DNA of 51,612 bases, from NCBI GenBank assembly GCA_023382455.1, contig JAHDVX010000022.1, positions 1 through 51,612 on the forward strand, in the 5' to 3' direction. Of this stretch, positions 1 through 51,612 are shown in pieces. The position numbers and the translations under genes are program-made. This DNA is from Flavobacteriales bacterium. Lineage in GTDB: Bacteria; Bacteroidota; Bacteroidia; Flavobacteriales_F; PHOS-HE28. Every line of letters begins with the position of its first letter. Within the stretch, counting starts at the first letter, position 1. The notes under the pieces are model-generated. The model saw only the letters and a program-made list of their open reading frames with translations. It was not told where the DNA came from and ran no database searches.

Positions 1-288
1 TCGGAATGAATCCGACGGTAAAAGTAAATCACTCAACCTAACACAGAATCTGCGAGAGGACAAATCAGTGAAGTCAACGCGAATGGCATACCAAAGGAAT
101 CCTACGAAATAGGAGGCATGCATTGTGGCTTGGCTCCCGGCTTTGGGTCCCAAAACGCAATATTGAGGGCTGCACAATTCATTGCGATAGCCCCAACAAC
201 AGAACTGCTGCCCCCTCTGAACGGCTCAATAGTACTTGACATAAGTACCTGTGAATAAACTCATCAACAACAACTAAACACTACTTTC
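1..288. other. AT-rich stretch without a recognisable gene
   Basis: I can support no gene here. One plus-strand frame is open from about 28 to a TAA at 256-258 and contains a peptide beginning MHCGLAPGFG at 118, but it has no start codon before 118 and a stop just upstream. It may be the 3' end of a broken gene or chance. The 30 bases before the ATG at 289 are rich in A and C (repeated CAACAA) and end in TACTTTC directly before the ATG, which resembles a Bacteroidota -7 box with a weak last base. Confidence 0.4.
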
Positions 289-1245
289 ATGCCAACCTTA
301 AGGTTCCCCCTTACGATCGTCGGCCTCTTCTGGCTCGCTTCATCCATCTTCGCTCAATTACGGATTGACCCTTCCGGGAGAATCGGCATTGGCACAACTA
401 TTCCGAATAGTGGATACAAGGTTCACATTAAGGGGGATCTGCTTTTGACAACATATCCCGAGGTGCCGGTATATCCAGGCAATACGTTCATCGAGATGAA
501 GATGAAGGTAGGTAACGGGAATCCAGGAGCCGAAATAGGTACTAATGTGGATAAAATTGCCTTTTGGTCGTCAGAAACAGACTGGAATGAGATTTATGTT
601 GAAAGCGTTTACCAAATGTCAGATAGCTCAAAAAAGATGAACATTCACAAGATACATAATGCACGAGTTATTTTGAATCAATTAAATGGATACAAGTATG
701 AAATAAAGAACCACGGTGATGCAAATATTCCCACCCGCTATGGCCTAATAGCACAAGAAGTGCGTAGAGTTATGCCCGAAGCTACAGATAGTGCAAAGGG
801 TATACTTATGGTCGACTATAATCAAATGATACCCCTTTTGATAGTAGCGCTAAATGCGGAAATGAATAAACTAGATAGTCTTGAAGAGGAGCTTAAGAAG
901 CTTCAAATAAAATTGATTGAGTGCTGTGATGCTCGGTTTGCATCTGATGTTTTGAAGTCTGCGGTGGATAAGGATCTGCCGCATGCCCGATTGTATCAGA
1001 ATAATCCGAATCCCTTTTGGGATCGTACCGTAGTCGATTTTGAGCTGCCACTAACGAGGAGTTCATCCGCCTCAATAATGATTATGGACCTAAACGGGCG
1101 GCTAGAGGCAACATATCCCATTAAGGGTCGGGGACGTGGTTCAATCACCATTGATGGGAAACAGTTAGTGCCGGGCATGTATCTTTATTCACTGATTATT
1201 GATGGTGTTGAAATTGAGACGAGGCGGATGATTATAACTGAGTAA
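289..1245 (+). CDS. Secreted protein with S74-like chaperone domain and T9SS sorting domain
   Basis: 318 residues. Residues 1-22 form a signal peptide (hydrophobic run ending FAQ). Residues about 100-200 resemble the intramolecular chaperone of phage tail spikes (peptidase_S74): an SDSSKK segment stands where the family has SDRRLK, followed by GLIAQEVRRVMPEA, a VDY motif and a Leu/Glu-rich coiled coil (about 180-210). The C-terminus (about 235-318) has the T9SS type A sorting pattern, with LYQNNPNPFWD near its start, a GMYLYSL strand and a final positively charged stretch. The protein should therefore cross the outer membrane by T9SS and be anchored or released at the cell surface. Its substrate or binding partner cannot be told. 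Base composition is much lower in GC than the genes after 4678 (19 of 60 G/C at 601-660 against 37 of 60 at 6541-6600), which suggests an accessory locus. Confidence 0.82.
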   Translation: MPTLRFPLTIVGLFWLASSIFAQLRIDPSGRIGIGTTIPNSGYKVHIKGDLLLTTYPEVPVYPGNTFIEMKMKVGNGNPGAEIGTNVDKIAFWSSETDWNEIYVESVYQMSDSSKKMNIHKIHNARVILNQLNGYKYEIKNHGDANIPTRYGLIAQEVRRVMPEATDSAKGILMVDYNQMIPLLIVALNAEMNKLDSLEEELKKLQIKLIECCDARFASDVLKSAVDKDLPHARLYQNNPNPFWDRTVVDFELPLTRSSSASIMIMDLNGRLEATYPIKGRGRGSITIDGKQLVPGMYLYSLIIDGVEIETRRMIITE

Positions 1246-1286
1246 GTGATATCAATATAAACAAAACACGGTGTAGTCTAGGTGCT

Positions 1287-2846
1287 ATGTTTGATTCCTA
1301 TTTCTCATCGACTCATCAGGTTGTCCTAGGGGTAGCGATAGGAATCATCATCATTGCCGCATGGCTCGAGTGGAATCAGAAGCAAAATTGGGCCTTGGTT
1401 GCGCTCACTCTAGGCGCGTTGGTCCTTCGGCTTTTCGCTGCGACATTGGATCCCTTCCTGAACCAATGGGACGAATGTTTCCACGCATTGGTGGCGAAAC
1501 GTATGTTGGAGGATCCGTTTACGCCGAGGTTGTTCGCGGAAGGAATCCTTTCCACCTCAGCCAATTGGACCCAGGCCGGACTCTGGCTGCATAAACCGCC
1601 GTTTTTTCTCTGGCAGATAGCGGCATCATTAGCGGCCTTTGGGGTAGAACCTTGGGCTGTGCGTATTCCTAGTGCTTTATGGCTCACGGCATTAGTGCCT
1701 GTAACATATCGAATGGGACAGTTACTTGCGGAAAAGCATGCTGGATGGATCGCTGCACTTTTCACAACATGTTCGTACTACTTGTTGGAACTCACTGCTG
1801 GGGCCATCAACACGGACCATAACGATGCCACATTTATCGCCACCGTGGCCTGTAGCTGGTGGGCTCTGTTGGAGCTTTGGAAGGATGGACGACTTCGTTG
1901 GGCATTGCTTGTCGGCCTATTTGCGGCATGTGCCATATTAACTAAACTATTTGTTGGAACCCTTGTGTTTGTGCCATGGTTTGCTGTTGCTATATATCGA
2001 AACAATCGTGGCGATTGGAAGAAATTCTTTATCGGAGCTTTGATTTCGATGGTTCTATGCCTGCTTTGGTTTGGAAGCATAGCCCTTCGCTTTCCTGACG
2101 AACTGGAAGCTCAATGGCTATTTGACACCAGCCATATGACCGAAACCGTAGAGGGGCATTCTGGTGGATTGGGCTTCCACTTTCTTGTCATCCAACAATT
2201 GCTGCCGCCATTTACATGGTGGCTTGTTATTCCTGTCTGCATTCTATTGATTTGGCGTACGACGCGGAAGGAGCACCGCGTTTTCGTGGTCGTGATTCTT
2301 GTAGCAGTACATGGGGCTTTCGCTTGGGCCAATACAAAGATGGTGAGTTTTACCATGGTGCTTTTACCAATTTATTTTATTGGTATTGGGGCAGGTCTGG
2401 TGGCACTAACGAACACACTGATTATGGCACGCCATAGATATTGGCTGTTAATGGTGTCATCAACTATAATTGCTGCATATTCTTTGAATATTGATGTGCT
2501 CCAGTATCGCCACACTTTAGCCTCGCCTCCTAAGGAACATCAAAAATGGAGGCAACAACAGATTGAGGCCATGCCTGTGTTGGCTAAACTTGCTGCAATG
2601 GTGCCTAATTCGGGTCACACTGTTGTATACAACATTCCTGCAATCCATCATATCCAATTCATGTTCGCAACCGGGATTGAAGCCACGGACCAGATGCCAG
2701 TAAAGGCAGATGTGGAATCATTGCACCGCCATGGATTTACGATATATGCCATACAAGATGGTGAACCATTGGAACATTTCCCATCTGGTATTGTGGTAAT
2801 CAGGGACGAAGTACTGAAATTCCCGGATGTAGGAAGACCGAAATGA
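1287..2846 (+). CDS. Glycosyltransferase family 39/83-type membrane protein
   Basis: 519 residues with at least ten hydrophobic segments, a topology typical of GT-C glycosyltransferases (ArnT/PMT-like), which move a sugar from a polyprenyl-phosphate donor in the periplasm. The first loop carries the expected acidic motif (WDECFHA, about residue 70), and HKPPFFLW (about 104-111) matches the conserved PP-containing segment of the ArnT group. A soluble C-terminal part follows residue 400. It lies 41 nt after the preceding gene, on the same strand and in the same AT-rich stretch. The acceptor could be lipid A, a surface glycan or a glycoprotein; nothing here decides. The gene ends 18 bp before an IS remnant but looks complete. 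Confidence 0.8.
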   Translation: MFDSYFSSTHQVVLGVAIGIIIIAAWLEWNQKQNWALVALTLGALVLRLFAATLDPFLNQWDECFHALVAKRMLEDPFTPRLFAEGILSTSANWTQAGLWLHKPPFFLWQIAASLAAFGVEPWAVRIPSALWLTALVPVTYRMGQLLAEKHAGWIAALFTTCSYYLLELTAGAINTDHNDATFIATVACSWWALLELWKDGRLRWALLVGLFAACAILTKLFVGTLVFVPWFAVAIYRNNRGDWKKFFIGALISMVLCLLWFGSIALRFPDELEAQWLFDTSHMTETVEGHSGGLGFHFLVIQQLLPPFTWWLVIPVCILLIWRTTRKEHRVFVVVILVAVHGAFAWANTKMVSFTMVLLPIYFIGIGAGLVALTNTLIMARHRYWLLMVSSTIIAAYSLNIDVLQYRHTLASPPKEHQKWRQQQIEAMPVLAKLAAMVPNSGHTVVYNIPAIHHIQFMFATGIEATDQMPVKADVESLHRHGFTIYAIQDGEPLEHFPSGIVVIRDEVLKFPDVGRPK

Positions 2847-2864
2847 GTAGGCGGACTTGTGAGG

Positions 2865-3022
2865 TGTAGTACTCCCCAAAAACTGGACAGGTAGCTAAGG
2901 TGGCTAACCTTGTCCCAATGAGTAAGCGAAGCAGAAGGAAGTTCAGCGCAGCGTTCAAGGCCCGTGTTGCCCTTGAGGCGCTCAAGGAAATCCACACGCT
3001 TGCCGAGCTGGCCATGCGGTTT
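2865..3022 (+). mobile_element. Left-end remnant of an IS3-family element
   Basis: The sequence begins with TGTAGTACTCCCCAAAAACT at 2865, which looks like an IS3-family terminal repeat, and runs into the 5' part of an orfA. It stops at 3022, exactly where the next IS begins. No right-hand remainder is visible after that IS at 4457, so this older element has lost most of its length. Confidence 0.6.
2918..3022 (+). pseudogene. Truncated IS3-family transposase orfA
   Basis: An ATG at 2918 opens 35 codons reading MSKRSRRKFSAAFKARVALE and on to LAELAMRF, the start of the helix-turn-helix in IS3-family OrfA proteins. The reading frame enters the terminal repeat of the downstream IS at 3023 and stops at 3053-3055, so the domain is cut in the middle of the helix-turn-helix. 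It is non-functional. Confidence 0.7.
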
Positions 3023-3051
3023 TGTAAGCTCCCCCAAAATCAGGTGCATGG
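3023..3051. repeat. Left terminal inverted repeat of the IS
   Basis: TGTAAGCT at 3023-3030 followed by a C-rich run and AGGTGCATGG. It pairs with 4430-4457. Confidence 0.75.
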
Positions 3052-3074
3052 ATAAATAGGATCCACACGAACAC

Positions 3075-3356
3075 TTGAACTTTGGGACAATGAAAAAGAG
3101 CAAATGGACGGAGGCGCAGATCGTTTCGATACTGCGCGAACAGGAGCAGGGCCGCAAGGTGGCCGACATCTGCCGGGAGCATGGATTGAGCCAGCCCACC
3201 TTCTACCAATGGAAGGCCAAATACGGCGGCATGGGCGTGAGCGAGCTCAAGGAGCTGCGCAGCCTGCGTGAGGAGAACACCCGGCTCAAGCTGAAGGTGG
3301 CCGACCTTACCATGGACCGGGACATCCTCAAGGAGGTCTTGGGAAAAAAGCCCTAG
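3075..3356 (+). CDS. IS3-family transposase OrfA
   Basis: 93 residues. Residues 1-50 form the helix-turn-helix that binds the terminal repeats (WTEAQIVSILREQEQG, then DICREHGLSQPTFYQWK). Residues 55-90 form a leucine-zipper-like coiled coil (LKELRSLREENTRLKLKVAD). Near its end the frame passes A AAA AAG (3344-3350), a classical -1 slippery heptamer, and stops six bases later at 3354. The -1 frame is the frame of OrfB and stays open across the junction, so an OrfAB fusion, the active transposase in this family, can be made. OrfA alone normally acts as a regulator. Confidence 0.9.
   Translation: MNFGTMKKSKWTEAQIVSILREQEQGRKVADICREHGLSQPTFYQWKAKYGGMGVSELKELRSLREENTRLKLKVADLTMDRDILKEVLGKKP
3344..3350 (+). 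promoter_or_regulatory. Likely programmed -1 frameshift site
   Basis: The heptamer A AAA AAG lies in the orfA frame six bases before the first base of its stop. After slipping back one base, reading continues through ALGPAEKHEMAHW into OrfB with no stop. Confidence 0.7.
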
Positions 3357-3376
3357 GGCCCGCCGAGAAGCACGAA

Positions 3377-4240
3377 ATGGCACATTGGCTTGTCAGGCAG
3401 GGCAAGCACAGTGTTCGGCGGGTCTGCAGACTGCTGGGGTTGAGCCAAAGCGTATACCGCTACGTGCCCAAGCCCAAGAATGACATCGAGGTGATCGGGC
3501 ACATGAACGCCTGGGTGGCCAAGAAGCCCAGTTGGGGCTTTTGGAAGGTATACACACGGTTGCGCAAGGATGGGCGGGCAGTTAACCACAAACGGCTGCA
3601 CCGGCTCTACACCACGGCCGGGCTCAACCTGCGCCGGCCCACCAAAAGGCGCGTGCCTGGGCGGGTGAAGGAGCCACTGTGCCTTCCCATCGGGCCGAAC
3701 ATCACCTGGAGCATGGATTTCATGGCCGACCGGCTTTTGAACGGCACCAAGGTGCGAACCTTCAACGTGATCGACGACTTCGGCCGCGAGGCCCTGAACA
3801 TCACTGTGGACACCTCGATCAGGGCGCAGTACGTGGTCCGCGAACTGGACAAGCTGATCGAGTGGCGTGGCAAGCCCGAGCGCTTGCGCGTGGACAATGG
3901 CCCGGAGTTCCTTGCCCATGAACTGGAACTCTGGGCGGAGCGCAACGGCATCGGGCTGACCTTCATCGAGAAGGGGTGCCCCATGCAGAACGGCCTCATC
4001 GAGCGCTTCAACCGCACCTATCGGGAGGAGGTGCTGGACGCCTTCCTCTTCGAGGACCTGGATCAATTGCGCGAGCTTACGGCCCTGTTCATCTGGTGCT
4101 ACAATCAGGGGCGCCCGCACGACTCCCTGCTGGACCTCACGCCACGCGAGTTCCTGTTGAGGTACGGACAACTGCCAACTGCCTATGCCGGTACCCGGGA
4201 GCAGTTCCCAACCTACTTGCTGGACCAACCTGCAGCATGA
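3377..4240 (+). CDS. IS3-family transposase OrfB (DDE integrase domain)
   Basis: 287 residues if started at the ATG at 3377; it is probably expressed mainly as the C-terminal half of OrfAB. An HTH_21-like region (about 25-85, ending in LRRPTKRRVPGR) precedes the rve integrase core. The catalytic triad is visible: Asp in WSMDFM, Asp in RVDNGPEF and Glu in NGLIERFNRTYREE, with the usual D-D-35-E spacing. The C-terminus holds WCYNQGRPHDSL and TPREFL. The gene looks intact, so the element may still be mobile. Confidence 0.92.
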   Translation: MAHWLVRQGKHSVRRVCRLLGLSQSVYRYVPKPKNDIEVIGHMNAWVAKKPSWGFWKVYTRLRKDGRAVNHKRLHRLYTTAGLNLRRPTKRRVPGRVKEPLCLPIGPNITWSMDFMADRLLNGTKVRTFNVIDDFGREALNITVDTSIRAQYVVRELDKLIEWRGKPERLRVDNGPEFLAHELELWAERNGIGLTFIEKGCPMQNGLIERFNRTYREEVLDAFLFEDLDQLRELTALFIWCYNQGRPHDSLLDLTPREFLLRYGQLPTAYAGTREQFPTYLLDQPAA

Positions 4241-4457
4241 TGTGTTTTTTCGAGGCATGGGACCCAAGGATGGGAACGGCTCTCGTGCCGCCCCCATCCG
4301 CCTTCCTCAGGTCACCGACCTGTCCCTGGCAGGTTGCTCTCCAGCAGAGCCTGCTTCCGTTCAGGCCGGCAAGGCAAATATGGCCCCCGGGAAAACCGCA
4401 TGTGCGGCGCAATGCCGTTCTTTACAAACCCACGCACCTAAAAAGGGGAAGCTTACA
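4241..4457. other. Non-coding 3' tail of the IS
   Basis: About 217 bp between the orfB stop and the right end with no supported gene. It contains several short perfect hairpins: GCTCT-CCAGC-AGAGC, CCTG-N7-CAGG and CCGC-ATGT-GCGG, before the right terminal repeat at 4430-4457. Confidence 0.5.
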
Positions 4458-4677
4458 CCCGAGACGTTGGGTGGATGTCAGGTTGGATGTTTGGGTGCGG
4501 ATAGGCAAGTGATGGGTTTCAGGGCCGTTCTGGTATGCGACCGATCAGTGCGCCGGGAGCGCCTGAACATCGTGGAGGCGAAACCTGGATGTTGGAAGCA
4601 AGCGCGAGGCCCCTCCCCGGAACAGAAGGTTGTGCAAAAGCGCGCAGTAACTCGGAGACGGTCCTTGTGCGAGTGAC
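4458..4677. other. Intergenic stretch between the IS and purS
   Basis: No gene, terminator or repeat is supported here. It does not contain the missing right part of the older IS remnant at 2865-3022. Confidence 0.4.
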
Positions 4678-4932
4678 TCAGCCCTCGGTGACCGTGAAGG
4701 CGTACTTTTCCATCACCATGTTGGCGAGCAGCTTCTTGCAGGCCTCGTCCACTTTGGCCTCGGCGGTCTTCTTGTCCTTGGCCTCCACCTGCAGGGTGAT
4801 GTGCTTGCCGATGCGCACGCCGGTGATCTCGGCCAGGCCCAGGTTCTTCATGCTGCCGCTCACTGCCTTGCCTTGGGGGTCCAGCAGGTTGTCGTGCGGC
4901 ATTACATCGATGGAGGCGCGGAAGGTTTTCAT
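4678..4932 (-). CDS. purS: Phosphoribosylformylglycinamidine synthase subunit PurS
   Basis: 84 residues from the ATG at 4932; an upstream in-frame start would add nine residues inside pssA and is less likely. PurS bridges PurQ and PurL in the three-part FGAM synthase of purine synthesis. Family features are the N-terminal strand MKTFRASIDVMPHDNLLDPQG, the GKAV segment, a VRIGKHITL strand and the ACKKLLAN helix. Its start codon overlaps the pssA stop as ATGA (4929-4932), so it should be translated by coupling with pssA. purL and purQ are not in the window. Confidence 0.9.
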   Translation of the reverse strand: MKTFRASIDVMPHDNLLDPQGKAVSGSMKNLGLAEITGVRIGKHITLQVEAKDKKTAEAKVDEACKKLLANMVMEKYAFTVTEG

Positions 4933-5711
4933 GCAGGTTGCGGAAAGAGTTTGCCCCAAAGCGGGCTCAGCAGGTAGGAAATCAGCAGCAAAGGAACGGC
5001 AAGGATGCCGAACAGCAAGGCCAGCACCGTGCCGAGGCCGATCAGCAGGAACACCGTCTCATTGCCTTTCCAACCGCCGTGCTTGAATTTCAGGCTGGGC
5101 AGCGGCACCTCCGATACCATGAGCAGGCCCAGGACCAAGGCGATGGCGAGCGTGATCCGCGGATCGGAGGCCACGGCCATGGTGAACAGGAACCGCAGCC
5201 CCAGGTCGTTGGCCAGGGAGGTGAGGCCGGCGCCGGAGACCACCAGGATGGAAGCCGCCCAGAACAAGCCGTTGGCCGGGGTGGGCAGCCCCAGGAAGCC
5301 ATGCGTTTGGCGGGTATCCACGTTGAACTTGGCCAAGCGCCAGGCCGAGGCCACGCTCAGTACCAGGGCGGCCCCGCCGATGACCCAGTCCGGTTGGGCG
5401 TTCATGGAAAAACCGCTGACGAACCCGGGGGCTTGGTTGAACGCCCCGGTGGTGAACGCCGTCCATAGCGCGAAGGCAGGTGCCACACCGAAGCTCACCA
5501 GGTCCGCCAGGCTGTCCAATTGCTTGCCCAGTTCGGTGCCGCCGCCCAAGGCCCGCGCGGCCAAACCGTCGAATACATCGAACAGGGCGGCGATGAAGAC
5601 CAGCCAACACGCGATCGTCAATTCTCCCGCGGAGATCAGCAGGAGGGAAGCCACGCCGCAGCATAGGTTCGCGGTGGTCAACAGGTCGGGCAGGCGGGGA
5701 ATGCGCGGCAA
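4929..5711 (-). CDS. pssA: CDP-diacylglycerol-serine O-phosphatidyltransferase
   Basis: An inner-membrane enzyme making phosphatidylserine from CDP-diacylglycerol and L-serine, on the way to phosphatidylethanolamine. The CDP-alcohol phosphotransferase signature is complete: DVFDGLAAR, then G, then DSLAD. It has about seven hydrophobic segments. Starts: a TTG at 5711 gives 260 residues beginning MPRIPRLPDLLTTANL, as expected for the family; a TTG at 5777 adds 22 residues with no family character. I prefer 5711, because the box CAACTTCG (5726-5719, reverse) lies seven bases before it, as in other genes here. The stop overlaps purS. It is divergent from porV2. Confidence 0.88.
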   Translation of the reverse strand: MPRIPRLPDLLTTANLCCGVASLLLISAGELTIACWLVFIAALFDVFDGLAARALGGGTELGKQLDSLADLVSFGVAPAFALWTAFTTGAFNQAPGFVSGFSMNAQPDWVIGGAALVLSVASAWRLAKFNVDTRQTHGFLGLPTPANGLFWAASILVVSGAGLTSLANDLGLRFLFTMAVASDPRITLAIALVLGLLMVSEVPLPSLKFKHGGWKGNETVFLLIGLGTVLALLFGILAVPLLLISYLLSPLWGKLFPQPA

Positions 5712-5718
5712 AGCGGGC

Positions 5719-5726
5719 CGAAGTTG
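5719..5726 (-). promoter_or_regulatory. Possible -7 box for pssA
   Basis: CAACTTCG on the minus strand, two mismatches to TAnnTTTG, seven bases before the preferred TTG start. Weak alone, supported by position. Confidence 0.3.
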
Positions 5727-5728
5727 GC

Positions 5729-5736
5729 TATTTTCG
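5729..5736 (+). promoter_or_regulatory. Possible -7 box for porV2-porU2
   Basis: TATTTTCG, one base from TAnnTTTG, 45 nt before the porV2 ATG at 5782. It would drive the porV2-porU2 pair. Confidence 0.35.
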
Positions 5737-5781
5737 GGCAATAATCCGGGGCGCCATCTGTTAGAGGATGCGTCCAATCAA

Positions 5782-6888
5782 ATGATCATGAAGGTTGCAG
5801 GTTCAGGTTCCTGGAGGATGGCGGCGGCGGGTGCGGCCTTGTGCTTTTTGGCCACGGTGCAGGCCCAGGATGCGCCCAAGTACAGCAATGAGTTCCTGAC
5901 CCTGGGCGTGGGTGCCCGGTCGCTGGGCATGGGCTATTCCCATGTGGCCGCGGCCAGCGATGTCACCGCCGGCTACTGGAACCCGGCCGGCCTGCTGGAT
6001 GTGCGCGGCGACCTCCAGGTGGGGGCCATGCACAGCGAGTATTTCGCCGGTATTGCCAAGTACGATTACATCGGCGTGGCCAAGCCGATCGATTCCTCCA
6101 GCGTCATCAGTATTTCCTACCTGCGTTTCGGGGTGGACAATATCCCCAACACCACGGACCTGATCGACAACAACGGCAACCTGGACTATTCGCGCATCAC
6201 CAGCTTCTCCGCCACGGACAACGCTTTCCTGATCAGCTATGCCCGGCACCTGAAGGTGCCCGGCCTGAGCGTGGGCGCCAATGCCAAGGTGATCTACCGC
6301 AGCGTGGGGCCGTTCGCCAAGGCCTGGGGCTTCGGGCTCGATGCCGCGCTGCGATATGACCGTGGTCCTTGGCGGTTCGCCGCCGTGGGGCGCGACATCA
6401 CCGGCACGTTCAACGCCTGGTCCTATTCCCTGAGCGACCGCACCAAGGAGGTCTTCCTGCAGACCGGCAACGAGCTGCCGGTGAACGGCGTGGAGGTCAC
6501 CCTGCCCCGACTGGTGCTCGGTGTGGCGCGCCAGTTCCAGATCGGCTCCAAGGTGGACCTGCTGGCCGAGCTGGACCTGGAGAACACCTTCGACAAGCAG
6601 CGGAACACCTTGATCGCCACCGACACTTGGAGCGGCGACCCCCGCCTGGGCATCGAGGTGGGCTATGCCCGTGTGGTGTACCTGCGCGCCGGGGTGAACT
6701 ACTTCCAGAAGATCGCCGACGTCAACGGCAAGGAATCGCTGAACTTCCAGCCCAACATCGGCGTGGGCCTGAAGATCAAGAGCGTGGCCCTCGACTATGC
6801 CCTGACCAACATCGGGCAGAGCGGCGTGGCGCTCTATTCCAACGTCTTCTCCCTGCGCTTCGACCTGTTCAAGGAGACCACTTCATGA
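5782..6888 (+). CDS. porV2: PorV/PorQ-family outer membrane protein, T9SS-linked (PorV2-like)
   Basis: 368 residues. The signal peptide (about 1-32) ends in VQAQ. The mature part starts with NEFLTLGVGARSLGMG and YWNPAGL, hallmarks of the PorV/PorQ/UPF0164 beta-barrel family; the rest alternates short beta strands. Canonical PorV shuttles T9SS substrates from the translocon to the sortase PorU. This protein resembles the PorV2 branch more than classical PorV because of its N-terminal NEFLTLG motif, and because its partner overlaps it by ATGA (6885-6888). An in-frame ATG at 5788 is an alternative start. The exact PorV/PorV2 assignment is inference from motifs and neighbourhood. Confidence 0.8.
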   Translation: MIMKVAGSGSWRMAAAGAALCFLATVQAQDAPKYSNEFLTLGVGARSLGMGYSHVAAASDVTAGYWNPAGLLDVRGDLQVGAMHSEYFAGIAKYDYIGVAKPIDSSSVISISYLRFGVDNIPNTTDLIDNNGNLDYSRITSFSATDNAFLISYARHLKVPGLSVGANAKVIYRSVGPFAKAWGFGLDAALRYDRGPWRFAAVGRDITGTFNAWSYSLSDRTKEVFLQTGNELPVNGVEVTLPRLVLGVARQFQIGSKVDLLAELDLENTFDKQRNTLIATDTWSGDPRLGIEVGYARVVYLRAGVNYFQKIADVNGKESLNFQPNIGVGLKIKSVALDYALTNIGQSGVALYSNVFSLRFDLFKETTS

Positions 6889-9800
6889 TCCGCTGGCTGC
6901 TCCTTGCCATTGTCGCCTGCCTGGCCCCAGCGGCCTTGGCGCAGGGATACGGCAACGAGTGGATACACTACGACCGCCAGTACTGGAGCTTCAAGATCTG
7001 GCAGGACGGCGTACGGCGCATCGACTCCACCGCCTTGGCCAATGCCGGATTTCCGCTGGGCAGCGTGGACCCAAGGGGCCTGCAGCTCTATGCCCGCGGG
7101 CGCCAGGTGCCCATTTGGGTGCAGGGTGAGCAGGACGGCGTGTTCAATGCCGGGGACTTCATCGAGTTCTACGCGGCCAAGAACGACGCTTGGCTGGACA
7201 GCACATTGTGGGACGACCCGGCCCACATCAACAACCCCTTCTACTCCCTGTACAATGATACCATCCGCTATTACCTCACTTGGGGGCCGCCAGGGGAGGC
7301 GAGCCGGATGGCCAGCCACAGCAGTACGAACTGGGCCGCCTACACCCCGCTGCCCTGGTGCTGGGGAACCCGATTGCTCACCTACCCGAACTACTACCAG
7401 TACGGCAACCGGAAGAATGACGCCTCGCTCTGCACGATCAATGAGGGTGAGGGCTATTCGAACAACGTGCCCATCGTGGCGGTCACCGGTGATCTGGTCT
7501 ATCCCCAGCAGCTCAACGTGGCCGGGCTTTACACGGGGCCTGGTGCACCTCCTTCCACCTACCACCTCTCCATCGTCGGGCTGAACAATCCCGGGGCCAG
7601 CCTGTGCCCGGACCACCACTTGCGCATCCAGCATGGCACCACCCTGCTGGCCGACACGGTGTTCCTGGGATACAAGCTGATCAAGTTGGACCTGCCCGTC
7701 CAGCTTACCTCCGCTGACCTGCCCAACGCCGTGGTGAACATTACCGCTGTACATGACCTGGGGTGTGCCTTCATGCCCCCGGATTACCTGGATGCCACGG
7801 CCCTGTCCTGGCAAAGTATGCGATTCCCGCGGGACTTCGTGCTCACGAGCGGCACCCCGGTGGAAGTCCCGGGCCAGCCGGCAGGGGACAGCATCCACGT
7901 GGCCTTTCCAATGGCCGCGGATGCCGTGGTGTATGCGTGGGCACCCGGTGGACTCCACCGCTTGCTGCCGGAATACGTGAGCAACACGGACCATGTGTTG
8001 CTGCCCCCGAGTAGCCAGGACATGCGCATGCTGGCCGTGCGGCCGGCGAACATGACCCCCGTGACCTCCCTGCAGCCTGTGAGCGGCACCGGCTTCTTCC
8101 CGGACCTCACCTCCGGCCTGCCCGATTCCGCCCTGGTGATCGTGACCCATACCACGCTGATGGCTGCGGCCCAGCAGTATGCTGCCTATCGCCAAACGAA
8201 CCCGCACAACCGCTATAACACATTGCTGGCCGACGTGGAGCAACTCTACGACCAGTTCGGGGGAGGGGTGCGGCAACACCCCTTGGCCATCCGCAACTAC
8301 CTGCGCTACGTGTACGACCATGCACCCTCCAAGCCCGAGGCCCTCTTCCTGATCGGGAAGGGGGTGAAGGCACCGTTGATCAACGTGGTGGCAGGGGACC
8401 GCGGCTACCGCAAGGACCCCGTGGCCAGCGCCGCCTGCCTGGTGCCACCCATCGGTTGGCCTTCCAGCGATATCGCCTTCGGCCTCAACCTCACCGGCGA
8501 CCAACCCGCCTTCCTCTCCGTGCCGGTGGGCCGCCTGGCCGCGCGTACCCCGGCCGATGTGCTGCACTACCTGGCCAAGGTGGATTCCGTGGAGAGCCAG
8601 CCACCCGCCGCCTGGATGAAGAACATCCTGCATTTCCGTGGTGGATCCACCCTCGGTGAATGGATGCAATTCAATGCCGCGCTCGAGAGCTTCCGGGTGC
8701 TGGCCGAGGACACTTCCTTCTTTGGCCATGTCACCAAGTTCACCAAGAACGGTACCGCCGCCATCGAACAAACCGCCCTGGACAGCGTGACCGACATGAT
8801 CGCGAACGGGGTGACCCTGATGACCTTCTTCGGGCACGCCTATGCCGGTGGCTTCGACATCAACATCGACCAGCCTGCCAATTACGACTGGAACGGCAAG
8901 TTCCCCACCATCATCGGCAATTCCTGCTACACGGGCAACCTCCACCTGTTCGATGCCGGCAGCAGCAGCGAGCAGTTCGTGCTGCTGGAAAACGCCGGCG
9001 CCGTGGCCTTCCTTTCCTCCTCGGACGTGGGCCTGGCCAATTACCTACAGCAGTACTCCCGCGATTTCTACCAAAGTTTCAGCCAGGTCAACTACGGCAA
9101 GAGCATCGGCCAGCACATGCGGTATGCCGCATTCAACCAGCTCAATACCGGGACCATCGAATCGTTGAACAGCGCAGGGACCATGTTGCTGCACGGGGAT
9201 CCCACGCTGATCATGAATTCGCCAACCCTGCCCGACCTGGAGGTCACCTTGGCGGATGTGCGCACCATCCCCGCGCAAGTGACCGCCGACCTGGACTCCT
9301 TCCGCCTGCAGGTGGTCTATCGCAACATCGGTCGCGGAACCCACCAGCCCTTCAACGTGGCCGTGGAGCGTACCCTGGTCGCCGAGGGCGTTACACTCCC
9401 CGCCATGGTGCAGCAGGTGGCCATGTCCCATTTCCAGGACACGATCCAGTTCACCCTGCCCGTGAACGTGCCGGCCGGCGGTGTGGGGATCAACGACCTG
9501 CATGTCCGCCTCGACCTGGACCCTGACCAGATCCCGGAGATAGACGACAACAGCAACAATCAGGTGACCTTGCGAACCGTGATCGCCAGCGGCGACCTGC
9601 TGCCGGTGGAGCCGTACAACTTCGCCATCACCAGCGACCCCGCGCCCATGCTGAAGGCCAGCACCGGCGACCCGTTTGCACCGGTGCGCAACTACATCTT
9701 CCAGATCGACACCACCGACCTGTACAACAGCCCCATCATGGAGCAGCACTCCTTGGCGGCCCCGGGCGGGGTGGTGCAGTGGCAACCTTCCTCCATCTAT

Positions 9801-11954
9801 TCGCTGAACGCCACCCAGGACAGCGTGGTCTATTTCTGGCGCTGCACCTTGGACAGTGCCGGGCAGGGCGGCTACAATTGGCATGAGTTCTCCTTCCAGC
9901 ACATCACAGGGAAGCAGGGCTGGGGGCAGGCCCATTTCTTCCAGTTCAAGGAAGATGCCTTCCAACTGATGACCTTCCAACGGCCGGAGCGGAAGTTCGG
10001 CTTCGAGGAAGGCACCCACCAGATCGCCAGCGAGGTGTGGGGCTTGAGCTATTCGCACTGCAATTGGACCAAGGACCTGGAGATCCAGGACAGCCCCGGT
10101 TGCGGCATGACGCCGGCCATGAACGTGGCCGTGGTGGACCCGTTCGACTTCTCCACCTGGGAAACGCTGTACAACGGTGTGGGCCGCTACTACGGCAACT
10201 ACAACAACAATGGGCAATGCAGGCAGCGGCCGGAGAAGTACTTCCTCTTCCGGCAGAACAATGCCACCGAGCTGGATTCCATGGCGTCCATGCTCACCGA
10301 TCATATCCCCGACGGCCACTACGTACTTGTCTTCTCCTACGTGTACATGCTGCAGCAATACCTGCAGAACAGCCCGGCCTGGGGTGCCCTGCAGGCCTTG
10401 GGGGCCAGCAACCTGACCTCCGGCGCCGTGCCGGATACCGTGCCTTACATCTTCTTTTGCCGAAAGGGCGACCTTTCCTCCGTGCAGGAGGTCTGGGGCC
10501 AATCGGCCACGGACCAGATCAGCATGACCGCCTACATGGAGCTCAGCCAGCGGAGCGGCTCGATGGCCGCCCCGCGCAGCAACACCGCATTGTCGTGGGA
10601 CGGCCTGAGCTGGGATATCCGGGCGGGGGCGCCGAACGACAGTACCCGCCTGGAGCTTTGGGGCGTTGGGCCGGCAGGAGCTGAAGTGCCCCTGGCCAGC
10701 TCCACCGACCATGCCGGCGACATGGACCTGCATCCGTTGCTGACGGCCGTGCAATACCCGCAGTTGCGCCTCAAGGGCTACTTCTGGAACGACTCCGCCG
10801 ATGTGCCCGATCCGGCCCAGATACGCCGTTGGCAACTGTTGGGCGTACCCGCCCCGGAGTGTGCCATCGACCCGCCTTCCGGACTGCACCTCCACCTGGA
10901 CAGCTTGTTCCAAGCCCAGCAGGCCGAAGTGATGGTCGCCGTGCGCAACATCGGCCAAGTGCCCATGGACAGCCTGCTGATGACCGCCTGGGTGACCGAC
11001 CGGAACAACCACACCCACAGGGTCCATTACCGCCGCAATGCACCCTTGGCGGTAGGGGCCATCTTGCAGGATACCGTCCGGTTCAGCACCGAGCTGTTCC
11101 CCGGCCCGAACACCTTGGTGATCGAGGCCAACCCCGTGGACACCCTCACCGGCCTGTACGACCAGCCCGAGCAATACCACTTCAACAACATCGCCACCCT
11201 GCGCTTCCTCACCTTGCAGGACAAGGAGAACCCCGTGCTCGACGTGACCTTCGACGGCATCCACATCCTGGACGGCGACATCGTGAGCGCCCGGCCCGAG
11301 ATCCAGATCACACTGGATGATGAGAACCAGACCCTGCTGGTGAACGAACCGGGCGATACCGCCCTCTTCAAGGTGTTCCTCACCGATCCGGCCGGAACCA
11401 CCCGGCGCATCTATTTCCAGGAAGGTGCCCAGCAGGTCTTGGAGTTCGTACCGGCCACCGGGCCCGATAACGTGAGCAAGATCTTCTACCGCCCGGACCT
11501 GGCGCAGGACGGCAACTACAGATTGGCCGTAAGCGCCAGCGACAAGAGCCGCAACAGCAGCGGGGACCGCGACAACAGTGTGAACTTCGAGGTGATCAAC
11601 CGGCCCACCATCACCGAGGTGCTCAACTACCCGAACCCCTTCACCACCTCCACGCGCTTCGTGTTCACCCTCACCGGCAGGGAGGTGCCCACCGCCATGC
11701 GCATCCAGATCATGACCATCGGCGGGCGCGTGGTGCGCGAGGTGTCCCTGAGTGAACTGGGGCCCTTGCACGTGGGGCGCAATGTCACGGCATTCGCATG
11801 GGACGGCACCGATCAGTTCGGGGACCGCCTGGCACGCGGCGTGTACCTCTACCGCGTACTGGCCCAGCTACATGGCCAGGATATTGAATACCGCGACGGC
11901 GGGGCAGGCTCCTATTTCACCAAGGGGGTGGGCAAAATGTACCTGCTGCGCTGA
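6885..11954 (+). CDS. porU2: Gingipain-type C25 peptidase, T9SS sortase PorU2-like
   Basis: 1,689 residues. A signal peptide (1-20, ending ALAQ) is followed by an N-terminal beta domain and a C25 cysteine peptidase domain (about 410-780) with catalytic His651 in FFGHAYAGG and Cys681 in NSCYTG. Several beta-rich adhesin-like domains follow. The last 110 residues hold LNYPNPF and GVYLYRV, a FlgD-Ig/CTD-like fold. PorU removes the C-terminal signal of T9SS cargo and attaches the cargo to A-LPS; C25 proteins partnered with PorV2 are thought to act likewise. Length and the long C-terminal half exceed classical PorU, fitting PorU2. The start overlaps the porV2 stop, so the two should be made together. 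Confidence 0.82.
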   Translation: MIRWLLLAIVACLAPAALAQGYGNEWIHYDRQYWSFKIWQDGVRRIDSTALANAGFPLGSVDPRGLQLYARGRQVPIWVQGEQDGVFNAGDFIEFYAAKNDAWLDSTLWDDPAHINNPFYSLYNDTIRYYLTWGPPGEASRMASHSSTNWAAYTPLPWCWGTRLLTYPNYYQYGNRKNDASLCTINEGEGYSNNVPIVAVTGDLVYPQQLNVAGLYTGPGAPPSTYHLSIVGLNNPGASLCPDHHLRIQHGTTLLADTVFLGYKLIKLDLPVQLTSADLPNAVVNITAVHDLGCAFMPPDYLDATALSWQSMRFPRDFVLTSGTPVEVPGQPAGDSIHVAFPMAADAVVYAWAPGGLHRLLPEYVSNTDHVLLPPSSQDMRMLAVRPANMTPVTSLQPVSGTGFFPDLTSGLPDSALVIVTHTTLMAAAQQYAAYRQTNPHNRYNTLLADVEQLYDQFGGGVRQHPLAIRNYLRYVYDHAPSKPEALFLIGKGVKAPLINVVAGDRGYRKDPVASAACLVPPIGWPSSDIAFGLNLTGDQPAFLSVPVGRLAARTPADVLHYLAKVDSVESQPPAAWMKNILHFRGGSTLGEWMQFNAALESFRVLAEDTSFFGHVTKFTKNGTAAIEQTALDSVTDMIANGVTLMTFFGHAYAGGFDINIDQPANYDWNGKFPTIIGNSCYTGNLHLFDAGSSSEQFVLLENAGAVAFLSSSDVGLANYLQQYSRDFYQSFSQVNYGKSIGQHMRYAAFNQLNTGTIESLNSAGTMLLHGDPTLIMNSPTLPDLEVTLADVRTIPAQVTADLDSFRLQVVYRNIGRGTHQPFNVAVERTLVAEGVTLPAMVQQVAMSHFQDTIQFTLPVNVPAGGVGINDLHVRLDLDPDQIPEIDDNSNNQVTLRTVIASGDLLPVEPYNFAITSDPAPMLKASTGDPFAPVRNYIFQIDTTDLYNSPIMEQHSLAAPGGVVQWQPSSIYSLNATQDSVVYFWRCTLDSAGQGGYNWHEFSFQHITGKQGWGQAHFFQFKEDAFQLMTFQRPERKFGFEEGTHQIASEVWGLSYSHCNWTKDLEIQDSPGCGMTPAMNVAVVDPFDFSTWETLYNGVGRYYGNYNNNGQCRQRPEKYFLFRQNNATELDSMASMLTDHIPDGHYVLVFSYVYMLQQYLQNSPAWGALQALGASNLTSGAVPDTVPYIFFCRKGDLSSVQEVWGQSATDQISMTAYMELSQRSGSMAAPRSNTALSWDGLSWDIRAGAPNDSTRLELWGVGPAGAEVPLASSTDHAGDMDLHPLLTAVQYPQLRLKGYFWNDSADVPDPAQIRRWQLLGVPAPECAIDPPSGLHLHLDSLFQAQQAEVMVAVRNIGQVPMDSLLMTAWVTDRNNHTHRVHYRRNAPLAVGAILQDTVRFSTELFPGPNTLVIEANPVDTLTGLYDQPEQYHFNNIATLRFLTLQDKENPVLDVTFDGIHILDGDIVSARPEIQITLDDENQTLLVNEPGDTALFKVFLTDPAGTTRRIYFQEGAQQVLEFVPATGPDNVSKIFYRPDLAQDGNYRLAVSASDKSRNSSGDRDNSVNFEVINRPTITEVLNYPNPFTTSTRFVFTLTGREVPTAMRIQIMTIGGRVVREVSLSELGPLHVGRNVTAFAWDGTDQFGDRLARGVYLYRVLAQLHGQDIEYRDGGAGSYFTKGVGKMYLLR

Positions 11955-11974
11955 CCTGCCCCTTGGGCGTGCGC

Positions 11975-11982
11975 TACTTTCG
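11975..11982 (+). promoter_or_regulatory. -7 box (TACTTTCG) directly before lnt
   Basis: One base from TAnnTTTG and five bases before the lnt ATG at 11988, so the transcript would start at or just inside the start codon. Confidence 0.45.
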
Positions 11983-11987
11983 GCCGC

Positions 11988-13661
11988 ATGAGGCAAAGGC
12001 GTTTGTATCTGGGCTGCGCGATGCTCACCGGCAGCCTGCTCGCCTTGGCCTGGCCGGCCGTGGGCGGGCTCACACCGCTGGTCTTCATCGCTTGGGTACC
12101 GCTGCTGTGGGCGGAGGAGCTTTATGCTCGCAGCCCCAAGGAAGCCCGGCCACGGAACTTCATGCCCTATGTGATGCTCGCCTTGCTGGTGTGGAACCTG
12201 GCCACCACCTGGTGGCTCTTCCACGTCAGCGAGCAGATGGCCACCCGCCTGTTCACGCTTATCGGCCCCAATGTGGGCAACGTGCTGGTGATGTCCGTGC
12301 CCTGGCTCCTCTTTCGCATCGTGCGCAGGAGCTTGGGCGGTGTATGGGCGCGCTGGGCGTTGCTCGTCTTTTGGCTGGCCTTCGAGCGCTTCCACATGCA
12401 CTGGGACCTGAGCTGGCCTTGGCTCACCCTCGGGAATGTGTTTGCCGGGGATATCGCGTGGGTGCAATGGTATGAGTGGACCGGCCACTTGGGCGGCAGT
12501 GTCTGGGTGTGGGCGGCCAATATCCTGGTGCTGCAGGCGGCCCTGCCGGAACGGGCTGCCGGCAAAGGCCGGATCACCCGGCCGATGGTGGCTGCGGTAG
12601 CGGTCATTGCCTTGCCGTGGGCCGCATCGATGGTCCGGTACGCGACGTTCACTGAGCAGGGAAGACCGGAGCAGGTGGTGCTGGTACAGCCTAATATCGA
12701 CCCGTACAAGGAAAAGTTCGGTGCCATTGAACCCATGGACCAACTGGAGCGAATGCTGGGCCAGGCCGCCCCGCTGATGGACAGTGCCACGGCCTTGGTG
12801 GTGATGCCGGAAACCGCCCTCCAGGAACCGACCACACTGACCGAGGAACAAGGGCGCCTGGTGTTCCACGGCCTTTGGGAGAATGACATGACCGACAGCC
12901 GAAGCCTCGCACGCATCCGGTCCTTCCTGCGGGATCATCCCGGTGCCGCCGTGGTGGCCGGCATGTCCGCCGCCAGGCTCTATCCGCCAGGCGCTGAGCA
13001 TCCGGTGTCGGCGCGGGTGCTGGAGGGCATGGACCGCGCCTTCGATGCATACAATGCCGCCTTGCTCGTACGCGGCGATGGCAGTTTCGAATGCTACAAT
13101 AAGAGCAAGTTGGTGCCCGGTGTGGAGCTCATGCCCTTTGAAGAGGTGCTGGGTTCCTTGTCCGGCCTCGCGCTGGACCTCGGTGGCACCACCGGAAGCT
13201 TGGGCACCCAGCAGGAGCGCAGCGTGATGTGGACCGGGGGCAAGCGCCTGGGCCTGGCACCCACTATCTGCTACGAAAGCGTATACGGCGACCACGTGGC
13301 CGCCCACGTGCGCAATGGCGCGGACCTGATCGTGATCATGACCAACGACGGATGGTGGGATGACACGCCCGGCTACAAGCAGCACCTGCTCTACGGGAAG
13401 CTTCGGGCCGTGGAGACGCGCCGCGACGTGGCCCGCAGCGCCAACACCGGGATCTCCGCGTTCATCAATCAGCGCGGCGACATCGTGCAACGGTCCGGAT
13501 GGTGGGTGAAGGCCACCTTGAAGGGGACCGTTCACCTCAGGGATGACCTCTCCTTCTATGCGCGCCACGGGGATTTCATCGGCAAAGGCGCGTATGCCGC
13601 CAGCGTAATCCTGCTCTTGTTGGCGGCGGCAAAGGCCGTGTCCGCTGGAAAAGCTGTCTGA
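11988..13661 (+). CDS. lnt: Apolipoprotein N-acyltransferase
   Basis: 557 residues. Lnt adds the third acyl chain to the N-terminal cysteine of lipoproteins in the inner membrane. Six or so N-terminal membrane segments (about 10-215) precede a periplasmic nitrilase-fold domain. The catalytic triad is visible as Glu275 (MPETAL), Lys372 (YNKSKLVPGVE) and Cys428 (ICYES), followed by MTNDGWW and the RSANTG segment. A last hydrophobic helix is at about 535-550. The length fits the family. It lies 33 nt after porU2 but has its own -7-like box, so it may be read both ways. The downstream gene converges at 13725. Confidence 0.93.
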   Translation: MRQRRLYLGCAMLTGSLLALAWPAVGGLTPLVFIAWVPLLWAEELYARSPKEARPRNFMPYVMLALLVWNLATTWWLFHVSEQMATRLFTLIGPNVGNVLVMSVPWLLFRIVRRSLGGVWARWALLVFWLAFERFHMHWDLSWPWLTLGNVFAGDIAWVQWYEWTGHLGGSVWVWAANILVLQAALPERAAGKGRITRPMVAAVAVIALPWAASMVRYATFTEQGRPEQVVLVQPNIDPYKEKFGAIEPMDQLERMLGQAAPLMDSATALVVMPETALQEPTTLTEEQGRLVFHGLWENDMTDSRSLARIRSFLRDHPGAAVVAGMSAARLYPPGAEHPVSARVLEGMDRAFDAYNAALLVRGDGSFECYNKSKLVPGVELMPFEEVLGSLSGLALDLGGTTGSLGTQQERSVMWTGGKRLGLAPTICYESVYGDHVAAHVRNGADLIVIMTNDGWWDDTPGYKQHLLYGKLRAVETRRDVARSANTGISAFINQRGDIVQRSGWWVKATLKGTVHLRDDLSFYARHGDFIGKGAYAASVILLLLAAAKAVSAGKAV

Positions 13662-13724
13662 AACCGACCGGTTCAACGGACTCGCCGGCGGAGTGACGCA
13701 CGGGTTCCCGGAAGAACGGGGTGG

Positions 13725-15080
13725 TCACTCCAAGTGTACTCGTCGGGACTGCCGGTCCGTGTCGTTCACCAGTTGCACCAGGTAGATGCCGGTGGCGATG
13801 TTCCGCTTGTCCACTTGCAAGGTGGTATGGCCTGTGTGGATCGCCTGCGAGGCCCGGGTAAGCAGCAGCTTCCCTTGCGCGTCCGTAAGCACCAGGTCAT
13901 ATACCGCATCCACGGTGGAGGAGACCACCAGGTACAGGAAATCGCCGTCATCCCAGGCATTCACGATGGTGGTGCCGTTGTCCCGGGTGCAACCGGCGGT
14001 GATCGCAGCACTCACCGTGGTGTTGCCGTTGATGTCCGTTTGGCGCAAGCGGTAGTAGGCCATGCCTTGCGGGTCGGCATCCATGAACGAATAGCTCAGC
14101 ATGCCGCTGCTGTTGCCCGCACCCGGCACTGTGCCGATCGCGCTCCAGTCCGCAGCATCCCGGCTACGCTCAATGGTGAAGAACGCGTTGTCCTGCTCGC
14201 TGGCGGTGGTCCAGGTGAGTTTCACCACCTTGCCCTCGCAGGTTCCGTTCCATTCCACCAGTTGGATGGGCAGCGGCAGCAGGCTGTTGGAAAGGGTCCA
14301 ACTCCGGAAGAAGTCGCCGGTGGTCGGCGGAGTGACGCCGCCCACGGTGTTGCCCGTTTGGGTGCCGAGCGGCAGGATGTCATACCACTTGTTGAGGCTG
14401 GAATTGAAGCGCTGCGCCACCAAGTTGCCGTTGGTGGAGTTCAGGCCGGCCGAATTGCCTCCGTTGATCACGCTTTCCGAGGGCTCGAAGCCGAAGGTGA
14501 TGGTCACCCCGGGTGGCGTGGTGTAGGCGTAGGGCGCTTGGCCGGGGTCGATGATCCAGAAGCGGTCGATCGCGTTCGCGGAGTTGTTCACGGTGCCCGA
14601 AGGCATGTCATTCATGTGGGTTACATCGCTCGGGCGGTAGTTGTTGTTGTCCCAACCACTGGGAACGCCCGTGCCGATGGACAGGCTGTTGTACGTGGAG
14701 AAGATCAGCGAACCGGAACCTGCGCCTGCGGAAGTCTTGTTCACCGTGAGCGGAATGGCCGTGCCGGCGACCGTGGTCCCCGTGGCGAACGGAACCATAT
14801 ACGTGCCGGTGGCCGCACCGGTGGCCCAGCGCACCTTGTTTTCTTCCCGTTCACTCTTGATGATGGGCACGTTCGCCGTCACCGCGCCCACCATGGTGAT
14901 GGCATTCGCGTTCGAATTGTCCAGCACCAGGTACGTGCCGCTGTTGGCGGCCGGATTGAAGACGACGAACGGATGCTGGTTCACCGCCGTGCCGGCGCTG
15001 TTGAACACCAGGCGCGCTGCTTGGCCGTAGCTCAAGAAACTTGCCGGAATACCGAAGGCCAGGAGGAGGGGTCGGAGCAT
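13725..15080 (-). CDS. Secreted protein with T9SS C-terminal sorting domain, function unknown
   Basis: 451 residues from the ATG at 15080; a TTG at 15104 would add eight. Signal peptide MLRPLLLAFGIP to SYGQA. The body is beta-rich, Asn/Thr/Gly-rich and has no motif I recognise. At about 265-340 lies the NAFFTIERSRDAADW to YYRLRQTDINGN segment common before sorting domains in Bacteroidota, and the last 80 residues form a T9SS CTD (GKLLL, NIATGIYLVQL, final basic RRVHLE). It should be exported through T9SS to the surface. A good -7 box, TATATTTG (15119-15112, reverse), lies 31 bases before the ATG, which is why I chose that start. Confidence 0.8.
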   Translation of the reverse strand: MLRPLLLAFGIPASFLSYGQAARLVFNSAGTAVNQHPFVVFNPAANSGTYLVLDNSNANAITMVGAVTANVPIIKSEREENKVRWATGAATGTYMVPFATGTTVAGTAIPLTVNKTSAGAGSGSLIFSTYNSLSIGTGVPSGWDNNNYRPSDVTHMNDMPSGTVNNSANAIDRFWIIDPGQAPYAYTTPPGVTITFGFEPSESVINGGNSAGLNSTNGNLVAQRFNSSLNKWYDILPLGTQTGNTVGGVTPPTTGDFFRSWTLSNSLLPLPIQLVEWNGTCEGKVVKLTWTTASEQDNAFFTIERSRDAADWSAIGTVPGAGNSSGMLSYSFMDADPQGMAYYRLRQTDINGNTTVSAAITAGCTRDNGTTIVNAWDDGDFLYLVVSSTVDAVYDLVLTDAQGKLLLTRASQAIHTGHTTLQVDKRNIATGIYLVQLVNDTDRQSRRVHLE

Positions 15081-15111
15081 GGGTAGGGGTATTGGCCGAT
15101 GCAACTATCCC

Positions 15112-15119
15112 CAAATATA
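15112..15119 (-). promoter_or_regulatory. -7 box TATATTTG for the T9SS-sorted protein
   Basis: Perfect match to TAnnTTTG on the minus strand upstream of 15080. Confidence 0.55.
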
Positions 15120-15344
15120 ATGAACGCTTCCAATCCAGTATGGGTGAAGCGGCTGGGGGCGTATTTTCTGCGATATCGGCCGTCGATCCGGCGGGGTCAA
15201 GGCCAAGTAGGATTGGTAGCCGTAAGGGGGTGGGTTTGGGGGGCAGGGGCCATTGGGGGTGAATGAAAGACGCACGACCCCCAAAAGGGTTGCCGCTGGA
15301 CTTGATCCCCGGGGCGGAGCAGCGGTGGGACAAGGCTGTGGCCG

Positions 15345-15352
15345 TATCCTTG
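15345..15352 (+). promoter_or_regulatory. -7-like box before pabB
   Basis: TATCCTTG, one mismatch, four bases before the GTG start at 15357. The 225 bases to its left (15120-15344) form the rest of the divergent intergenic region and hold no gene I can support. Confidence 0.35.
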
Positions 15353-15356
15353 CAAG

Positions 15357-16583
15357 GTGCATCCCGCATTTTCCCTCCCCTGGGAAGGCCCCGTGAATTG
15401 GGGGGCCTTGGCCTCATACGGCCATGTGCTGGCCCGCCGCACGGGCGACCGGCAGGAATGGTGGATCGGGGTTGGCAGGTCGGGCCGCTCCTCGGACTAC
15501 CCTGGGATGGGCACCATGCCTTGGTTCGGCCATGCGGGCTACGACCTGAAGAACCGGTTCGAGCAGCTGACCAGTCGCCATCCTGCACAGGATGGGTTTG
15601 CGGCTTCCGAATGGTGGATCCCACGGATGGTCTTCCATTTCCGCGGGAACGAAGCCGGCGTCCATATCGTGGAAGGGGAGAAGGAAGCTGGCAGGGCCCT
15701 CTTGGAAGCCTTGGTCCGCAGGCCGGCCCCCCCACCTCCGGCCATAACGGCGAATTGGGTGCTGACCACGCCCAAGGAGGTGTACCTGCGCCAAGTGGAA
15801 ACCCTGCTGGCGCACATCCGGCGGGGCGATATCTACGAGGTGAACTACTGCACGCAGCGCACCGCCTCCTTGCCCGGCCTGGACCCTTGGGCCCTGTTCG
15901 GCAGCTTGGTGCACCGCACCGATGCGCCCTTCGCCGGCCTGCTTCGCCATGGCGACCATTTCGCGATCTGCGCCAGCCCGGAACGGTTCCTCCGGATCGA
16001 GGGCGACCGCATCCTTTCCCAACCCATGAAGGGCACCCGGCCCAGGGGAGCGAGCCCCGGCGAGGATGCCGCCTTGGCCGCGGAGTTGGCCAGCGATCCC
16101 AAGGAACGCAGCGAGAACATCATGGCGCTGGACGTGGCGCGCAACGACCTGTCCCGCATCGCGGCGGCCGCCACCGTGACGGTGGAAGAACTTTGTGCGG
16201 TGAAGACCTATCCCAACGTGCACCAGATGGTGAGCACCGTATCCGCCGGCATCCGCCCGGGCACCACCCCGGCGGACATCATGCGGGCCACCTTCCCCAT
16301 GGCCAGCATGACCGGGGCGCCGAAGATCAGGGCCATGCAGTTGATCGACGAGGTGGAGCACATGCGCCGCGGCATCTACAGCGGCACCATGGGCTACTTC
16401 CTGCCCGATGGCACGGCGGACCTCAACGTGGTGATCCGCACCATCACCTGGGATGCCGCCACAGGCCGGGCGAGCCTCATCACCGGCGGTGCCATCACCG
16501 CGGGCAGCGACCCGGAAAGCGAGTTCCGCGAATGCGAGCACAAGGCGGCTTCGGTGCTCAATGCGCTCGGCCATGCTGGATGA
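15357..16583 (+). CDS. pabB: Aminodeoxychorismate synthase component I
   Basis: 408 residues, GTG start. Chorismate-binding enzyme making 4-amino-4-deoxychorismate for folate. Conserved segments: GDIYEVNYC, SPERFLRIEG, PMKGTRPRG with Lys225 (the PIKGT lysine that distinguishes PabB from TrpE), SENIMALDVARNDLSR, MASMTGAPKIRAM and GGAITAGSDPESEF. The N-terminal domain is short, as in stand-alone bacteroidetal PabB. The glutaminase PabA is not in the window. The 3' end overlaps tilS by 11 nt, so the two are likely co-translated. Confidence 0.88.
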   Translation: MHPAFSLPWEGPVNWGALASYGHVLARRTGDRQEWWIGVGRSGRSSDYPGMGTMPWFGHAGYDLKNRFEQLTSRHPAQDGFAASEWWIPRMVFHFRGNEAGVHIVEGEKEAGRALLEALVRRPAPPPPAITANWVLTTPKEVYLRQVETLLAHIRRGDIYEVNYCTQRTASLPGLDPWALFGSLVHRTDAPFAGLLRHGDHFAICASPERFLRIEGDRILSQPMKGTRPRGASPGEDAALAAELASDPKERSENIMALDVARNDLSRIAAAATVTVEELCAVKTYPNVHQMVSTVSAGIRPGTTPADIMRATFPMASMTGAPKIRAMQLIDEVEHMRRGIYSGTMGYFLPDGTADLNVVIRTITWDAATGRASLITGGAITAGSDPESEFRECEHKAASVLNALGHAG

Positions 16584-17898
16584 GGTTCGCAGGTCCATCA
16601 GGCGGCATGCCATGCTGCAGCCCGGACAGCCCGCGTGGGTGGCCGTGAGCGGCGGGGTGGACAGCATGGTGCTGCTGCACGTGCTCCGCCGGCTTGGCCA
16701 TCCCGTGCGCGTGGCCCATGTGGACCATGGCCTGCGCGGTGCGCAGAGCGATGCCGACCGAGCTTTCGTGGAGCGCTACGCCCGTAACGAAGGCCTGGAA
16801 GTCCGGTGGATCCGGGTGGACCCGAAGGCCGCCGCCGAAGGCATCTCCGTGCAGATGGCCGCGCGTGAGCTGCGCTACGGCTGGTTCAGGAACCTGCTCG
16901 CCGAGGGGCCGCATGCCATCGCCTTGGGCCACCACCGGGATGATGCGGTGGAGACCTTTCTGCTGCACCTGTTGCGCGGTATCGGCGTGAAGGGCTGGAA
17001 CGGCCTGCCACCGGTGACCGTGCTGGATGAAGGACGCGTCTGCAGGCCTTTGATAGGTGTGGGCCGGGCGGAGATCTTGGCCTATGCCGCCGAGCACGGC
17101 ATCGCTTTCCGGGAGGATGCCAGCAACACGGACCCCAAGTACCTGCGCAACCGCATCCGCCATGAGCTGATGCCCTTGCTGGAAGAACTCCGGCCGGGGG
17201 CCGCGCAAACTTGGGGCCGGGCCACCGACCTCTTGCGGGGCATGGGCCGGGTGGCCGAAGCCCAACTCGCACGCGAGGCTGCCGCCGTGAAGCCCGGCCC
17301 GGACGGTTCCTGGACTTTCCCATTGAGCGACCTGGAGGCTGCCTCGGCCCCGCGGATACTGCTGATGCACCTGATACAGGGCCTGCAGCCGCACCCGGAC
17401 CTGGTGGACCGCTTGCTGGAGGCCGTGGCCGACCGCGCCACGGGTGCACATTTCCACTGCGGCGGGTGGCGCATCGCCTTGGGCCGGGATGCGATTCACG
17501 TGGACCGGGCCCCTGATGGCTTTCCTATTTTCCGCATTCCGGGGCCTCCGATCGAGGCGGGGCAGGCGGGCCCCTTCCGCTGGTCCGTGGCAAGCCCGGG
17601 CGAGGTGGACCTGACCTTGGGCATGCATACCGCCTGGCTTGATATGGACCGGCTGGAAGACCCCCTGGTCCTGCGTCCGTGGGAGCACGGGGACCGCATG
17701 AGGCCAATAGGGCTGGGCGGTTCCAAGCTGGTAAGCGATATCCTCACCGACGCGGGCACCCCGCTTCCGGCCAAGGAGAACACCTATGTGCTCACTTCCG
17801 GTGGGCGCGTCATCTGGTTGGTGGGCCATCGGGTGGCGGAGGGATATGCGCCCGGCAAAACCACCTCCAAGGTGCTCCGATTGACTTCGGGTGTGTGA
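16573..17898 (+). CDS. tilS: tRNA(Ile)-lysidine synthase
   Basis: 441 residues from the ATG at 16573; a start at 16561 would lie deeper inside pabB. It ligates lysine to C34 of tRNA-Ile(CAU) using ATP, changing its codon from AUG to AUA. The PP-loop SGGVDS is at residues 26-31, followed by VAHVDHGLRG, ALGHHRDDAVETFL and EDASNTDPKYLRNRIRHELMP. The C-terminal TilS domain has LRPWEHGDRMRPIG and VSDILTDAGTP. Full length for the family. It overlaps pabB and probably shares its transcript. Confidence 0.93.
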   Translation: MLDEVRRSIRRHAMLQPGQPAWVAVSGGVDSMVLLHVLRRLGHPVRVAHVDHGLRGAQSDADRAFVERYARNEGLEVRWIRVDPKAAAEGISVQMAARELRYGWFRNLLAEGPHAIALGHHRDDAVETFLLHLLRGIGVKGWNGLPPVTVLDEGRVCRPLIGVGRAEILAYAAEHGIAFREDASNTDPKYLRNRIRHELMPLLEELRPGAAQTWGRATDLLRGMGRVAEAQLAREAAAVKPGPDGSWTFPLSDLEAASAPRILLMHLIQGLQPHPDLVDRLLEAVADRATGAHFHCGGWRIALGRDAIHVDRAPDGFPIFRIPGPPIEAGQAGPFRWSVASPGEVDLTLGMHTAWLDMDRLEDPLVLRPWEHGDRMRPIGLGGSKLVSDILTDAGTPLPAKENTYVLTSGGRVIWLVGHRVAEGYAPGKTTSKVLRLTSGV

Positions 17899-17951
17899 CA
17901 AGGATCACCATTTTCGGCCGCTTCCATCGCGGTGCAGGCGGCCCGGACGGA

Positions 17952-17959
17952 TATTTTTG
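17952..17959 (+). promoter_or_regulatory. -7 box TATTTTTG before the DsbD-domain gene
   Basis: Exact TAnnTTTG match, nine bases before the ATG at 17969. Confidence 0.5.
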
Positions 17960-17968
17960 CCCATATCC

Positions 17969-18433
17969 ATGCGAGACGTGCTCCAATCCCTGCTTCTCGG
18001 TCTTTGCGCATGTTGTTCCGGCATGGCCATGGCCGGCGGACCGGTGACCTGGACTTTCGCCGCGAAACCGGCCGGCAACGATACCGTGCAGTTGCTGCTC
18101 ACCGCGACCTGCGAGCAGGGCTGGCACATTTACGCGCTCGCGCTCCCCAGCGATGAGGGGCCGTTGCCCACCATGGTGCAGGTGGAACCGCAAGCGGCGT
18201 TCCGGTTGGTGGGTGCACCGCTCGAGCCCAAGCCCGTGGAGGCCTTCGACCCCAACTTCGGCGTGGCCGTGCGCTACCACGACGGAGCCATCACCATCAC
18301 CCAGCCCTTGCTGCGCAAAACCGCACAGGCGTTTCCCGTGGAAGGGGCCGTGGAATACATGGCGTGCAACGACAAGACCTGCCTTCCGCCCCGGACGGTG
18401 ACCTTCACCGTGGATGTACCCCGCTCAAAGTGA
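17969..18433 (+). CDS. Stand-alone DsbD N-terminal (alpha) domain protein
   Basis: 154 residues. Signal peptide (about 1-22, ending MAMA). The rest is one DsbD-alpha/DsbC-like immunoglobulin fold: GWHIYALALPSDEGPLPTM, then EYMACNDKTCLPP with the two cysteines (CNDKTC) placed as in the redox pair of DsbD-alpha. It has no membrane reductase of its own. Three bases downstream starts dsbD, whose first two domains are homologous to it. It likely acts as an extra periplasmic electron acceptor for DsbD or as a reductant of specific clients, which is inference. Confidence 0.82.
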   Translation: MRDVLQSLLLGLCACCSGMAMAGGPVTWTFAAKPAGNDTVQLLLTATCEQGWHIYALALPSDEGPLPTMVQVEPQAAFRLVGAPLEPKPVEAFDPNFGVAVRYHDGAITITQPLLRKTAQAFPVEGAVEYMACNDKTCLPPRTVTFTVDVPRSK

Positions 18434-18436
18434 TCC

Positions 18437-20938
18437 ATGAAGATATCCACCCTGCTCTTCATCGCCTTGGCACCCATGGTCGCCATGGCGCAACAACCCG
18501 GCCAGCCTGCCGCCCAAGACCCGGTGAAGTGGTCCATTTCCTCCGTGAAGCAAGGCCCAGGAGAATGGGACCTGGTGTTCACCGCAAAGGCTGACCCCGG
18601 CTGGTACATCTACTCCCTGGAACACTTCGGCGATGCCGGGCCCATGCCCACCACCTTCGCCTTCGACACCTTGCCTGGATACTCCTTGGTAGGGGCAACG
18701 GTGGAGGCCGGTCCCCACAAGAAGGAAGGGATGGACCCGGTGTTCGAGATGAAGGTGAAGAAGTATGCCGAAACGGCCACCTTCACCCAGCGGATCCGCA
18801 CCGACGCGCCGGACAGCCCCGTCACCGGGCGCTTCGATTTCATGACCTGCAATGACGAGGCCTGCATCTTCCCCGATCCGGTCTACTTCACCGTCACACC
18901 CGCCACCGGCGCCAGTGCCATGGCGGCCTTGCCGTTCAAGCAGGAGCAGACGGCCGGAGCGGCCAGCGGACAGCCCGGCATCCTGGAACCGGTCACTTGG
19001 TCCGTGGTGGCCACCGACCTCGGCGGGGGCAAATGGCGCGTGGACCTGAAGGCCGCCATTGAGGAGAACTGGGGCGTGTACTCGCAGGAGTCCTTCGGGG
19101 AAGGCCCCATTCCCACGCGCATCCATTTCGACACGACGGCAACGGCCGTTCCGTTGGGTACCACCACGGAAAGCGGCCCGGACGTGCATGAGGGCATGGA
19201 CGAACTCTTCGGCATCAACGTGCGGAAGTTCTACAAGGAAGTCACCTACAGCCGCGAACTCCAGGTGACCGACCCGGCCGAGCCCATCACCGGGACCATC
19301 GAGTTCATGGCCTGCGACAATTCCCGCTGCGTCTTCCCGGACCCCGTGCGCTTCGAGGTGATCCCGGCCACCGGGGCGGGGGTCGTTGGCGACCGCCCCT
19401 CGGCCGCCGCCAACGGCGAGGGCTGCGACCTCAAGCTGGCCAAGGTGGACCTGAACGCACCCGTGATCCGCGGCGACACCGAGACCATCGACGTGCAGGT
19501 GCGCCAAGGCGGATCGCTCTGGAACATCTTCCTGCTGGGCTTCATCGGCGGCCTGATCGCGCTGCTCACCCCGTGCGTGTTCCCGATGATCCCGCTCACC
19601 GTGAGCTTCTTCACCAAGGGCAGTGAAGACAAGGCCAAGGGCCTGCGCAACGCCATCACCTACGGCGGCTTCATCCTGCTGATCTACCTGCTCTTCAGCG
19701 TCCCCTTCCACGTGCTGGGCTCGGTCAGTCCGGAGATCTTCAACGAGATCAGCACCAATCCTTGGCTGAACATCTTCTTCTTCGTCATCTTCATCGTGTT
19801 CGCCATCTCCTTCTTCGGCTACTTCGAGATCACCCTGCCCGCCAGCTGGGTGAACAAGATGGACAGCAACGCCAGCCGCTTCGGGGGCGGCATCGGCATC
19901 TTCTTCATGGCGCTCACCCTGGCGTTGGTCTCCTTCTCCTGCACCGGCCCCATCCTGGGTTCGCTGCTTGCCGGCGCGCTCACCAGCGATGGCGGCGCCT
20001 GGCAGCTCACCGTGGGCATGGGCGCCTTCGGCCTGGCGCTGGCGTTGCCCTTCGCACTGTTCGCGATGTTCCCCGGGTGGCTCAACTCTTTGCCCAAGTC
20101 CGGCAGCTGGCTCAACAGCGTGAAAGTGGTGCTGGGTTTTGCCGAAGTGGCGTTGGCGTTCAAGTTCCTCAGCAACGCCGACCTGGTGAAGAGCTGGCGC
20201 ATCGTGCCGTACGAGGTCTTCATGGCCATCTGGGTGCTCTGTGCCCTGGGGGCCACCCTCTACCTGTTGGGCAAGCTGCGCTTCCCGCATGACAGCCCGA
20301 TGGCGAAGATCTCCCCGTTGCGCTGGGCCTTTGCCGCAGTCTTCGCCGCCTTCACCATCTACCTTGCCTTGGGCTTCCGCGTGGACCGCACGAACAACAC
20401 CTTCACCACCATGAAGCTGATGAGCGGGCTCGCGCCCCCGGTAGGCTACAGCTGGGTGCTGCCCAAGGAGTGCCCCAGCGGCTTCGACTGCTACCACGAC
20501 CTGGACGCCGGCCTGGCCCAGGCCAAGGCCACGGGCAAGCCCATCCTGCTCGACTTCACCGGGTACGCCTGCGTGAACTGCCGCAAGATGGAGGAGCATG
20601 TGTGGCCTTTGAAGGGCGTTCACGAGCGGATCGACAAGGAGTACGTGCTCATCTCCCTGTACGTGGACGACAAGGCCGTGCTGCCCGCCGAGGAGCAGCG
20701 CACCTACACCACCTGCAACGGCAAACAGAAGATGCTCGTGACGCGCGGCAACAAGTGGAGCACCCTGCAGACCGAGACCTTCATCAACAACAGCCAGCCT
20801 TACTACGCACTGCTCAGCCCGGACGGCGTGCTGCTGACCGACCCCGTCGGTTATACACCGGATGCCACGGAGTACGGGGCCTTCCTGGAGCGGGGGCTGA
20901 AGGCCATGCAGAAGCTGGAGGCGCAAGCCAACCGCTGA
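18437..20938 (+). CDS. dsbD: Thiol:disulfide interchange protein DsbD with two alpha domains
   Basis: 833 residues. Carries electrons from cytoplasmic thioredoxin across the inner membrane to periplasmic thiols. Signal peptide (1-18). Two alpha domains: about 25-160, with [13 protein letters not shown], and about 180-315, with [14 protein letters not shown] CcdA-like membrane domain follows (about 355-655) with its two cysteines in [11 protein letters not shown] and [10 protein letters not shown]. The C-terminal thioredoxin domain (about 685-830) has the CVNC motif in [18 protein letters not shown]. coli DsbD has one alpha domain; here there are two, plus the stand-alone one upstream. A need for reduced haem-binding cysteines in c-type cytochromes (cbb3 locus at 28687) fits but is inference. 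Confidence 0.92.
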
Positions 20939-20974
20939 AGGTTCCGCACGGACCGTGCATTGAAGGATCCTGCG

Positions 20975-20982
20975 CATCTTCG
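20975..20982 (+). promoter_or_regulatory. -7-like box before gmhA
   Basis: CATCTTCG, two mismatches to TAnnTTTG, six bases before the ATG at 20989. Confidence 0.3.
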
Positions 20983-20988
20983 CGGGCC

Positions 20989-21576
20989 ATGGGGAACGAA
21001 CGCATCCAAGGGCATTTCGCCGAAGCGGCCTCCGTGCTGGAACGCTTCCGCACGGACCAGGCCTGCATGCAGGCCGTGCTGCGCGCGGGCGGGCTGATGC
21101 TGGATGCACTGCGCGCCGGAGGCAAGTTGATCAGTTGCGGGAACGGCGGCAGCATGTGCGATGCCATGCACTTCGCCGAGGAGCTGACGGGAAGGTTCCG
21201 CGATGACCGTGCCCCCATTGCCGCCATGAGCATCAGCGACCCGAGCCACCTGACCTGCGTGGGCAACGACCACGGCTTCGAGCAGGTGTTCGCCCGCTTT
21301 GTGCAGGCCCATGGAAAGGCCGGCGATGTGCTGCTGGCCATCAGCACCAGCGGGAACAGCCCGAACGTGCTGCGCGCCGCCGAGGCCGCCAAGGCCGCGG
21401 GCATGCACGTGGTGGGCCTCACCGGGAAGGACGGCGGCCGCCTGGCGTCCTTGTGCGATGTGGAGGTGCGCGTGCCACATGCCGGCTATGCCGACCGTGT
21501 GCAGGAGGTGCACATCAAGGTGATCCATGCGTGGATCGACCACGTGGAGCAAGGCCTCGGGGCAGGCACCCGTTGA
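20989..21576 (+). CDS. gmhA: Phosphoheptose isomerase-like SIS protein
   Basis: 195 residues. SIS domain of the GmhA type, converting sedoheptulose 7-phosphate to D-glycero-D-manno-heptose 7-phosphate for the lipopolysaccharide core. Visible: [23 protein letters not shown] (sugar-phosphate loop and metal-site region), [16 protein letters not shown] and [11 protein letters not shown], then the C-terminal [17 protein letters not shown] helix. The His and Glu in the GmhA zinc site appear present. No other heptose gene is nearby. Start chosen at the ATG at 20989, with a -7-like box directly before it. Confidence 0.88.
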
Positions 21577-21631
21577 GCCGGATACCCATCACAGGCCGCG
21601 GGAACAAGGGACTGGAGTATCTTCCCTGCCC

Positions 21632-23170
21632 ATGATCGTAAAAAATTACGGCTGCGCGGTGTTCGGCGTGGAGGCCACCATCATCACCGTGGAGACCAAC
21701 ATCGTCACGGGCAACATCTTCTTCATGGTGGGCTTGCCGGACAATGCGGTGAAGGAGAGCCACCAGCGTGTGAGCGCCGCGATCAAGAACATCGGCTACC
21801 ACATGCCGCGCGGCCGCGAGATCACCATCAACCTGGCCCCGGCGGACATCCGCAAGGAAGGCACCGCGTACGACCTGCCCATCGCCTTGGGCATCCTCGG
21901 TGCCAGCGGCCAGATCGATCCGGCGCGGTTCGATCAGATGGTGGTGATGGGCGAGCTCTCCCTGGACGGCCAGGTACGCCCCATCAAGGGGGCGCTGCCC
22001 ATCGCCCTGGAGGCCCGCAGGCAGGGCTTCAAGGCCGTGGTGGTGCCGGTGGCGAACGCCCGCGAGGCCGCCATCGTGCAGGGCATCGACGTGTTCGGCG
22101 TGGAGCACCTGCAGCAGGTGCTGGACTTCCTGGAGGGGCGCGAGGCCTTGACGCCCGTGCAGGTGGATATCGCCGCCGAGTTTGAGGCCCACAGCCGGAG
22201 CTACCCGGTGGACCTCAGCGATGTGAAGGGGCAGGAGAACATCAAGCGCGCCTTTGAGGTCGCAGCGGCCGGCGGGCACAACGTGATCCTGATCGGACCG
22301 CCCGGCGCCGGCAAGACCATGGTGGCCAAGCGCCTGCCCACCATCCTGCCGCCGCTCAACCTGGACGAGGCCTTGGAGACCACCAAGATCCACAGCGTGG
22401 CCGGAAAGCTGCCGCCCGAGGATGCCTTGCTCAGCAACCGCCCCTTCCGTTCGCCGCATCACACCATCAGCGATGTGGCCCTGGTGGGCGGCGGATCCTA
22501 CCCCCAACCGGGCGAGATCAGCCTGGCCCACAACGGCGTGCTCTTCCTGGATGAACTGCCCGAGTTCAAGCGCACCGTGCTGGAAGTGATGCGCCAGCCG
22601 CTGGAAGACCGCGTGGTCACCATCAGCCGCGCCAAGTTCACCGTGGAATACCCGGCCAGCTTCATGCTCGTGGCGGCCATGAACCCGTGCCCGTGCGGCT
22701 TCCACAACCATCCCGAAAGGGAATGCGTCTGCGCCCCCGGTGTGGTGCAGAAGTATCTGAACAAGATCAGCGGGCCGTTGCTGGACCGCATCGACATCCA
22801 TGTGGAGGTGACACCCGTGGCCTTTGCCGAGCTGGCCAGCGAGCGCGAGACGGAGAAAAGCGCCGACGTGCGCGAACGCGTGGTACAGGCGCGCCGTCTA
22901 CAGGAGGCCCGGTACAAGGGTTCCCGCCTGCACTGCAATGCCCAGATCGCCACCCAGCAGTTGCGCAAGTATTGCCGCGTGGATGCCGCAGGGCAGGCCT
23001 TGCTGCAGAAGGCCATGGAACGGTTGGGCCTCAGCGCCCGCGCTTACGACCGCATCCTCAAGGTGGCGCGCACCATCGCCGACCTGGCCGCCAGCCCTGA
23101 GATCCGGACCGAGCACCTGGCCGAGGCCATCCAGTATCGCAGCCTGGACCGGGAAGGTTGGGCCGCTTGA
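21632..23170 (+). CDS. comM: YifB/ComM-family Mg-chelatase-like AAA+ ATPase
   Basis: 512 residues from the ATG at 21632. N-terminal ChlI/Lon-protease-like domain (about 1-170; PRGREITINLAPADIRKEG). AAA+ core with Walker A GPPGAGKT (about 222-229) and Walker B LFLDELPEF, then the cysteine-rich insert NPCPCGFHNHPERECVC and a C-terminal helical lid. ComM is a branch-migrating helicase used in natural transformation of Haemophilus and Vibrio; orthologues occur widely. No other competence gene is here. TATCTTCC at 21618-21625 lies six bases before the start and may be a weak -7 box. Confidence 0.9.
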   Translation: MIVKNYGCAVFGVEATIITVETNIVTGNIFFMVGLPDNAVKESHQRVSAAIKNIGYHMPRGREITINLAPADIRKEGTAYDLPIALGILGASGQIDPARFDQMVVMGELSLDGQVRPIKGALPIALEARRQGFKAVVVPVANAREAAIVQGIDVFGVEHLQQVLDFLEGREALTPVQVDIAAEFEAHSRSYPVDLSDVKGQENIKRAFEVAAAGGHNVILIGPPGAGKTMVAKRLPTILPPLNLDEALETTKIHSVAGKLPPEDALLSNRPFRSPHHTISDVALVGGGSYPQPGEISLAHNGVLFLDELPEFKRTVLEVMRQPLEDRVVTISRAKFTVEYPASFMLVAAMNPCPCGFHNHPERECVCAPGVVQKYLNKISGPLLDRIDIHVEVTPVAFAELASERETEKSADVRERVVQARRLQEARYKGSRLHCNAQIATQQLRKYCRVDAAGQALLQKAMERLGLSARAYDRILKVARTIADLAASPEIRTEHLAEAIQYRSLDREGWAA

Positions 23171-23274
23171 GCCGGCCAGGCGTTCATATCAGGAAAATTC
23201 CACCGGGGTGAAACTATCCGGAAGGCTGCTTCGTTGAACCATCCGACCCAAAGACCGAAACGGTGAGAACGCGC

Positions 23275-23934
23275 ATGACGATCCTGCTTTCACTGGCCTT
23301 TGCCCTCGGGTTCGCCCATGGGGAGGCACAAGCCCAACGCACTTACCTGAATGCAGTGCTGGAGCCGTGCCCCAAGGCCGGTGCGGAATACTATATCGAG
23401 TCCGATGACCCCGATGGGAAGGCCGGGTTCCCCGCCCGCATCTACACCGTGGACGGAGTGCTGAAAGCCCAAGGCCGATATGCCGATGCCGAGTGCCGCA
23501 TTCCGGACGGTCACTTTGTATTCTACCACCCGAACGGCAAGGTGGAGAGCGAGGGGCAGTATGTCCGCGGCCGTAAGGATGGTGTGTGGACGCGGCACGA
23601 CAAGTGGGGTCGTGAGCTGGCGGAGAAGGTATACGACAGCGCCCCCCTGGTGAACCTGGTATACACCATGGCCCAGACCATGCCGAAGTATCCCGGCGGG
23701 GAGAAGGCCATGGTGCGCTATGTACAGGAGAAAGTAGGCAAGACCAAGGGTGATGTGATGGCCAGTTTCATCGTGGAGAAGAATGGCCAACTCTCCGATG
23801 TGCAGGTGACCGGCGCAAAGGACCCTCGTATGGCTGAGCAGATCGCCTCGGTGATCAGCAGCGCCCCCCACTGGGCGGCCGGCATGCAGGATGGCCAACC
23901 CGTACGCGTCCAGATGCGCGTGCCCCTCAAGTAA
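23275..23934 (+). CDS. Secreted protein with MORN-like repeats and TonB C-terminal domain
   Basis: 219 residues from the ATG at 23275; a GTG at 23263 would add four. Signal peptide (MTILLSLAFALGFAHGEAQA). Residues about 60-120 hold two YwqK/MORN-like repeats (GRYAD..., PDGHFVFYHPNGKVESEGQY, RKDGVWTRHD). Residues about 135-219 form a TonB_C fold (MPKYPGGEKAMVRYVQEK, ASFIVEKNGQLSDVQV). No N-terminal membrane anchor other than the signal peptide and no Pro-rich linker, so it is not a classical TonB. Such proteins are common in Bacteroidota and their role is unknown. Confidence 0.75.
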   Translation: MTILLSLAFALGFAHGEAQAQRTYLNAVLEPCPKAGAEYYIESDDPDGKAGFPARIYTVDGVLKAQGRYADAECRIPDGHFVFYHPNGKVESEGQYVRGRKDGVWTRHDKWGRELAEKVYDSAPLVNLVYTMAQTMPKYPGGEKAMVRYVQEKVGKTKGDVMASFIVEKNGQLSDVQVTGAKDPRMAEQIASVISSAPHWAAGMQDGQPVRVQMRVPLK

Positions 23935-23958
23935 GAACCAACCGACATACCACATAAC

Positions 23959-23986
23959 AAAGCGCCCCGGGAAACCGGGGCGCTTT
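23959..23986. terminator. Bidirectional terminator between convergent genes
   Basis: A perfect 12-bp stem AAAGCGCCCCGG / CCGGGGCGCTTT with a GAAA loop. A and T tracts on both sides let it serve the gene ending at 23934 and secA ending at 24029. Confidence 0.9.
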
Positions 23987-24028
23987 GCATGGGTGGGCGG
24001 GTGGTCCCGGCCTAACGGGTTGCCATGC

Positions 24029-27000
24029 TCAGGCGTCCTTCCCGTGGCACTGCTTGTACTTCTTGCCGCTGCCACAGGGGCAGGGGTCGTTGCGGCCCAC
24101 CTTCTTTTCCACGCGAACCGGTTGCGCGGGGGGGCGTTGGCCGCTGGGCATGGGCGTTGGCGCTCCGGGTCCGCTGGCCACCGGGCGCTGGCGGGCTTGT
24201 TGCGGGGCGCTGTTCGAGGCGCCGGCATAGGAGGGTACTTCCGTACGGCTCGTCTGCATTTGGCGTTCCTCGCGGCTGGGCCTGCGCTCCTGGGCCTCCT
24301 GCACGCCCGGGTCGGCGGTGGGCAGCCCGGCCCGTACCAGGAACTCCACCACCTCGTTGCTGATCTTGTTGATCATGGCATCGAACAGCTTGAAGGATTC
24401 CAGCTTGTAGATCAGCAGCGGGTCCTTCTGCTCGATGCTGGCGTTCTGCACGTCGCGCCGCAGGTCGTCCATTTCGCGCAGGTGCTCCTTCCACTCGTTG
24501 TCGATGATGGCCAAGGTGATGTACTTCTCCACGCTGTCCATCAGGTCGCGTCCCTCGGTCTTGTAGGCCTTTTCCAGGTTGGTGACCACCTGCATGGTCT
24601 TGCTGCCGTTGGTGATGGGCACCACGATGTTCTCGTACTGCTTGCCCTGGTTGAGGAACACGTCGCTGATCACGGGCAAGGCCTGGCCGGCGATCTTCGC
24701 GATCCGGCGGTCATACGAACGGAGCGCCTCTTCGTAGATGTTGTCCGTGATGTCGGCCGCGCGGCTGCCTTTGAACGACTCTTCCGTCACCGGCGACTCG
24801 ATGGAGAGCTTGCGGAAGAGCTCCATGCGGAAGCCTTCGTAGTCGCCCTCGGACTGGTATTCGGCGGTGATCTGCCCGGCCACGTCGTGGAACATGTTGA
24901 GCACGTCCAGCTTCAGGCGGTCGCCGAAGAGGGCGTTACGGCGGCGCTTGTAGATCACCTGCCGCTGCTTGTTCATCACGTCATCGTACTCCAGCAGGCG
25001 CTTGCGGATGCCGAAGTTGTTCTCCTCCACCTTCTTCTGCGCCCGTTCGATGCTGGCGGTGACCATGCTGTGCTGGATCACCTCGCCTTCCTTGAGGCCC
25101 ATGCGGTCCATCAGCTTGGCGATGCGTTCGCTGCCGAACATGCGCATCAGGTCGTCCTCCAGCGAGATGTAGAACTGGGATGAGCCCGGGTCGCCTTGGC
25201 GGCCGGCACGTCCGCGCAGCTGCCGGTCCACCCGGCGGCTCTCGTGTTTTTCGGTGCCCACGATGGCCAGGCCGCCGGCCTCCTTCACGCCGGGCCCCAG
25301 CTTGATGTCGGTACCCCGGCCCGCCATGTTGGTGGCAATGGTGACCGCGCCCGCCTTGCCGGCGTTGGCCACTATCTCCGCCTCACGCTGGTGCTGCTTG
25401 GCGTTCAGCACGTCGTGCTTGATGCCGCGCATGGTGAGCATCTTCGACATCAATTCGCTCACCTCCACATTGGTGGTGCCCACCAGCACCGGGCGGCCTG
25501 CGCCCTGCAGCGAAACGATCTCCTCGATCACCGCGTTGTATTTCTCGCGCTTGGTCTTGAAGACCATGTCCTCATTGTCCTTCCGTGCGATGGGCCGGTT
25601 GGTGGGGATGGACATCACGTCCAGCTTGTAGATGTCCCAGAACTCCTGCGCCTCGGTCTCCGCCGTGCCCGTCATGCCCGCCAGCTTGTGGTACATGCGG
25701 AAGTAGTTCTGCAGGGTCACGGTGGCGTAGGTCTGCGTGGCGGCCTCCACCTTCACCCGCTCCTTGCTCTCAATGGCCTGGTGCAGCCCGTCGCTGTACC
25801 GGCGGCCTTCCATGATCCGGCCGGTCTGCTCGTCCACGATCATCACCTTGCCGTTCATCACCACGTACTCCACGTCCTTCTCGTAGAGTGCATAGGCGCG
25901 GATCAGCTGGTTCACCGTGTGCACGCGTTCGCTCTTGATCCCGAATTCGCGCAGCACCTCGTCCTTGCGGGCGGCCTTCTCCTGTGGGCTGCCGCCGCTC
26001 TTCTCGATCTCCGCCACCTCGCTGCCCACGTCGGTGAGGATGAAGAATTTCGGGTCGTCCACGTCGCCGCTGATGAGGTCCAGGCCCTTTTCCACCATCT
26101 CCACGCTGTGCAGCTTCTCGTCGATGGTGAAGAAGAGTTCCTGGTCCACGATGGGCATATCCTTCCCCTGGTCCTGCAGGTAGCGGCTTTCGGTCTTCTG
26201 CAGCAGGGCGCGCACGCCGGGCTCGCTCAGGAACTTGATCAGCGCGTTGTTCTTCGGCAGGCCACGGTGGGCGCGCAGCAGGGCCAGGCCGGCCTTTTCG
26301 GTCTGCTCGCGGTTGGGTTCACCCTTGAGCAGCTCCTTGGCCTCGGCCAGCAGCTTGGTCACCAATTGGCGCTGGGCATTGTATAAGCGTTCAACGCGCG
26401 GTTTGAACTCGTCGAATTTCTGGTCGTCGCCCTTGGGCGTGGGGCCACTGATGATCAACGGCGTCCGCGCGTCGTCGATCAGCACGCTGTCCACCTCGTC
26501 AACGATGGCGAAGTGATGCTTGCGTTGCACCAGCGCGCCTGGCGCGTGGGCCATGTTGTCACGCAGGTAGTCGAAGCCGAACTCGTTGTTGGTGCCGAAG
26601 GTGATGTCCGCCAGGTAGGCTTGCCGGCGCGCCGGGCTGTTGGGCTCGTGCTTGTCGATGCAGTCCACGCGCAACCCATGGAATTCGTAGAGCGGCCCCA
26701 TCCATTCGCTGTCGCGCTTGGCCAGGTAGTCGTTCACGGTCACCAGGTGCACCCCGCGGCCGGCCAAGGCGTTCAGGTAGGTGGGCAGGGTGGCCACCAG
26801 CGTTTTGCCCTCACCGGTGCTCATCTCGGCGATCTTGCCCTTGTGCAGGGCGATGCCGCCGATCAGCTGCACATCGTAGTGCACCATGTCCCAGGTGATC
26901 GGCGTGCCGGCCGCCTTCCAGGTATTCTTCCAGATGGCCTTGTCGCCGTCGATCACCACGCTGTCGCGCTTGGCGGCGATCTCCCGGTCCAGGTCTCGGG

Positions 27001-27397
27001 CGGTGACGGTGAGCTCGTTGCGCTCCTTGAAGCGCCGGGCGGTTTCCTTCACTACGGCAAAGGCTTCCGGCAGGATCTCCAGCAACACCTCCTCGATCTG
27101 CACCAAGGCTTTTTCCTCCACCTTGTCGATCTCCTCATAGCGGGCCTCCCGGTCGGCGATGGCCATGCGCGGGTCGCTTTCGATCTCCTGGCGGAGTTGG
27201 GCCACGCGTGCCAGTTCGTCGGCGATCTTTTCGTTGATGCGCCGCTTGAAATCGTCGGTCTTGGCCCGCAGCTCGTCGTTGCTGAGGCCTTCGAGCTTGG
27301 GGAATTCGGCCTTGATCTGCTCCACGAGGGGCTGCACTTCCTTGAGGTCGCGGGTGGTCTTGTCGCCGAAGACCTTCTTGATGAGGTTACCGAGCAT
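24029..27397 (-). CDS. secA: Preprotein translocase ATPase SecA
   Basis: 1,122 residues, long but normal for Bacteroidota SecA. Motor of the Sec export path. Walker A in MSTGEGKTL (about 190-198), [25 protein letters not shown], the DEVDSVLID Walker [39 protein letters not shown], and a C-terminal zinc SEC-C motif [17 protein letters not shown]. It contains the insertion after the PPXD region typical of bacteroidetal SecA. A promoter with -7 TACCTTTG at 27512-27505 gives a leader of about 100 nt. Confidence 0.97.
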
Positions 27398-27504
27398 GGA
27401 AAGGGTACGTGGAATGGCGCGGACCGGCGGTCAAGAGGGGAGCGGCGGGGATGCCGGCTCCACCGCGATCGATCGGCGTGGGGGTCCGCATGGTGTAAAG
27501 CGTG

Positions 27505-27512
27505 CAAAGGTA
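27505..27512 (-). promoter_or_regulatory. secA promoter, -7 box TACCTTTG
   Basis: Perfect match to TAnnTTTG, with TTG at 27531-27529 (reverse), 16 bases upstream of it, as a plausible -33 element. The leader of about 100 nt to 27397 is GC-rich; no known regulatory RNA is recognised. Confidence 0.6.
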
Positions 27513-27610
27513 CGGTCCACGCTCCGCACAAGACCGATGCCGGATTGATGGGCCTGCCGGATCGGCAGCACGGGTTACTTCCCCCGTCTGCCGTACTGCT
27601 GGTGCCACAA

Positions 27611-27644
27611 CGAAAAAGCCCCGTCGCTCGAACGGGGCTTTCGG
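27611..27644 (-). terminator. Rho-independent terminator after the DUF2795 gene
   Basis: Stem ACGGGGCT/AGCCCCGT style, 8 bp (27617-27624 with 27632-27639), 7-nt loop, followed on the minus strand by TTTTT. It separates the gene at 27662 from secA. Confidence 0.85.
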
Positions 27645-27661
27645 ATAATGCGGGTGAAGGA

Positions 27662-27883
27662 TCAGTATTCGTCCTCGTTGAAGAAGAAGTCTTCCTTGCT
27701 GGGGTAGTCTGGCCAGATGTCCTCGATGGTCTCGAAGACCTCCTCGTCGTCCTCGATGGCTTGCAGGTTCTCCACCACTTCCAACGGTGCGCCGGTGCGC
27801 ATGGCGAAGTCGATCAGTTCGTCCTTGGTGGCGGGCCAAGGGGCGTCTTCCAGGTAGGAGGCAAGTTCAAGTGTCCAGTACAT
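27662..27883 (-). CDS. DUF2795 domain protein
   Basis: 73 residues from the ATG at 27883 (MYWTLELASYLEDAPWPATK). A small acidic protein of the DUF2795 family, common in Bacteroidota; function unknown. The helical core ELIDFAMRTGAPLEVVENLQ and the acidic C-terminal tail (DDEEVFETIEDIWPDYP, FFFNEDEY) are the family features. It has its own -7 box TATATTTG (27929-27922) and its own terminator, so it is a single-gene unit. The upstream extension of this frame to 28090 lacks family character and I leave it out. Confidence 0.88.
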   Translation of the reverse strand: MYWTLELASYLEDAPWPATKDELIDFAMRTGAPLEVVENLQAIEDDEEVFETIEDIWPDYPSKEDFFFNEDEY

Positions 27884-27921
27884 GGCGATACTGCCGTGGG
27901 CAGTTTTTTTGAAATCGGCCG

Positions 27922-27929
27922 CAAATATA
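27922..27929 (-). promoter_or_regulatory. -7 box TATATTTG of the DUF2795 gene
   Basis: Perfect TAnnTTTG on the minus strand, 38 bases before the ATG. Confidence 0.6.
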
Positions 27930-28010
27930 ACCGGACGGTCCATGCACGATCCCCGCCGGCCGACACCACTCCGATGCCTTCCGGAAACGGCGCCGATCCG
28001 GCCTCCCCGA

Positions 28011-28562
28011 CTAACCGCGCGGTTTCCACTGGACCTCTTCCACGCCCAGGCGGAGGCCCGTATGGCGCGCCAACATGAAGAAGAGATCACTCAGGCGGTT
28101 GAGGTAGCGCACGGCGATCTCCGGAATGGGTTCCTCTGCCGCCAGCCGGATGGCCAGCCGCTCCGCCCGGCGGCATACCGTGCGGCAAATGTGGGCCTGT
28201 GATACCGCCGCGTGCCCGCCGGGCAGAATGAAGTGCCGCATCGGCGGGAGCTCGGCATCCATCCGGTCCATCGCCGCCTCCAAGGTGTCCACGTCGGCAT
28301 CCAGCACCTGCGGTACCTTGAACCGCTCGATGGTCTTTTCATCCCCGGCGGAAAGGGTGGAGCCCAGGTCGAAGAGCTTCATCTGGATGTCCGTGAGCAA
28401 TTCCGCCTCGTTGCCGGCCAGCAGGTCGCGCAGCATGCCTGTGTGGCTGTTCAGCTCGTCGATGGTGCCGTAGGTCTCGATCCGTAGGCTGTCCTTGGGC
28501 ACGCGCTTGCCGTTGAGCAGCGAGGTCTGCCCCTTGTCGCCGGTGCGGGTGTAGATCTTCAT
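28011..28562 (-). CDS. PduO-type cob(I)alamin adenosyltransferase
   Basis: 183 residues from the ATG at 28562. Transfers adenosyl from ATP to cob(I)alamin, giving coenzyme B12. Family features: KIYTRTGDKGQTSL with the ATP-binding TRTGDKG loop, GTIDELNSHTG, LFDLGS, HFILPGGH, CRRAERLAIRL and YLNRLSDLFFMLAR. The start is fixed by the universal MKIYT-type N-terminus. TACCTTCG lies five bases upstream. Divergent from ccoI. It implies a B12-dependent enzyme (for example methylmalonyl-CoA mutase) elsewhere in the genome. Confidence 0.93.
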   Translation of the reverse strand: MKIYTRTGDKGQTSLLNGKRVPKDSLRIETYGTIDELNSHTGMLRDLLAGNEAELLTDIQMKLFDLGSTLSAGDEKTIERFKVPQVLDADVDTLEAAMDRMDAELPPMRHFILPGGHAAVSQAHICRTVCRRAERLAIRLAAEEPIPEIAVRYLNRLSDLFFMLARHTGLRLGVEEVQWKPRG

Positions 28563-28567
28563 GGCCA

Positions 28568-28575
28568 CGAAGGTA
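28568..28575 (-). promoter_or_regulatory. -7 box TACCTTCG before the adenosyltransferase
   Basis: One mismatch to TAnnTTTG, five bases before the ATG at 28562. Confidence 0.45.
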
Positions 28576-28673
28576 ACGGGTGCTGAAGGCCGCGGCCGGA
28601 AGGCCCCCTGTGTCCGCATGGCCTTTTGCGGCACGAACTGACGCCACTCACCCTCCGATGTGCCAAGTTGCCG

Positions 28674-28681
28674 TCTCTTTG
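28674..28681 (+). promoter_or_regulatory. -7-like box TCTCTTTG before ccoI
   Basis: One mismatch, five bases before the ATG at 28687. No FNR-type palindrome is seen between 28563 and 28686. Confidence 0.4.
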
Positions 28682-28686
28682 CGGCC

Positions 28687-31080
28687 ATGGCGGACGTATT
28701 GAATGGCGTTTCCTGCTTCCATTGCGGCGACCCCTGTGCCGAGGAGCACCTGGTGCGCGATGGCAAGGACTTCTGTTGCCAGGGCTGCCATGTGGTGTAT
28801 GAACTGCTGAGCGAGGCCGGCCTGTGCAATTACTATGAACTGGCGCCGAAGCCGGGCGTAAAGCAGAAGGCCAGCCCCGATGAGCAGCGCGCGGAGATCT
28901 TCGCCTTGGAGGAGGTGCGCTCCAAATTGGTCGAGTTCAGTGAGGAAGGAATCACGCGGGTGCGGTTCCATGTGCCGGGCATGCATTGCAGCTCGTGCAT
29001 CTGGTTGCTGGAGAACCTGAACCGGATCGATCCGGCGGTGATGCGCTCCCGTGTGTCCTTCGGGGACAAGCAGCTCACCATCACATTCCGGGAGGACCGC
29101 CTCTCCTTGCCCCGGCTGGTGCAGTTGCTCCGCCGCATCGGCTACGGGCCGCAGGTCACCGCGGCGGACAAGCCATCCTCCGGGACCTCCACGATGCTTC
29201 TGGTGCGCCTCGGCGTGGCCGGCTTCATTTTCGGCAACACCATGATGTTCGCCATCCCCGAATATCTCGGTGCCGATTCCGAGGCGGGGTTGAAAACCGG
29301 GCTGCAGTGGTTGACCGTGCTGTTCTCCATTCCCGTCGTCTTCTTCCTGAGCACCGATTTCTTCCGCAGTGCATGGGCCGGATTACGCACACGTACGGCG
29401 AACATCGACCAGCCCATCGCTATCGGCATCGTGGCCCTGTGGACGCGCAGTCTGTATGACGTGATCAGCGGGCTCGGGCCGGGCTATTTCGATTCGCTGG
29501 CCGGGCTGCTGTTCTTCCTGCTCATCGGGCGCTGGTACCAGGCATACACCTACCGGGCCCTACGGTTCGACCGCACCTTGGAGGACTTTCTGCCCCTGGT
29601 GGTGCTTCGCCGCACAGGCCAGGAAGAGGTGCCCGTGCGTGTGGCCGACCTCCGGCCCGGGGACCGCATCATCGTCCGCGACCAGGAACTGGTGCCCGTG
29701 GACAGCATCCTGCGTGAGGGCACGGGGCATATCGACAACAGCTTCATCACCGGGGAGCCGCTGCCCGTGCGCAAGAACCGGGGCGACACCATCAAGGCGG
29801 GCGGCAGGCAGCGCGGGGCGGCCATCGAGGTGGAAGTGCTCCGCACCTTCGCGGACAGCCGCCTGCGCAAGCTATGGGCCGAGCAGGGCGCCGCAAACGA
29901 CCGCCCGGCCATGCCCCGCATGATCGATGCCGTGGCGCGCCGCTTCACCGTGGCCGTGCTGCTCATCGCCACTGGGGCGGGCCTGTTCTGGTGGGGCAAG
30001 GACCCAGGCCAGGTGTGGACCGTGGTCACCGCCGTGCTGATCGTGGCCTGCCCCTGCGCCTTGGCCTTGAGCATGCCTTTCGCCTATGGCCACACCGTGC
30101 GCCTCATGGGCCGCCGCGGCCTGTTCCTCCGGGGTACCGAAGTGGTGGAGCGCATGGCCCAGGTGGATACCGTGGTCTTCGACAAGACGGGCACGCTCAC
30201 CGCTCGCGAAGCCCACCACATGCAGTGGCACGGCGAGCCGCTGACCTCCCGGGAACGCGCCGCCGTGCGGGCCCTGGCCCGGAACAGCACCCATCCGCTC
30301 AGCACCGTATTGGCCACCGGCCTGAAGATCAATGGGGACCATGAACCCGCCGTGTATGCGGTGAGCGAGCAAGCCGGACAAGGCATTCAAGGGGAAGTGG
30401 AAGGAATGGATGTACGTATCGGGTCGGCTGCGTTCTGCGGGACCGTGGAGCGCACCCGGGCCGATGGCGATGCCCATGTGCACATCACGTTCGGGCAGCT
30501 CCACATGGGGTATTTCGCCATACGCAAGCAGGCCCGGCCGGGGATCGCGGCCGCCGTGCAGCAGCTGCGCAGGCACCACGCCACGGCCTTGCTCACCGGC
30601 GACGCGCAGGTGGATGCGGACCTTGCCGCGGCTTTCAAGGGATCCGAGCTTCGCACGGGTTGTTCACCCTTGGAGAAGCAGAACGCCATCCGAGGCTTTC
30701 AGGACCAGGGGCAGCGTGTGTTGATGGTGGGGGACGGGTTGAACGATGCAGGGGCGTTGGCCCAGGCCGACGTGGGCGTCACCGTTACAGAGACCAGCGC
30801 GGCCCTCACACCGGCCAGCGACGCGATCATGGATGCGGCCGCACTTCACCGCTTGCCCGGGTTCCTGCTGTTGGCACGAAGGGCGCGCAGGATCGTGGTG
30901 GCCAGCCTTGCCATTTCCCTGTGCTACAATGTGGTCGGCGTTTCCGTGGCCGTGGCCGGCTACCTCACGCCCCTGTTCGCCGCCGTTCTGATGCCGTTGA
31001 GCAGCGTGAGCGTGGTGGGCTTTGTCACCCTGGCTGCCTGGATAGCGGCACGCGACGCCATCCGCCCCCGAACTGCTTGA
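28687..31080 (+). CDS. ccoI: P1B-type copper ATPase for cbb3 oxidase assembly
   Basis: 797 residues from the ATG at 28687. Supplies copper for the haem-copper centre of cbb3 oxidase. An N-terminal metal-binding cysteine region (CFHCGDPC, FCCQGCHVVYELL) is followed by an HMA domain with GMHCSSC (98-104). Eight membrane helices surround the Cys455-Pro-Cys457 translocation motif. Asp499 in DKTGT is phosphorylated, with the HP motif in STHPLS and GDGLND at about 681. The CcoI/FixI role is given by the neighbours: ccoS, ccoNO, ccoQ, ccoP and ccoG follow. Full length, no defects seen. Confidence 0.92.
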   Translation: MADVLNGVSCFHCGDPCAEEHLVRDGKDFCCQGCHVVYELLSEAGLCNYYELAPKPGVKQKASPDEQRAEIFALEEVRSKLVEFSEEGITRVRFHVPGMHCSSCIWLLENLNRIDPAVMRSRVSFGDKQLTITFREDRLSLPRLVQLLRRIGYGPQVTAADKPSSGTSTMLLVRLGVAGFIFGNTMMFAIPEYLGADSEAGLKTGLQWLTVLFSIPVVFFLSTDFFRSAWAGLRTRTANIDQPIAIGIVALWTRSLYDVISGLGPGYFDSLAGLLFFLLIGRWYQAYTYRALRFDRTLEDFLPLVVLRRTGQEEVPVRVADLRPGDRIIVRDQELVPVDSILREGTGHIDNSFITGEPLPVRKNRGDTIKAGGRQRGAAIEVEVLRTFADSRLRKLWAEQGAANDRPAMPRMIDAVARRFTVAVLLIATGAGLFWWGKDPGQVWTVVTAVLIVACPCALALSMPFAYGHTVRLMGRRGLFLRGTEVVERMAQVDTVVFDKTGTLTAREAHHMQWHGEPLTSRERAAVRALARNSTHPLSTVLATGLKINGDHEPAVYAVSEQAGQGIQGEVEGMDVRIGSAAFCGTVERTRADGDAHVHITFGQLHMGYFAIRKQARPGIAAAVQQLRRHHATALLTGDAQVDADLAAAFKGSELRTGCSPLEKQNAIRGFQDQGQRVLMVGDGLNDAGALAQADVGVTVTETSAALTPASDAIMDAAALHRLPGFLLLARRARRIVVASLAISLCYNVVGVSVAVAGYLTPLFAAVLMPLSSVSVVGFVTLAAWIAARDAIRPRTA

Positions 31081-31114
31081 ACTCAGCTACCTTGCGCCAC
31101 GGTACGCCGAAGCC

Positions 31115-31126
31115 TGACGAATGTCA
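31115..31126. promoter_or_regulatory. Palindrome TGAC-N4-GTCA, possible Crp/Fnr-family operator
   Basis: TGACGAATGTCA is a perfect 4+4 palindrome in the 119-bp gap between ccoI and ccoS. Crp/Fnr regulators of Bacteroidota bind sites of this core type. Its centre lies about 52 bases before the -7-like CATTTTCG at 31172-31179, a usual activator distance. Confidence 0.35.
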
Positions 31127-31171
31127 CCCGCGTGGCTGATGGAAGCCATGAGGTTACTGATCCCGGCCCGG

Positions 31172-31179
31172 CATTTTCG
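31172..31179 (+). promoter_or_regulatory. Possible -7 box before ccoS
   Basis: CATTTTCG, two mismatches, 20 bases before the ccoS ATG at 31200. Confidence 0.3.
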
Positions 31180-31199
31180 CGGCTCGCAGCACTTGTCAC

Positions 31200-31466
31200 A
31201 TGAGCGTCATTTTTCTGCTCCTCACGGTCAGCACCCTGGTGGCCACGGCCTTTCTGGCCGGGTTCATCTGGGCCGTGCGTAACGGGCAGTATGAGGATGA
31301 CCGCTCGCCTGCCGTCCGCATCCTGATGGATGACGGGACCCTGCAGCCATCAAAGGCCCGGCAAACCCGGCCTTCCGGACAGGACGACCCGTCCATCAGC
31401 AGCAACCACGATCCCGACCTCGCGGTGCGGAATCCCTTCCCGCCGAAAGCAGCAAACCACTCCTGA
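31200..31466 (+). CDS. ccoS: cbb3 oxidase assembly protein CcoS
   Basis: 88 residues. One N-terminal membrane helix (LLLTVSTLVATAFLAGFIWAV), then FIWAVRNGQYEDDRSPAVRIL, the CcoS/FixS signature (WAxxxGQYDDxxxPAxRIL). CcoS is needed to mature the haem- and copper-containing subunit. The C-terminal 40 residues are hydrophilic and Ser/Pro/Asn-rich, longer than in many homologues. It lies 16 nt before ccoNO, so the two are likely in one transcript. Confidence 0.9.
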   Translation: MSVIFLLLTVSTLVATAFLAGFIWAVRNGQYEDDRSPAVRILMDDGTLQPSKARQTRPSGQDDPSISSNHDPDLAVRNPFPPKAANHS

Positions 31467-31482
31467 GCCAACCTGTCGCACC

Positions 31483-33612
31483 ATGACCGAACGATTCCAG
31501 TACGACAACCGTATCGTCAAGAACTTCCTCTTCTTCACCATTTTCTGGGGAGCAGTGGGCATGTTGGTGGGGCTCTGGGCCGCCTTCCAGCTGGTGTCTC
31601 CGGAAATGAACCTGCCCAAGTGGTTCACCTTCGGCCGCATCCGTCCGCTGCACACCAATGCCGTGATCTTCGCCTTCGTGGGCAACGCCTTCTTCGCCGG
31701 CGCCTACTACAGCTTGCAGCGCCTGTTGAAGGCCCGCATGTTCAGCGACCTGCTGGGCAAGGTCCACCTGTGGGGCTGGCAGCTGATCATCGCCCTTGCA
31801 GCAATTACCCTGCCCCTGGGCATGACCCAAGGCAAGGAGTACGCGGAGCTCGAGTGGCCCATCGACATCCTCATCGCCCTGGTGTGGATCGCCTTCGGCG
31901 TCAACATGATGGGCACCATCCTGAAGCGGCGTGAGCGCCACCTGTACGTGGCCATCTGGTTCTACATCGCCACCTGGGTCACCGTGGCCATGCTGCACAT
32001 CGTCAACAGCTTCGCCATCCCGGTGGGGTTGGGCAAGAGCTACAGCTGGTATGCCGGGGTGCAGGACGCGCTGGTGCAATGGTGGTACGGGCACAACGCC
32101 GTGGCCTTCTTCCTGACCACGCCCTTCCTGGGCCTGATGTACTACTTCATGCCCAAGGCCGCGAACCGACCGGTGTACAGCTACAGGCTGTCCATCATCC
32201 ACTTCTGGTCGCTGATCTTCCTCTACATCTGGGCCGGGCCGCACCACCTGCTCTACAGCGCCCTGCCGGAGTGGGCGCAATCCCTGGGCGTGGTGTTCAG
32301 CGTGATGCTGATCGCACCCAGCTGGGGAGGCATGCTCAATGGCCTGCTCACCCTGCGCGGGGCCTGGGACCGCGTGCGTGAGGACCCCGTGCTGAAGTTC
32401 TTCGTGGTGGCCATCACCTGCTACGGCATGGCCACGCTGGAGGGGCCGCTGCTCAGCGTGAAGAGCATCAACGCCATCGCCCACTTCACCGACTGGATCG
32501 TGGCGCACGTGCACATCGGCGGCATTGGCTGGAACGGCTTCCTCACCTTCGGCATGGTGTACTGGCTGGTGCCGCGCCTGTTCGGCACCAAGCTCTACAG
32601 CGTGAAGCTCGCCAACGCCCACTTCTGGCTCGGCACCCTGGGCATCATCTTCTACGCCATCCCCCTCTACTTCGCCGGATTCTTCCAAAGCCTGATGTGG
32701 AAGCAGTTCACGCCGGACGGCTTCCTGGTGTACAAGAACTTCCTGGACACCGTGCTGGAGATCAAGTACGCCTACCTGCTGCGCGCCGTTGGCGGAAGCA
32801 TCTACCTCACCGGCGTGTTCATCATGGTCTACAACGTGGTGAAGACCGTCAAGTCCGGAAAGCTCATCGCCAATGAGGAGGCCGAGGCCCCGGCGCTGGA
32901 GAAGCTGGCCGCAGAACCGGTGGGCCACTGGCACACGTGGATCGAGCGCCGCCCCATGCAGATGCTCGTGTGGAGTTTGGTGGTGGTGGCCATCGGCGGC
33001 ATCGTGGAGATGGTGCCCACCTTCCTGGTGAAAAGCAACGTGCCCACCATCAGCAGCGTGAAACCCTACACGCCGCTGGAGTTGCAGGGCCGGGATATCT
33101 ATGTCCGGGAAGGATGCTACACCTGCCACAGCCAGATGGTGCGTCCGTTCCGCAGCGAGACCGAGCGTTACGGCGAATACAGCAAAGCCGGGGAGTTCGT
33201 GTACGACCACCCGTTCCAGTGGGGCAGCAAGCGCACCGGGCCCGACCTCGCCCGTGTAGGCGCCAAGTACCCGGACAGCTGGCACTACTACCACATGCTC
33301 GATCCCACCTCCATGAGCCCCGGTTCCCTCATGCCGGCCTACCCGCACCTCTTCACCGATGTGCTGGACACCACCACCACGCGGAGCAAGGTGGAGGCCA
33401 TGATCACACTCGGGGTGCCCTACGAGAAGGAGTTCGTGGACCAGGCCAATGCCCACTTGTCCGCGCAGAGCGCCAAGATCGTGGCCGAGCTCAAGGCCGG
33501 CGGCATCGATGCATTGCAGGACCGCGAGATCATCGCCATGATCGCCTACCTCCAGCGGATCGGCACCGACATCAAGGCCGCCCCGGGCAAGACCGCCAAC
33601 ATCGCGAAGTGA
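31483..33612 (+). CDS. ccoNO: Fused cbb3 cytochrome oxidase subunits CcoN-CcoO
   Basis: 709 residues from the ATG at 31483. The first ~480 are CcoN: twelve or so membrane helices with the haem and CuB histidines in HTNAVIF, the WWYGHNAVAF segment, WAGPHHLLYS and AHVHIGGIGWNGF. The rest (from about 510) is CcoO: a membrane helix (VWSLVVVAIGGIVEM) and one haem c site, Cys545-YT-Cys548-His549, with TGPDLARVG and a Met-rich SPGSLMPAYPHL ligand region. The fusion is usual in Bacteroidota. The enzyme reduces oxygen with high affinity and pumps protons. Both halves look complete. Confidence 0.95.
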   Translation: MTERFQYDNRIVKNFLFFTIFWGAVGMLVGLWAAFQLVSPEMNLPKWFTFGRIRPLHTNAVIFAFVGNAFFAGAYYSLQRLLKARMFSDLLGKVHLWGWQLIIALAAITLPLGMTQGKEYAELEWPIDILIALVWIAFGVNMMGTILKRRERHLYVAIWFYIATWVTVAMLHIVNSFAIPVGLGKSYSWYAGVQDALVQWWYGHNAVAFFLTTPFLGLMYYFMPKAANRPVYSYRLSIIHFWSLIFLYIWAGPHHLLYSALPEWAQSLGVVFSVMLIAPSWGGMLNGLLTLRGAWDRVREDPVLKFFVVAITCYGMATLEGPLLSVKSINAIAHFTDWIVAHVHIGGIGWNGFLTFGMVYWLVPRLFGTKLYSVKLANAHFWLGTLGIIFYAIPLYFAGFFQSLMWKQFTPDGFLVYKNFLDTVLEIKYAYLLRAVGGSIYLTGVFIMVYNVVKTVKSGKLIANEEAEAPALEKLAAEPVGHWHTWIERRPMQMLVWSLVVVAIGGIVEMVPTFLVKSNVPTISSVKPYTPLELQGRDIYVREGCYTCHSQMVRPFRSETERYGEYSKAGEFVYDHPFQWGSKRTGPDLARVGAKYPDSWHYYHMLDPTSMSPGSLMPAYPHLFTDVLDTTTTRSKVEAMITLGVPYEKEFVDQANAHLSAQSAKIVAELKAGGIDALQDREIIAMIAYLQRIGTDIKAAPGKTANIAK

Positions 33613-33615
33613 CCC

Positions 33616-33822
33616 ATGCTCAAGTTCGTCAAGCAGCACATGGAGACGATCGCCGGCATCGGCATCTATCCCGTGCTGTCCTTCGTGATCTTCTTCAGCG
33701 TTTTTCTGATCGCCTTGCTCTACGTGCGCAAGGCGGACCGCAACCACATCCGGCACATGGCGGACCTGCCGTTGTCCGGCACCGATACATCCAACGAACA
33801 GCAAGAACATGCGCGACCGTAG
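33616..33822 (+). CDS. ccoQ: cbb3 oxidase small subunit CcoQ
   Basis: 68 residues with a single membrane helix (IYPVLSFVIFFSVFLIALLYV) followed by a polar tail, as in CcoQ/FixQ, which stabilises the CcoNOP complex. It starts three bases after ccoNO. The tail overlaps the earliest possible ccoP start. Confidence 0.8.
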   Translation: MLKFVKQHMETIAGIGIYPVLSFVIFFSVFLIALLYVRKADRNHIRHMADLPLSGTDTSNEQQEHARP

Positions 33823-33823
33823 C

Positions 33824-34963
33824 ATGAATCATCGCATCCTTACATCATTCGGCCTGGTAATGGCTGCATCCGCTGCCATGGCCCAGGATGCAGCCGTGGA
33901 GCCCGTAGCGGCCACCGTGGGAGGAGGGGTATCCTCCATACATATCCTGGTGGGGTTGGCCGTGGCACAGTCCATCATCATCCTGGCCTTGGGAGGCATA
34001 CTCCGCGACCTGGCCGGATCCGGCGGTTGGGCGGCACGGATCACGGGCAAAGGCGGCCGCATGCTGCTGCTTCTGCCATTGCTGGCCGTAGCCTCCTCCG
34101 CGAATGCACAGGCCTACCAGGGTGCGGCCGGGCCGCCTTCGGAAAGCACCATGTTCTGGTGGCTGTTCGCGGCCAATGCCCTGCTCTTCCTGGTGATCTG
34201 CCTGCAACTGCGCTGGATCAAGATGCTCACGGCCGTGGTCACCCCCGCGATCGAGGTCATACCCAAGGCCAAGCACGCCAATGCCCCGTCCTGGGTCGGA
34301 AACGTATGGGCCAAGTTGAACCGGCAGGTGAAGCTCGAGGATGAGCAGAAGATCGAGCTGGACCATGACTACGACGGCATCCGGGAACTGGACAATGTGC
34401 TGCCCCCGTGGTGGCTGTGGTTGTTCTATGGTACCATCGCATGGGGTGTGCTTTACCTGGTGAACGTGCATGTGATCAAGGTGTGGCCACAGCAGGATGT
34501 GGAATATGCCAATGAGATGAACAAGGCCAAGGCGGATGTGGCGGCCTACCTCGCCACCCAGACGAACCTGGTGGATGAGAACAATGTGACCTTCACCGAT
34601 GAGGCGGCCGTGATCAATGAGGGGCGCACCCTCTACAGCACCTTCTGCACGGCCTGCCACGGTGCCGATGCCGCAGGGTCGGAGAACAGCGTGGGCCCGA
34701 ACCTCACCGACGCCTATTGGCTGCACGGTGGTGGGATCAAGAACGTCTTCCGCACCATCACCCATGGGGTGCCGGAAAAGGGCATGATCGCCTGGAAGAC
34801 CCAGTTGCAGCCGGCGGAGATCCGTGCCATCGCCAGCTACATCCTCACCCGCGCCGGACAGGGAGGACCCGGCCAAAAGGCCCCGCAAGGCGAGCTCTGG
34901 AAGGAGGAAGGTGCAACGGCGGGAACCGACAGCCTTCAAACAGCCGCACCTGCCGCCCAATGA
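33824..34963 (+). CDS. ccoP: cbb3 oxidase diheme-type subunit CcoP, with only one haem site
   Basis: 379 residues from the ATG at 33824; an ATG at 33809 inside ccoQ is possible. Signal peptide-like N-terminus, then membrane segments at about 30-50, 70-90 and 110-135. The CcoP N-terminal domain follows: DHDYDGIRELDNVLPPWWLWLFYGTI. A cytochrome c domain has Cys275-TA-Cys278-His279 and VPEKGMIAW as the axial Met region. Proteobacterial CcoP has two CxxCH motifs; I see only this one, which fits the mono-haem form of Bacteroidota. It passes electrons from the periplasmic donor to CcoO. Confidence 0.9.
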   Translation: MNHRILTSFGLVMAASAAMAQDAAVEPVAATVGGGVSSIHILVGLAVAQSIIILALGGILRDLAGSGGWAARITGKGGRMLLLLPLLAVASSANAQAYQGAAGPPSESTMFWWLFAANALLFLVICLQLRWIKMLTAVVTPAIEVIPKAKHANAPSWVGNVWAKLNRQVKLEDEQKIELDHDYDGIRELDNVLPPWWLWLFYGTIAWGVLYLVNVHVIKVWPQQDVEYANEMNKAKADVAAYLATQTNLVDENNVTFTDEAAVINEGRTLYSTFCTACHGADAAGSENSVGPNLTDAYWLHGGGIKNVFRTITHGVPEKGMIAWKTQLQPAEIRAIASYILTRAGQGGPGQKAPQGELWKEEGATAGTDSLQTAAPAAQ

Positions 34964-34967
34964 CCTG

Positions 34968-36398
34968 ATGGCACCACAGCCCGCCCATATCCAGCGCGAC
35001 GCCAAGGCACGCGACGAGAGCTACCGCGACTCCATCAGCACGGTGGACAAGCAGGGCAAGCGGGTCTGGGTCTACCCCAAGAAGCCGGGCGGCAAGCTCA
35101 CGCGTTGGCGCCAACGGTTGGCCTACGCACTGGTGGCCCTGCTGCTGGTGGGCCCGTTCATCCGCATCAACGGCGACCCGCTGTTGATGATCAATCTCCT
35201 GGAGCGGCGGTTCGTATTCTTCGGGCAGACCTTCTGGCCCCAAGACTTCCTGATCTTCGTGCTCGGCTTCCTGGCTTTCATCCTCTTCGTGGCCCTGTTC
35301 ACGGTGGCCTACGGCCGGCTCTTCTGCGGATGGGCCTGTCCGCAGACGGTCTTCATGGAGCACGTCTTCCGCCGGATCGAGTATGCCATCGAGGGCGATT
35401 GGAAGCAGCAGATGGCACTGAACAAGGCCCCGTGGACAACGGATAAGGCCCTGAAGAAGACCACCAAGCACCTCATCTTCTTCGCCATCAGCTTCCTCAT
35501 CGGGAACGTCTTCCTGGCATACATCATCGGAAGCGATGAACTTTTCCGCATCATCCGGGAACCGGCCGGCCAGCACGTGGGAGGCTTATCCGCCATGCTG
35601 CTGTTCAGCGGTGCGTTCTATGCCAATTTCGCATTCTTCCGTGAGCAGGCCTGCACCACGGTGTGCCCGTACGGCCGCCTGCAGGGCGTGCTGCTGGACC
35701 GCAAAAGCATCGTGATCGCCTACGACCATGTGCGAGGTGAGCAGCGGGCCAAGTTCCGCAAGGGGGAGGTGCGCCAGGAGGCCGGTAAGGGGGATTGCAT
35801 CGATTGCAGGGCCTGCGTGCATGTCTGCCCCACCGGCATCGATATCCGCAACGGTACCCAACTGGAGTGCGTGAACTGCACAGCCTGCATCGATGCCTGC
35901 GACCACATGATGGAGGGCGTGGGCCTGCCCACGGGCCTGATCCGGTTCGCCAGTGAGGCGGAGATCGCCGACAAGCAGCCCTTCCGCTTCACCTTGCGCC
36001 TGAAGGCATACAGCGCCGTGCTGCTCGTGATCGTGGGCGTGCTGGCCACCATGATCCTGATGCGCAGCGACGTGGACAGCACCCTGCTGCGCACCCCCGG
36101 CATGCTCTTCCAAAATCGCCCCGACGGCCGCGTGAGCAACCTGTACGCCATCAAGGCGGTGAACAAGACCCGCCGTACGCTGCCCTTGAGGCTGGAGGTC
36201 CTGAACGTGAAAGGAGAGGTGCAGTTGGTGGGCAAGGAACTGGTGGTGGAACCCGGGGAGATGAAGCAGACCGAGCTCTTCATCATCCTGCCGAAGGACC
36301 AGCTGGACGGCATGAAGACCAAGGTGGTCGTGGGCGTATACAGCGGCGATGAATTGCTGGACCGGGTGAAGACCTCGTTCGTGGGACCCATGCAGTAG
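34968..36398 (+). CDS. ccoG: cbb3 oxidase accessory protein CcoG (FixG/RdxA)
   Basis: 476 residues from the ATG at 34968. Membrane-bound iron-sulfur protein, shown in other bacteria to act as a copper reductase for cbb3 assembly. About five membrane helices; GRLFCGWACPQTVFMEHVFRRIEY; TTVCPYGRLQGVL; two 4Fe-4S motifs starting at about Cys277 (CIDCRACVHVCPTG and CVNCTACIDACDHM); a C-terminal Ig-like periplasmic domain (IgCcoG fold, about 375-476). Four bases after ccoP. Confidence 0.94.
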   Translation: MAPQPAHIQRDAKARDESYRDSISTVDKQGKRVWVYPKKPGGKLTRWRQRLAYALVALLLVGPFIRINGDPLLMINLLERRFVFFGQTFWPQDFLIFVLGFLAFILFVALFTVAYGRLFCGWACPQTVFMEHVFRRIEYAIEGDWKQQMALNKAPWTTDKALKKTTKHLIFFAISFLIGNVFLAYIIGSDELFRIIREPAGQHVGGLSAMLLFSGAFYANFAFFREQACTTVCPYGRLQGVLLDRKSIVIAYDHVRGEQRAKFRKGEVRQEAGKGDCIDCRACVHVCPTGIDIRNGTQLECVNCTACIDACDHMMEGVGLPTGLIRFASEAEIADKQPFRFTLRLKAYSAVLLVIVGVLATMILMRSDVDSTLLRTPGMLFQNRPDGRVSNLYAIKAVNKTRRTLPLRLEVLNVKGEVQLVGKELVVEPGEMKQTELFIILPKDQLDGMKTKVVVGVYSGDELLDRVKTSFVGPMQ

Positions 36399-36438
36399 AA
36401 GCTGGGAACCGTTGGGATCCGGGATGAACACAAGCCGC

Positions 36439-36446
36439 CATCTTTG
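36439..36446 (+). promoter_or_regulatory. -7-like box before ccoH
   Basis: CATCTTTG, one mismatch, five bases before the ATG at 36452. It may give the last two genes a second promoter inside the locus. Confidence 0.4.
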
Positions 36447-36451
36447 AGGCA

Positions 36452-36886
36452 ATGAACTGGGGGAAAGGGATCATTCTGGCATTGGCAGCCTTTGCGTGCA
36501 TGATGGCGTGGTTCATGTTCAAGGCATCGCAGAACCCTGCGCCCTTGGTGACCGAGGACTACTATGGTGCCGAACTGAAGTACCAGCAACGCATTGATGA
36601 GGCCGCCCGGGCCGCGGCATTGTCCGCCCCGGTGGGCATGAAGGTGGAGCGGACCGCCGTGCGGTTGGATTTCCCGGCGGAGATGAACGGCCGCTCCATC
36701 CGCGCAACGTTCACCCTGCAGCGCCCCAACGACCCCACGGCGGACAGGGTGTTAGCTTTTGGTACCACCATTGCCGCACATACCGATACCACCGTCAGCT
36801 TGGTGCCGGGCCGCTACAATGCCGCATTGGAGTGGGAGGTGGAAGGGGTGAAGTACTTCACCGCGGACAAGATCTACGTGCCATGA
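36452..36886 (+). CDS. ccoH: FixH/CcoH-family protein
   Basis: 144 residues. One N-terminal membrane helix (IILALAAFACMMAWFMFKA) followed by a periplasmic beta domain. PLVTEDYYGAELKYQQRID is the FixH signature. CcoH interacts with CcoN and helps cbb3 oxidase assembly. It overlaps the next gene by ATGA (36883-36886). Confidence 0.87.
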   Translation: MNWGKGIILALAAFACMMAWFMFKASQNPAPLVTEDYYGAELKYQQRIDEAARAAALSAPVGMKVERTAVRLDFPAEMNGRSIRATFTLQRPNDPTADRVLAFGTTIAAHTDTTVSLVPGRYNAALEWEVEGVKYFTADKIYVP

Positions 36887-37587
36887 CACCCTGGCTCATG
36901 GCGGCATTGGCCATGGGCGCCGCGGGCAGTGCCCACTGCCTGGGCATGTGCGGGCCGATCGCATTGGCCGTTCCTTCCTACGCTCCCACGCCACGGGCTC
37001 GCTGGTTCAGCACGTTGCTGCTGAACGGCGGACGCCTGGTCACCTATGTGCTGCTGGGTGCGGCGGTGGGTGTCCTGGGCCTGGGCATGCGCCTGGCCGG
37101 CCTGCAGCAGGCCGTCACCATCGCGGCCGGAGGCCTGCTCCTGCTCTCGGTCCTGGTGCCTGGGGCTTTGCGGCGTTGGTCCCCGCAAAGTGCGATCACC
37201 ACCGGCCTTGGGCGATTGCGTGCCCGGCTTGCCCGCCACCTCGGGCGCAACGCGCCGGAGGCGATCTTCATGTCCGGGCTGCTCAACGGATTGCTGCCTT
37301 GCGGCCTGTTGTACACCGCCCTGCTGGGTGCGGCCACCATGGGCTCCACGGCGGAGAGCATGTTGTTCATGGCCCTGTTCGGCCTGGGCACTTGGCCGAC
37401 GTTGGTGGCCTTGAGGATGACCGGTGGATCCATCGGGCAGGTCATGCGTGCGCGCTTGCGCCGGGTTGCCCCGGCGTTGATCGCAGTGGTGGCCCTGCTT
37501 TTGATCCTGCGCGGCATGGAGCTGGGCATCCCGTACCTGAGCCCGATGCCGGCCGCCTCCATGGCCAGCGGGGCCGCCTGCCATTGA
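36883..37587 (+). CDS. SafE-type membrane protein of the cbb3 locus
   Basis: 234 residues from the ATG at 36883. Six or so membrane helices. GAAGSAHCLGMCGPIALAVP and NGLLPCGLLYTALLGAA are the two halves of the TauE/SafE family (DUF2061 branch, also CcoE-like in other cbb3 loci). Two conserved Cys, HCLGMC and LPC, are metal-binding candidates. By neighbourhood it may move copper for oxidase assembly, which is inference. Coupled with ccoH by ATGA. It ends eight bases before the convergent methyltransferase. Confidence 0.85.
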   Translation: MTPWLMAALAMGAAGSAHCLGMCGPIALAVPSYAPTPRARWFSTLLLNGGRLVTYVLLGAAVGVLGLGMRLAGLQQAVTIAAGGLLLLSVLVPGALRRWSPQSAITTGLGRLRARLARHLGRNAPEAIFMSGLLNGLLPCGLLYTALLGAATMGSTAESMLFMALFGLGTWPTLVALRMTGGSIGQVMRARLRRVAPALIAVVALLLILRGMELGIPYLSPMPAASMASGAACH

Positions 37588-37594
37588 GCGGGGA

Positions 37595-38383
37595 TCAGTA
37601 CCGCAGCACGAAATGCTGTTTCTGCCGGCCCGTCCGCAGAAAGACCAATCCGTGGTGGAACAGGTCGATGGTGACGGTGACGCGGGGATGGGCCTTCACC
37701 GCCTCCCAGGCTTCTTCCATGCCGTCGCTCCAGTGGATATCGTCCAGGATGAACACGCTCCCGCCATGGGCCTTGGCCAGGCACTGCCCGAAGTAGTCCA
37801 ACGTGGGGGCTGCGGCATGGTGGCCGTCGATGTAGGCCAGGTCCAGCCGACCCATCTTGCCCAGCACGGCGGGCAGCTGATCGGTGAAGCTGCCGGTGTG
37901 CATCCGGATGTTGGAGGCCTGCATGCGGCGGAAATGTCCGCTTGCGATGGCTGCGATGGCGGGACTGCCTTCAATGGTGTGCACCTCGGCCCACGGTGCG
38001 GCCTGCGCCAAGTGCAGCGTGGTGATGCCCAGGCTGGTGCCCAGCTCCAGCACGGTGTTCGGCTTGAAGTAGGCGGCCAGCCGGCCAAGCTGCTCGGCCT
38101 GGCGGCGCGGCTTGAGCGCGGTACGTGCGATGTCCGCCACGCGGCGCTTCGGCGCATTGTCCCGCCGGGACCCGGCTCCCAGGTCCATCACTTCCACGAG
38201 GTCCTTGCTATTCAATAGCTCGGCCCGAAGGGCCTCCACACCGGCGGTGGTGGAGCGCGGCGTGCGCGTCCGCAGCACCTCGTTCACCAAGGCGAACACG
38301 AACGGGGAGTGCACGTCATGCCGATTGCCTGCCGTGAACCTGTGCCTGATCCAGGCCCGGGCCGGGGTGGGAAGTAGGGCCAT
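37595..38383 (-). CDS. Class I SAM-dependent methyltransferase
   Basis: 262 residues from the ATG at 38383 (MALLPTPARAWIRHRF); an ATG at 38413 would add ten. An N-terminal helical region precedes the Rossmann-like core with VLELGTSLGITTLHLAQ (SAM loop), HTIEGSPAIAAIA (acidic residue after strand 2) and DLAYIDGHHAAAPTLDYF, as in O-methyltransferase-type proteins. The substrate is unknown. The start lies within crtY (68 nt overlap), so it is probably co-transcribed with crtZ-crtY, but that alone does not prove a carotenoid role; orthologues occur without carotenoid neighbours. Confidence 0.8.
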   Translation of the reverse strand: MALLPTPARAWIRHRFTAGNRHDVHSPFVFALVNEVLRTRTPRSTTAGVEALRAELLNSKDLVEVMDLGAGSRRDNAPKRRVADIARTALKPRRQAEQLGRLAAYFKPNTVLELGTSLGITTLHLAQAAPWAEVHTIEGSPAIAAIASGHFRRMQASNIRMHTGSFTDQLPAVLGKMGRLDLAYIDGHHAAAPTLDYFGQCLAKAHGGSVFILDDIHWSDGMEEAWEAVKAHPRVTVTIDLFHHGLVFLRTGRQKQHFVLRY

Positions 38384-39104
38384 GCGTGACGGCGAAGGTA
38401 TCGGAACGCCCAATGCGCTTGCGCCCTTGCCAGGCCAAGAGCGTTTCGTACACCGTAAGGACCACCAGGAACATCAACAGGCCGTAGGCCACGTCCTCCA
38501 CCGGGATGCTGCCGAGCCGGATGCCCAGGGTCTCCGCGTCGTTGTACCAGACCACCGGCCCTTCCGGCCTGCCCCGCGTGAGCAGCCCGTTCACGATGAA
38601 GAAGGGAACCAGCAACACTATCCAGGAGAGATACGCGTGCCCCAGCCATCGCGGCCTGGTCCAAAGCCGGAGCAGCAGCAGCCACAGCCCGAGACCGCCG
38701 AAAGCACTGGCGGTGTAGGCCCTGTGCGGATTCAGCATGGCCATCATCAGCGCGAGTGCCCCCAGTATCCAGGTGATCTGTGCCGAGCGCGGACCGAGGT
38801 GGTCTTTCAGGCCCAGCCGACGCAGGCAATGGAAAGTGAACACACACGCGTACGGAATGCAGATGAAGAACAGCAGCTCCTCCACCGGAAGTCCAAGCAG
38901 GTATGGGCCGTTGATATGCGCCTGACCGAACCCCCAGATGCCGGCACGTGTGAAAGCTGCATCCCAGGGGACGAACAACGTGATCATCGCCAGCAACGCG
39001 GGCCACAGGGCGCTCCACGTGCGGTGGAAGCGCAGCCGCGGATGGAAGCTGAACAGCAAGGGGATGATGAGCGCACCCAGGTCGATCCAGAGGTAGGTGG
39101 ACAT
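38316..39104 (-). CDS. crtY: Lycopene cyclase, CrtYcd/CarR-type
   Basis: 262 residues from the ATG at 39104. Two tandem lycopene_cyc domains of three membrane helices each: the first has HINGPYLLGLPVEELLFFI, the second has GSIPVEDVAYGLLMFLVVL. The PxEE/PxED pair (LPVEELLFF, IPVEDVAYG) is the catalytic signature of this non-FAD type of cyclase. Converts lycopene to beta-carotene. Starts five bases after crtZ ends. The last 22 codons overlap the next gene. The tail after residue 235 is basic and variable. Confidence 0.9.
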   Translation of the reverse strand: MSTYLWIDLGALIIPLLFSFHPRLRFHRTWSALWPALLAMITLFVPWDAAFTRAGIWGFGQAHINGPYLLGLPVEELLFFICIPYACVFTFHCLRRLGLKDHLGPRSAQITWILGALALMMAMLNPHRAYTASAFGGLGLWLLLLRLWTRPRWLGHAYLSWIVLLVPFFIVNGLLTRGRPEGPVVWYNDAETLGIRLGSIPVEDVAYGLLMFLVVLTVYETLLAWQGRKRIGRSDTFAVTHGPTSHPGPGLDQAQVHGRQSA

Positions 39105-39109
39105 GCGGA

Positions 39110-39595
39110 TCAATGGGGGTGGCTGTTCTTCACCTGGGCCCGGGCTTCCCGGAAGTACTTCAGCGGCACCAGCAGCATGCCGAAGCACTCTCCTTGGTCC
39201 TTTTCCAAATGCTTGTGGTGCACCTTGTGTGCGCGGCGCAGCGCCAGGAAGTAGGTGCTGCGGCTGTTGCGCAGCCACTTGATCCGTTGGTGGATGAACA
39301 CCTCGTGCACCAGGAAGTAGGCGATGCCATACAGCAGGATGCCCAACGCGATCCAGGTCCACGGGGCATCCGGCCCGTGCTGATGGCCCAGGGCGAAGAG
39401 CAGGACCGAGGGAGCGGCGAAGATCAGGAAGAACAGGTCGTTGCGTTCGAAGGCGCCGATGCGCCCGTTGCCGTGGTGGTCCTTGTGCAGTACCCACAGG
39501 AAGCCGTGCATCACATACCGGTGTGTGGCCCACGCCACGCCTTCCATGGCCACAAAGCTCAAAGCCGTGATGCCGATGATCCCCCAGGTCGTCAT
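39110..39595 (-). CDS. crtZ: Beta-carotene hydroxylase CrtZ
   Basis: 161 residues from the ATG at 39595. Membrane di-iron hydroxylase of the fatty acid hydroxylase superfamily. The four His motifs are visible: HRYVMH, HKDHHG, HEVFIHQRIKW and HKVHHKH. Adds hydroxyl groups to the beta rings, giving zeaxanthin. Four membrane helices. A perfect -7 box TAGCTTTG (39627-39620) lies 24 bases upstream, so crtZ-crtY-methyltransferase is its own transcript. Confidence 0.93.
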   Translation of the reverse strand: MTTWGIIGITALSFVAMEGVAWATHRYVMHGFLWVLHKDHHGNGRIGAFERNDLFFLIFAAPSVLLFALGHQHGPDAPWTWIALGILLYGIAYFLVHEVFIHQRIKWLRNSRSTYFLALRRAHKVHHKHLEKDQGECFGMLLVPLKYFREARAQVKNSHPH

Positions 39596-39619
39596 GTTCC
39601 GCACAGGCAGCAGCCCCTG

Positions 39620-39627
39620 CAAAGCTA
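39620..39627 (-). promoter_or_regulatory. -7 box TAGCTTTG of the crtZ unit
   Basis: Perfect TAnnTTTG on the minus strand, upstream of crtZ (39595). Confidence 0.6.
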
Positions 39628-39719
39628 CCCCGGCCCGAAAAGCGGACGCGGGCCATTTGCCCTTCCGGCAATCCTGGCCCGCGCGTTGTTCGGCCCTCAG
39701 GGGCCGCCTTCCACCAAGG

Positions 39720-39881
39720 TTAACCGATCACCACGGCGTTGGGGTATTTCTGTTTCCAGAACTCAAGCGCCTTCTTGCTGGCGAGTGTGATCACCGTACG
39801 GGCGTCCAAACGCACTTTGATGGTGTTCAGACCTTCGCGGACCGGTTGTGTGAGGACAAGTTGACGTTTCTTGCGTGGCAT
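39720..39881 (-). CDS. Small basic conserved-looking protein, unknown function
   Basis: 53 residues, ATG at 39881 to TAA at 39720. It starts MPRKKRQLVLTQPVREGLNT and ends ALEFWKQKYPNAVVIG. Lys/Arg-rich N-terminus, one predicted strand-helix unit (TIKVRLDARTVITL, then ASKKALEFWKQKY). Codon use matches the GC-rich neighbours, and third positions are G/C-rich, which supports coding. It lies between idi (ends 40005) and crtZ on the same strand. From memory, small proteins of this kind occur in other Flavobacteriia, but I cannot confirm it here. Confidence 0.6.
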   Translation of the reverse strand: MPRKKRQLVLTQPVREGLNTIKVRLDARTVITLASKKALEFWKQKYPNAVVIG

Positions 39882-40004
39882 GGTAGACAGTTTTCAGGTA
39901 TGACTTCGTTCACAGGGCGCTTGCGGCCAGGCCGGGTTGCGCTTCTTAGGGTGAACGACGATCGAACCCCGTTAGTTTGGGGAATTGCCCGGAATGGTCC
40001 ACGA

Positions 40005-40553
40005 TTAACATTCGTTAACCGCGTGCCCCGGAAATGTCGGCCAGCGCAAGTGCACTTGGGGCCAGCAGAGGCGCAGCCAAGGCGTGAAGCGATCAGGGAA
40101 GGCCGCGAGCTCCTGCTCCAGGTCATCGGCCCGCACCCAGCGGGTGTCCATCACTTCGGCGGGGTTGGGTTCCAAAGGCCCGTCCCATCGGCCGAAGAAC
40201 ACGTGGTCCAGCTCATGTTCCGTAAGGCCTCCGCCCACATCGGCCTTGTAGGTGAACGAGAACCGGGAGGTGAGGTCCGTGGCGATGCCGAGCTCGCGCA
40301 TCAAGCCGTGGCGGGCGGCCACCAGCGTGGACATGCCCGGCGGCGGATGGCTGCAGCAGGCGTTGCTCCACAGGCCCGCACTGTGGTATTTGGCCGCCGC
40401 ACGGCGCTGGAGCAGCATATGCCCCCGGCCATCGAACAGGAAAACGCTGAAAGCCCGGTGTAGCAGCCCGCGGCGGTGGGCCTCGAGTTTTTCCATGGTG
40501 CCCAGCTCGTGGTCATCCGCATCCACCAGTACCACGTGTTGCCCGGGATCCAT
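40005..40553 (-). CDS. idi: Isopentenyl-diphosphate delta-isomerase, type I
   Basis: 182 residues. Nudix-fold enzyme interconverting IPP and DMAPP, feeding isoprenoid and carotenoid synthesis. Features: GTMEKLEAHRRGLLHRAFSV, QRRAAAKYHSAGLWSNACCSHP (catalytic Cys and metal His), RELGI (Nudix box), EHELDHVFFG (catalytic and metal Glu) and EVMDTRWV. Starts ten bases after crtB and is probably the last gene of crtI-crtB-idi. Confidence 0.92.
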   Translation of the reverse strand: MDPGQHVVLVDADDHELGTMEKLEAHRRGLLHRAFSVFLFDGRGHMLLQRRAAAKYHSAGLWSNACCSHPPPGMSTLVAARHGLMRELGIATDLTSRFSFTYKADVGGGLTEHELDHVFFGRWDGPLEPNPAEVMDTRWVRADDLEQELAAFPDRFTPWLRLCWPQVHLRWPTFPGHAVNEC

Positions 40554-40563
40554 GCTTGTGTGG

Positions 40564-41406
40564 TCAATACAGGTGAAGCCGGTAACGCAGGAAGCTGGTG
40601 GCGAGGAGGCCCATTTTCGCCGGTTCGTTGAGCCGGATCCGGTGGGTGTGGAGCTGCCCGGGATCGGATCGCCCGATGCGGCGGAGCAGGGCGCGATTGT
40701 ACGCGTAGGCCAGGTAGACGCCGAAGCGTGTACCCCTCGGCAGCAGCCGGATGCCTGAGCGTGCCACCTCCAGGTCGCCCTCCATTTCCCGCATCAACAG
40801 TTCCATGCGCTTTCGGTCCAATTGGCCGGACCCCACACCGGGGAAGTAGCTGCGGCCCAACGCATGACGGTCATCCTGCAGGTCGCGCAGGAAGTTCACC
40901 TTCTGGAAGGCCGCGCCCAGCCTTGCAGCAGGAGCCTTCAGGCGCTCGTAGGCCGCATCATCCCCGGCACAGAATACTTTCAGGCACATCAGGCCCACTA
41001 CTTCCGAGGAGCCGTGCACGTATTCCCGGAAGCTGTGTTCATCGTGGAAGTTCCGCTCCAGGTCCATGGCCATGCTGTGCAGGAACGGACCGATGAGCTC
41101 CGCCCCGATGCCGTACCGGTGGGCCGTGTGCTGGAAATGGTGCAGCACAGGGTGGAGGCTGAAACGTTCCGCCAGGGCTTGCCCGGTGTCCCTGCGGAAC
41201 CGCTCCAGGAGCACGTCGCGGTCCTGGTCATGGAAGGTGTCCACGATCTCGTCCGCCAGGCGTACAAAGGCGTATATGCTCCGTACGGCACTGCGGAAGC
41301 GCGGATGAAGCACAAGCACGGCCAAGCGGAAGGTGGTGCTGTACCGGCTGATCACACGGTCGGCCATTTCCGCGCACAGCTTGTCGTATTGGGCGGGTGT
41401 GTTCAT
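40564..41406 (-). CDS. crtB: Phytoene synthase
   Basis: 280 residues from the ATG at 41406. Condenses two geranylgeranyl diphosphates into phytoene. Two Asp-rich motifs bind the diphosphate Mg ions: RLADEIVDTF (DEIVD) and NFLRDLQDDRHALGRSYFP. Also YAFVRLADE and FQKVNFLRD. The start overlaps the crtI stop as ATGA (41403-41406), so coupling with crtI is likely. Normal length. Confidence 0.95.
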   Translation of the reverse strand: MNTPAQYDKLCAEMADRVISRYSTTFRLAVLVLHPRFRSAVRSIYAFVRLADEIVDTFHDQDRDVLLERFRRDTGQALAERFSLHPVLHHFQHTAHRYGIGAELIGPFLHSMAMDLERNFHDEHSFREYVHGSSEVVGLMCLKVFCAGDDAAYERLKAPAARLGAAFQKVNFLRDLQDDRHALGRSYFPGVGSGQLDRKRMELLMREMEGDLEVARSGIRLLPRGTRFGVYLAYAYNRALLRRIGRSDPGQLHTHRIRLNEPAKMGLLATSFLRYRLHLY

Positions 41407-42881
41407 GTGCGGCCGTGGTCCTTCAGGATGAGGTCCGCGGCCACCTGTCCGCTGATCAATGCCGGGGGCATGCCGGGGCCGGGAACGCCCAATTGGCCCG
41501 CAAAATAGAGCCCTTTCACCTTCCGGCTCCGCATGGCAGGCCTGCCGGGCCCGGTTTGCCGAAGGGTGCTGGCCAGGCCGTACGCATTGCCCCGGAAGGC
41601 ATGGTAATCCTGTTGCAGGTCGGTCAGGCCGTGGGAGCGGAACACGGTGATATGCGGCCGGATGTCCACGCCGGCATGCCGCCTGATCCGTTCTGCCAGC
41701 AGGCCGAAGACGTGGTTGCGCAGGGCAGGGGTGTCCTCGCCTCCGCTGGGCACAGGCACAAGCAGCACCAGGTTCTCGCAACCGGGAGGGGCGGTGGATG
41801 GATCCGTGACCGATGTGCAGCTCAAATAGAACAAGGGATTGCGGGGCCAACGGCCTGAAGCGAGGTCCTCTGCATGGTCGTCCAATGGCGCATCGAAATA
41901 GAGGGTATGGTGCGTCATGCCGGGCAGTTTGCGGTCCAGACCGATGAAGAAGAGCAACGTGCCCGGCGCCATCACGCGGGAGGCCCAATAGCGTTCGGTG
42001 TAGCTCCGGTGCTGCTCGTCCAACAGCCGCTGTTCCACATGGTGGCGGTCCGCCGTGGCCAGCACCACGTCCGCTTGGTGGAACCCGTTGGCGGTTTGCA
42101 CCCCGGTAACCTGGCCATGCTCCACCACGATGCGGGAAACCTCCTCGCCCGTCCGTACCGTGGCGCCTTGCCTTTCGGCCAGCCTGCACAGCGCTTCCGG
42201 CACCTTGCCCATGCCGCCCATCGGGTACCACGTGCCCAGGTCGATGTCGGCGTGGTTCATCAGGCTGTACAGCGCCGGTGTGCGCTGGGGCACGGAACCC
42301 AGGAAAAGCGAAGGAAATTCAAGGACCTGCCGGATGCGTGGGCTGATGAAGTGCTTGCGAACGTGGCGGCGCAAGGGGGTGATCGCCGTGGTGCGCAGCA
42401 AGCCCGCCACCAGCCGGGGCCGCAGGTATTCGGCCCAGCTCAACGAGGGCAGGTACACGGCATCCTTCATGCCCAGGTCATACTTCAGCCGGGCTTCGTC
42501 CAGGAAGCGCCCCAAGGCGGCATCCGCCCCGGGTTCCTCCCGGCCGAACAGGGCGGCCACCGCATCGCGGCCTGCGGGCAGCAACCAGCGGTCGCCCTCA
42601 CCGAAGATCACCTGGTAGGAGGGGTCCAGCCGCCTGAGGTCGAGGAAGTCCTTGAGCGGCTGGCCGAACCGGCCAAAGAACCGTTCGAACACATCGGGCA
42701 TCCAGTAGAAGCTCGGGCCCATGTCGAACCGGAAGCCCTGCGTTTCCCAGGTCCGTGCACGGCCTCCGGCGGCTTGGTTCTTCTCCAATACGGTCACCCG
42801 GGCACCCTGCTGCGCCAAAGCAGCTGCTGCGGCCAGGCCGGAGATGCCGGCCCCGATCACCACCACGTTGCGTGCTTCCAA
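41403..42881 (-). CDS. crtI: Phytoene desaturase
   Basis: 492 residues with a TTG start at 42881 (MEARNVVVIGAG), preceded by the ribosome-site-like GGGGAG. FAD enzyme turning phytoene into lycopene. Dinucleotide loop GAGISGLAAAAALAQQG (residues about 10-26), RARTWETQGFRFDMGPSFYW, and the C-terminal CrtI motif region GLYFAGQLGVPGPGMPPALISG. No earlier in-frame start is seen. A perfect -7 box TAAGTTTG (42944-42937) gives a leader of about 50 nt. First gene of crtI-crtB-idi. Confidence 0.95.
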   Translation of the reverse strand: MEARNVVVIGAGISGLAAAAALAQQGARVTVLEKNQAAGGRARTWETQGFRFDMGPSFYWMPDVFERFFGRFGQPLKDFLDLRRLDPSYQVIFGEGDRWLLPAGRDAVAALFGREEPGADAALGRFLDEARLKYDLGMKDAVYLPSLSWAEYLRPRLVAGLLRTTAITPLRRHVRKHFISPRIRQVLEFPSLFLGSVPQRTPALYSLMNHADIDLGTWYPMGGMGKVPEALCRLAERQGATVRTGEEVSRIVVEHGQVTGVQTANGFHQADVVLATADRHHVEQRLLDEQHRSYTERYWASRVMAPGTLLFFIGLDRKLPGMTHHTLYFDAPLDDHAEDLASGRWPRNPLFYLSCTSVTDPSTAPPGCENLVLLVPVPSGGEDTPALRNHVFGLLAERIRRHAGVDIRPHITVFRSHGLTDLQQDYHAFRGNAYGLASTLRQTGPGRPAMRSRKVKGLYFAGQLGVPGPGMPPALISGQVAADLILKDHGRT

Positions 42882-42936
42882 TTCTCCCCGGGTGCCGCCT
42901 GGGTGTGCACGCAGGAAGAACCCGCGTGGCGGCCCC

Positions 42937-42944
42937 CAAACTTA
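42937..42944 (-). promoter_or_regulatory. -7 box TAAGTTTG of crtI-crtB-idi
   Basis: Perfect TAnnTTTG on the minus strand. Confidence 0.55.
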
Positions 42945-43213
42945 TTGCTCCGGCATCTTTGTAATGGACGGCCATGGAGGGTCTGCTGCCGATGCGGGGA
43001 TGAGCGATAGGTGATTGGAATTTCCGATAGGGTCTCGCACAACGCCCCTGATTGGGAAGGGAAAGCCAAGCTTGTTGTCAGTCCGAGCGTAGCCGAGGAC
43101 CAAACAAGCTTGGATTTCCCGATGGTGACTTGTAGCCCGAGCACACATGGCGGAGGTGTTTGCCTCGAAAGTTCAGCGCCCGGAACATGTGTGCCGTCAC
43201 AATAGCTCGCAGA
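42945..43213. other. Intergenic stretch with a long palindrome, no gene
   Basis: Between crtI (promoter at 42937-42944) and the sigma factor. Apart from the palindrome at 43059-43120 I see no gene. Confidence 0.5.
43059..43120. repeat. Long interrupted palindrome (REP/MITE-like)
   Basis: 18-bp arms GGGAAAGCCAAGCTTGTT (43059-43076) and AACAAGCTTGGATTTCCC (43103-43120), complementary except at one position. The 26-bp loop has GTCC/GGAC ends that can pair further. It sits downstream of the sigma-factor gene, which it could help terminate, though no T-run follows. Confidence 0.65.
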
Positions 43214-43705
43214 TCAGGCCAACATGTCCTTCAGCCGCTGCCGGGCCTCATGGATCCGGCTTTTCACCGTACCCACCGGGATGGACAACCGGTCCGCGAT
43301 CTCCTGGTACTTGTAGCCGTTGTGGTGCATCTCGAACGGCTGGCGGAAGATCTGGTCCAACTGGTCCATGGCCCCCCGGATCTCCCCCATGCGCACCCGG
43401 GCTTCCGGTGTGGCCCGGGTCTCCACCTTTACGGCACGTTCACGCACACGTTCCACATGGTCCAGCACCTTTTCGGTGCGCTTGTTCCGCCGATGACCGT
43501 TGATGAAAGTGTTCTTCATGATGGTGTACACCCACGCCTTGAAGTTGGTTTCGTCGCGGAATTTGTCGCGGAAGGTCAAGGCGCGCAGCAGGCTTTCCTG
43601 GGTGAGGTCGGCCGCATTGTCACGGTCGTGCGTCAGGCTCAACGCGAAGTAGAACAGCTGCGGACGCAGGCCGACGAGTTGGTGTTGGAATTCGTAGGTT
43701 GACAT
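43214..43705 (-). CDS. RNA polymerase ECF-type sigma factor
   Basis: 163 residues from the ATG at 43705 (MSTYEFQHQLVGLRPQL). Sigma-70 region 2: FALSLTHDRDNAADLTQESLLRALTFRDKF, then NFKAWVYTIMKNTFINGHRR. Region 4: QPFEMHHNGYKYQEIADRLSIPVGTVKSRIHEARQRLKDML, a helix-turn-helix binding the -35 element. No anti-sigma gene is adjacent, which is common for this bacteroidetal ECF group. Targets unknown. A longer frame upstream (to 44005) runs over the tRNA and is not real. Confidence 0.9.
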   Translation of the reverse strand: MSTYEFQHQLVGLRPQLFYFALSLTHDRDNAADLTQESLLRALTFRDKFRDETNFKAWVYTIMKNTFINGHRRNKRTEKVLDHVERVRERAVKVETRATPEARVRMGEIRGAMDQLDQIFRQPFEMHHNGYKYQEIADRLSIPVGTVKSRIHEARQRLKDMLA

Positions 43706-43974
43706 GGTATCGGATATTTTCCGGAGCCCGCGCAAAAGGTGTTCCGGCAACCTCGCCACCCTGGCTGTGGCCCATTGGAATCCCGTGCCGATCAAGCTGT
43801 TCGGCGTATCGCGGGCCCCCGCCTCCCCGCCTCGTGGCCGCATGGCATCAGGAGATATTTCCCCGCTTCGGGAATGCCCCACCCCGCCCGCAGGACCCTT
43901 CATTTCAGTCCCGGTCGTTCCTGGAACATCCGGTTTCGTGTATATTCGCGCCCCGTTCGGGAATTTGACATCTT
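43706..43974. other. Intergenic stretch before the tRNA genes
   Basis: 269 bp with no supported gene. Short open frames in it have no family character. It contains the promoter candidate TATATTCG at 43941-43948. Confidence 0.4.
43941..43948 (+). promoter_or_regulatory. -7 box TATATTCG of the tRNA cluster
   Basis: One mismatch to TAnnTTTG, 26 bases before the first tRNA. Confidence 0.45.
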
Positions 43975-44049
43975 GGGACGTTAGCTCAGTTGGTTCAGAG
44001 CGCATGCTTCACACGCATGAGGTCACTGGTTCGAATCCAGTACGTCCCA
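43975..44049 (+). tRNA. tRNA-Val (anticodon CAC)
   Basis: 75 nt. Acceptor GGGACGT pairs with ACGTCCC; D arm AGCTCAGTTGGTTCAGAGC; anticodon arm CATGC-TTCACAC-GCATG with CAC at the anticodon; T arm ACTGG-TTCGAAT-CCAGT; discriminator A. CCA is not encoded. Reads codon GTG. Confidence 0.95.
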
Positions 44050-44053
44050 CTCC

Positions 44054-44112
44054 GGGAGCATAGCTCAGCTGGTTCAGAGCATCCCGCTTTCAGCGGGAGG
44101 GTCATTGGTTCG
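44054..44112 (+). pseudogene. Truncated tRNA, anticodon TTC, lacking its 3' third
   Basis: The first 31 nt equal those of the tRNA-Val at 44131. The anticodon arm TCCCG-CTTTCAG-CGGGA would read Glu (TTC). After AGGGTCATTGGTTCG the sequence breaks off into GGCTATGGTTGACATATT, so half of the T arm and the 3' acceptor strand are missing. It cannot fold into a cloverleaf. Either a decayed duplicate or a collapsed repeat in the assembly. Confidence 0.8.
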
Positions 44113-44130
44113 GGCTATGGTTGACATATT

Positions 44131-44205
44131 GGGAGCATAGCTCAGCTGGTTCAGAGCATCTGCCTTACAAGCAGAGGGTCATTGGTTCGAATCCGATTGC
44201 TCCCA
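44131..44205 (+). tRNA. tRNA-Val (anticodon TAC)
   Basis: 75 nt. Acceptor GGGAGCA pairs with TGCTCCC; anticodon arm TCTGC-CTTACAA-GCAGA with TAC; T arm ATTGG-TTCGAAT-CCGAT; discriminator A. Preceded by TTGACATATT, almost the same as TTGACATCTT before the first tRNA. Confidence 0.95.
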
Positions 44206-44209
44206 CCGA

Positions 44210-44234
44210 AGCCTCGCGGAAGCGGGGCTTTTTT
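44210..44234 (+). terminator. Terminator after the tRNA cluster
   Basis: Stem AGCCTCGC / GCGGGGCT (8 bp, one G-T pair), GGAA loop, run of six T. It faces folC (ends 44257) from the other side. Confidence 0.85.
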
Positions 44235-44256
44235 GCTGAATGCTGCAGCAGGCGGA

Positions 44257-45474
44257 TCACACCACCTCCGCCACCACGAACGCACTGCCGGTCACCAGCA
44301 CCAGATCATTGCCGGTGGCGGCCTGGCGGGCGGCAGCCAGGGCTGCTTTCACGGAAGGGAATGACAGGCCTTGCAGCCCGTGGTCGGCGGCGCGTTGCCG
44401 CAATTCCTCCGCATCGAGGCCCCGAGGGATGTCGGCCTTGCAGAAGTAATAGGTGGCGGAGGCGGGGAGCTGGCCCAACATCCGGTGGATGTCCTTGTCG
44501 TTCACCGTGCCCAGGACGATCTGCAAGCGCTCGTGCGGCGTGCGGCCCAGCATGTCGTTCACGATGCGAAGGCCATCGGCATTGTGGCCGATGTCGGCGA
44601 TGGTGAGCGGTGCCTGGCCGATGGTCTGCCAGCGCCCGGCGAAACCCGTGTTGGCCTGGACGTGGGCGAGGCCTGCCCGAATGTGCGCCTCGGTGATGGC
44701 CCATCCGCGTTCCTGTAGGATATGCAGCGCGGCAAGCGCAGTCCGGGCGTTGCGCTGCTGGTGCGGGCCGGGGAGGTCCAGCTCATACGGCATGTGCGCT
44801 TGCTGGTCGGTGAAGTGGATGGGTGCTCCCACTTCCATGGCACGTTTGCGGAACACCTCGGCGATGCTGCCCTCCGCCTCTCCGATCACCACCGGTATGC
44901 CCGGCTTGATGATCCCTGCCTTTTCACCGGCGATCTTTTCCAAGCTGTCGCCCAGCAGGTCCGCATGGTCCCAACCAATGTTGGTGATCACGCACACCTC
45001 CGGCGTTACCACGTTGGTGCTGTCCAAGCGGCCGCCCAGTCCGCATTCGATCACGGCGAGGTCCGTTTGCTCCTGGCGGAACCAATCCAGCGCCAGGGCC
45101 ACGCCCCATTCGAAGAAGGAGGCATGCACCGGCTCGAAGGCCTCCTGGTGGCGTTGCACGAATTCCACCACGGCTTCCCGGGGGATCATCGCCCCGTTGA
45201 TGCGGAAGCGCTCGCGGAAATCGCGCAGGTGGGGCGAGGTGTGCAGGCCGGTGCGGAGGCCGGCCTCCTGCATCACGCTGGCGATCATGTTCGCCGTGCT
45301 GCCCTTGCCGTTGGTGCCGGCGATGTGGACGCACCGCAGGCCCTGTTCCGGATGGCCCAGCAACGCCATCAAGGCCAGGGTGTTGGACAGGTCGGCCTTG
45401 TACGCGGCCTTGCCGATGCGGGAGAACATGGGCAACCTCTCCTGGAGGAAGGCCAGTGTTTCCGTGTAGTCCAC
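44257..45474 (-). CDS. folC: Bifunctional folylpolyglutamate / dihydrofolate synthase
   Basis: 405 residues, GTG start at 45474. Adds L-glutamate to dihydropteroate or folates using ATP. Mur-ligase fold: HIAGTNGKGSTANMIASVMQEAG (P-loop), TSPHLRDFRERFRING, ECGLGGRLDSTNVV, TNIGWDHADLLG, GEKAGIIKPG, and the C-terminal domain with DIGHNADGL. The start lies one base after the tonB stop, so it is translated from the exbB-exbD-tonB transcript. The gene pair pabB/folC in the window both serve folate, but they are far apart. Confidence 0.93.
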   Translation of the reverse strand: MDYTETLAFLQERLPMFSRIGKAAYKADLSNTLALMALLGHPEQGLRCVHIAGTNGKGSTANMIASVMQEAGLRTGLHTSPHLRDFRERFRINGAMIPREAVVEFVQRHQEAFEPVHASFFEWGVALALDWFRQEQTDLAVIECGLGGRLDSTNVVTPEVCVITNIGWDHADLLGDSLEKIAGEKAGIIKPGIPVVIGEAEGSIAEVFRKRAMEVGAPIHFTDQQAHMPYELDLPGPHQQRNARTALAALHILQERGWAITEAHIRAGLAHVQANTGFAGRWQTIGQAPLTIADIGHNADGLRIVNDMLGRTPHERLQIVLGTVNDKDIHRMLGQLPASATYYFCKADIPRGLDAEELRQRAADHGLQGLSFPSVKAALAAARQAATGNDLVLVTGSAFVVAEVV

Positions 45475-45475
45475 C

Positions 45476-46228
45476 TTATTCCAGGATGAAGATGAAGGTC
45501 ATTTCGCCCTTCTGCTCCGCCGGCCCGTTCGGGTTGGGCGTGAAACGGCACTGCAGCGCGGCCTTGCGCGCCAGGTTGAACAGTTCCTGGCTGGTGGTGG
45601 TGCTGCGGTCCAGGTTCATCGATACATGCGTGACCTGGCCGTTCCGGTCAACGAAGATGTCCAAGGCCACCCGGCCACCCTCGGTGGGCTTGGCCGAGAG
45701 GTCGGGCCCGCGCACCAGGCCACGGCCCGCCAGCCGGCCCTCGAAGGCCTTTCCCTTGAACGAGCCGGCCCCGCCATCCCCCGGTGTGGAGGAGGGCGGA
45801 CCGCTGCCGCCGGGAGCTGCGGATCCGGGGTTGTTGGGGTTGGCTGAAGGTGCGAAGAGGGAATTGGGGTTCGGCTTGCGCGGCTCGGGCTTGGCCGGTT
45901 CCGGCTTGGGCTTTACCGGCTTGGGCTTGGCGGGTTTTGGTACGGCCACTTCGCTCACCTCCTCGGTGGCCACTTCCTCCGCAGCGGAGGGCTCAGGCTC
46001 CGCCGGTGCCGGCGGGGTCTCGGCGACCTGCGTGCTGGTGGTGCCGCCGGCCAGTCCGCCCGCATCCTCGAAGGCGAGCTCGATGGCCTCTTCCTTCGGC
46101 AAGGGGTTCGGCTGCTTCAAGCCCACGAAGAGGAAGAGCAGGAGCAGCAGCGCGTGGAACACCACCGTGAAGATGGCCCCCATGCGCCGGTTCTGCGCGT
46201 CCTGGTGTTCGATGGCTGTGCTGCTCAT
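45476..46228 (-). CDS. tonB: TonB energy transducer
   Basis: 250 residues. Short cytoplasmic start, one membrane helix (IFTVVFHALLLLLFLFVGL, about 19-37), a long Pro/Lys/Glu-rich periplasmic spacer (about 80-165, with repeats of PKPVKPKPEPAKPEP), and a C-terminal TonB-like domain (about 185-250; ALDIFVDRNGQVTHVSM, AALQCRFTPNPNG). It passes proton-motive energy from ExbBD to outer membrane TonB-dependent transporters. 34 bp after exbD. Confidence 0.88.
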   Translation of the reverse strand: MSSTAIEHQDAQNRRMGAIFTVVFHALLLLLFLFVGLKQPNPLPKEEAIELAFEDAGGLAGGTTSTQVAETPPAPAEPEPSAAEEVATEEVSEVAVPKPAKPKPVKPKPEPAKPEPRKPNPNSLFAPSANPNNPGSAAPGGSGPPSSTPGDGGAGSFKGKAFEGRLAGRGLVRGPDLSAKPTEGGRVALDIFVDRNGQVTHVSMNLDRSTTTSQELFNLARKAALQCRFTPNPNGPAEQKGEMTFIFILE

Positions 46229-46262
46229 TCCGTCCTCGTTCCGCCCGTGGCCGGGTTGCAGG

Positions 46263-46658
46263 CTACTCCGGCTTGGTGGCCAGGATGATCCGCCACTTGT
46301 TGCGCTTGCAGATGTCCAGCACCTGCACGGTCATTCCCGTGGGCACGCTGCGGTCCACATGCAGTACGATGGCTTCCTCCTGGGGCCTGCCGGCCATTTC
46401 ACTGGTCAGTACACTTTCCAGTTGGGCCGGTTCGATCAGTTGGTTGTTCACGCTGTAGTGCTCCTCGGCGTCGATGCGCACGGAGACCTTGGCCTTCTCC
46501 TTGGTCTTGTTGGCGCTGGTGGGCAGGTCCACCGGCAAGGCGTAGGGGCTGACCAGTGTGCTGAGCAGGACGAAGAAGATCAACAGCAGGAAGACCAGGT
46601 CGGTCATCGAGCTCATGTTGAACCCGGCGTCCACCTTATGTGAGCTGCGCAGTCCCAT
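46263..46658 (-). CDS. exbD: Biopolymer transport protein ExbD/TolR
   Basis: 131 residues. One membrane helix (MTDLVFLLLIFFVLLSTLV) with the conserved Asp of the proton path (SMTDLVFLLL) and a periplasmic domain with VSVRIDAEEHYSVNNQLI. It partners ExbB. Three bases after the exbB stop. Confidence 0.92.
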   Translation of the reverse strand: MGLRSSHKVDAGFNMSSMTDLVFLLLIFFVLLSTLVSPYALPVDLPTSANKTKEKAKVSVRIDAEEHYSVNNQLIEPAQLESVLTSEMAGRPQEEAIVLHVDRSVPTGMTVQVLDICKRNKWRIILATKPE

Positions 46659-46661
46659 GCG

Positions 46662-47390
46662 TCACTTGGCGGGCATTTCCAGCACTTCCATGAAGGCGAT
46701 GGAGGAGGCCTCCATCTTCTGCACCACTTTGTTCACGCGGGCCACCAGCGTGTTGTAGGCCACATAGGCGATGATGCCGATGATCAGGCCCGCCACCGTG
46801 GTCACCATGGCCTGCATCATGCCGCCGGAGAGCTGGGCCACCTCCACACCGGCGCCACTGATCTCGATGGCGTGGAAGGTGACCACCATGCCGATGACGG
46901 TGCCCAGGAAGCCCAGCATGGGCGCGGCCCCAGCGATGGTGGCCAGCACGCTCAGGCCCTTCTCCAGCTTGTACACCTCCAGTTTGCCGGCGTTCTCGAT
47001 GCTGACCTCGATGTCCTTCAACGGACGGCCGATGCGGCTGATGCCCTTCTCCAGCATGCGTGCCACCGGCGCGGTGTTCTGGGCGCACAGGTTCTTGGCC
47101 GAGTCGAGCTTGCCTTCGTGGATGTAGTCCTTGATCTTCTCCATGAAGTCCTTCTGCTCACTGAGCGCCCGGCGGATGGCCATGCTGCGCTCGATGATCA
47201 GGTACACGGCGATCAACGACATGATGCCCAGCGGGCCCATGATGTACCAGCCGCCGTATTTGATGAGCTGCCAGACGGAGAGTGTTTCCTCCACCGGTAC
47301 CACGGGCGCGGTGGTAACGGCCGCTTGCTCCAGCAATTGGCGGGCGGCCTCGGCATTGTCCTGTATTTGGGCGAGAAGCGGGAAGTCCAT
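46662..47390 (-). CDS. exbB: MotA/TolQ/ExbB proton channel protein
   Basis: 242 residues. Three membrane helices (about 30-50, 145-165, 185-205) with the cytoplasmic loop between the first two. The conserved segment GAAPMLGFLGTVIGMVVTFHAI contains the channel-lining residues and is followed by AMVTTVAGLIIGIIAYVAYN. N-terminal periplasmic stretch of about 30 residues. First gene of exbB-exbD-tonB-folC. No clear -7 box lies in the 47 bp after the dehydrogenase gene, so it may also be read from there. Confidence 0.92.
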   Translation of the reverse strand: MDFPLLAQIQDNAEAARQLLEQAAVTTAPVVPVEETLSVWQLIKYGGWYIMGPLGIMSLIAVYLIIERSMAIRRALSEQKDFMEKIKDYIHEGKLDSAKNLCAQNTAPVARMLEKGISRIGRPLKDIEVSIENAGKLEVYKLEKGLSVLATIAGAAPMLGFLGTVIGMVVTFHAIEISGAGVEVAQLSGGMMQAMVTTVAGLIIGIIAYVAYNTLVARVNKVVQKMEASSIAFMEVLEMPAK

Positions 47391-47437
47391 GGATGGCGTT
47401 TGCTGGTTATGGAACGTGGGGTGGCGGGGAAAATTTT

Positions 47438-48661
47438 TCAGGTGAGCTGGGATAGTGCGATCTCGAATGCCGTGCTGGTGATGCCGGTGTTGCCCGGGTT
47501 CTTGGCATGCACCTTTTCAAGTGCCGCGCCGATCACCCGGCTCACATCGTTGAAGATGGCCGCGTCGGAAAGCTCGGCGCCGTCCTGCATGCAGTAGGCG
47601 AACACGCGCGCCATGCCGCAATTGGCGATGAAGTCGGGCAGCACGCTCACCTGCGCATCGGCGTGCTCGGCAATAGGGCCATAGAAGATCTCCAGGTCGG
47701 CGAAGGGCACGTTGGCCCCGCAGGCGATGGTCTCCAATCCGGCGGCACAGAGGCGGTCCACCTGGCCGCGCGTCACCAAGCGCGAGGCCGCGCAGGGCAG
47801 GAAGATCTCCGCGCCGATGTCCCACACGCGCTCGTTCACCGTGTCGAACGGCAGCATGTCGTGAACGTGCAGTGCATTGCCCTTCTTCTCCAGGAACAGT
47901 TTCTCCACTTCGGCTGCGCCCAGGCCTTTGTCCGTCAAGGTGCCGCCGTGCCGGTCGATGATGCCGGTGATCAGTGCACCCTCGCGGCTGAGGTACAGGC
48001 CCGCTGCGGCGGCCACGTTGCCCCAGCCTTGCACGAGCACGCGCTTGCCGCGCACGTTGCCGCCCTTGATGCGGTAGTGGTGGATCACGCTCTGGGCCAC
48101 GCCCCAGCCGGTGATCAGGTCTGCCACGGCGTACTTCCCCGGGGCAGGGGTATAGGCCGGGTCATCCACGCGCTTGCTCACTCCCGTGCGCAGCTGCCCG
48201 ATGATCCGCGATTTATCCGTGCCGTTCTGCCCGAAGTGGCCCGTTACCACGCCCTCCTGCGGGTGCAGCAGGCCGTAACGCTCGGTGATGGGGATTACGT
48301 CGTGCAGCTCGTCCACGTTCAGGTCGCCGCCGGTGCCGTAGTAGTTCTTCAGCAGCGGCATCACCGCCTTGTACCAGCGGTCCAGCACCTCGCCCTTGCG
48401 CGGGTCGGCGGGGTCGAAGTTGATGCCGCTCTTGGCCCCGCCGATGGCCGGACCGCTCACGGTGAACTTCACCTCCATGGTCTTCGCCAGGCTGGTCACC
48501 TCGCGCCGGTCCAGGCCCTTGCGCATGCGGGTGCCGCCGCCGGCCGCGCCCCCGCGCAGGCTGTTGATCACCACCCAGCCTTCCGCGCCCGTGGGGGCAT
48601 CGTGCCACTCGAACACCACTTCCGGCTCGCGCTCCTCAAACTTCCGCAATGCTTCCCTCAT
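47438..48661 (-). CDS. Glu/Leu/Phe/Val dehydrogenase family enzyme
   Basis: 407 residues from the ATG at 48661, preceded by AAGGAG. NAD(P)-dependent oxidative deamination of an amino acid. N-terminal dimerisation domain with GGAAGGGTRMRKGL and IGGAKSGINFDP (the lysine that binds substrate), GDLNVDELHDVIP, then the NAD domain with KRVLVQGWGNVAAAAGLYLSREGALITGI (Rossmann loop). The exact substrate is unclear. It looks closest to the leucine/glutamate branch with a short N-terminus. -7 box TACTTTTG at 48694-48687. Confidence 0.87.
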   Translation of the reverse strand: MREALRKFEEREPEVVFEWHDAPTGAEGWVVINSLRGGAAGGGTRMRKGLDRREVTSLAKTMEVKFTVSGPAIGGAKSGINFDPADPRKGEVLDRWYKAVMPLLKNYYGTGGDLNVDELHDVIPITERYGLLHPQEGVVTGHFGQNGTDKSRIIGQLRTGVSKRVDDPAYTPAPGKYAVADLITGWGVAQSVIHHYRIKGGNVRGKRVLVQGWGNVAAAAGLYLSREGALITGIIDRHGGTLTDKGLGAAEVEKLFLEKKGNALHVHDMLPFDTVNERVWDIGAEIFLPCAASRLVTRGQVDRLCAAGLETIACGANVPFADLEIFYGPIAEHADAQVSVLPDFIANCGMARVFAYCMQDGAELSDAAIFNDVSRVIGAALEKVHAKNPGNTGITSTAFEIALSQLT

Positions 48662-48686
48662 CGTGCTCCTTGCTGATCCAAGCGCC

Positions 48687-48694
48687 CAAAAGTA
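48687..48694 (-). promoter_or_regulatory. -7 box TACTTTTG of the dehydrogenase gene
   Basis: Perfect TAnnTTTG on the minus strand, 25 bases before the ATG. Confidence 0.6.
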
Positions 48695-48749
48695 GTCGTG
48701 CCCTCCCCGCGCTTTCCCCGGCCGCCCGGGGGTTATCCCTTGCCCGCTG

Positions 48750-49817
48750 TTAATTGGGCAGGTATAACGCACCGCCGATGCTGTCCCGCTTGGCGCCGGT
48801 GACGCTCGCCAGGGTGTTCACCTCGCCGCGCATACGCATCAGCCCCAGAAAGGCGAAGATCACTGCCTCCTTGTAGTCGATCAGCTCCTTGGAAGGCAGC
48901 TCGGGCCGCACCCGCCCCAGCGCCCCGGTCCGCTCGATCAGGAAGCCGTTGTGCGCCCCGCCGCCGGTGAAAAGGGCGATGTCCGTGCCCGCCTTTGCCA
49001 GCTCCCGCGCCACCTGCCCGGCGATGTGTTCCACCGCGGTGCGCATCCGGTTCTTTAGCGGGATGGATGCCTCGGTGATCAAGGGCTTCATCCGCTCGTC
49101 GAACCATTCCCGGCCCAGGGAACGGGGCGGTTCCTGCCTGTAGAATGCCAAGGCGTTCAGCTTCCCGAGAAGTTCAACGTTCACCGCTCCCGTCCGGGCC
49201 AATTCGCCATTCGCGTCATAGGGTACGCCCGCTTCCTGTGCCAGCAGGTCCAGGGCCTGATTGCACGGGCAGATGTCGTAGCCGATCGTGTTATCGACCC
49301 CGTGGATCGCCACGTTGGCGATGCCGCCGAGGTTCATGAAGGCACAGTGCTCCGGGAACAGGTGCCGTTCGCCGAAGGGTACCAGCGGCGCGCCTTGCCC
49401 GCCGAGGGCCACGTCCAGCGTACGGAAGTCGCAGGCGGTGGCCACACCGGAGATGGCCGCGATGTGCGCACCCGAGCCCACTTGGAGCGTCAGGCCCTCA
49501 TCGGGTTGATGAAAGATGGTGTGCCCGTGCGAGGCGATCAGGTCCGCGTGGCGGCCGTTCAGGAAATCGCGGCAGGCCGTGCCGATGGCGATGCCGATGT
49601 CGCGGTGCAGGCGGGCCAGTTCCAGCCCGGCGGCCTCCGTGGCCCGCAGCAGCCGGTTGCGCATGGCCCCGCCATAAGGTACGGTGGTGGCGGCCTCCAC
49701 CCGGAATGTCCACCGTTCGCCGCCCTTTTGGAAATGGCACAACGCCAGGTCGATCCCGTCCAACGAGCTGCCGCTCATCACGCCAAGGATCCGGGCGTTG
49801 TTTTGGTCGATCTTCAT
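48750..49817 (-). CDS. anmK: Anhydro-N-acetylmuramic acid kinase
   Basis: 355 residues from the ATG at 49817 (MKIDQNNARILGVMSGSSLDGIDLAL). Phosphorylates and opens anhydroMurNAc, recycling peptidoglycan. ATP site MSGSSLDGID, SHGHTIFHQP, VATACDFRTLDVALGGQGAPLVP, FMNLGGIANV, CNQALDLLAQ and FTGGGAHNGFL. Full length. TACCTTCG at 49835-49828 lies ten bases upstream. Confidence 0.95.
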   Translation of the reverse strand: MKIDQNNARILGVMSGSSLDGIDLALCHFQKGGERWTFRVEAATTVPYGGAMRNRLLRATEAAGLELARLHRDIGIAIGTACRDFLNGRHADLIASHGHTIFHQPDEGLTLQVGSGAHIAAISGVATACDFRTLDVALGGQGAPLVPFGERHLFPEHCAFMNLGGIANVAIHGVDNTIGYDICPCNQALDLLAQEAGVPYDANGELARTGAVNVELLGKLNALAFYRQEPPRSLGREWFDERMKPLITEASIPLKNRMRTAVEHIAGQVARELAKAGTDIALFTGGGAHNGFLIERTGALGRVRPELPSKELIDYKEAVIFAFLGLMRMRGEVNTLASVTGAKRDSIGGALYLPN

Positions 49818-49827
49818 GGGCGCGGGG

Positions 49828-49835
49828 CGAAGGTA
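49828..49835 (-). promoter_or_regulatory. -7 box TACCTTCG of anmK
   Basis: One mismatch to TAnnTTTG on the minus strand. It is only five bases from the opposite-facing box at 49841. Confidence 0.45.
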
Positions 49836-49840
49836 TCGGC

Positions 49841-49848
49841 TACATTTG
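49841..49848 (+). promoter_or_regulatory. -7 box TACATTTG of the acyl-CoA dehydrogenase gene
   Basis: Perfect TAnnTTTG, 58 bases before the ATG at 49907. Confidence 0.55.
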
Positions 49849-49906
49849 CCCGTCCAGCAAGGGCACTGCCCGGAAAAAGATTGACCACCGAACAACCTGA
49901 ATCCCT

Positions 49907-51076
49907 ATGGAGACCGCTACCGCAACAGGAATGGATTTTGAATTGAGCGAGGAACAAAAAGCAGTACGTGATGCCGCCCGTGATTTTGCACAGAACGTCC
50001 TGAAGGCAGGCGTGATCGAGCGCGACCGCGAACAGCGCTTCCCGGCCGAGGAGATCAAGCAGCTCGGCGAGCTCGGTTTCCTGGGCATGATGGTGGACCC
50101 TAAGTACGGCGGCGGCGGCATGGATGCCATCAGCTACGTGCTGGCCATGGAGGAGATCAGCAAGGTGGATGCCAGCTGCTCCGTGGTGATGAGCGTGAAC
50201 AACAGCCTGGTCTGCTGGGGGCTGGAGGCCTTCGGCACCGAGGAGCAGAAGCAGAAATACTTAGTGCCCTTGGCCAAGGGCGAAGTGATCGGCGCCTTCT
50301 GTCTCAGCGAGCCCGAGGCCGGCAGCGATGCCACCAGCCAGCGCACCACCGCCATCGACAAGGGCGACCATTACCTGCTGAACGGTACCAAGAACTGGAT
50401 CACCAACGGCGGCACCGCCAGCACTTACCTGGTCATGGCGCAAACCGATGCCGCCAAAGGCCATAAGGGCATCAATTGCCTGATCGTGGAAAAGGGCATG
50501 CCCGGCTTTGTGGTGGGCCCCAAGGAAGACAAGCTCGGCATCCGCGGAAGCGATACCCACACGCTGATGTTCCAGGACGTGAAGGTGCCCAAGGAGAACC
50601 GCATCGGCGAGGACGGCTTCGGCTTCACCTTCGCCATGAAGACCCTGGCCGGCGGACGCATCGGCATCGCCTCCCAGGCCCTGGGCATCGCCAGCGGCGC
50701 CTACGAACTTGCCCTGGCCTACAGCAAGGAGCGCAAGGCCTTCGGCAAGCCCATCAGCGAGCACCAGGCCATCGCCTTCAAATTGGCCGACATGGCCACG
50801 GAGATCGAGGCCGCCCGCCTGCTCTGCCTCAAGGCCGCCTGGCTGAAGGACCAGCACCTGGACTACGACCGCGCCAGCAGCATGGCCAAGCTCTTCGCCA
50901 GCGAAGTGGCCATGAGGACCACCGTGGAGGCCGTGCAAGTGCATGGCGGCTACGGCTACGTGAAGGAATACCACGTGGAACGCCTGATGCGCGACGCCAA
51001 GATCACCCAGATCTACGAGGGCACCAGCGAGGTGCAGCGCATCGTGATCGGGCGCAGCGTGCTGAAGGAGGGGTAG
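49907..51076 (+). CDS. Acyl-CoA dehydrogenase (short-chain type)
   Basis: 389 residues. FAD enzyme of fatty acid beta-oxidation or amino acid breakdown. N-terminal helices (FELSEEQKAVRDAARDFAQ), FAD site AFCLSEPEAGSDA and NGTKNWITNGG, GIRGSDTHTLMFQDVKVP, GRIGIASQALGIA, AFGKPISEHQAIAFKLADM, and catalytic Glu371 in QIYEGTSEVQR. Best fit is short-chain (butyryl-CoA-like) by the position of the Glu. Divergent from anmK. No terminator is seen directly after it. Confidence 0.93.
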   Translation: METATATGMDFELSEEQKAVRDAARDFAQNVLKAGVIERDREQRFPAEEIKQLGELGFLGMMVDPKYGGGGMDAISYVLAMEEISKVDASCSVVMSVNNSLVCWGLEAFGTEEQKQKYLVPLAKGEVIGAFCLSEPEAGSDATSQRTTAIDKGDHYLLNGTKNWITNGGTASTYLVMAQTDAAKGHKGINCLIVEKGMPGFVVGPKEDKLGIRGSDTHTLMFQDVKVPKENRIGEDGFGFTFAMKTLAGGRIGIASQALGIASGAYELALAYSKERKAFGKPISEHQAIAFKLADMATEIEAARLLCLKAAWLKDQHLDYDRASSMAKLFASEVAMRTTVEAVQVHGGYGYVKEYHVERLMRDAKITQIYEGTSEVQRIVIGRSVLKEG

Positions 51077-51152
51077 GAGTTAGTTGGCAGTTCGCAGTTG
51101 ACAGTTGGCAGGTCGCGGTTCGCAGGGTGCTTCCTCGCGCCTGCGGCCCGTC

Positions 51153-51186
51153 ATCGCGAGTCCGCTCATGGGGCGGACGAAGCGAT
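51153..51186. repeat. REP-like hairpin
   Basis: Outer arms ATCGC / GCGAT (51153-51157, 51182-51186) and inner arms GTCCGC / GCGGAC (51160-51165, 51173-51178) around a 7-nt loop. The sequence GTCATCGCGAG to GAAGCGATCTTTGATC looks like a widespread interspersed repeat of bacterial genomes. Confidence 0.55.
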
Positions 51187-51254
51187 CTTTGATCGGGAGG
51201 GGCCGTCAGTTGAGATCGGCGAGAACGTTGGTTTGTGCTCGCTGACCCTTTGAT

Positions 51255-51301
51255 TGCCCACTGCCCACTGCCCACTGCGGCTGCCCACTGCGGCTGCTCA
51301 C
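51255..51301. repeat. Short tandem repeat, TGCCCAC/TGCGGC units
   Basis: Three TGCCCAC units, then TGCGGC, TGCCCAC, TGCGGC and TGCTCAC in a row. The array at 51078-51125 (GGCAGTT units) is close to its reverse complement. Confidence 0.7.
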
Positions 51302-51447
51302 GAACCACGAACTCTTCACTTTACAAGGCAGGACTGCTTGCCTTCGATGGCCATGAACCTGCTTGGCCCAACCGCGAGCTTCTTGAACAGCTTGGTCATT
51401 CAAAGTTGAACGCCGTGGAGCGAAGCGAAATGCCCTATAACGGGTTG

Positions 51448-51557
51448 GCGCTTGGCGAAGAAGCGGATTACGAAGCACTAAACTTTCAACCCAGCACAAA
51501 ACTTGATATGAGGCAGAAGCTTCAATTAACTACTGAACCCGCTTTTTTGCCAAGCGC
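51448..51557. repeat. Long hairpin, attC-like repeat
   Basis: Arms GCGCTTGGCGAAGAAGCGG (51448-51466) and CCGCTTTTTTGCCAAGCGC (51539-51557), 19 pairs with two G-T. The 72-nt loop is AT-rich. The left arm is preceded by CCTATAACGG. Size and layout resemble an integron attC site or a bacteroidetal palindromic repeat, but the attC core triplets are not clear. Confidence 0.5.
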
Positions 51558-51579
51558 TTGTGTGTGCCCGGCATGGGCC

Positions 51580-51610
51580 AAGAACGCTACCGCAAGGTAG
51601 CATCGTTCTT
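51580..51610. repeat. Hairpin with GCAA loop at the window edge
   Basis: AAGAACG-CTACC, loop GCAA, GGTAG-CAT-CGTTCTT, a stem with one 3-nt bulge. It may be a terminator or part of a larger repeat cut by the window. Confidence 0.4.
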
Positions 51611-51612
51611 TG

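Follow-up and report, generated by a model that had tools for sequence, protein, structure and literature searches.

The PorV2–PorU2 locus

The window, a stretch of 51,612 nt from a Flavobacteriales bacterium (assembly GCA_023382455.1, contig JAHDVX010000022.1), encodes an outer-membrane barrel protein, PorV2, followed directly by a long C25 peptidase, PorU2 (Table 1). An earlier note on this DNA had described a PorV-family barrel gene overlapping by ATGA with the gene of a 1,689-residue C25 peptidase with intact His651 and Cys681; we confirmed each of these points, and the catalytic dyad proved invariant in all 32 aligned PorU2 sequences. The two CTD proteins that it placed in the window are likewise present, both of type A and barely above the model cut-off.

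Table 1. Features of the porV2–porU2 locus, in window positions
Feature	Position	Strand	Description
pssA-like gene, divergent neighbour of porV2	4929-5777	-	TIGR00473 93.4 bits, under cut-off 107; synteny
porV2	5782-6888	+	368 aa; FadL/PorV-type outer-membrane barrel
ATGA, porV2 stop (TGA) and porU2 start (ATG) overlapping	6885-6888	+	Translation
porU2	6885-11954	+	1,689-aa C25 peptidase, long C-terminal part
C25 catalytic region, residues 418-775	8136-9209	+	PF01364
His651 codon of PorU2	8835-8837	+	Residue read directly
Cys681 codon of PorU2	8925-8927	+	Residue read directly
FAM3/ILEI/POMGnT1-stem-like domain of PorU2, residues 1043-1222	10011-10550	+	VIA-align, profile search
PorU-like C-terminal region of PorU2, residues 1445-1689	11217-11951	+	NF033707 match
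lnt, next gene downstream of porU2	11988-13661	+	TIGR00546 224.2 bits; synteny
Two type A CTD proteins	289-1245; 13725-15104		TIGR04183 24.5 and 26 bits, cut-off 23

By score, both proteins belong to families that NCBIfam already names, as ‘putative’ PorV2 and PorU2. PorV2 is a member of NF052325 (PorVQ2, ‘putative type IX sorting system protein PorV2’; 490.6 bits, cut-off 325), and PorU2 of NF052324 (PorU_rel_Nterm, ‘putative type IX secretion system sortase PorU2’; 609.5 bits, cut-off 450) as well as of Peptidase_C25 (PF01364; 191.9 bits, cut-off 23). The NF052324 model stops at PorU2 residue 892 and leaves the FAM3-like domain outside. In the literature searched we found neither a paper on PorU2 nor a function for the NF052324 family. 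Both proteins fall under the cut-offs of the classical models: PorU2 scores 183.2 bits against the 420 of PorU (NF033707), while PorV2 scores 33.3 bits against the 250 of PorV (NF033710) and comes nearer to PorQ (NF033711; 69.6 bits, cut-off 220). The type A CTD model (TIGR04183) reaches 13.8 bits at the PorU2 C-terminus, against a cut-off of 23.

The classical PorU–PorV pair of this genome

The attachment complex of the type IX secretion system (T9SS), known from Porphyromonas gingivalis, consists of PorU, PorV, PorQ and PorZ, according to PMC8545088. A search of the genome for a second, classical pair recovered both members: a PorU (G000:C10:110571-113957; NF033707 1225.8 bits) and, adjoining it, a PorV (445.3 bits). 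The window pair is therefore not simply the ordinary PorU–PorV pair of this genome, the outcome that the earlier note had named as fatal to its proposal. Phylogeny agrees, with a 100/100 branch splitting PorU from PorU2, and PorV2 separating as a clade from PorV as well as PorQ, although long branches meet in the barrel tree and leave the relations among its clades unsure. The 2.3 substitutions per site that separate PorU2 from PorU count against the reading of the pair favored below.

Classical PorU (NF033707; P. gingivalis PorU, PDB 6za2) shares with PorU2 the C25 His/Cys dyad and a similar C-terminal region. PorU2 is longer, as the earlier note had stated: its 1,689 residues exceed by 315 the 1,374-residue PorU ORF of its own genome, and the classical ORFs of 12 relatives span 1,283–1,333 residues. 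PorU2 also carries the FAM3-like domain, not detected in classical PorU, and its partner would be PorV2 rather than PorV.

Domain architecture of PorU2 and PorV2

Structural comparison of predicted models with VIA-align indicates that PorU2 residues 1043–1222 share the fold of FAM3 and the POMGnT1 stem, both animal proteins. The best match was 5ggj (Z 17.8, rmsd 2.2, 146 aligned residues, ~16% identity), followed by FAM3B (Z 15.5) and FAM3C (Z 14.8), with the rows below starting from 11.5. A profile of 30 PorU2 relatives also matched FAM3C (E 3.5e-7), and Pfam ILEI was detected at E<=1 in 20 of these 30 relatives in a domain-only scan (best 3.4e-8). The window protein itself stays below the Pfam ILEI cut-off (PF15711; 16.7 bits versus 27), and its sequence gave no match in the PDB at E up to 0.1. 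A whole-protein Pfam scan missed the domain in the window PorU2, so that its retrieval of ILEI in 0 of 13 classical PorU is not quite like-for-like with the domain-only scan. The PorU2 consensus lacks the Arg-Asp stretch of FAM3, another point against the reading favored below.

At its C-terminal end, PorU2 aligns with NF033707 positions 875–1078 over window positions 11217–11867 (E 2.6e-20). Comparison of the predicted model with 6za2 residues 935–1157 gave Z 10.0 but an rmsd of 12.8 over 205 residues (VIA-align), and Foldseek, run with the whole C-terminal model, ranked latent PorU first, with a low TM, ahead of strings of Ig-like domains. Residues 1445–1689 are probably the T9SS signal, which would dock on PorV2. 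Three PorU2 paralogues (G155, G245 and G202) have a canonical type A CTD at their C-terminus, which fits this assignment.

The predicted model of PorV2 (mean pLDDT 88.3) points to a PorV-type barrel closest to PorV. Its best PDB match is the PorV of a RemA-CTD-bound complex (Z 32.2, rmsd 3.9, 298 aligned residues), with FadL structures next, from Z 29.6; by sequence, PorV was the sole PDB match (E 0.012).

Gene neighborhoods in other genomes

Of 571 public PorV2 loci found, we examined the 80 closest to the window protein, which makes the sample a biased one. PorU2 is encoded by the next gene after porV2 in 55 of the 78 loci with at least 600 nt downstream, which argues that the adjacency is not due to chance; in 24 of these 55 adjacent pairs the overlap is exactly 4 nt when start codons are assigned mechanically. 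A pssA-like gene also adjoins porV2 in other lineages, and at two loci (L050 and L112) the order is pssA–porV2–lnt, without porU2. Cryomorpha ignava, Brumimicrobium oceani and Fulvivirga marina appear to encode both a PorU2, above its cut-off, and a candidate classical PorU, in the form of a second C25 ORF of 1,139–1,325 residues. In the family f15 sampled below, both proteins of the pair are retained about 60 kb apart in one genome (G231) and on different contigs in another (G234), perhaps through a contig break. A broken porU2 was seen in G144.

Co-inheritance of PorV2 and PorU2

A sample of 60 genomes from one family (f15, which we guess to be Chitinophagaceae, f17 being at a guess Flavobacteriaceae) gave complete concordance: 45 genomes encode both PorV2 and PorU2 and 15 encode neither. 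Outside this family the linkage is looser and counts against the pair as a unit: among the 37 Bacteroidia in the phylum sample, 16 have PorV2 but no PorU2, and two have PorU2 but no PorV2.

Within f15, PorU and PorU2 are independent (27 genomes with both, 9 with PorU only, 18 with PorU2 only, 6 with neither; odds ratio 1.0), in presence tables that, like those behind the tree mapping and PorQ counts below, were hand-transcribed from search listings. One of the 18, G201 (72% complete), contains a 354-bit PorU fragment and was therefore counted as PorU-positive in the PorV-tree and PorQ tables, leaving 17 genomes with PorU2 and without classical PorU. Fifteen of these are at least 90% complete, PorV is above its cut-off in 15, and each holds from 1 to at least 62 type A CTD matches. 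For those with more than 10 first-look candidates, PorU scoring covered 10; the PorU2 search, in which all candidates were scored, yielded no extra classical-length C25 ORF under the PorU2 cut-off in these genomes. In the six genomes where both PorU and PorU2 are under their cut-offs (one only 79% complete), type A CTDs persist with 9–59 matches, so that type A cargo is no proof of a sortase. The idea that PorU2 simply replaces PorU is weakened both by the independence of the two and by these six genomes.

Mapped on a PorV gene tree of 57 f15 genomes and three outsiders, the presence of PorU2 required 10 changes, at least 4 of them forced, and that of PorU also 10, at least 7 forced; neither pattern is thus the product of one event. 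PorU2 was not clearly clustered on this tree, with 89 of 500 shuffles as low, which leaves room for transfer or for a poor tree.

PorQ-like barrels and CTD types

PorQ-like barrels accompany PorU, not PorU2. Within f15, extra barrels of this kind appeared among the matches listed for 29 of 37 PorU-positive genomes, 0 of 17 PorU2-only genomes and 0 of the 6 that lack both; going by the number of matches, the figures are 36/37, 1/17 and 2/6. The PorQ clade takes in 18 of the 20 extra barrels fetched, all from PorU-positive genomes, an assignment based on 21 rows scoring with the PorQ model and the same number grouping in one clade; the other two belong to another barrel clade.

CTD types did not segregate with the two pairs. 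All 80 genomes searched for type A contain it, under every sortase combination (up to at least 62 per genome), and type B occurs in 36 of the 37 Bacteroidia in the phylum sample, PorU2 being present or absent; compared as A/B presence, two near-universal types separate nothing. Nor were type A CTDs more numerous in PorU2-only f15 genomes than in other groups. The earlier proposal of a second T9SS maturation unit therefore stands in part: a second unit is supported by the classical pair, the trees and the co-inheritance in f15, and its link to CTD type is not.

Functional interpretation

We lean, with moderate confidence, towards a reading in which PorV2 anchors PorU2, putatively a second C25 enzyme that processes cargo and that may have a glycan-binding part of its own. 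PorU2 would be exported via the T9SS by its own PorU-like C-terminal domain and held at the surface, docked on PorV2, where its His/Cys site would cleave, and possibly re-ligate, some of the cargo. The FAM3/POMGnT1-stem-like domain might hold a glycan, which would parallel the role that PMC8545088 gives to PorZ, although the PorZ model finds in PorU2 a weak C-terminal match alone (19.9 bits, cut-off 260); with such a domain PorU2 may not need the PorQ–PorZ branch. Surface docking, cleavage, glycan binding and cargo choice are all functions that we infer for the pair. A second, separately inherited sortase–barrel module with a sugar-binding-like domain would make cargo sharing between two complexes testable, as well as cargo finishing in genomes without classical PorU, for which PorU2-only organisms offer a clean setting. 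Taken further, the pair might be a compact alternative attachment complex, PorU2 doing the work of PorU and of PorQ–PorZ and anchoring its own cargo to a glycan other than A-LPS. We regard this extension as rather unlikely; if correct, it would be the sole CTD-processing complex in lineages without PorU and PorQ.

No more probable, in our view, is that PorV2, a FadL/PorV-type barrel, has a separate function as shuttle for other cargo or as lipid channel, and is ridden by PorU2 as a dedicated surface peptidase that processes one specific partner and has no general sortase role. The Bacteroidia and the two pssA–porV2–lnt loci with PorV2 alone favor such a barrel, as do FadL folds that nearly match the PorV score, and type A CTD numbers that do not clearly differ between genomes with and without PorU2 would suit a dedicated peptidase; the strict co-loss in f15, a nearest fold from a CTD-bound PorV and the PorU-like C-terminus of PorU2 speak against it. 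That PorU2 is a backup of classical PorU, able to stand in for it on identical cargo and with PorV, seems improbable: the 17 PorU2-only genomes, with their type A CTDs and mostly with PorV, are what a backup would leave, but double absence is as frequent (6/60) as independence predicts, and PorU2 carries an extra domain and accompanies PorV2, not PorQ. Least credible, and in our judgement very improbable, is a drifting paralogous pair without needed function. The roughly 10 changes of PorU2 on the PorV tree and the broken copy in G144 would suit drift, against which stand a catalytic dyad kept at 22–71% identity to the window PorU2 and a PorV2 that is 41–82% identical across families.

A second PorV–PorU pair in the genome

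Features of the porV2–porU2 locus in the window
Feature	Position	Strand	Basis
pssA-like gene	4929-5777		divergent from porV2
porV2	5782-6888	+	NCBIfam PorV2, 490.6 bits (cut-off 325)
porU2	6885-11954	+	NCBIfam PorU2, 609.5 bits (cut-off 450)

The two genes overlap by ATGA and are flanked by the divergent pssA-like gene on one side and lnt on the other. Their products belong to families already named PorV2 and PorU2 in NCBIfam, and both fall below the NCBIfam cut-offs for classical PorV, PorQ, and PorU. The C25 domain of the window PorU2 is whole, with His651 and Cys681 present; an alignment of 32 PorU2, of which 29 belong to the window's class and three to other classes, shows both residues unchanged in every sequence.

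An earlier note had proposed a possible second type IX secretion system (T9SS) pair rather than the ordinary one, and the genome itself (51 contigs; 99.95% complete) bears this out: it encodes classical PorU on contig C10 (1225.8 bits), adjoined by classical PorV (445.3 bits). Across the 30 genomes of our relatives search, own genome included, classical PorU exceeded its cut-off in all and PorV2 in 29. A 100/100 branch splits PorU from PorU2 in the C25 tree (45 sequences), while the 83-sequence barrel tree, which carries a long-branch warning, sets PorV2 apart by a 100/99 branch and PorV by a 100/100 branch, with PorQ as a third group and an unnamed fourth clade. Given these separate branches and the classical PorU and PorV in the same genome, the window pair is a second pair, beside the classical one. 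The fourth clade comprises 13 sequences apart from PorV, PorQ, and PorV2: L084 (G000:C28, from the window's own genome), L210-L219, L290, and L300. Among 34 barrels scanned at 1e-50, 21 match the PorQ model and two the broad PorV_fam model.

Distribution and gene order

Of 148 genomes sampled from the phylum, 103 have classical PorU above its cut-off, 28 PorV2, and 15 PorU2; long PorU2 homologs below the cut-off were found in other classes. Within the window's class (37 genomes), 12 have both PorU2 and PorV2 (side by side in 10), 16 have PorV2 alone, two have PorU2 alone, and seven have neither. One of the 10 with adjacent genes, G144, carries beside an above-cut-off porV2 a porU2 with two in-frame stops (L018, G144:C3:277109-279757), which is a decaying copy.

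Among public contigs (the best 80 of 571, ranked by nearness to the window PorV2), PorU2 is the next gene in 55 of the 78 with room, with the exact 4-nt overlap in 24; carriers of the pair include Cryomorpha ignava, Brumimicrobium oceani, Fulvivirga marina, and Fluviicola sp. No PorU2 above cut-off was found in the PorV2-bearing Ancylomarina euxinus and Marinifilum sp. D737. Two loci, L050 and L112, retain the order pssA, porV2, lnt without porU2, and their genomes yielded no PorU2 above cut-off anywhere, so that these look like losses of porU2 alone. Of the 80 public porV2 loci, 50 show the pssA-like gene, some of the loci being too short to reveal it; it also occurs in several that lack porU2 (e.g. 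L112, L156, and L157).

Inheritance within family f15

In f15, a bacterial family sampled with 60 genomes, PorV2 and PorU2 agree in all 60, with both in 45 and none in 15 (Fisher 1.9e-14); G231 keeps both although they lie ~60 kb apart. PorU and PorU2 show an odds ratio of 1.0: both occur in 27 genomes, PorU only in nine, PorU2 only in 18, and neither in six (25, 9, 15, and 5, respectively, in the 54 genomes at least 90% complete). Because one PorU2-only genome, G201, has a PorU fragment, this group was counted as 17. On the PorV tree, a gene tree used as a species-tree proxy with bootstrap not settled, presence of PorU and of PorU2 each needs ~10 changes, arguing against a single event; forced changes number at least seven for PorU and at least four for PorU2. 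PorU2 does not cluster clearly on this tree, 89 of 500 shuffles being equally low.

An extra barrel, distinct from both PorV and PorV2, was seen in 29 of 37 PorU-bearing, none of 17 PorU2-only, and none of six neither-sortase f15 genomes; by match count, the figures are 36, one, and two. The PorQ clade holds 18 of 20 such barrels fetched, all 20 from PorU-bearing genomes. Together with the PorV2–PorU2 concordance, these counts indicate that in f15 PorU is paired with PorQ, and PorU2 with PorV2, in presence. PorV exceeded its cut-off in 74 of the 80 genomes searched for it. The single-contig G211 (L184, L226) keeps PorV2–PorU2 with no PorU or PorV above cut-offs and has one type A match to the cargo C-terminal domain (CTD). 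G205, lacking PorU2 above cut-off, carries a partial PorV2 match with a stop (G205:C184:2860-3399; 263 bits), which would fit both genes having decayed together.

A FAM3-like domain in PorU2

The predicted model of PorU2 residues 895-1689 (mean pLDDT 89.6; pTM 0.62) suggests that residues 1043-1222 fold most like the stem domain of POMGnT1 (Z 17.8, rmsd 2.2, 146 aligned), followed by FAM3B (Z 15.5) and FAM3C (Z 14.8), with subsequent matches from 11.5. Independent support comes from a sequence profile of 30 PorU2 relatives, which matches FAM3C, FAM3A, FAM3B, and POMGnT1 (E 3.5e-7 to 0.0066). Pfam ILEI matches the domain region of 20 of 30 PorU2 relatives (E ≤ 1) and none of 13 classical PorU scanned as whole proteins; the window PorU2 by itself falls below its cut-off. 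PMC9802357 describes binding of GlcNAc and other sugars by both the POMGnT1 stem and FAM3C. The FAM3 Arg-Asp stretch is not conserved in the PorU2 consensus.

A putative second attachment module

In PMC8545088, Porphyromonas gingivalis PorU is described as PorV-anchored and PorZ as binding A-LPS and PorU, although one sentence pairs PorZ/PorU with PorV/PorQ 'respectively' before the next has PorU anchored by PorV; the title of a work cited in PMC12618676 refers to a PorQ–PorZ complex. By analogy, PorV2 would hold PorU2 at the surface. The predicted PorV2 fold is closest to PorV complexed with bound cargo CTD (Z 32.2), ahead of FadL transporters (from Z 29.6). Based on this analogy and fold ranking, we lean somewhat towards PorV2–PorU2 as a second attachment module, in which PorU2 would dock on PorV2, cleave cargo, and possibly ligate it, and its FAM3-like domain may bind and supply glycan in place of PorQ–PorZ. 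Our confidence is slightly lowered because PorU2 clusters only weakly on the PorV tree and because of the neither-sortase genomes in the barrel count.

Against this reading, PorV2 and PorU2 can occur separately outside f15, and type A CTDs persist in the six f15 genomes without PorU or PorU2 above cut-offs. The suggestion that CTD types might segregate with the two pairs also failed, types A and B being unsegregated between PorU–PorV and PorU2–PorV2. Median type A CTD numbers in f15, among up to 62 matches listed per genome, were 53 (both sortases), 48 (PorU only), 35.5 (PorU2 only), and 24.5 (neither), with no clear difference between groups. The neither-sortase genomes (G196, G204, G205, G219, G233, and G242) have 9-59 type A matches, and five of the six have PorV above cut-off.

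In Flavobacterium johnsoniae, PorV is the type A cargo shuttle and PorP/SprF-like proteins serve type B, according to an excerpt of PMC12618676 in which the PorV2–PorU2 pair goes unmentioned. Full-text searches of an open-access collection returned no relevant paper on PorU2, PorV2, their NCBIfam accessions, or a second PorU; within that collection, the independent inheritance of PorU2 and PorU, the PorQ–PorU link, and the FAM3-like domain seem undescribed.

The C-terminus of PorU2

Over its last 245 residues, PorU2 is similar in sequence to the C-terminal region of PorU and, in the predicted model, perhaps roughly similar in fold. In three second PorU2-type proteins (G155:C76:211960-216843, G245:C2:1505989-1510860, and G202:C41:14509-19386), a canonical type A CTD stands in place of the usual PorU2-type end, as though these proteins had been converted to ordinary cargo.
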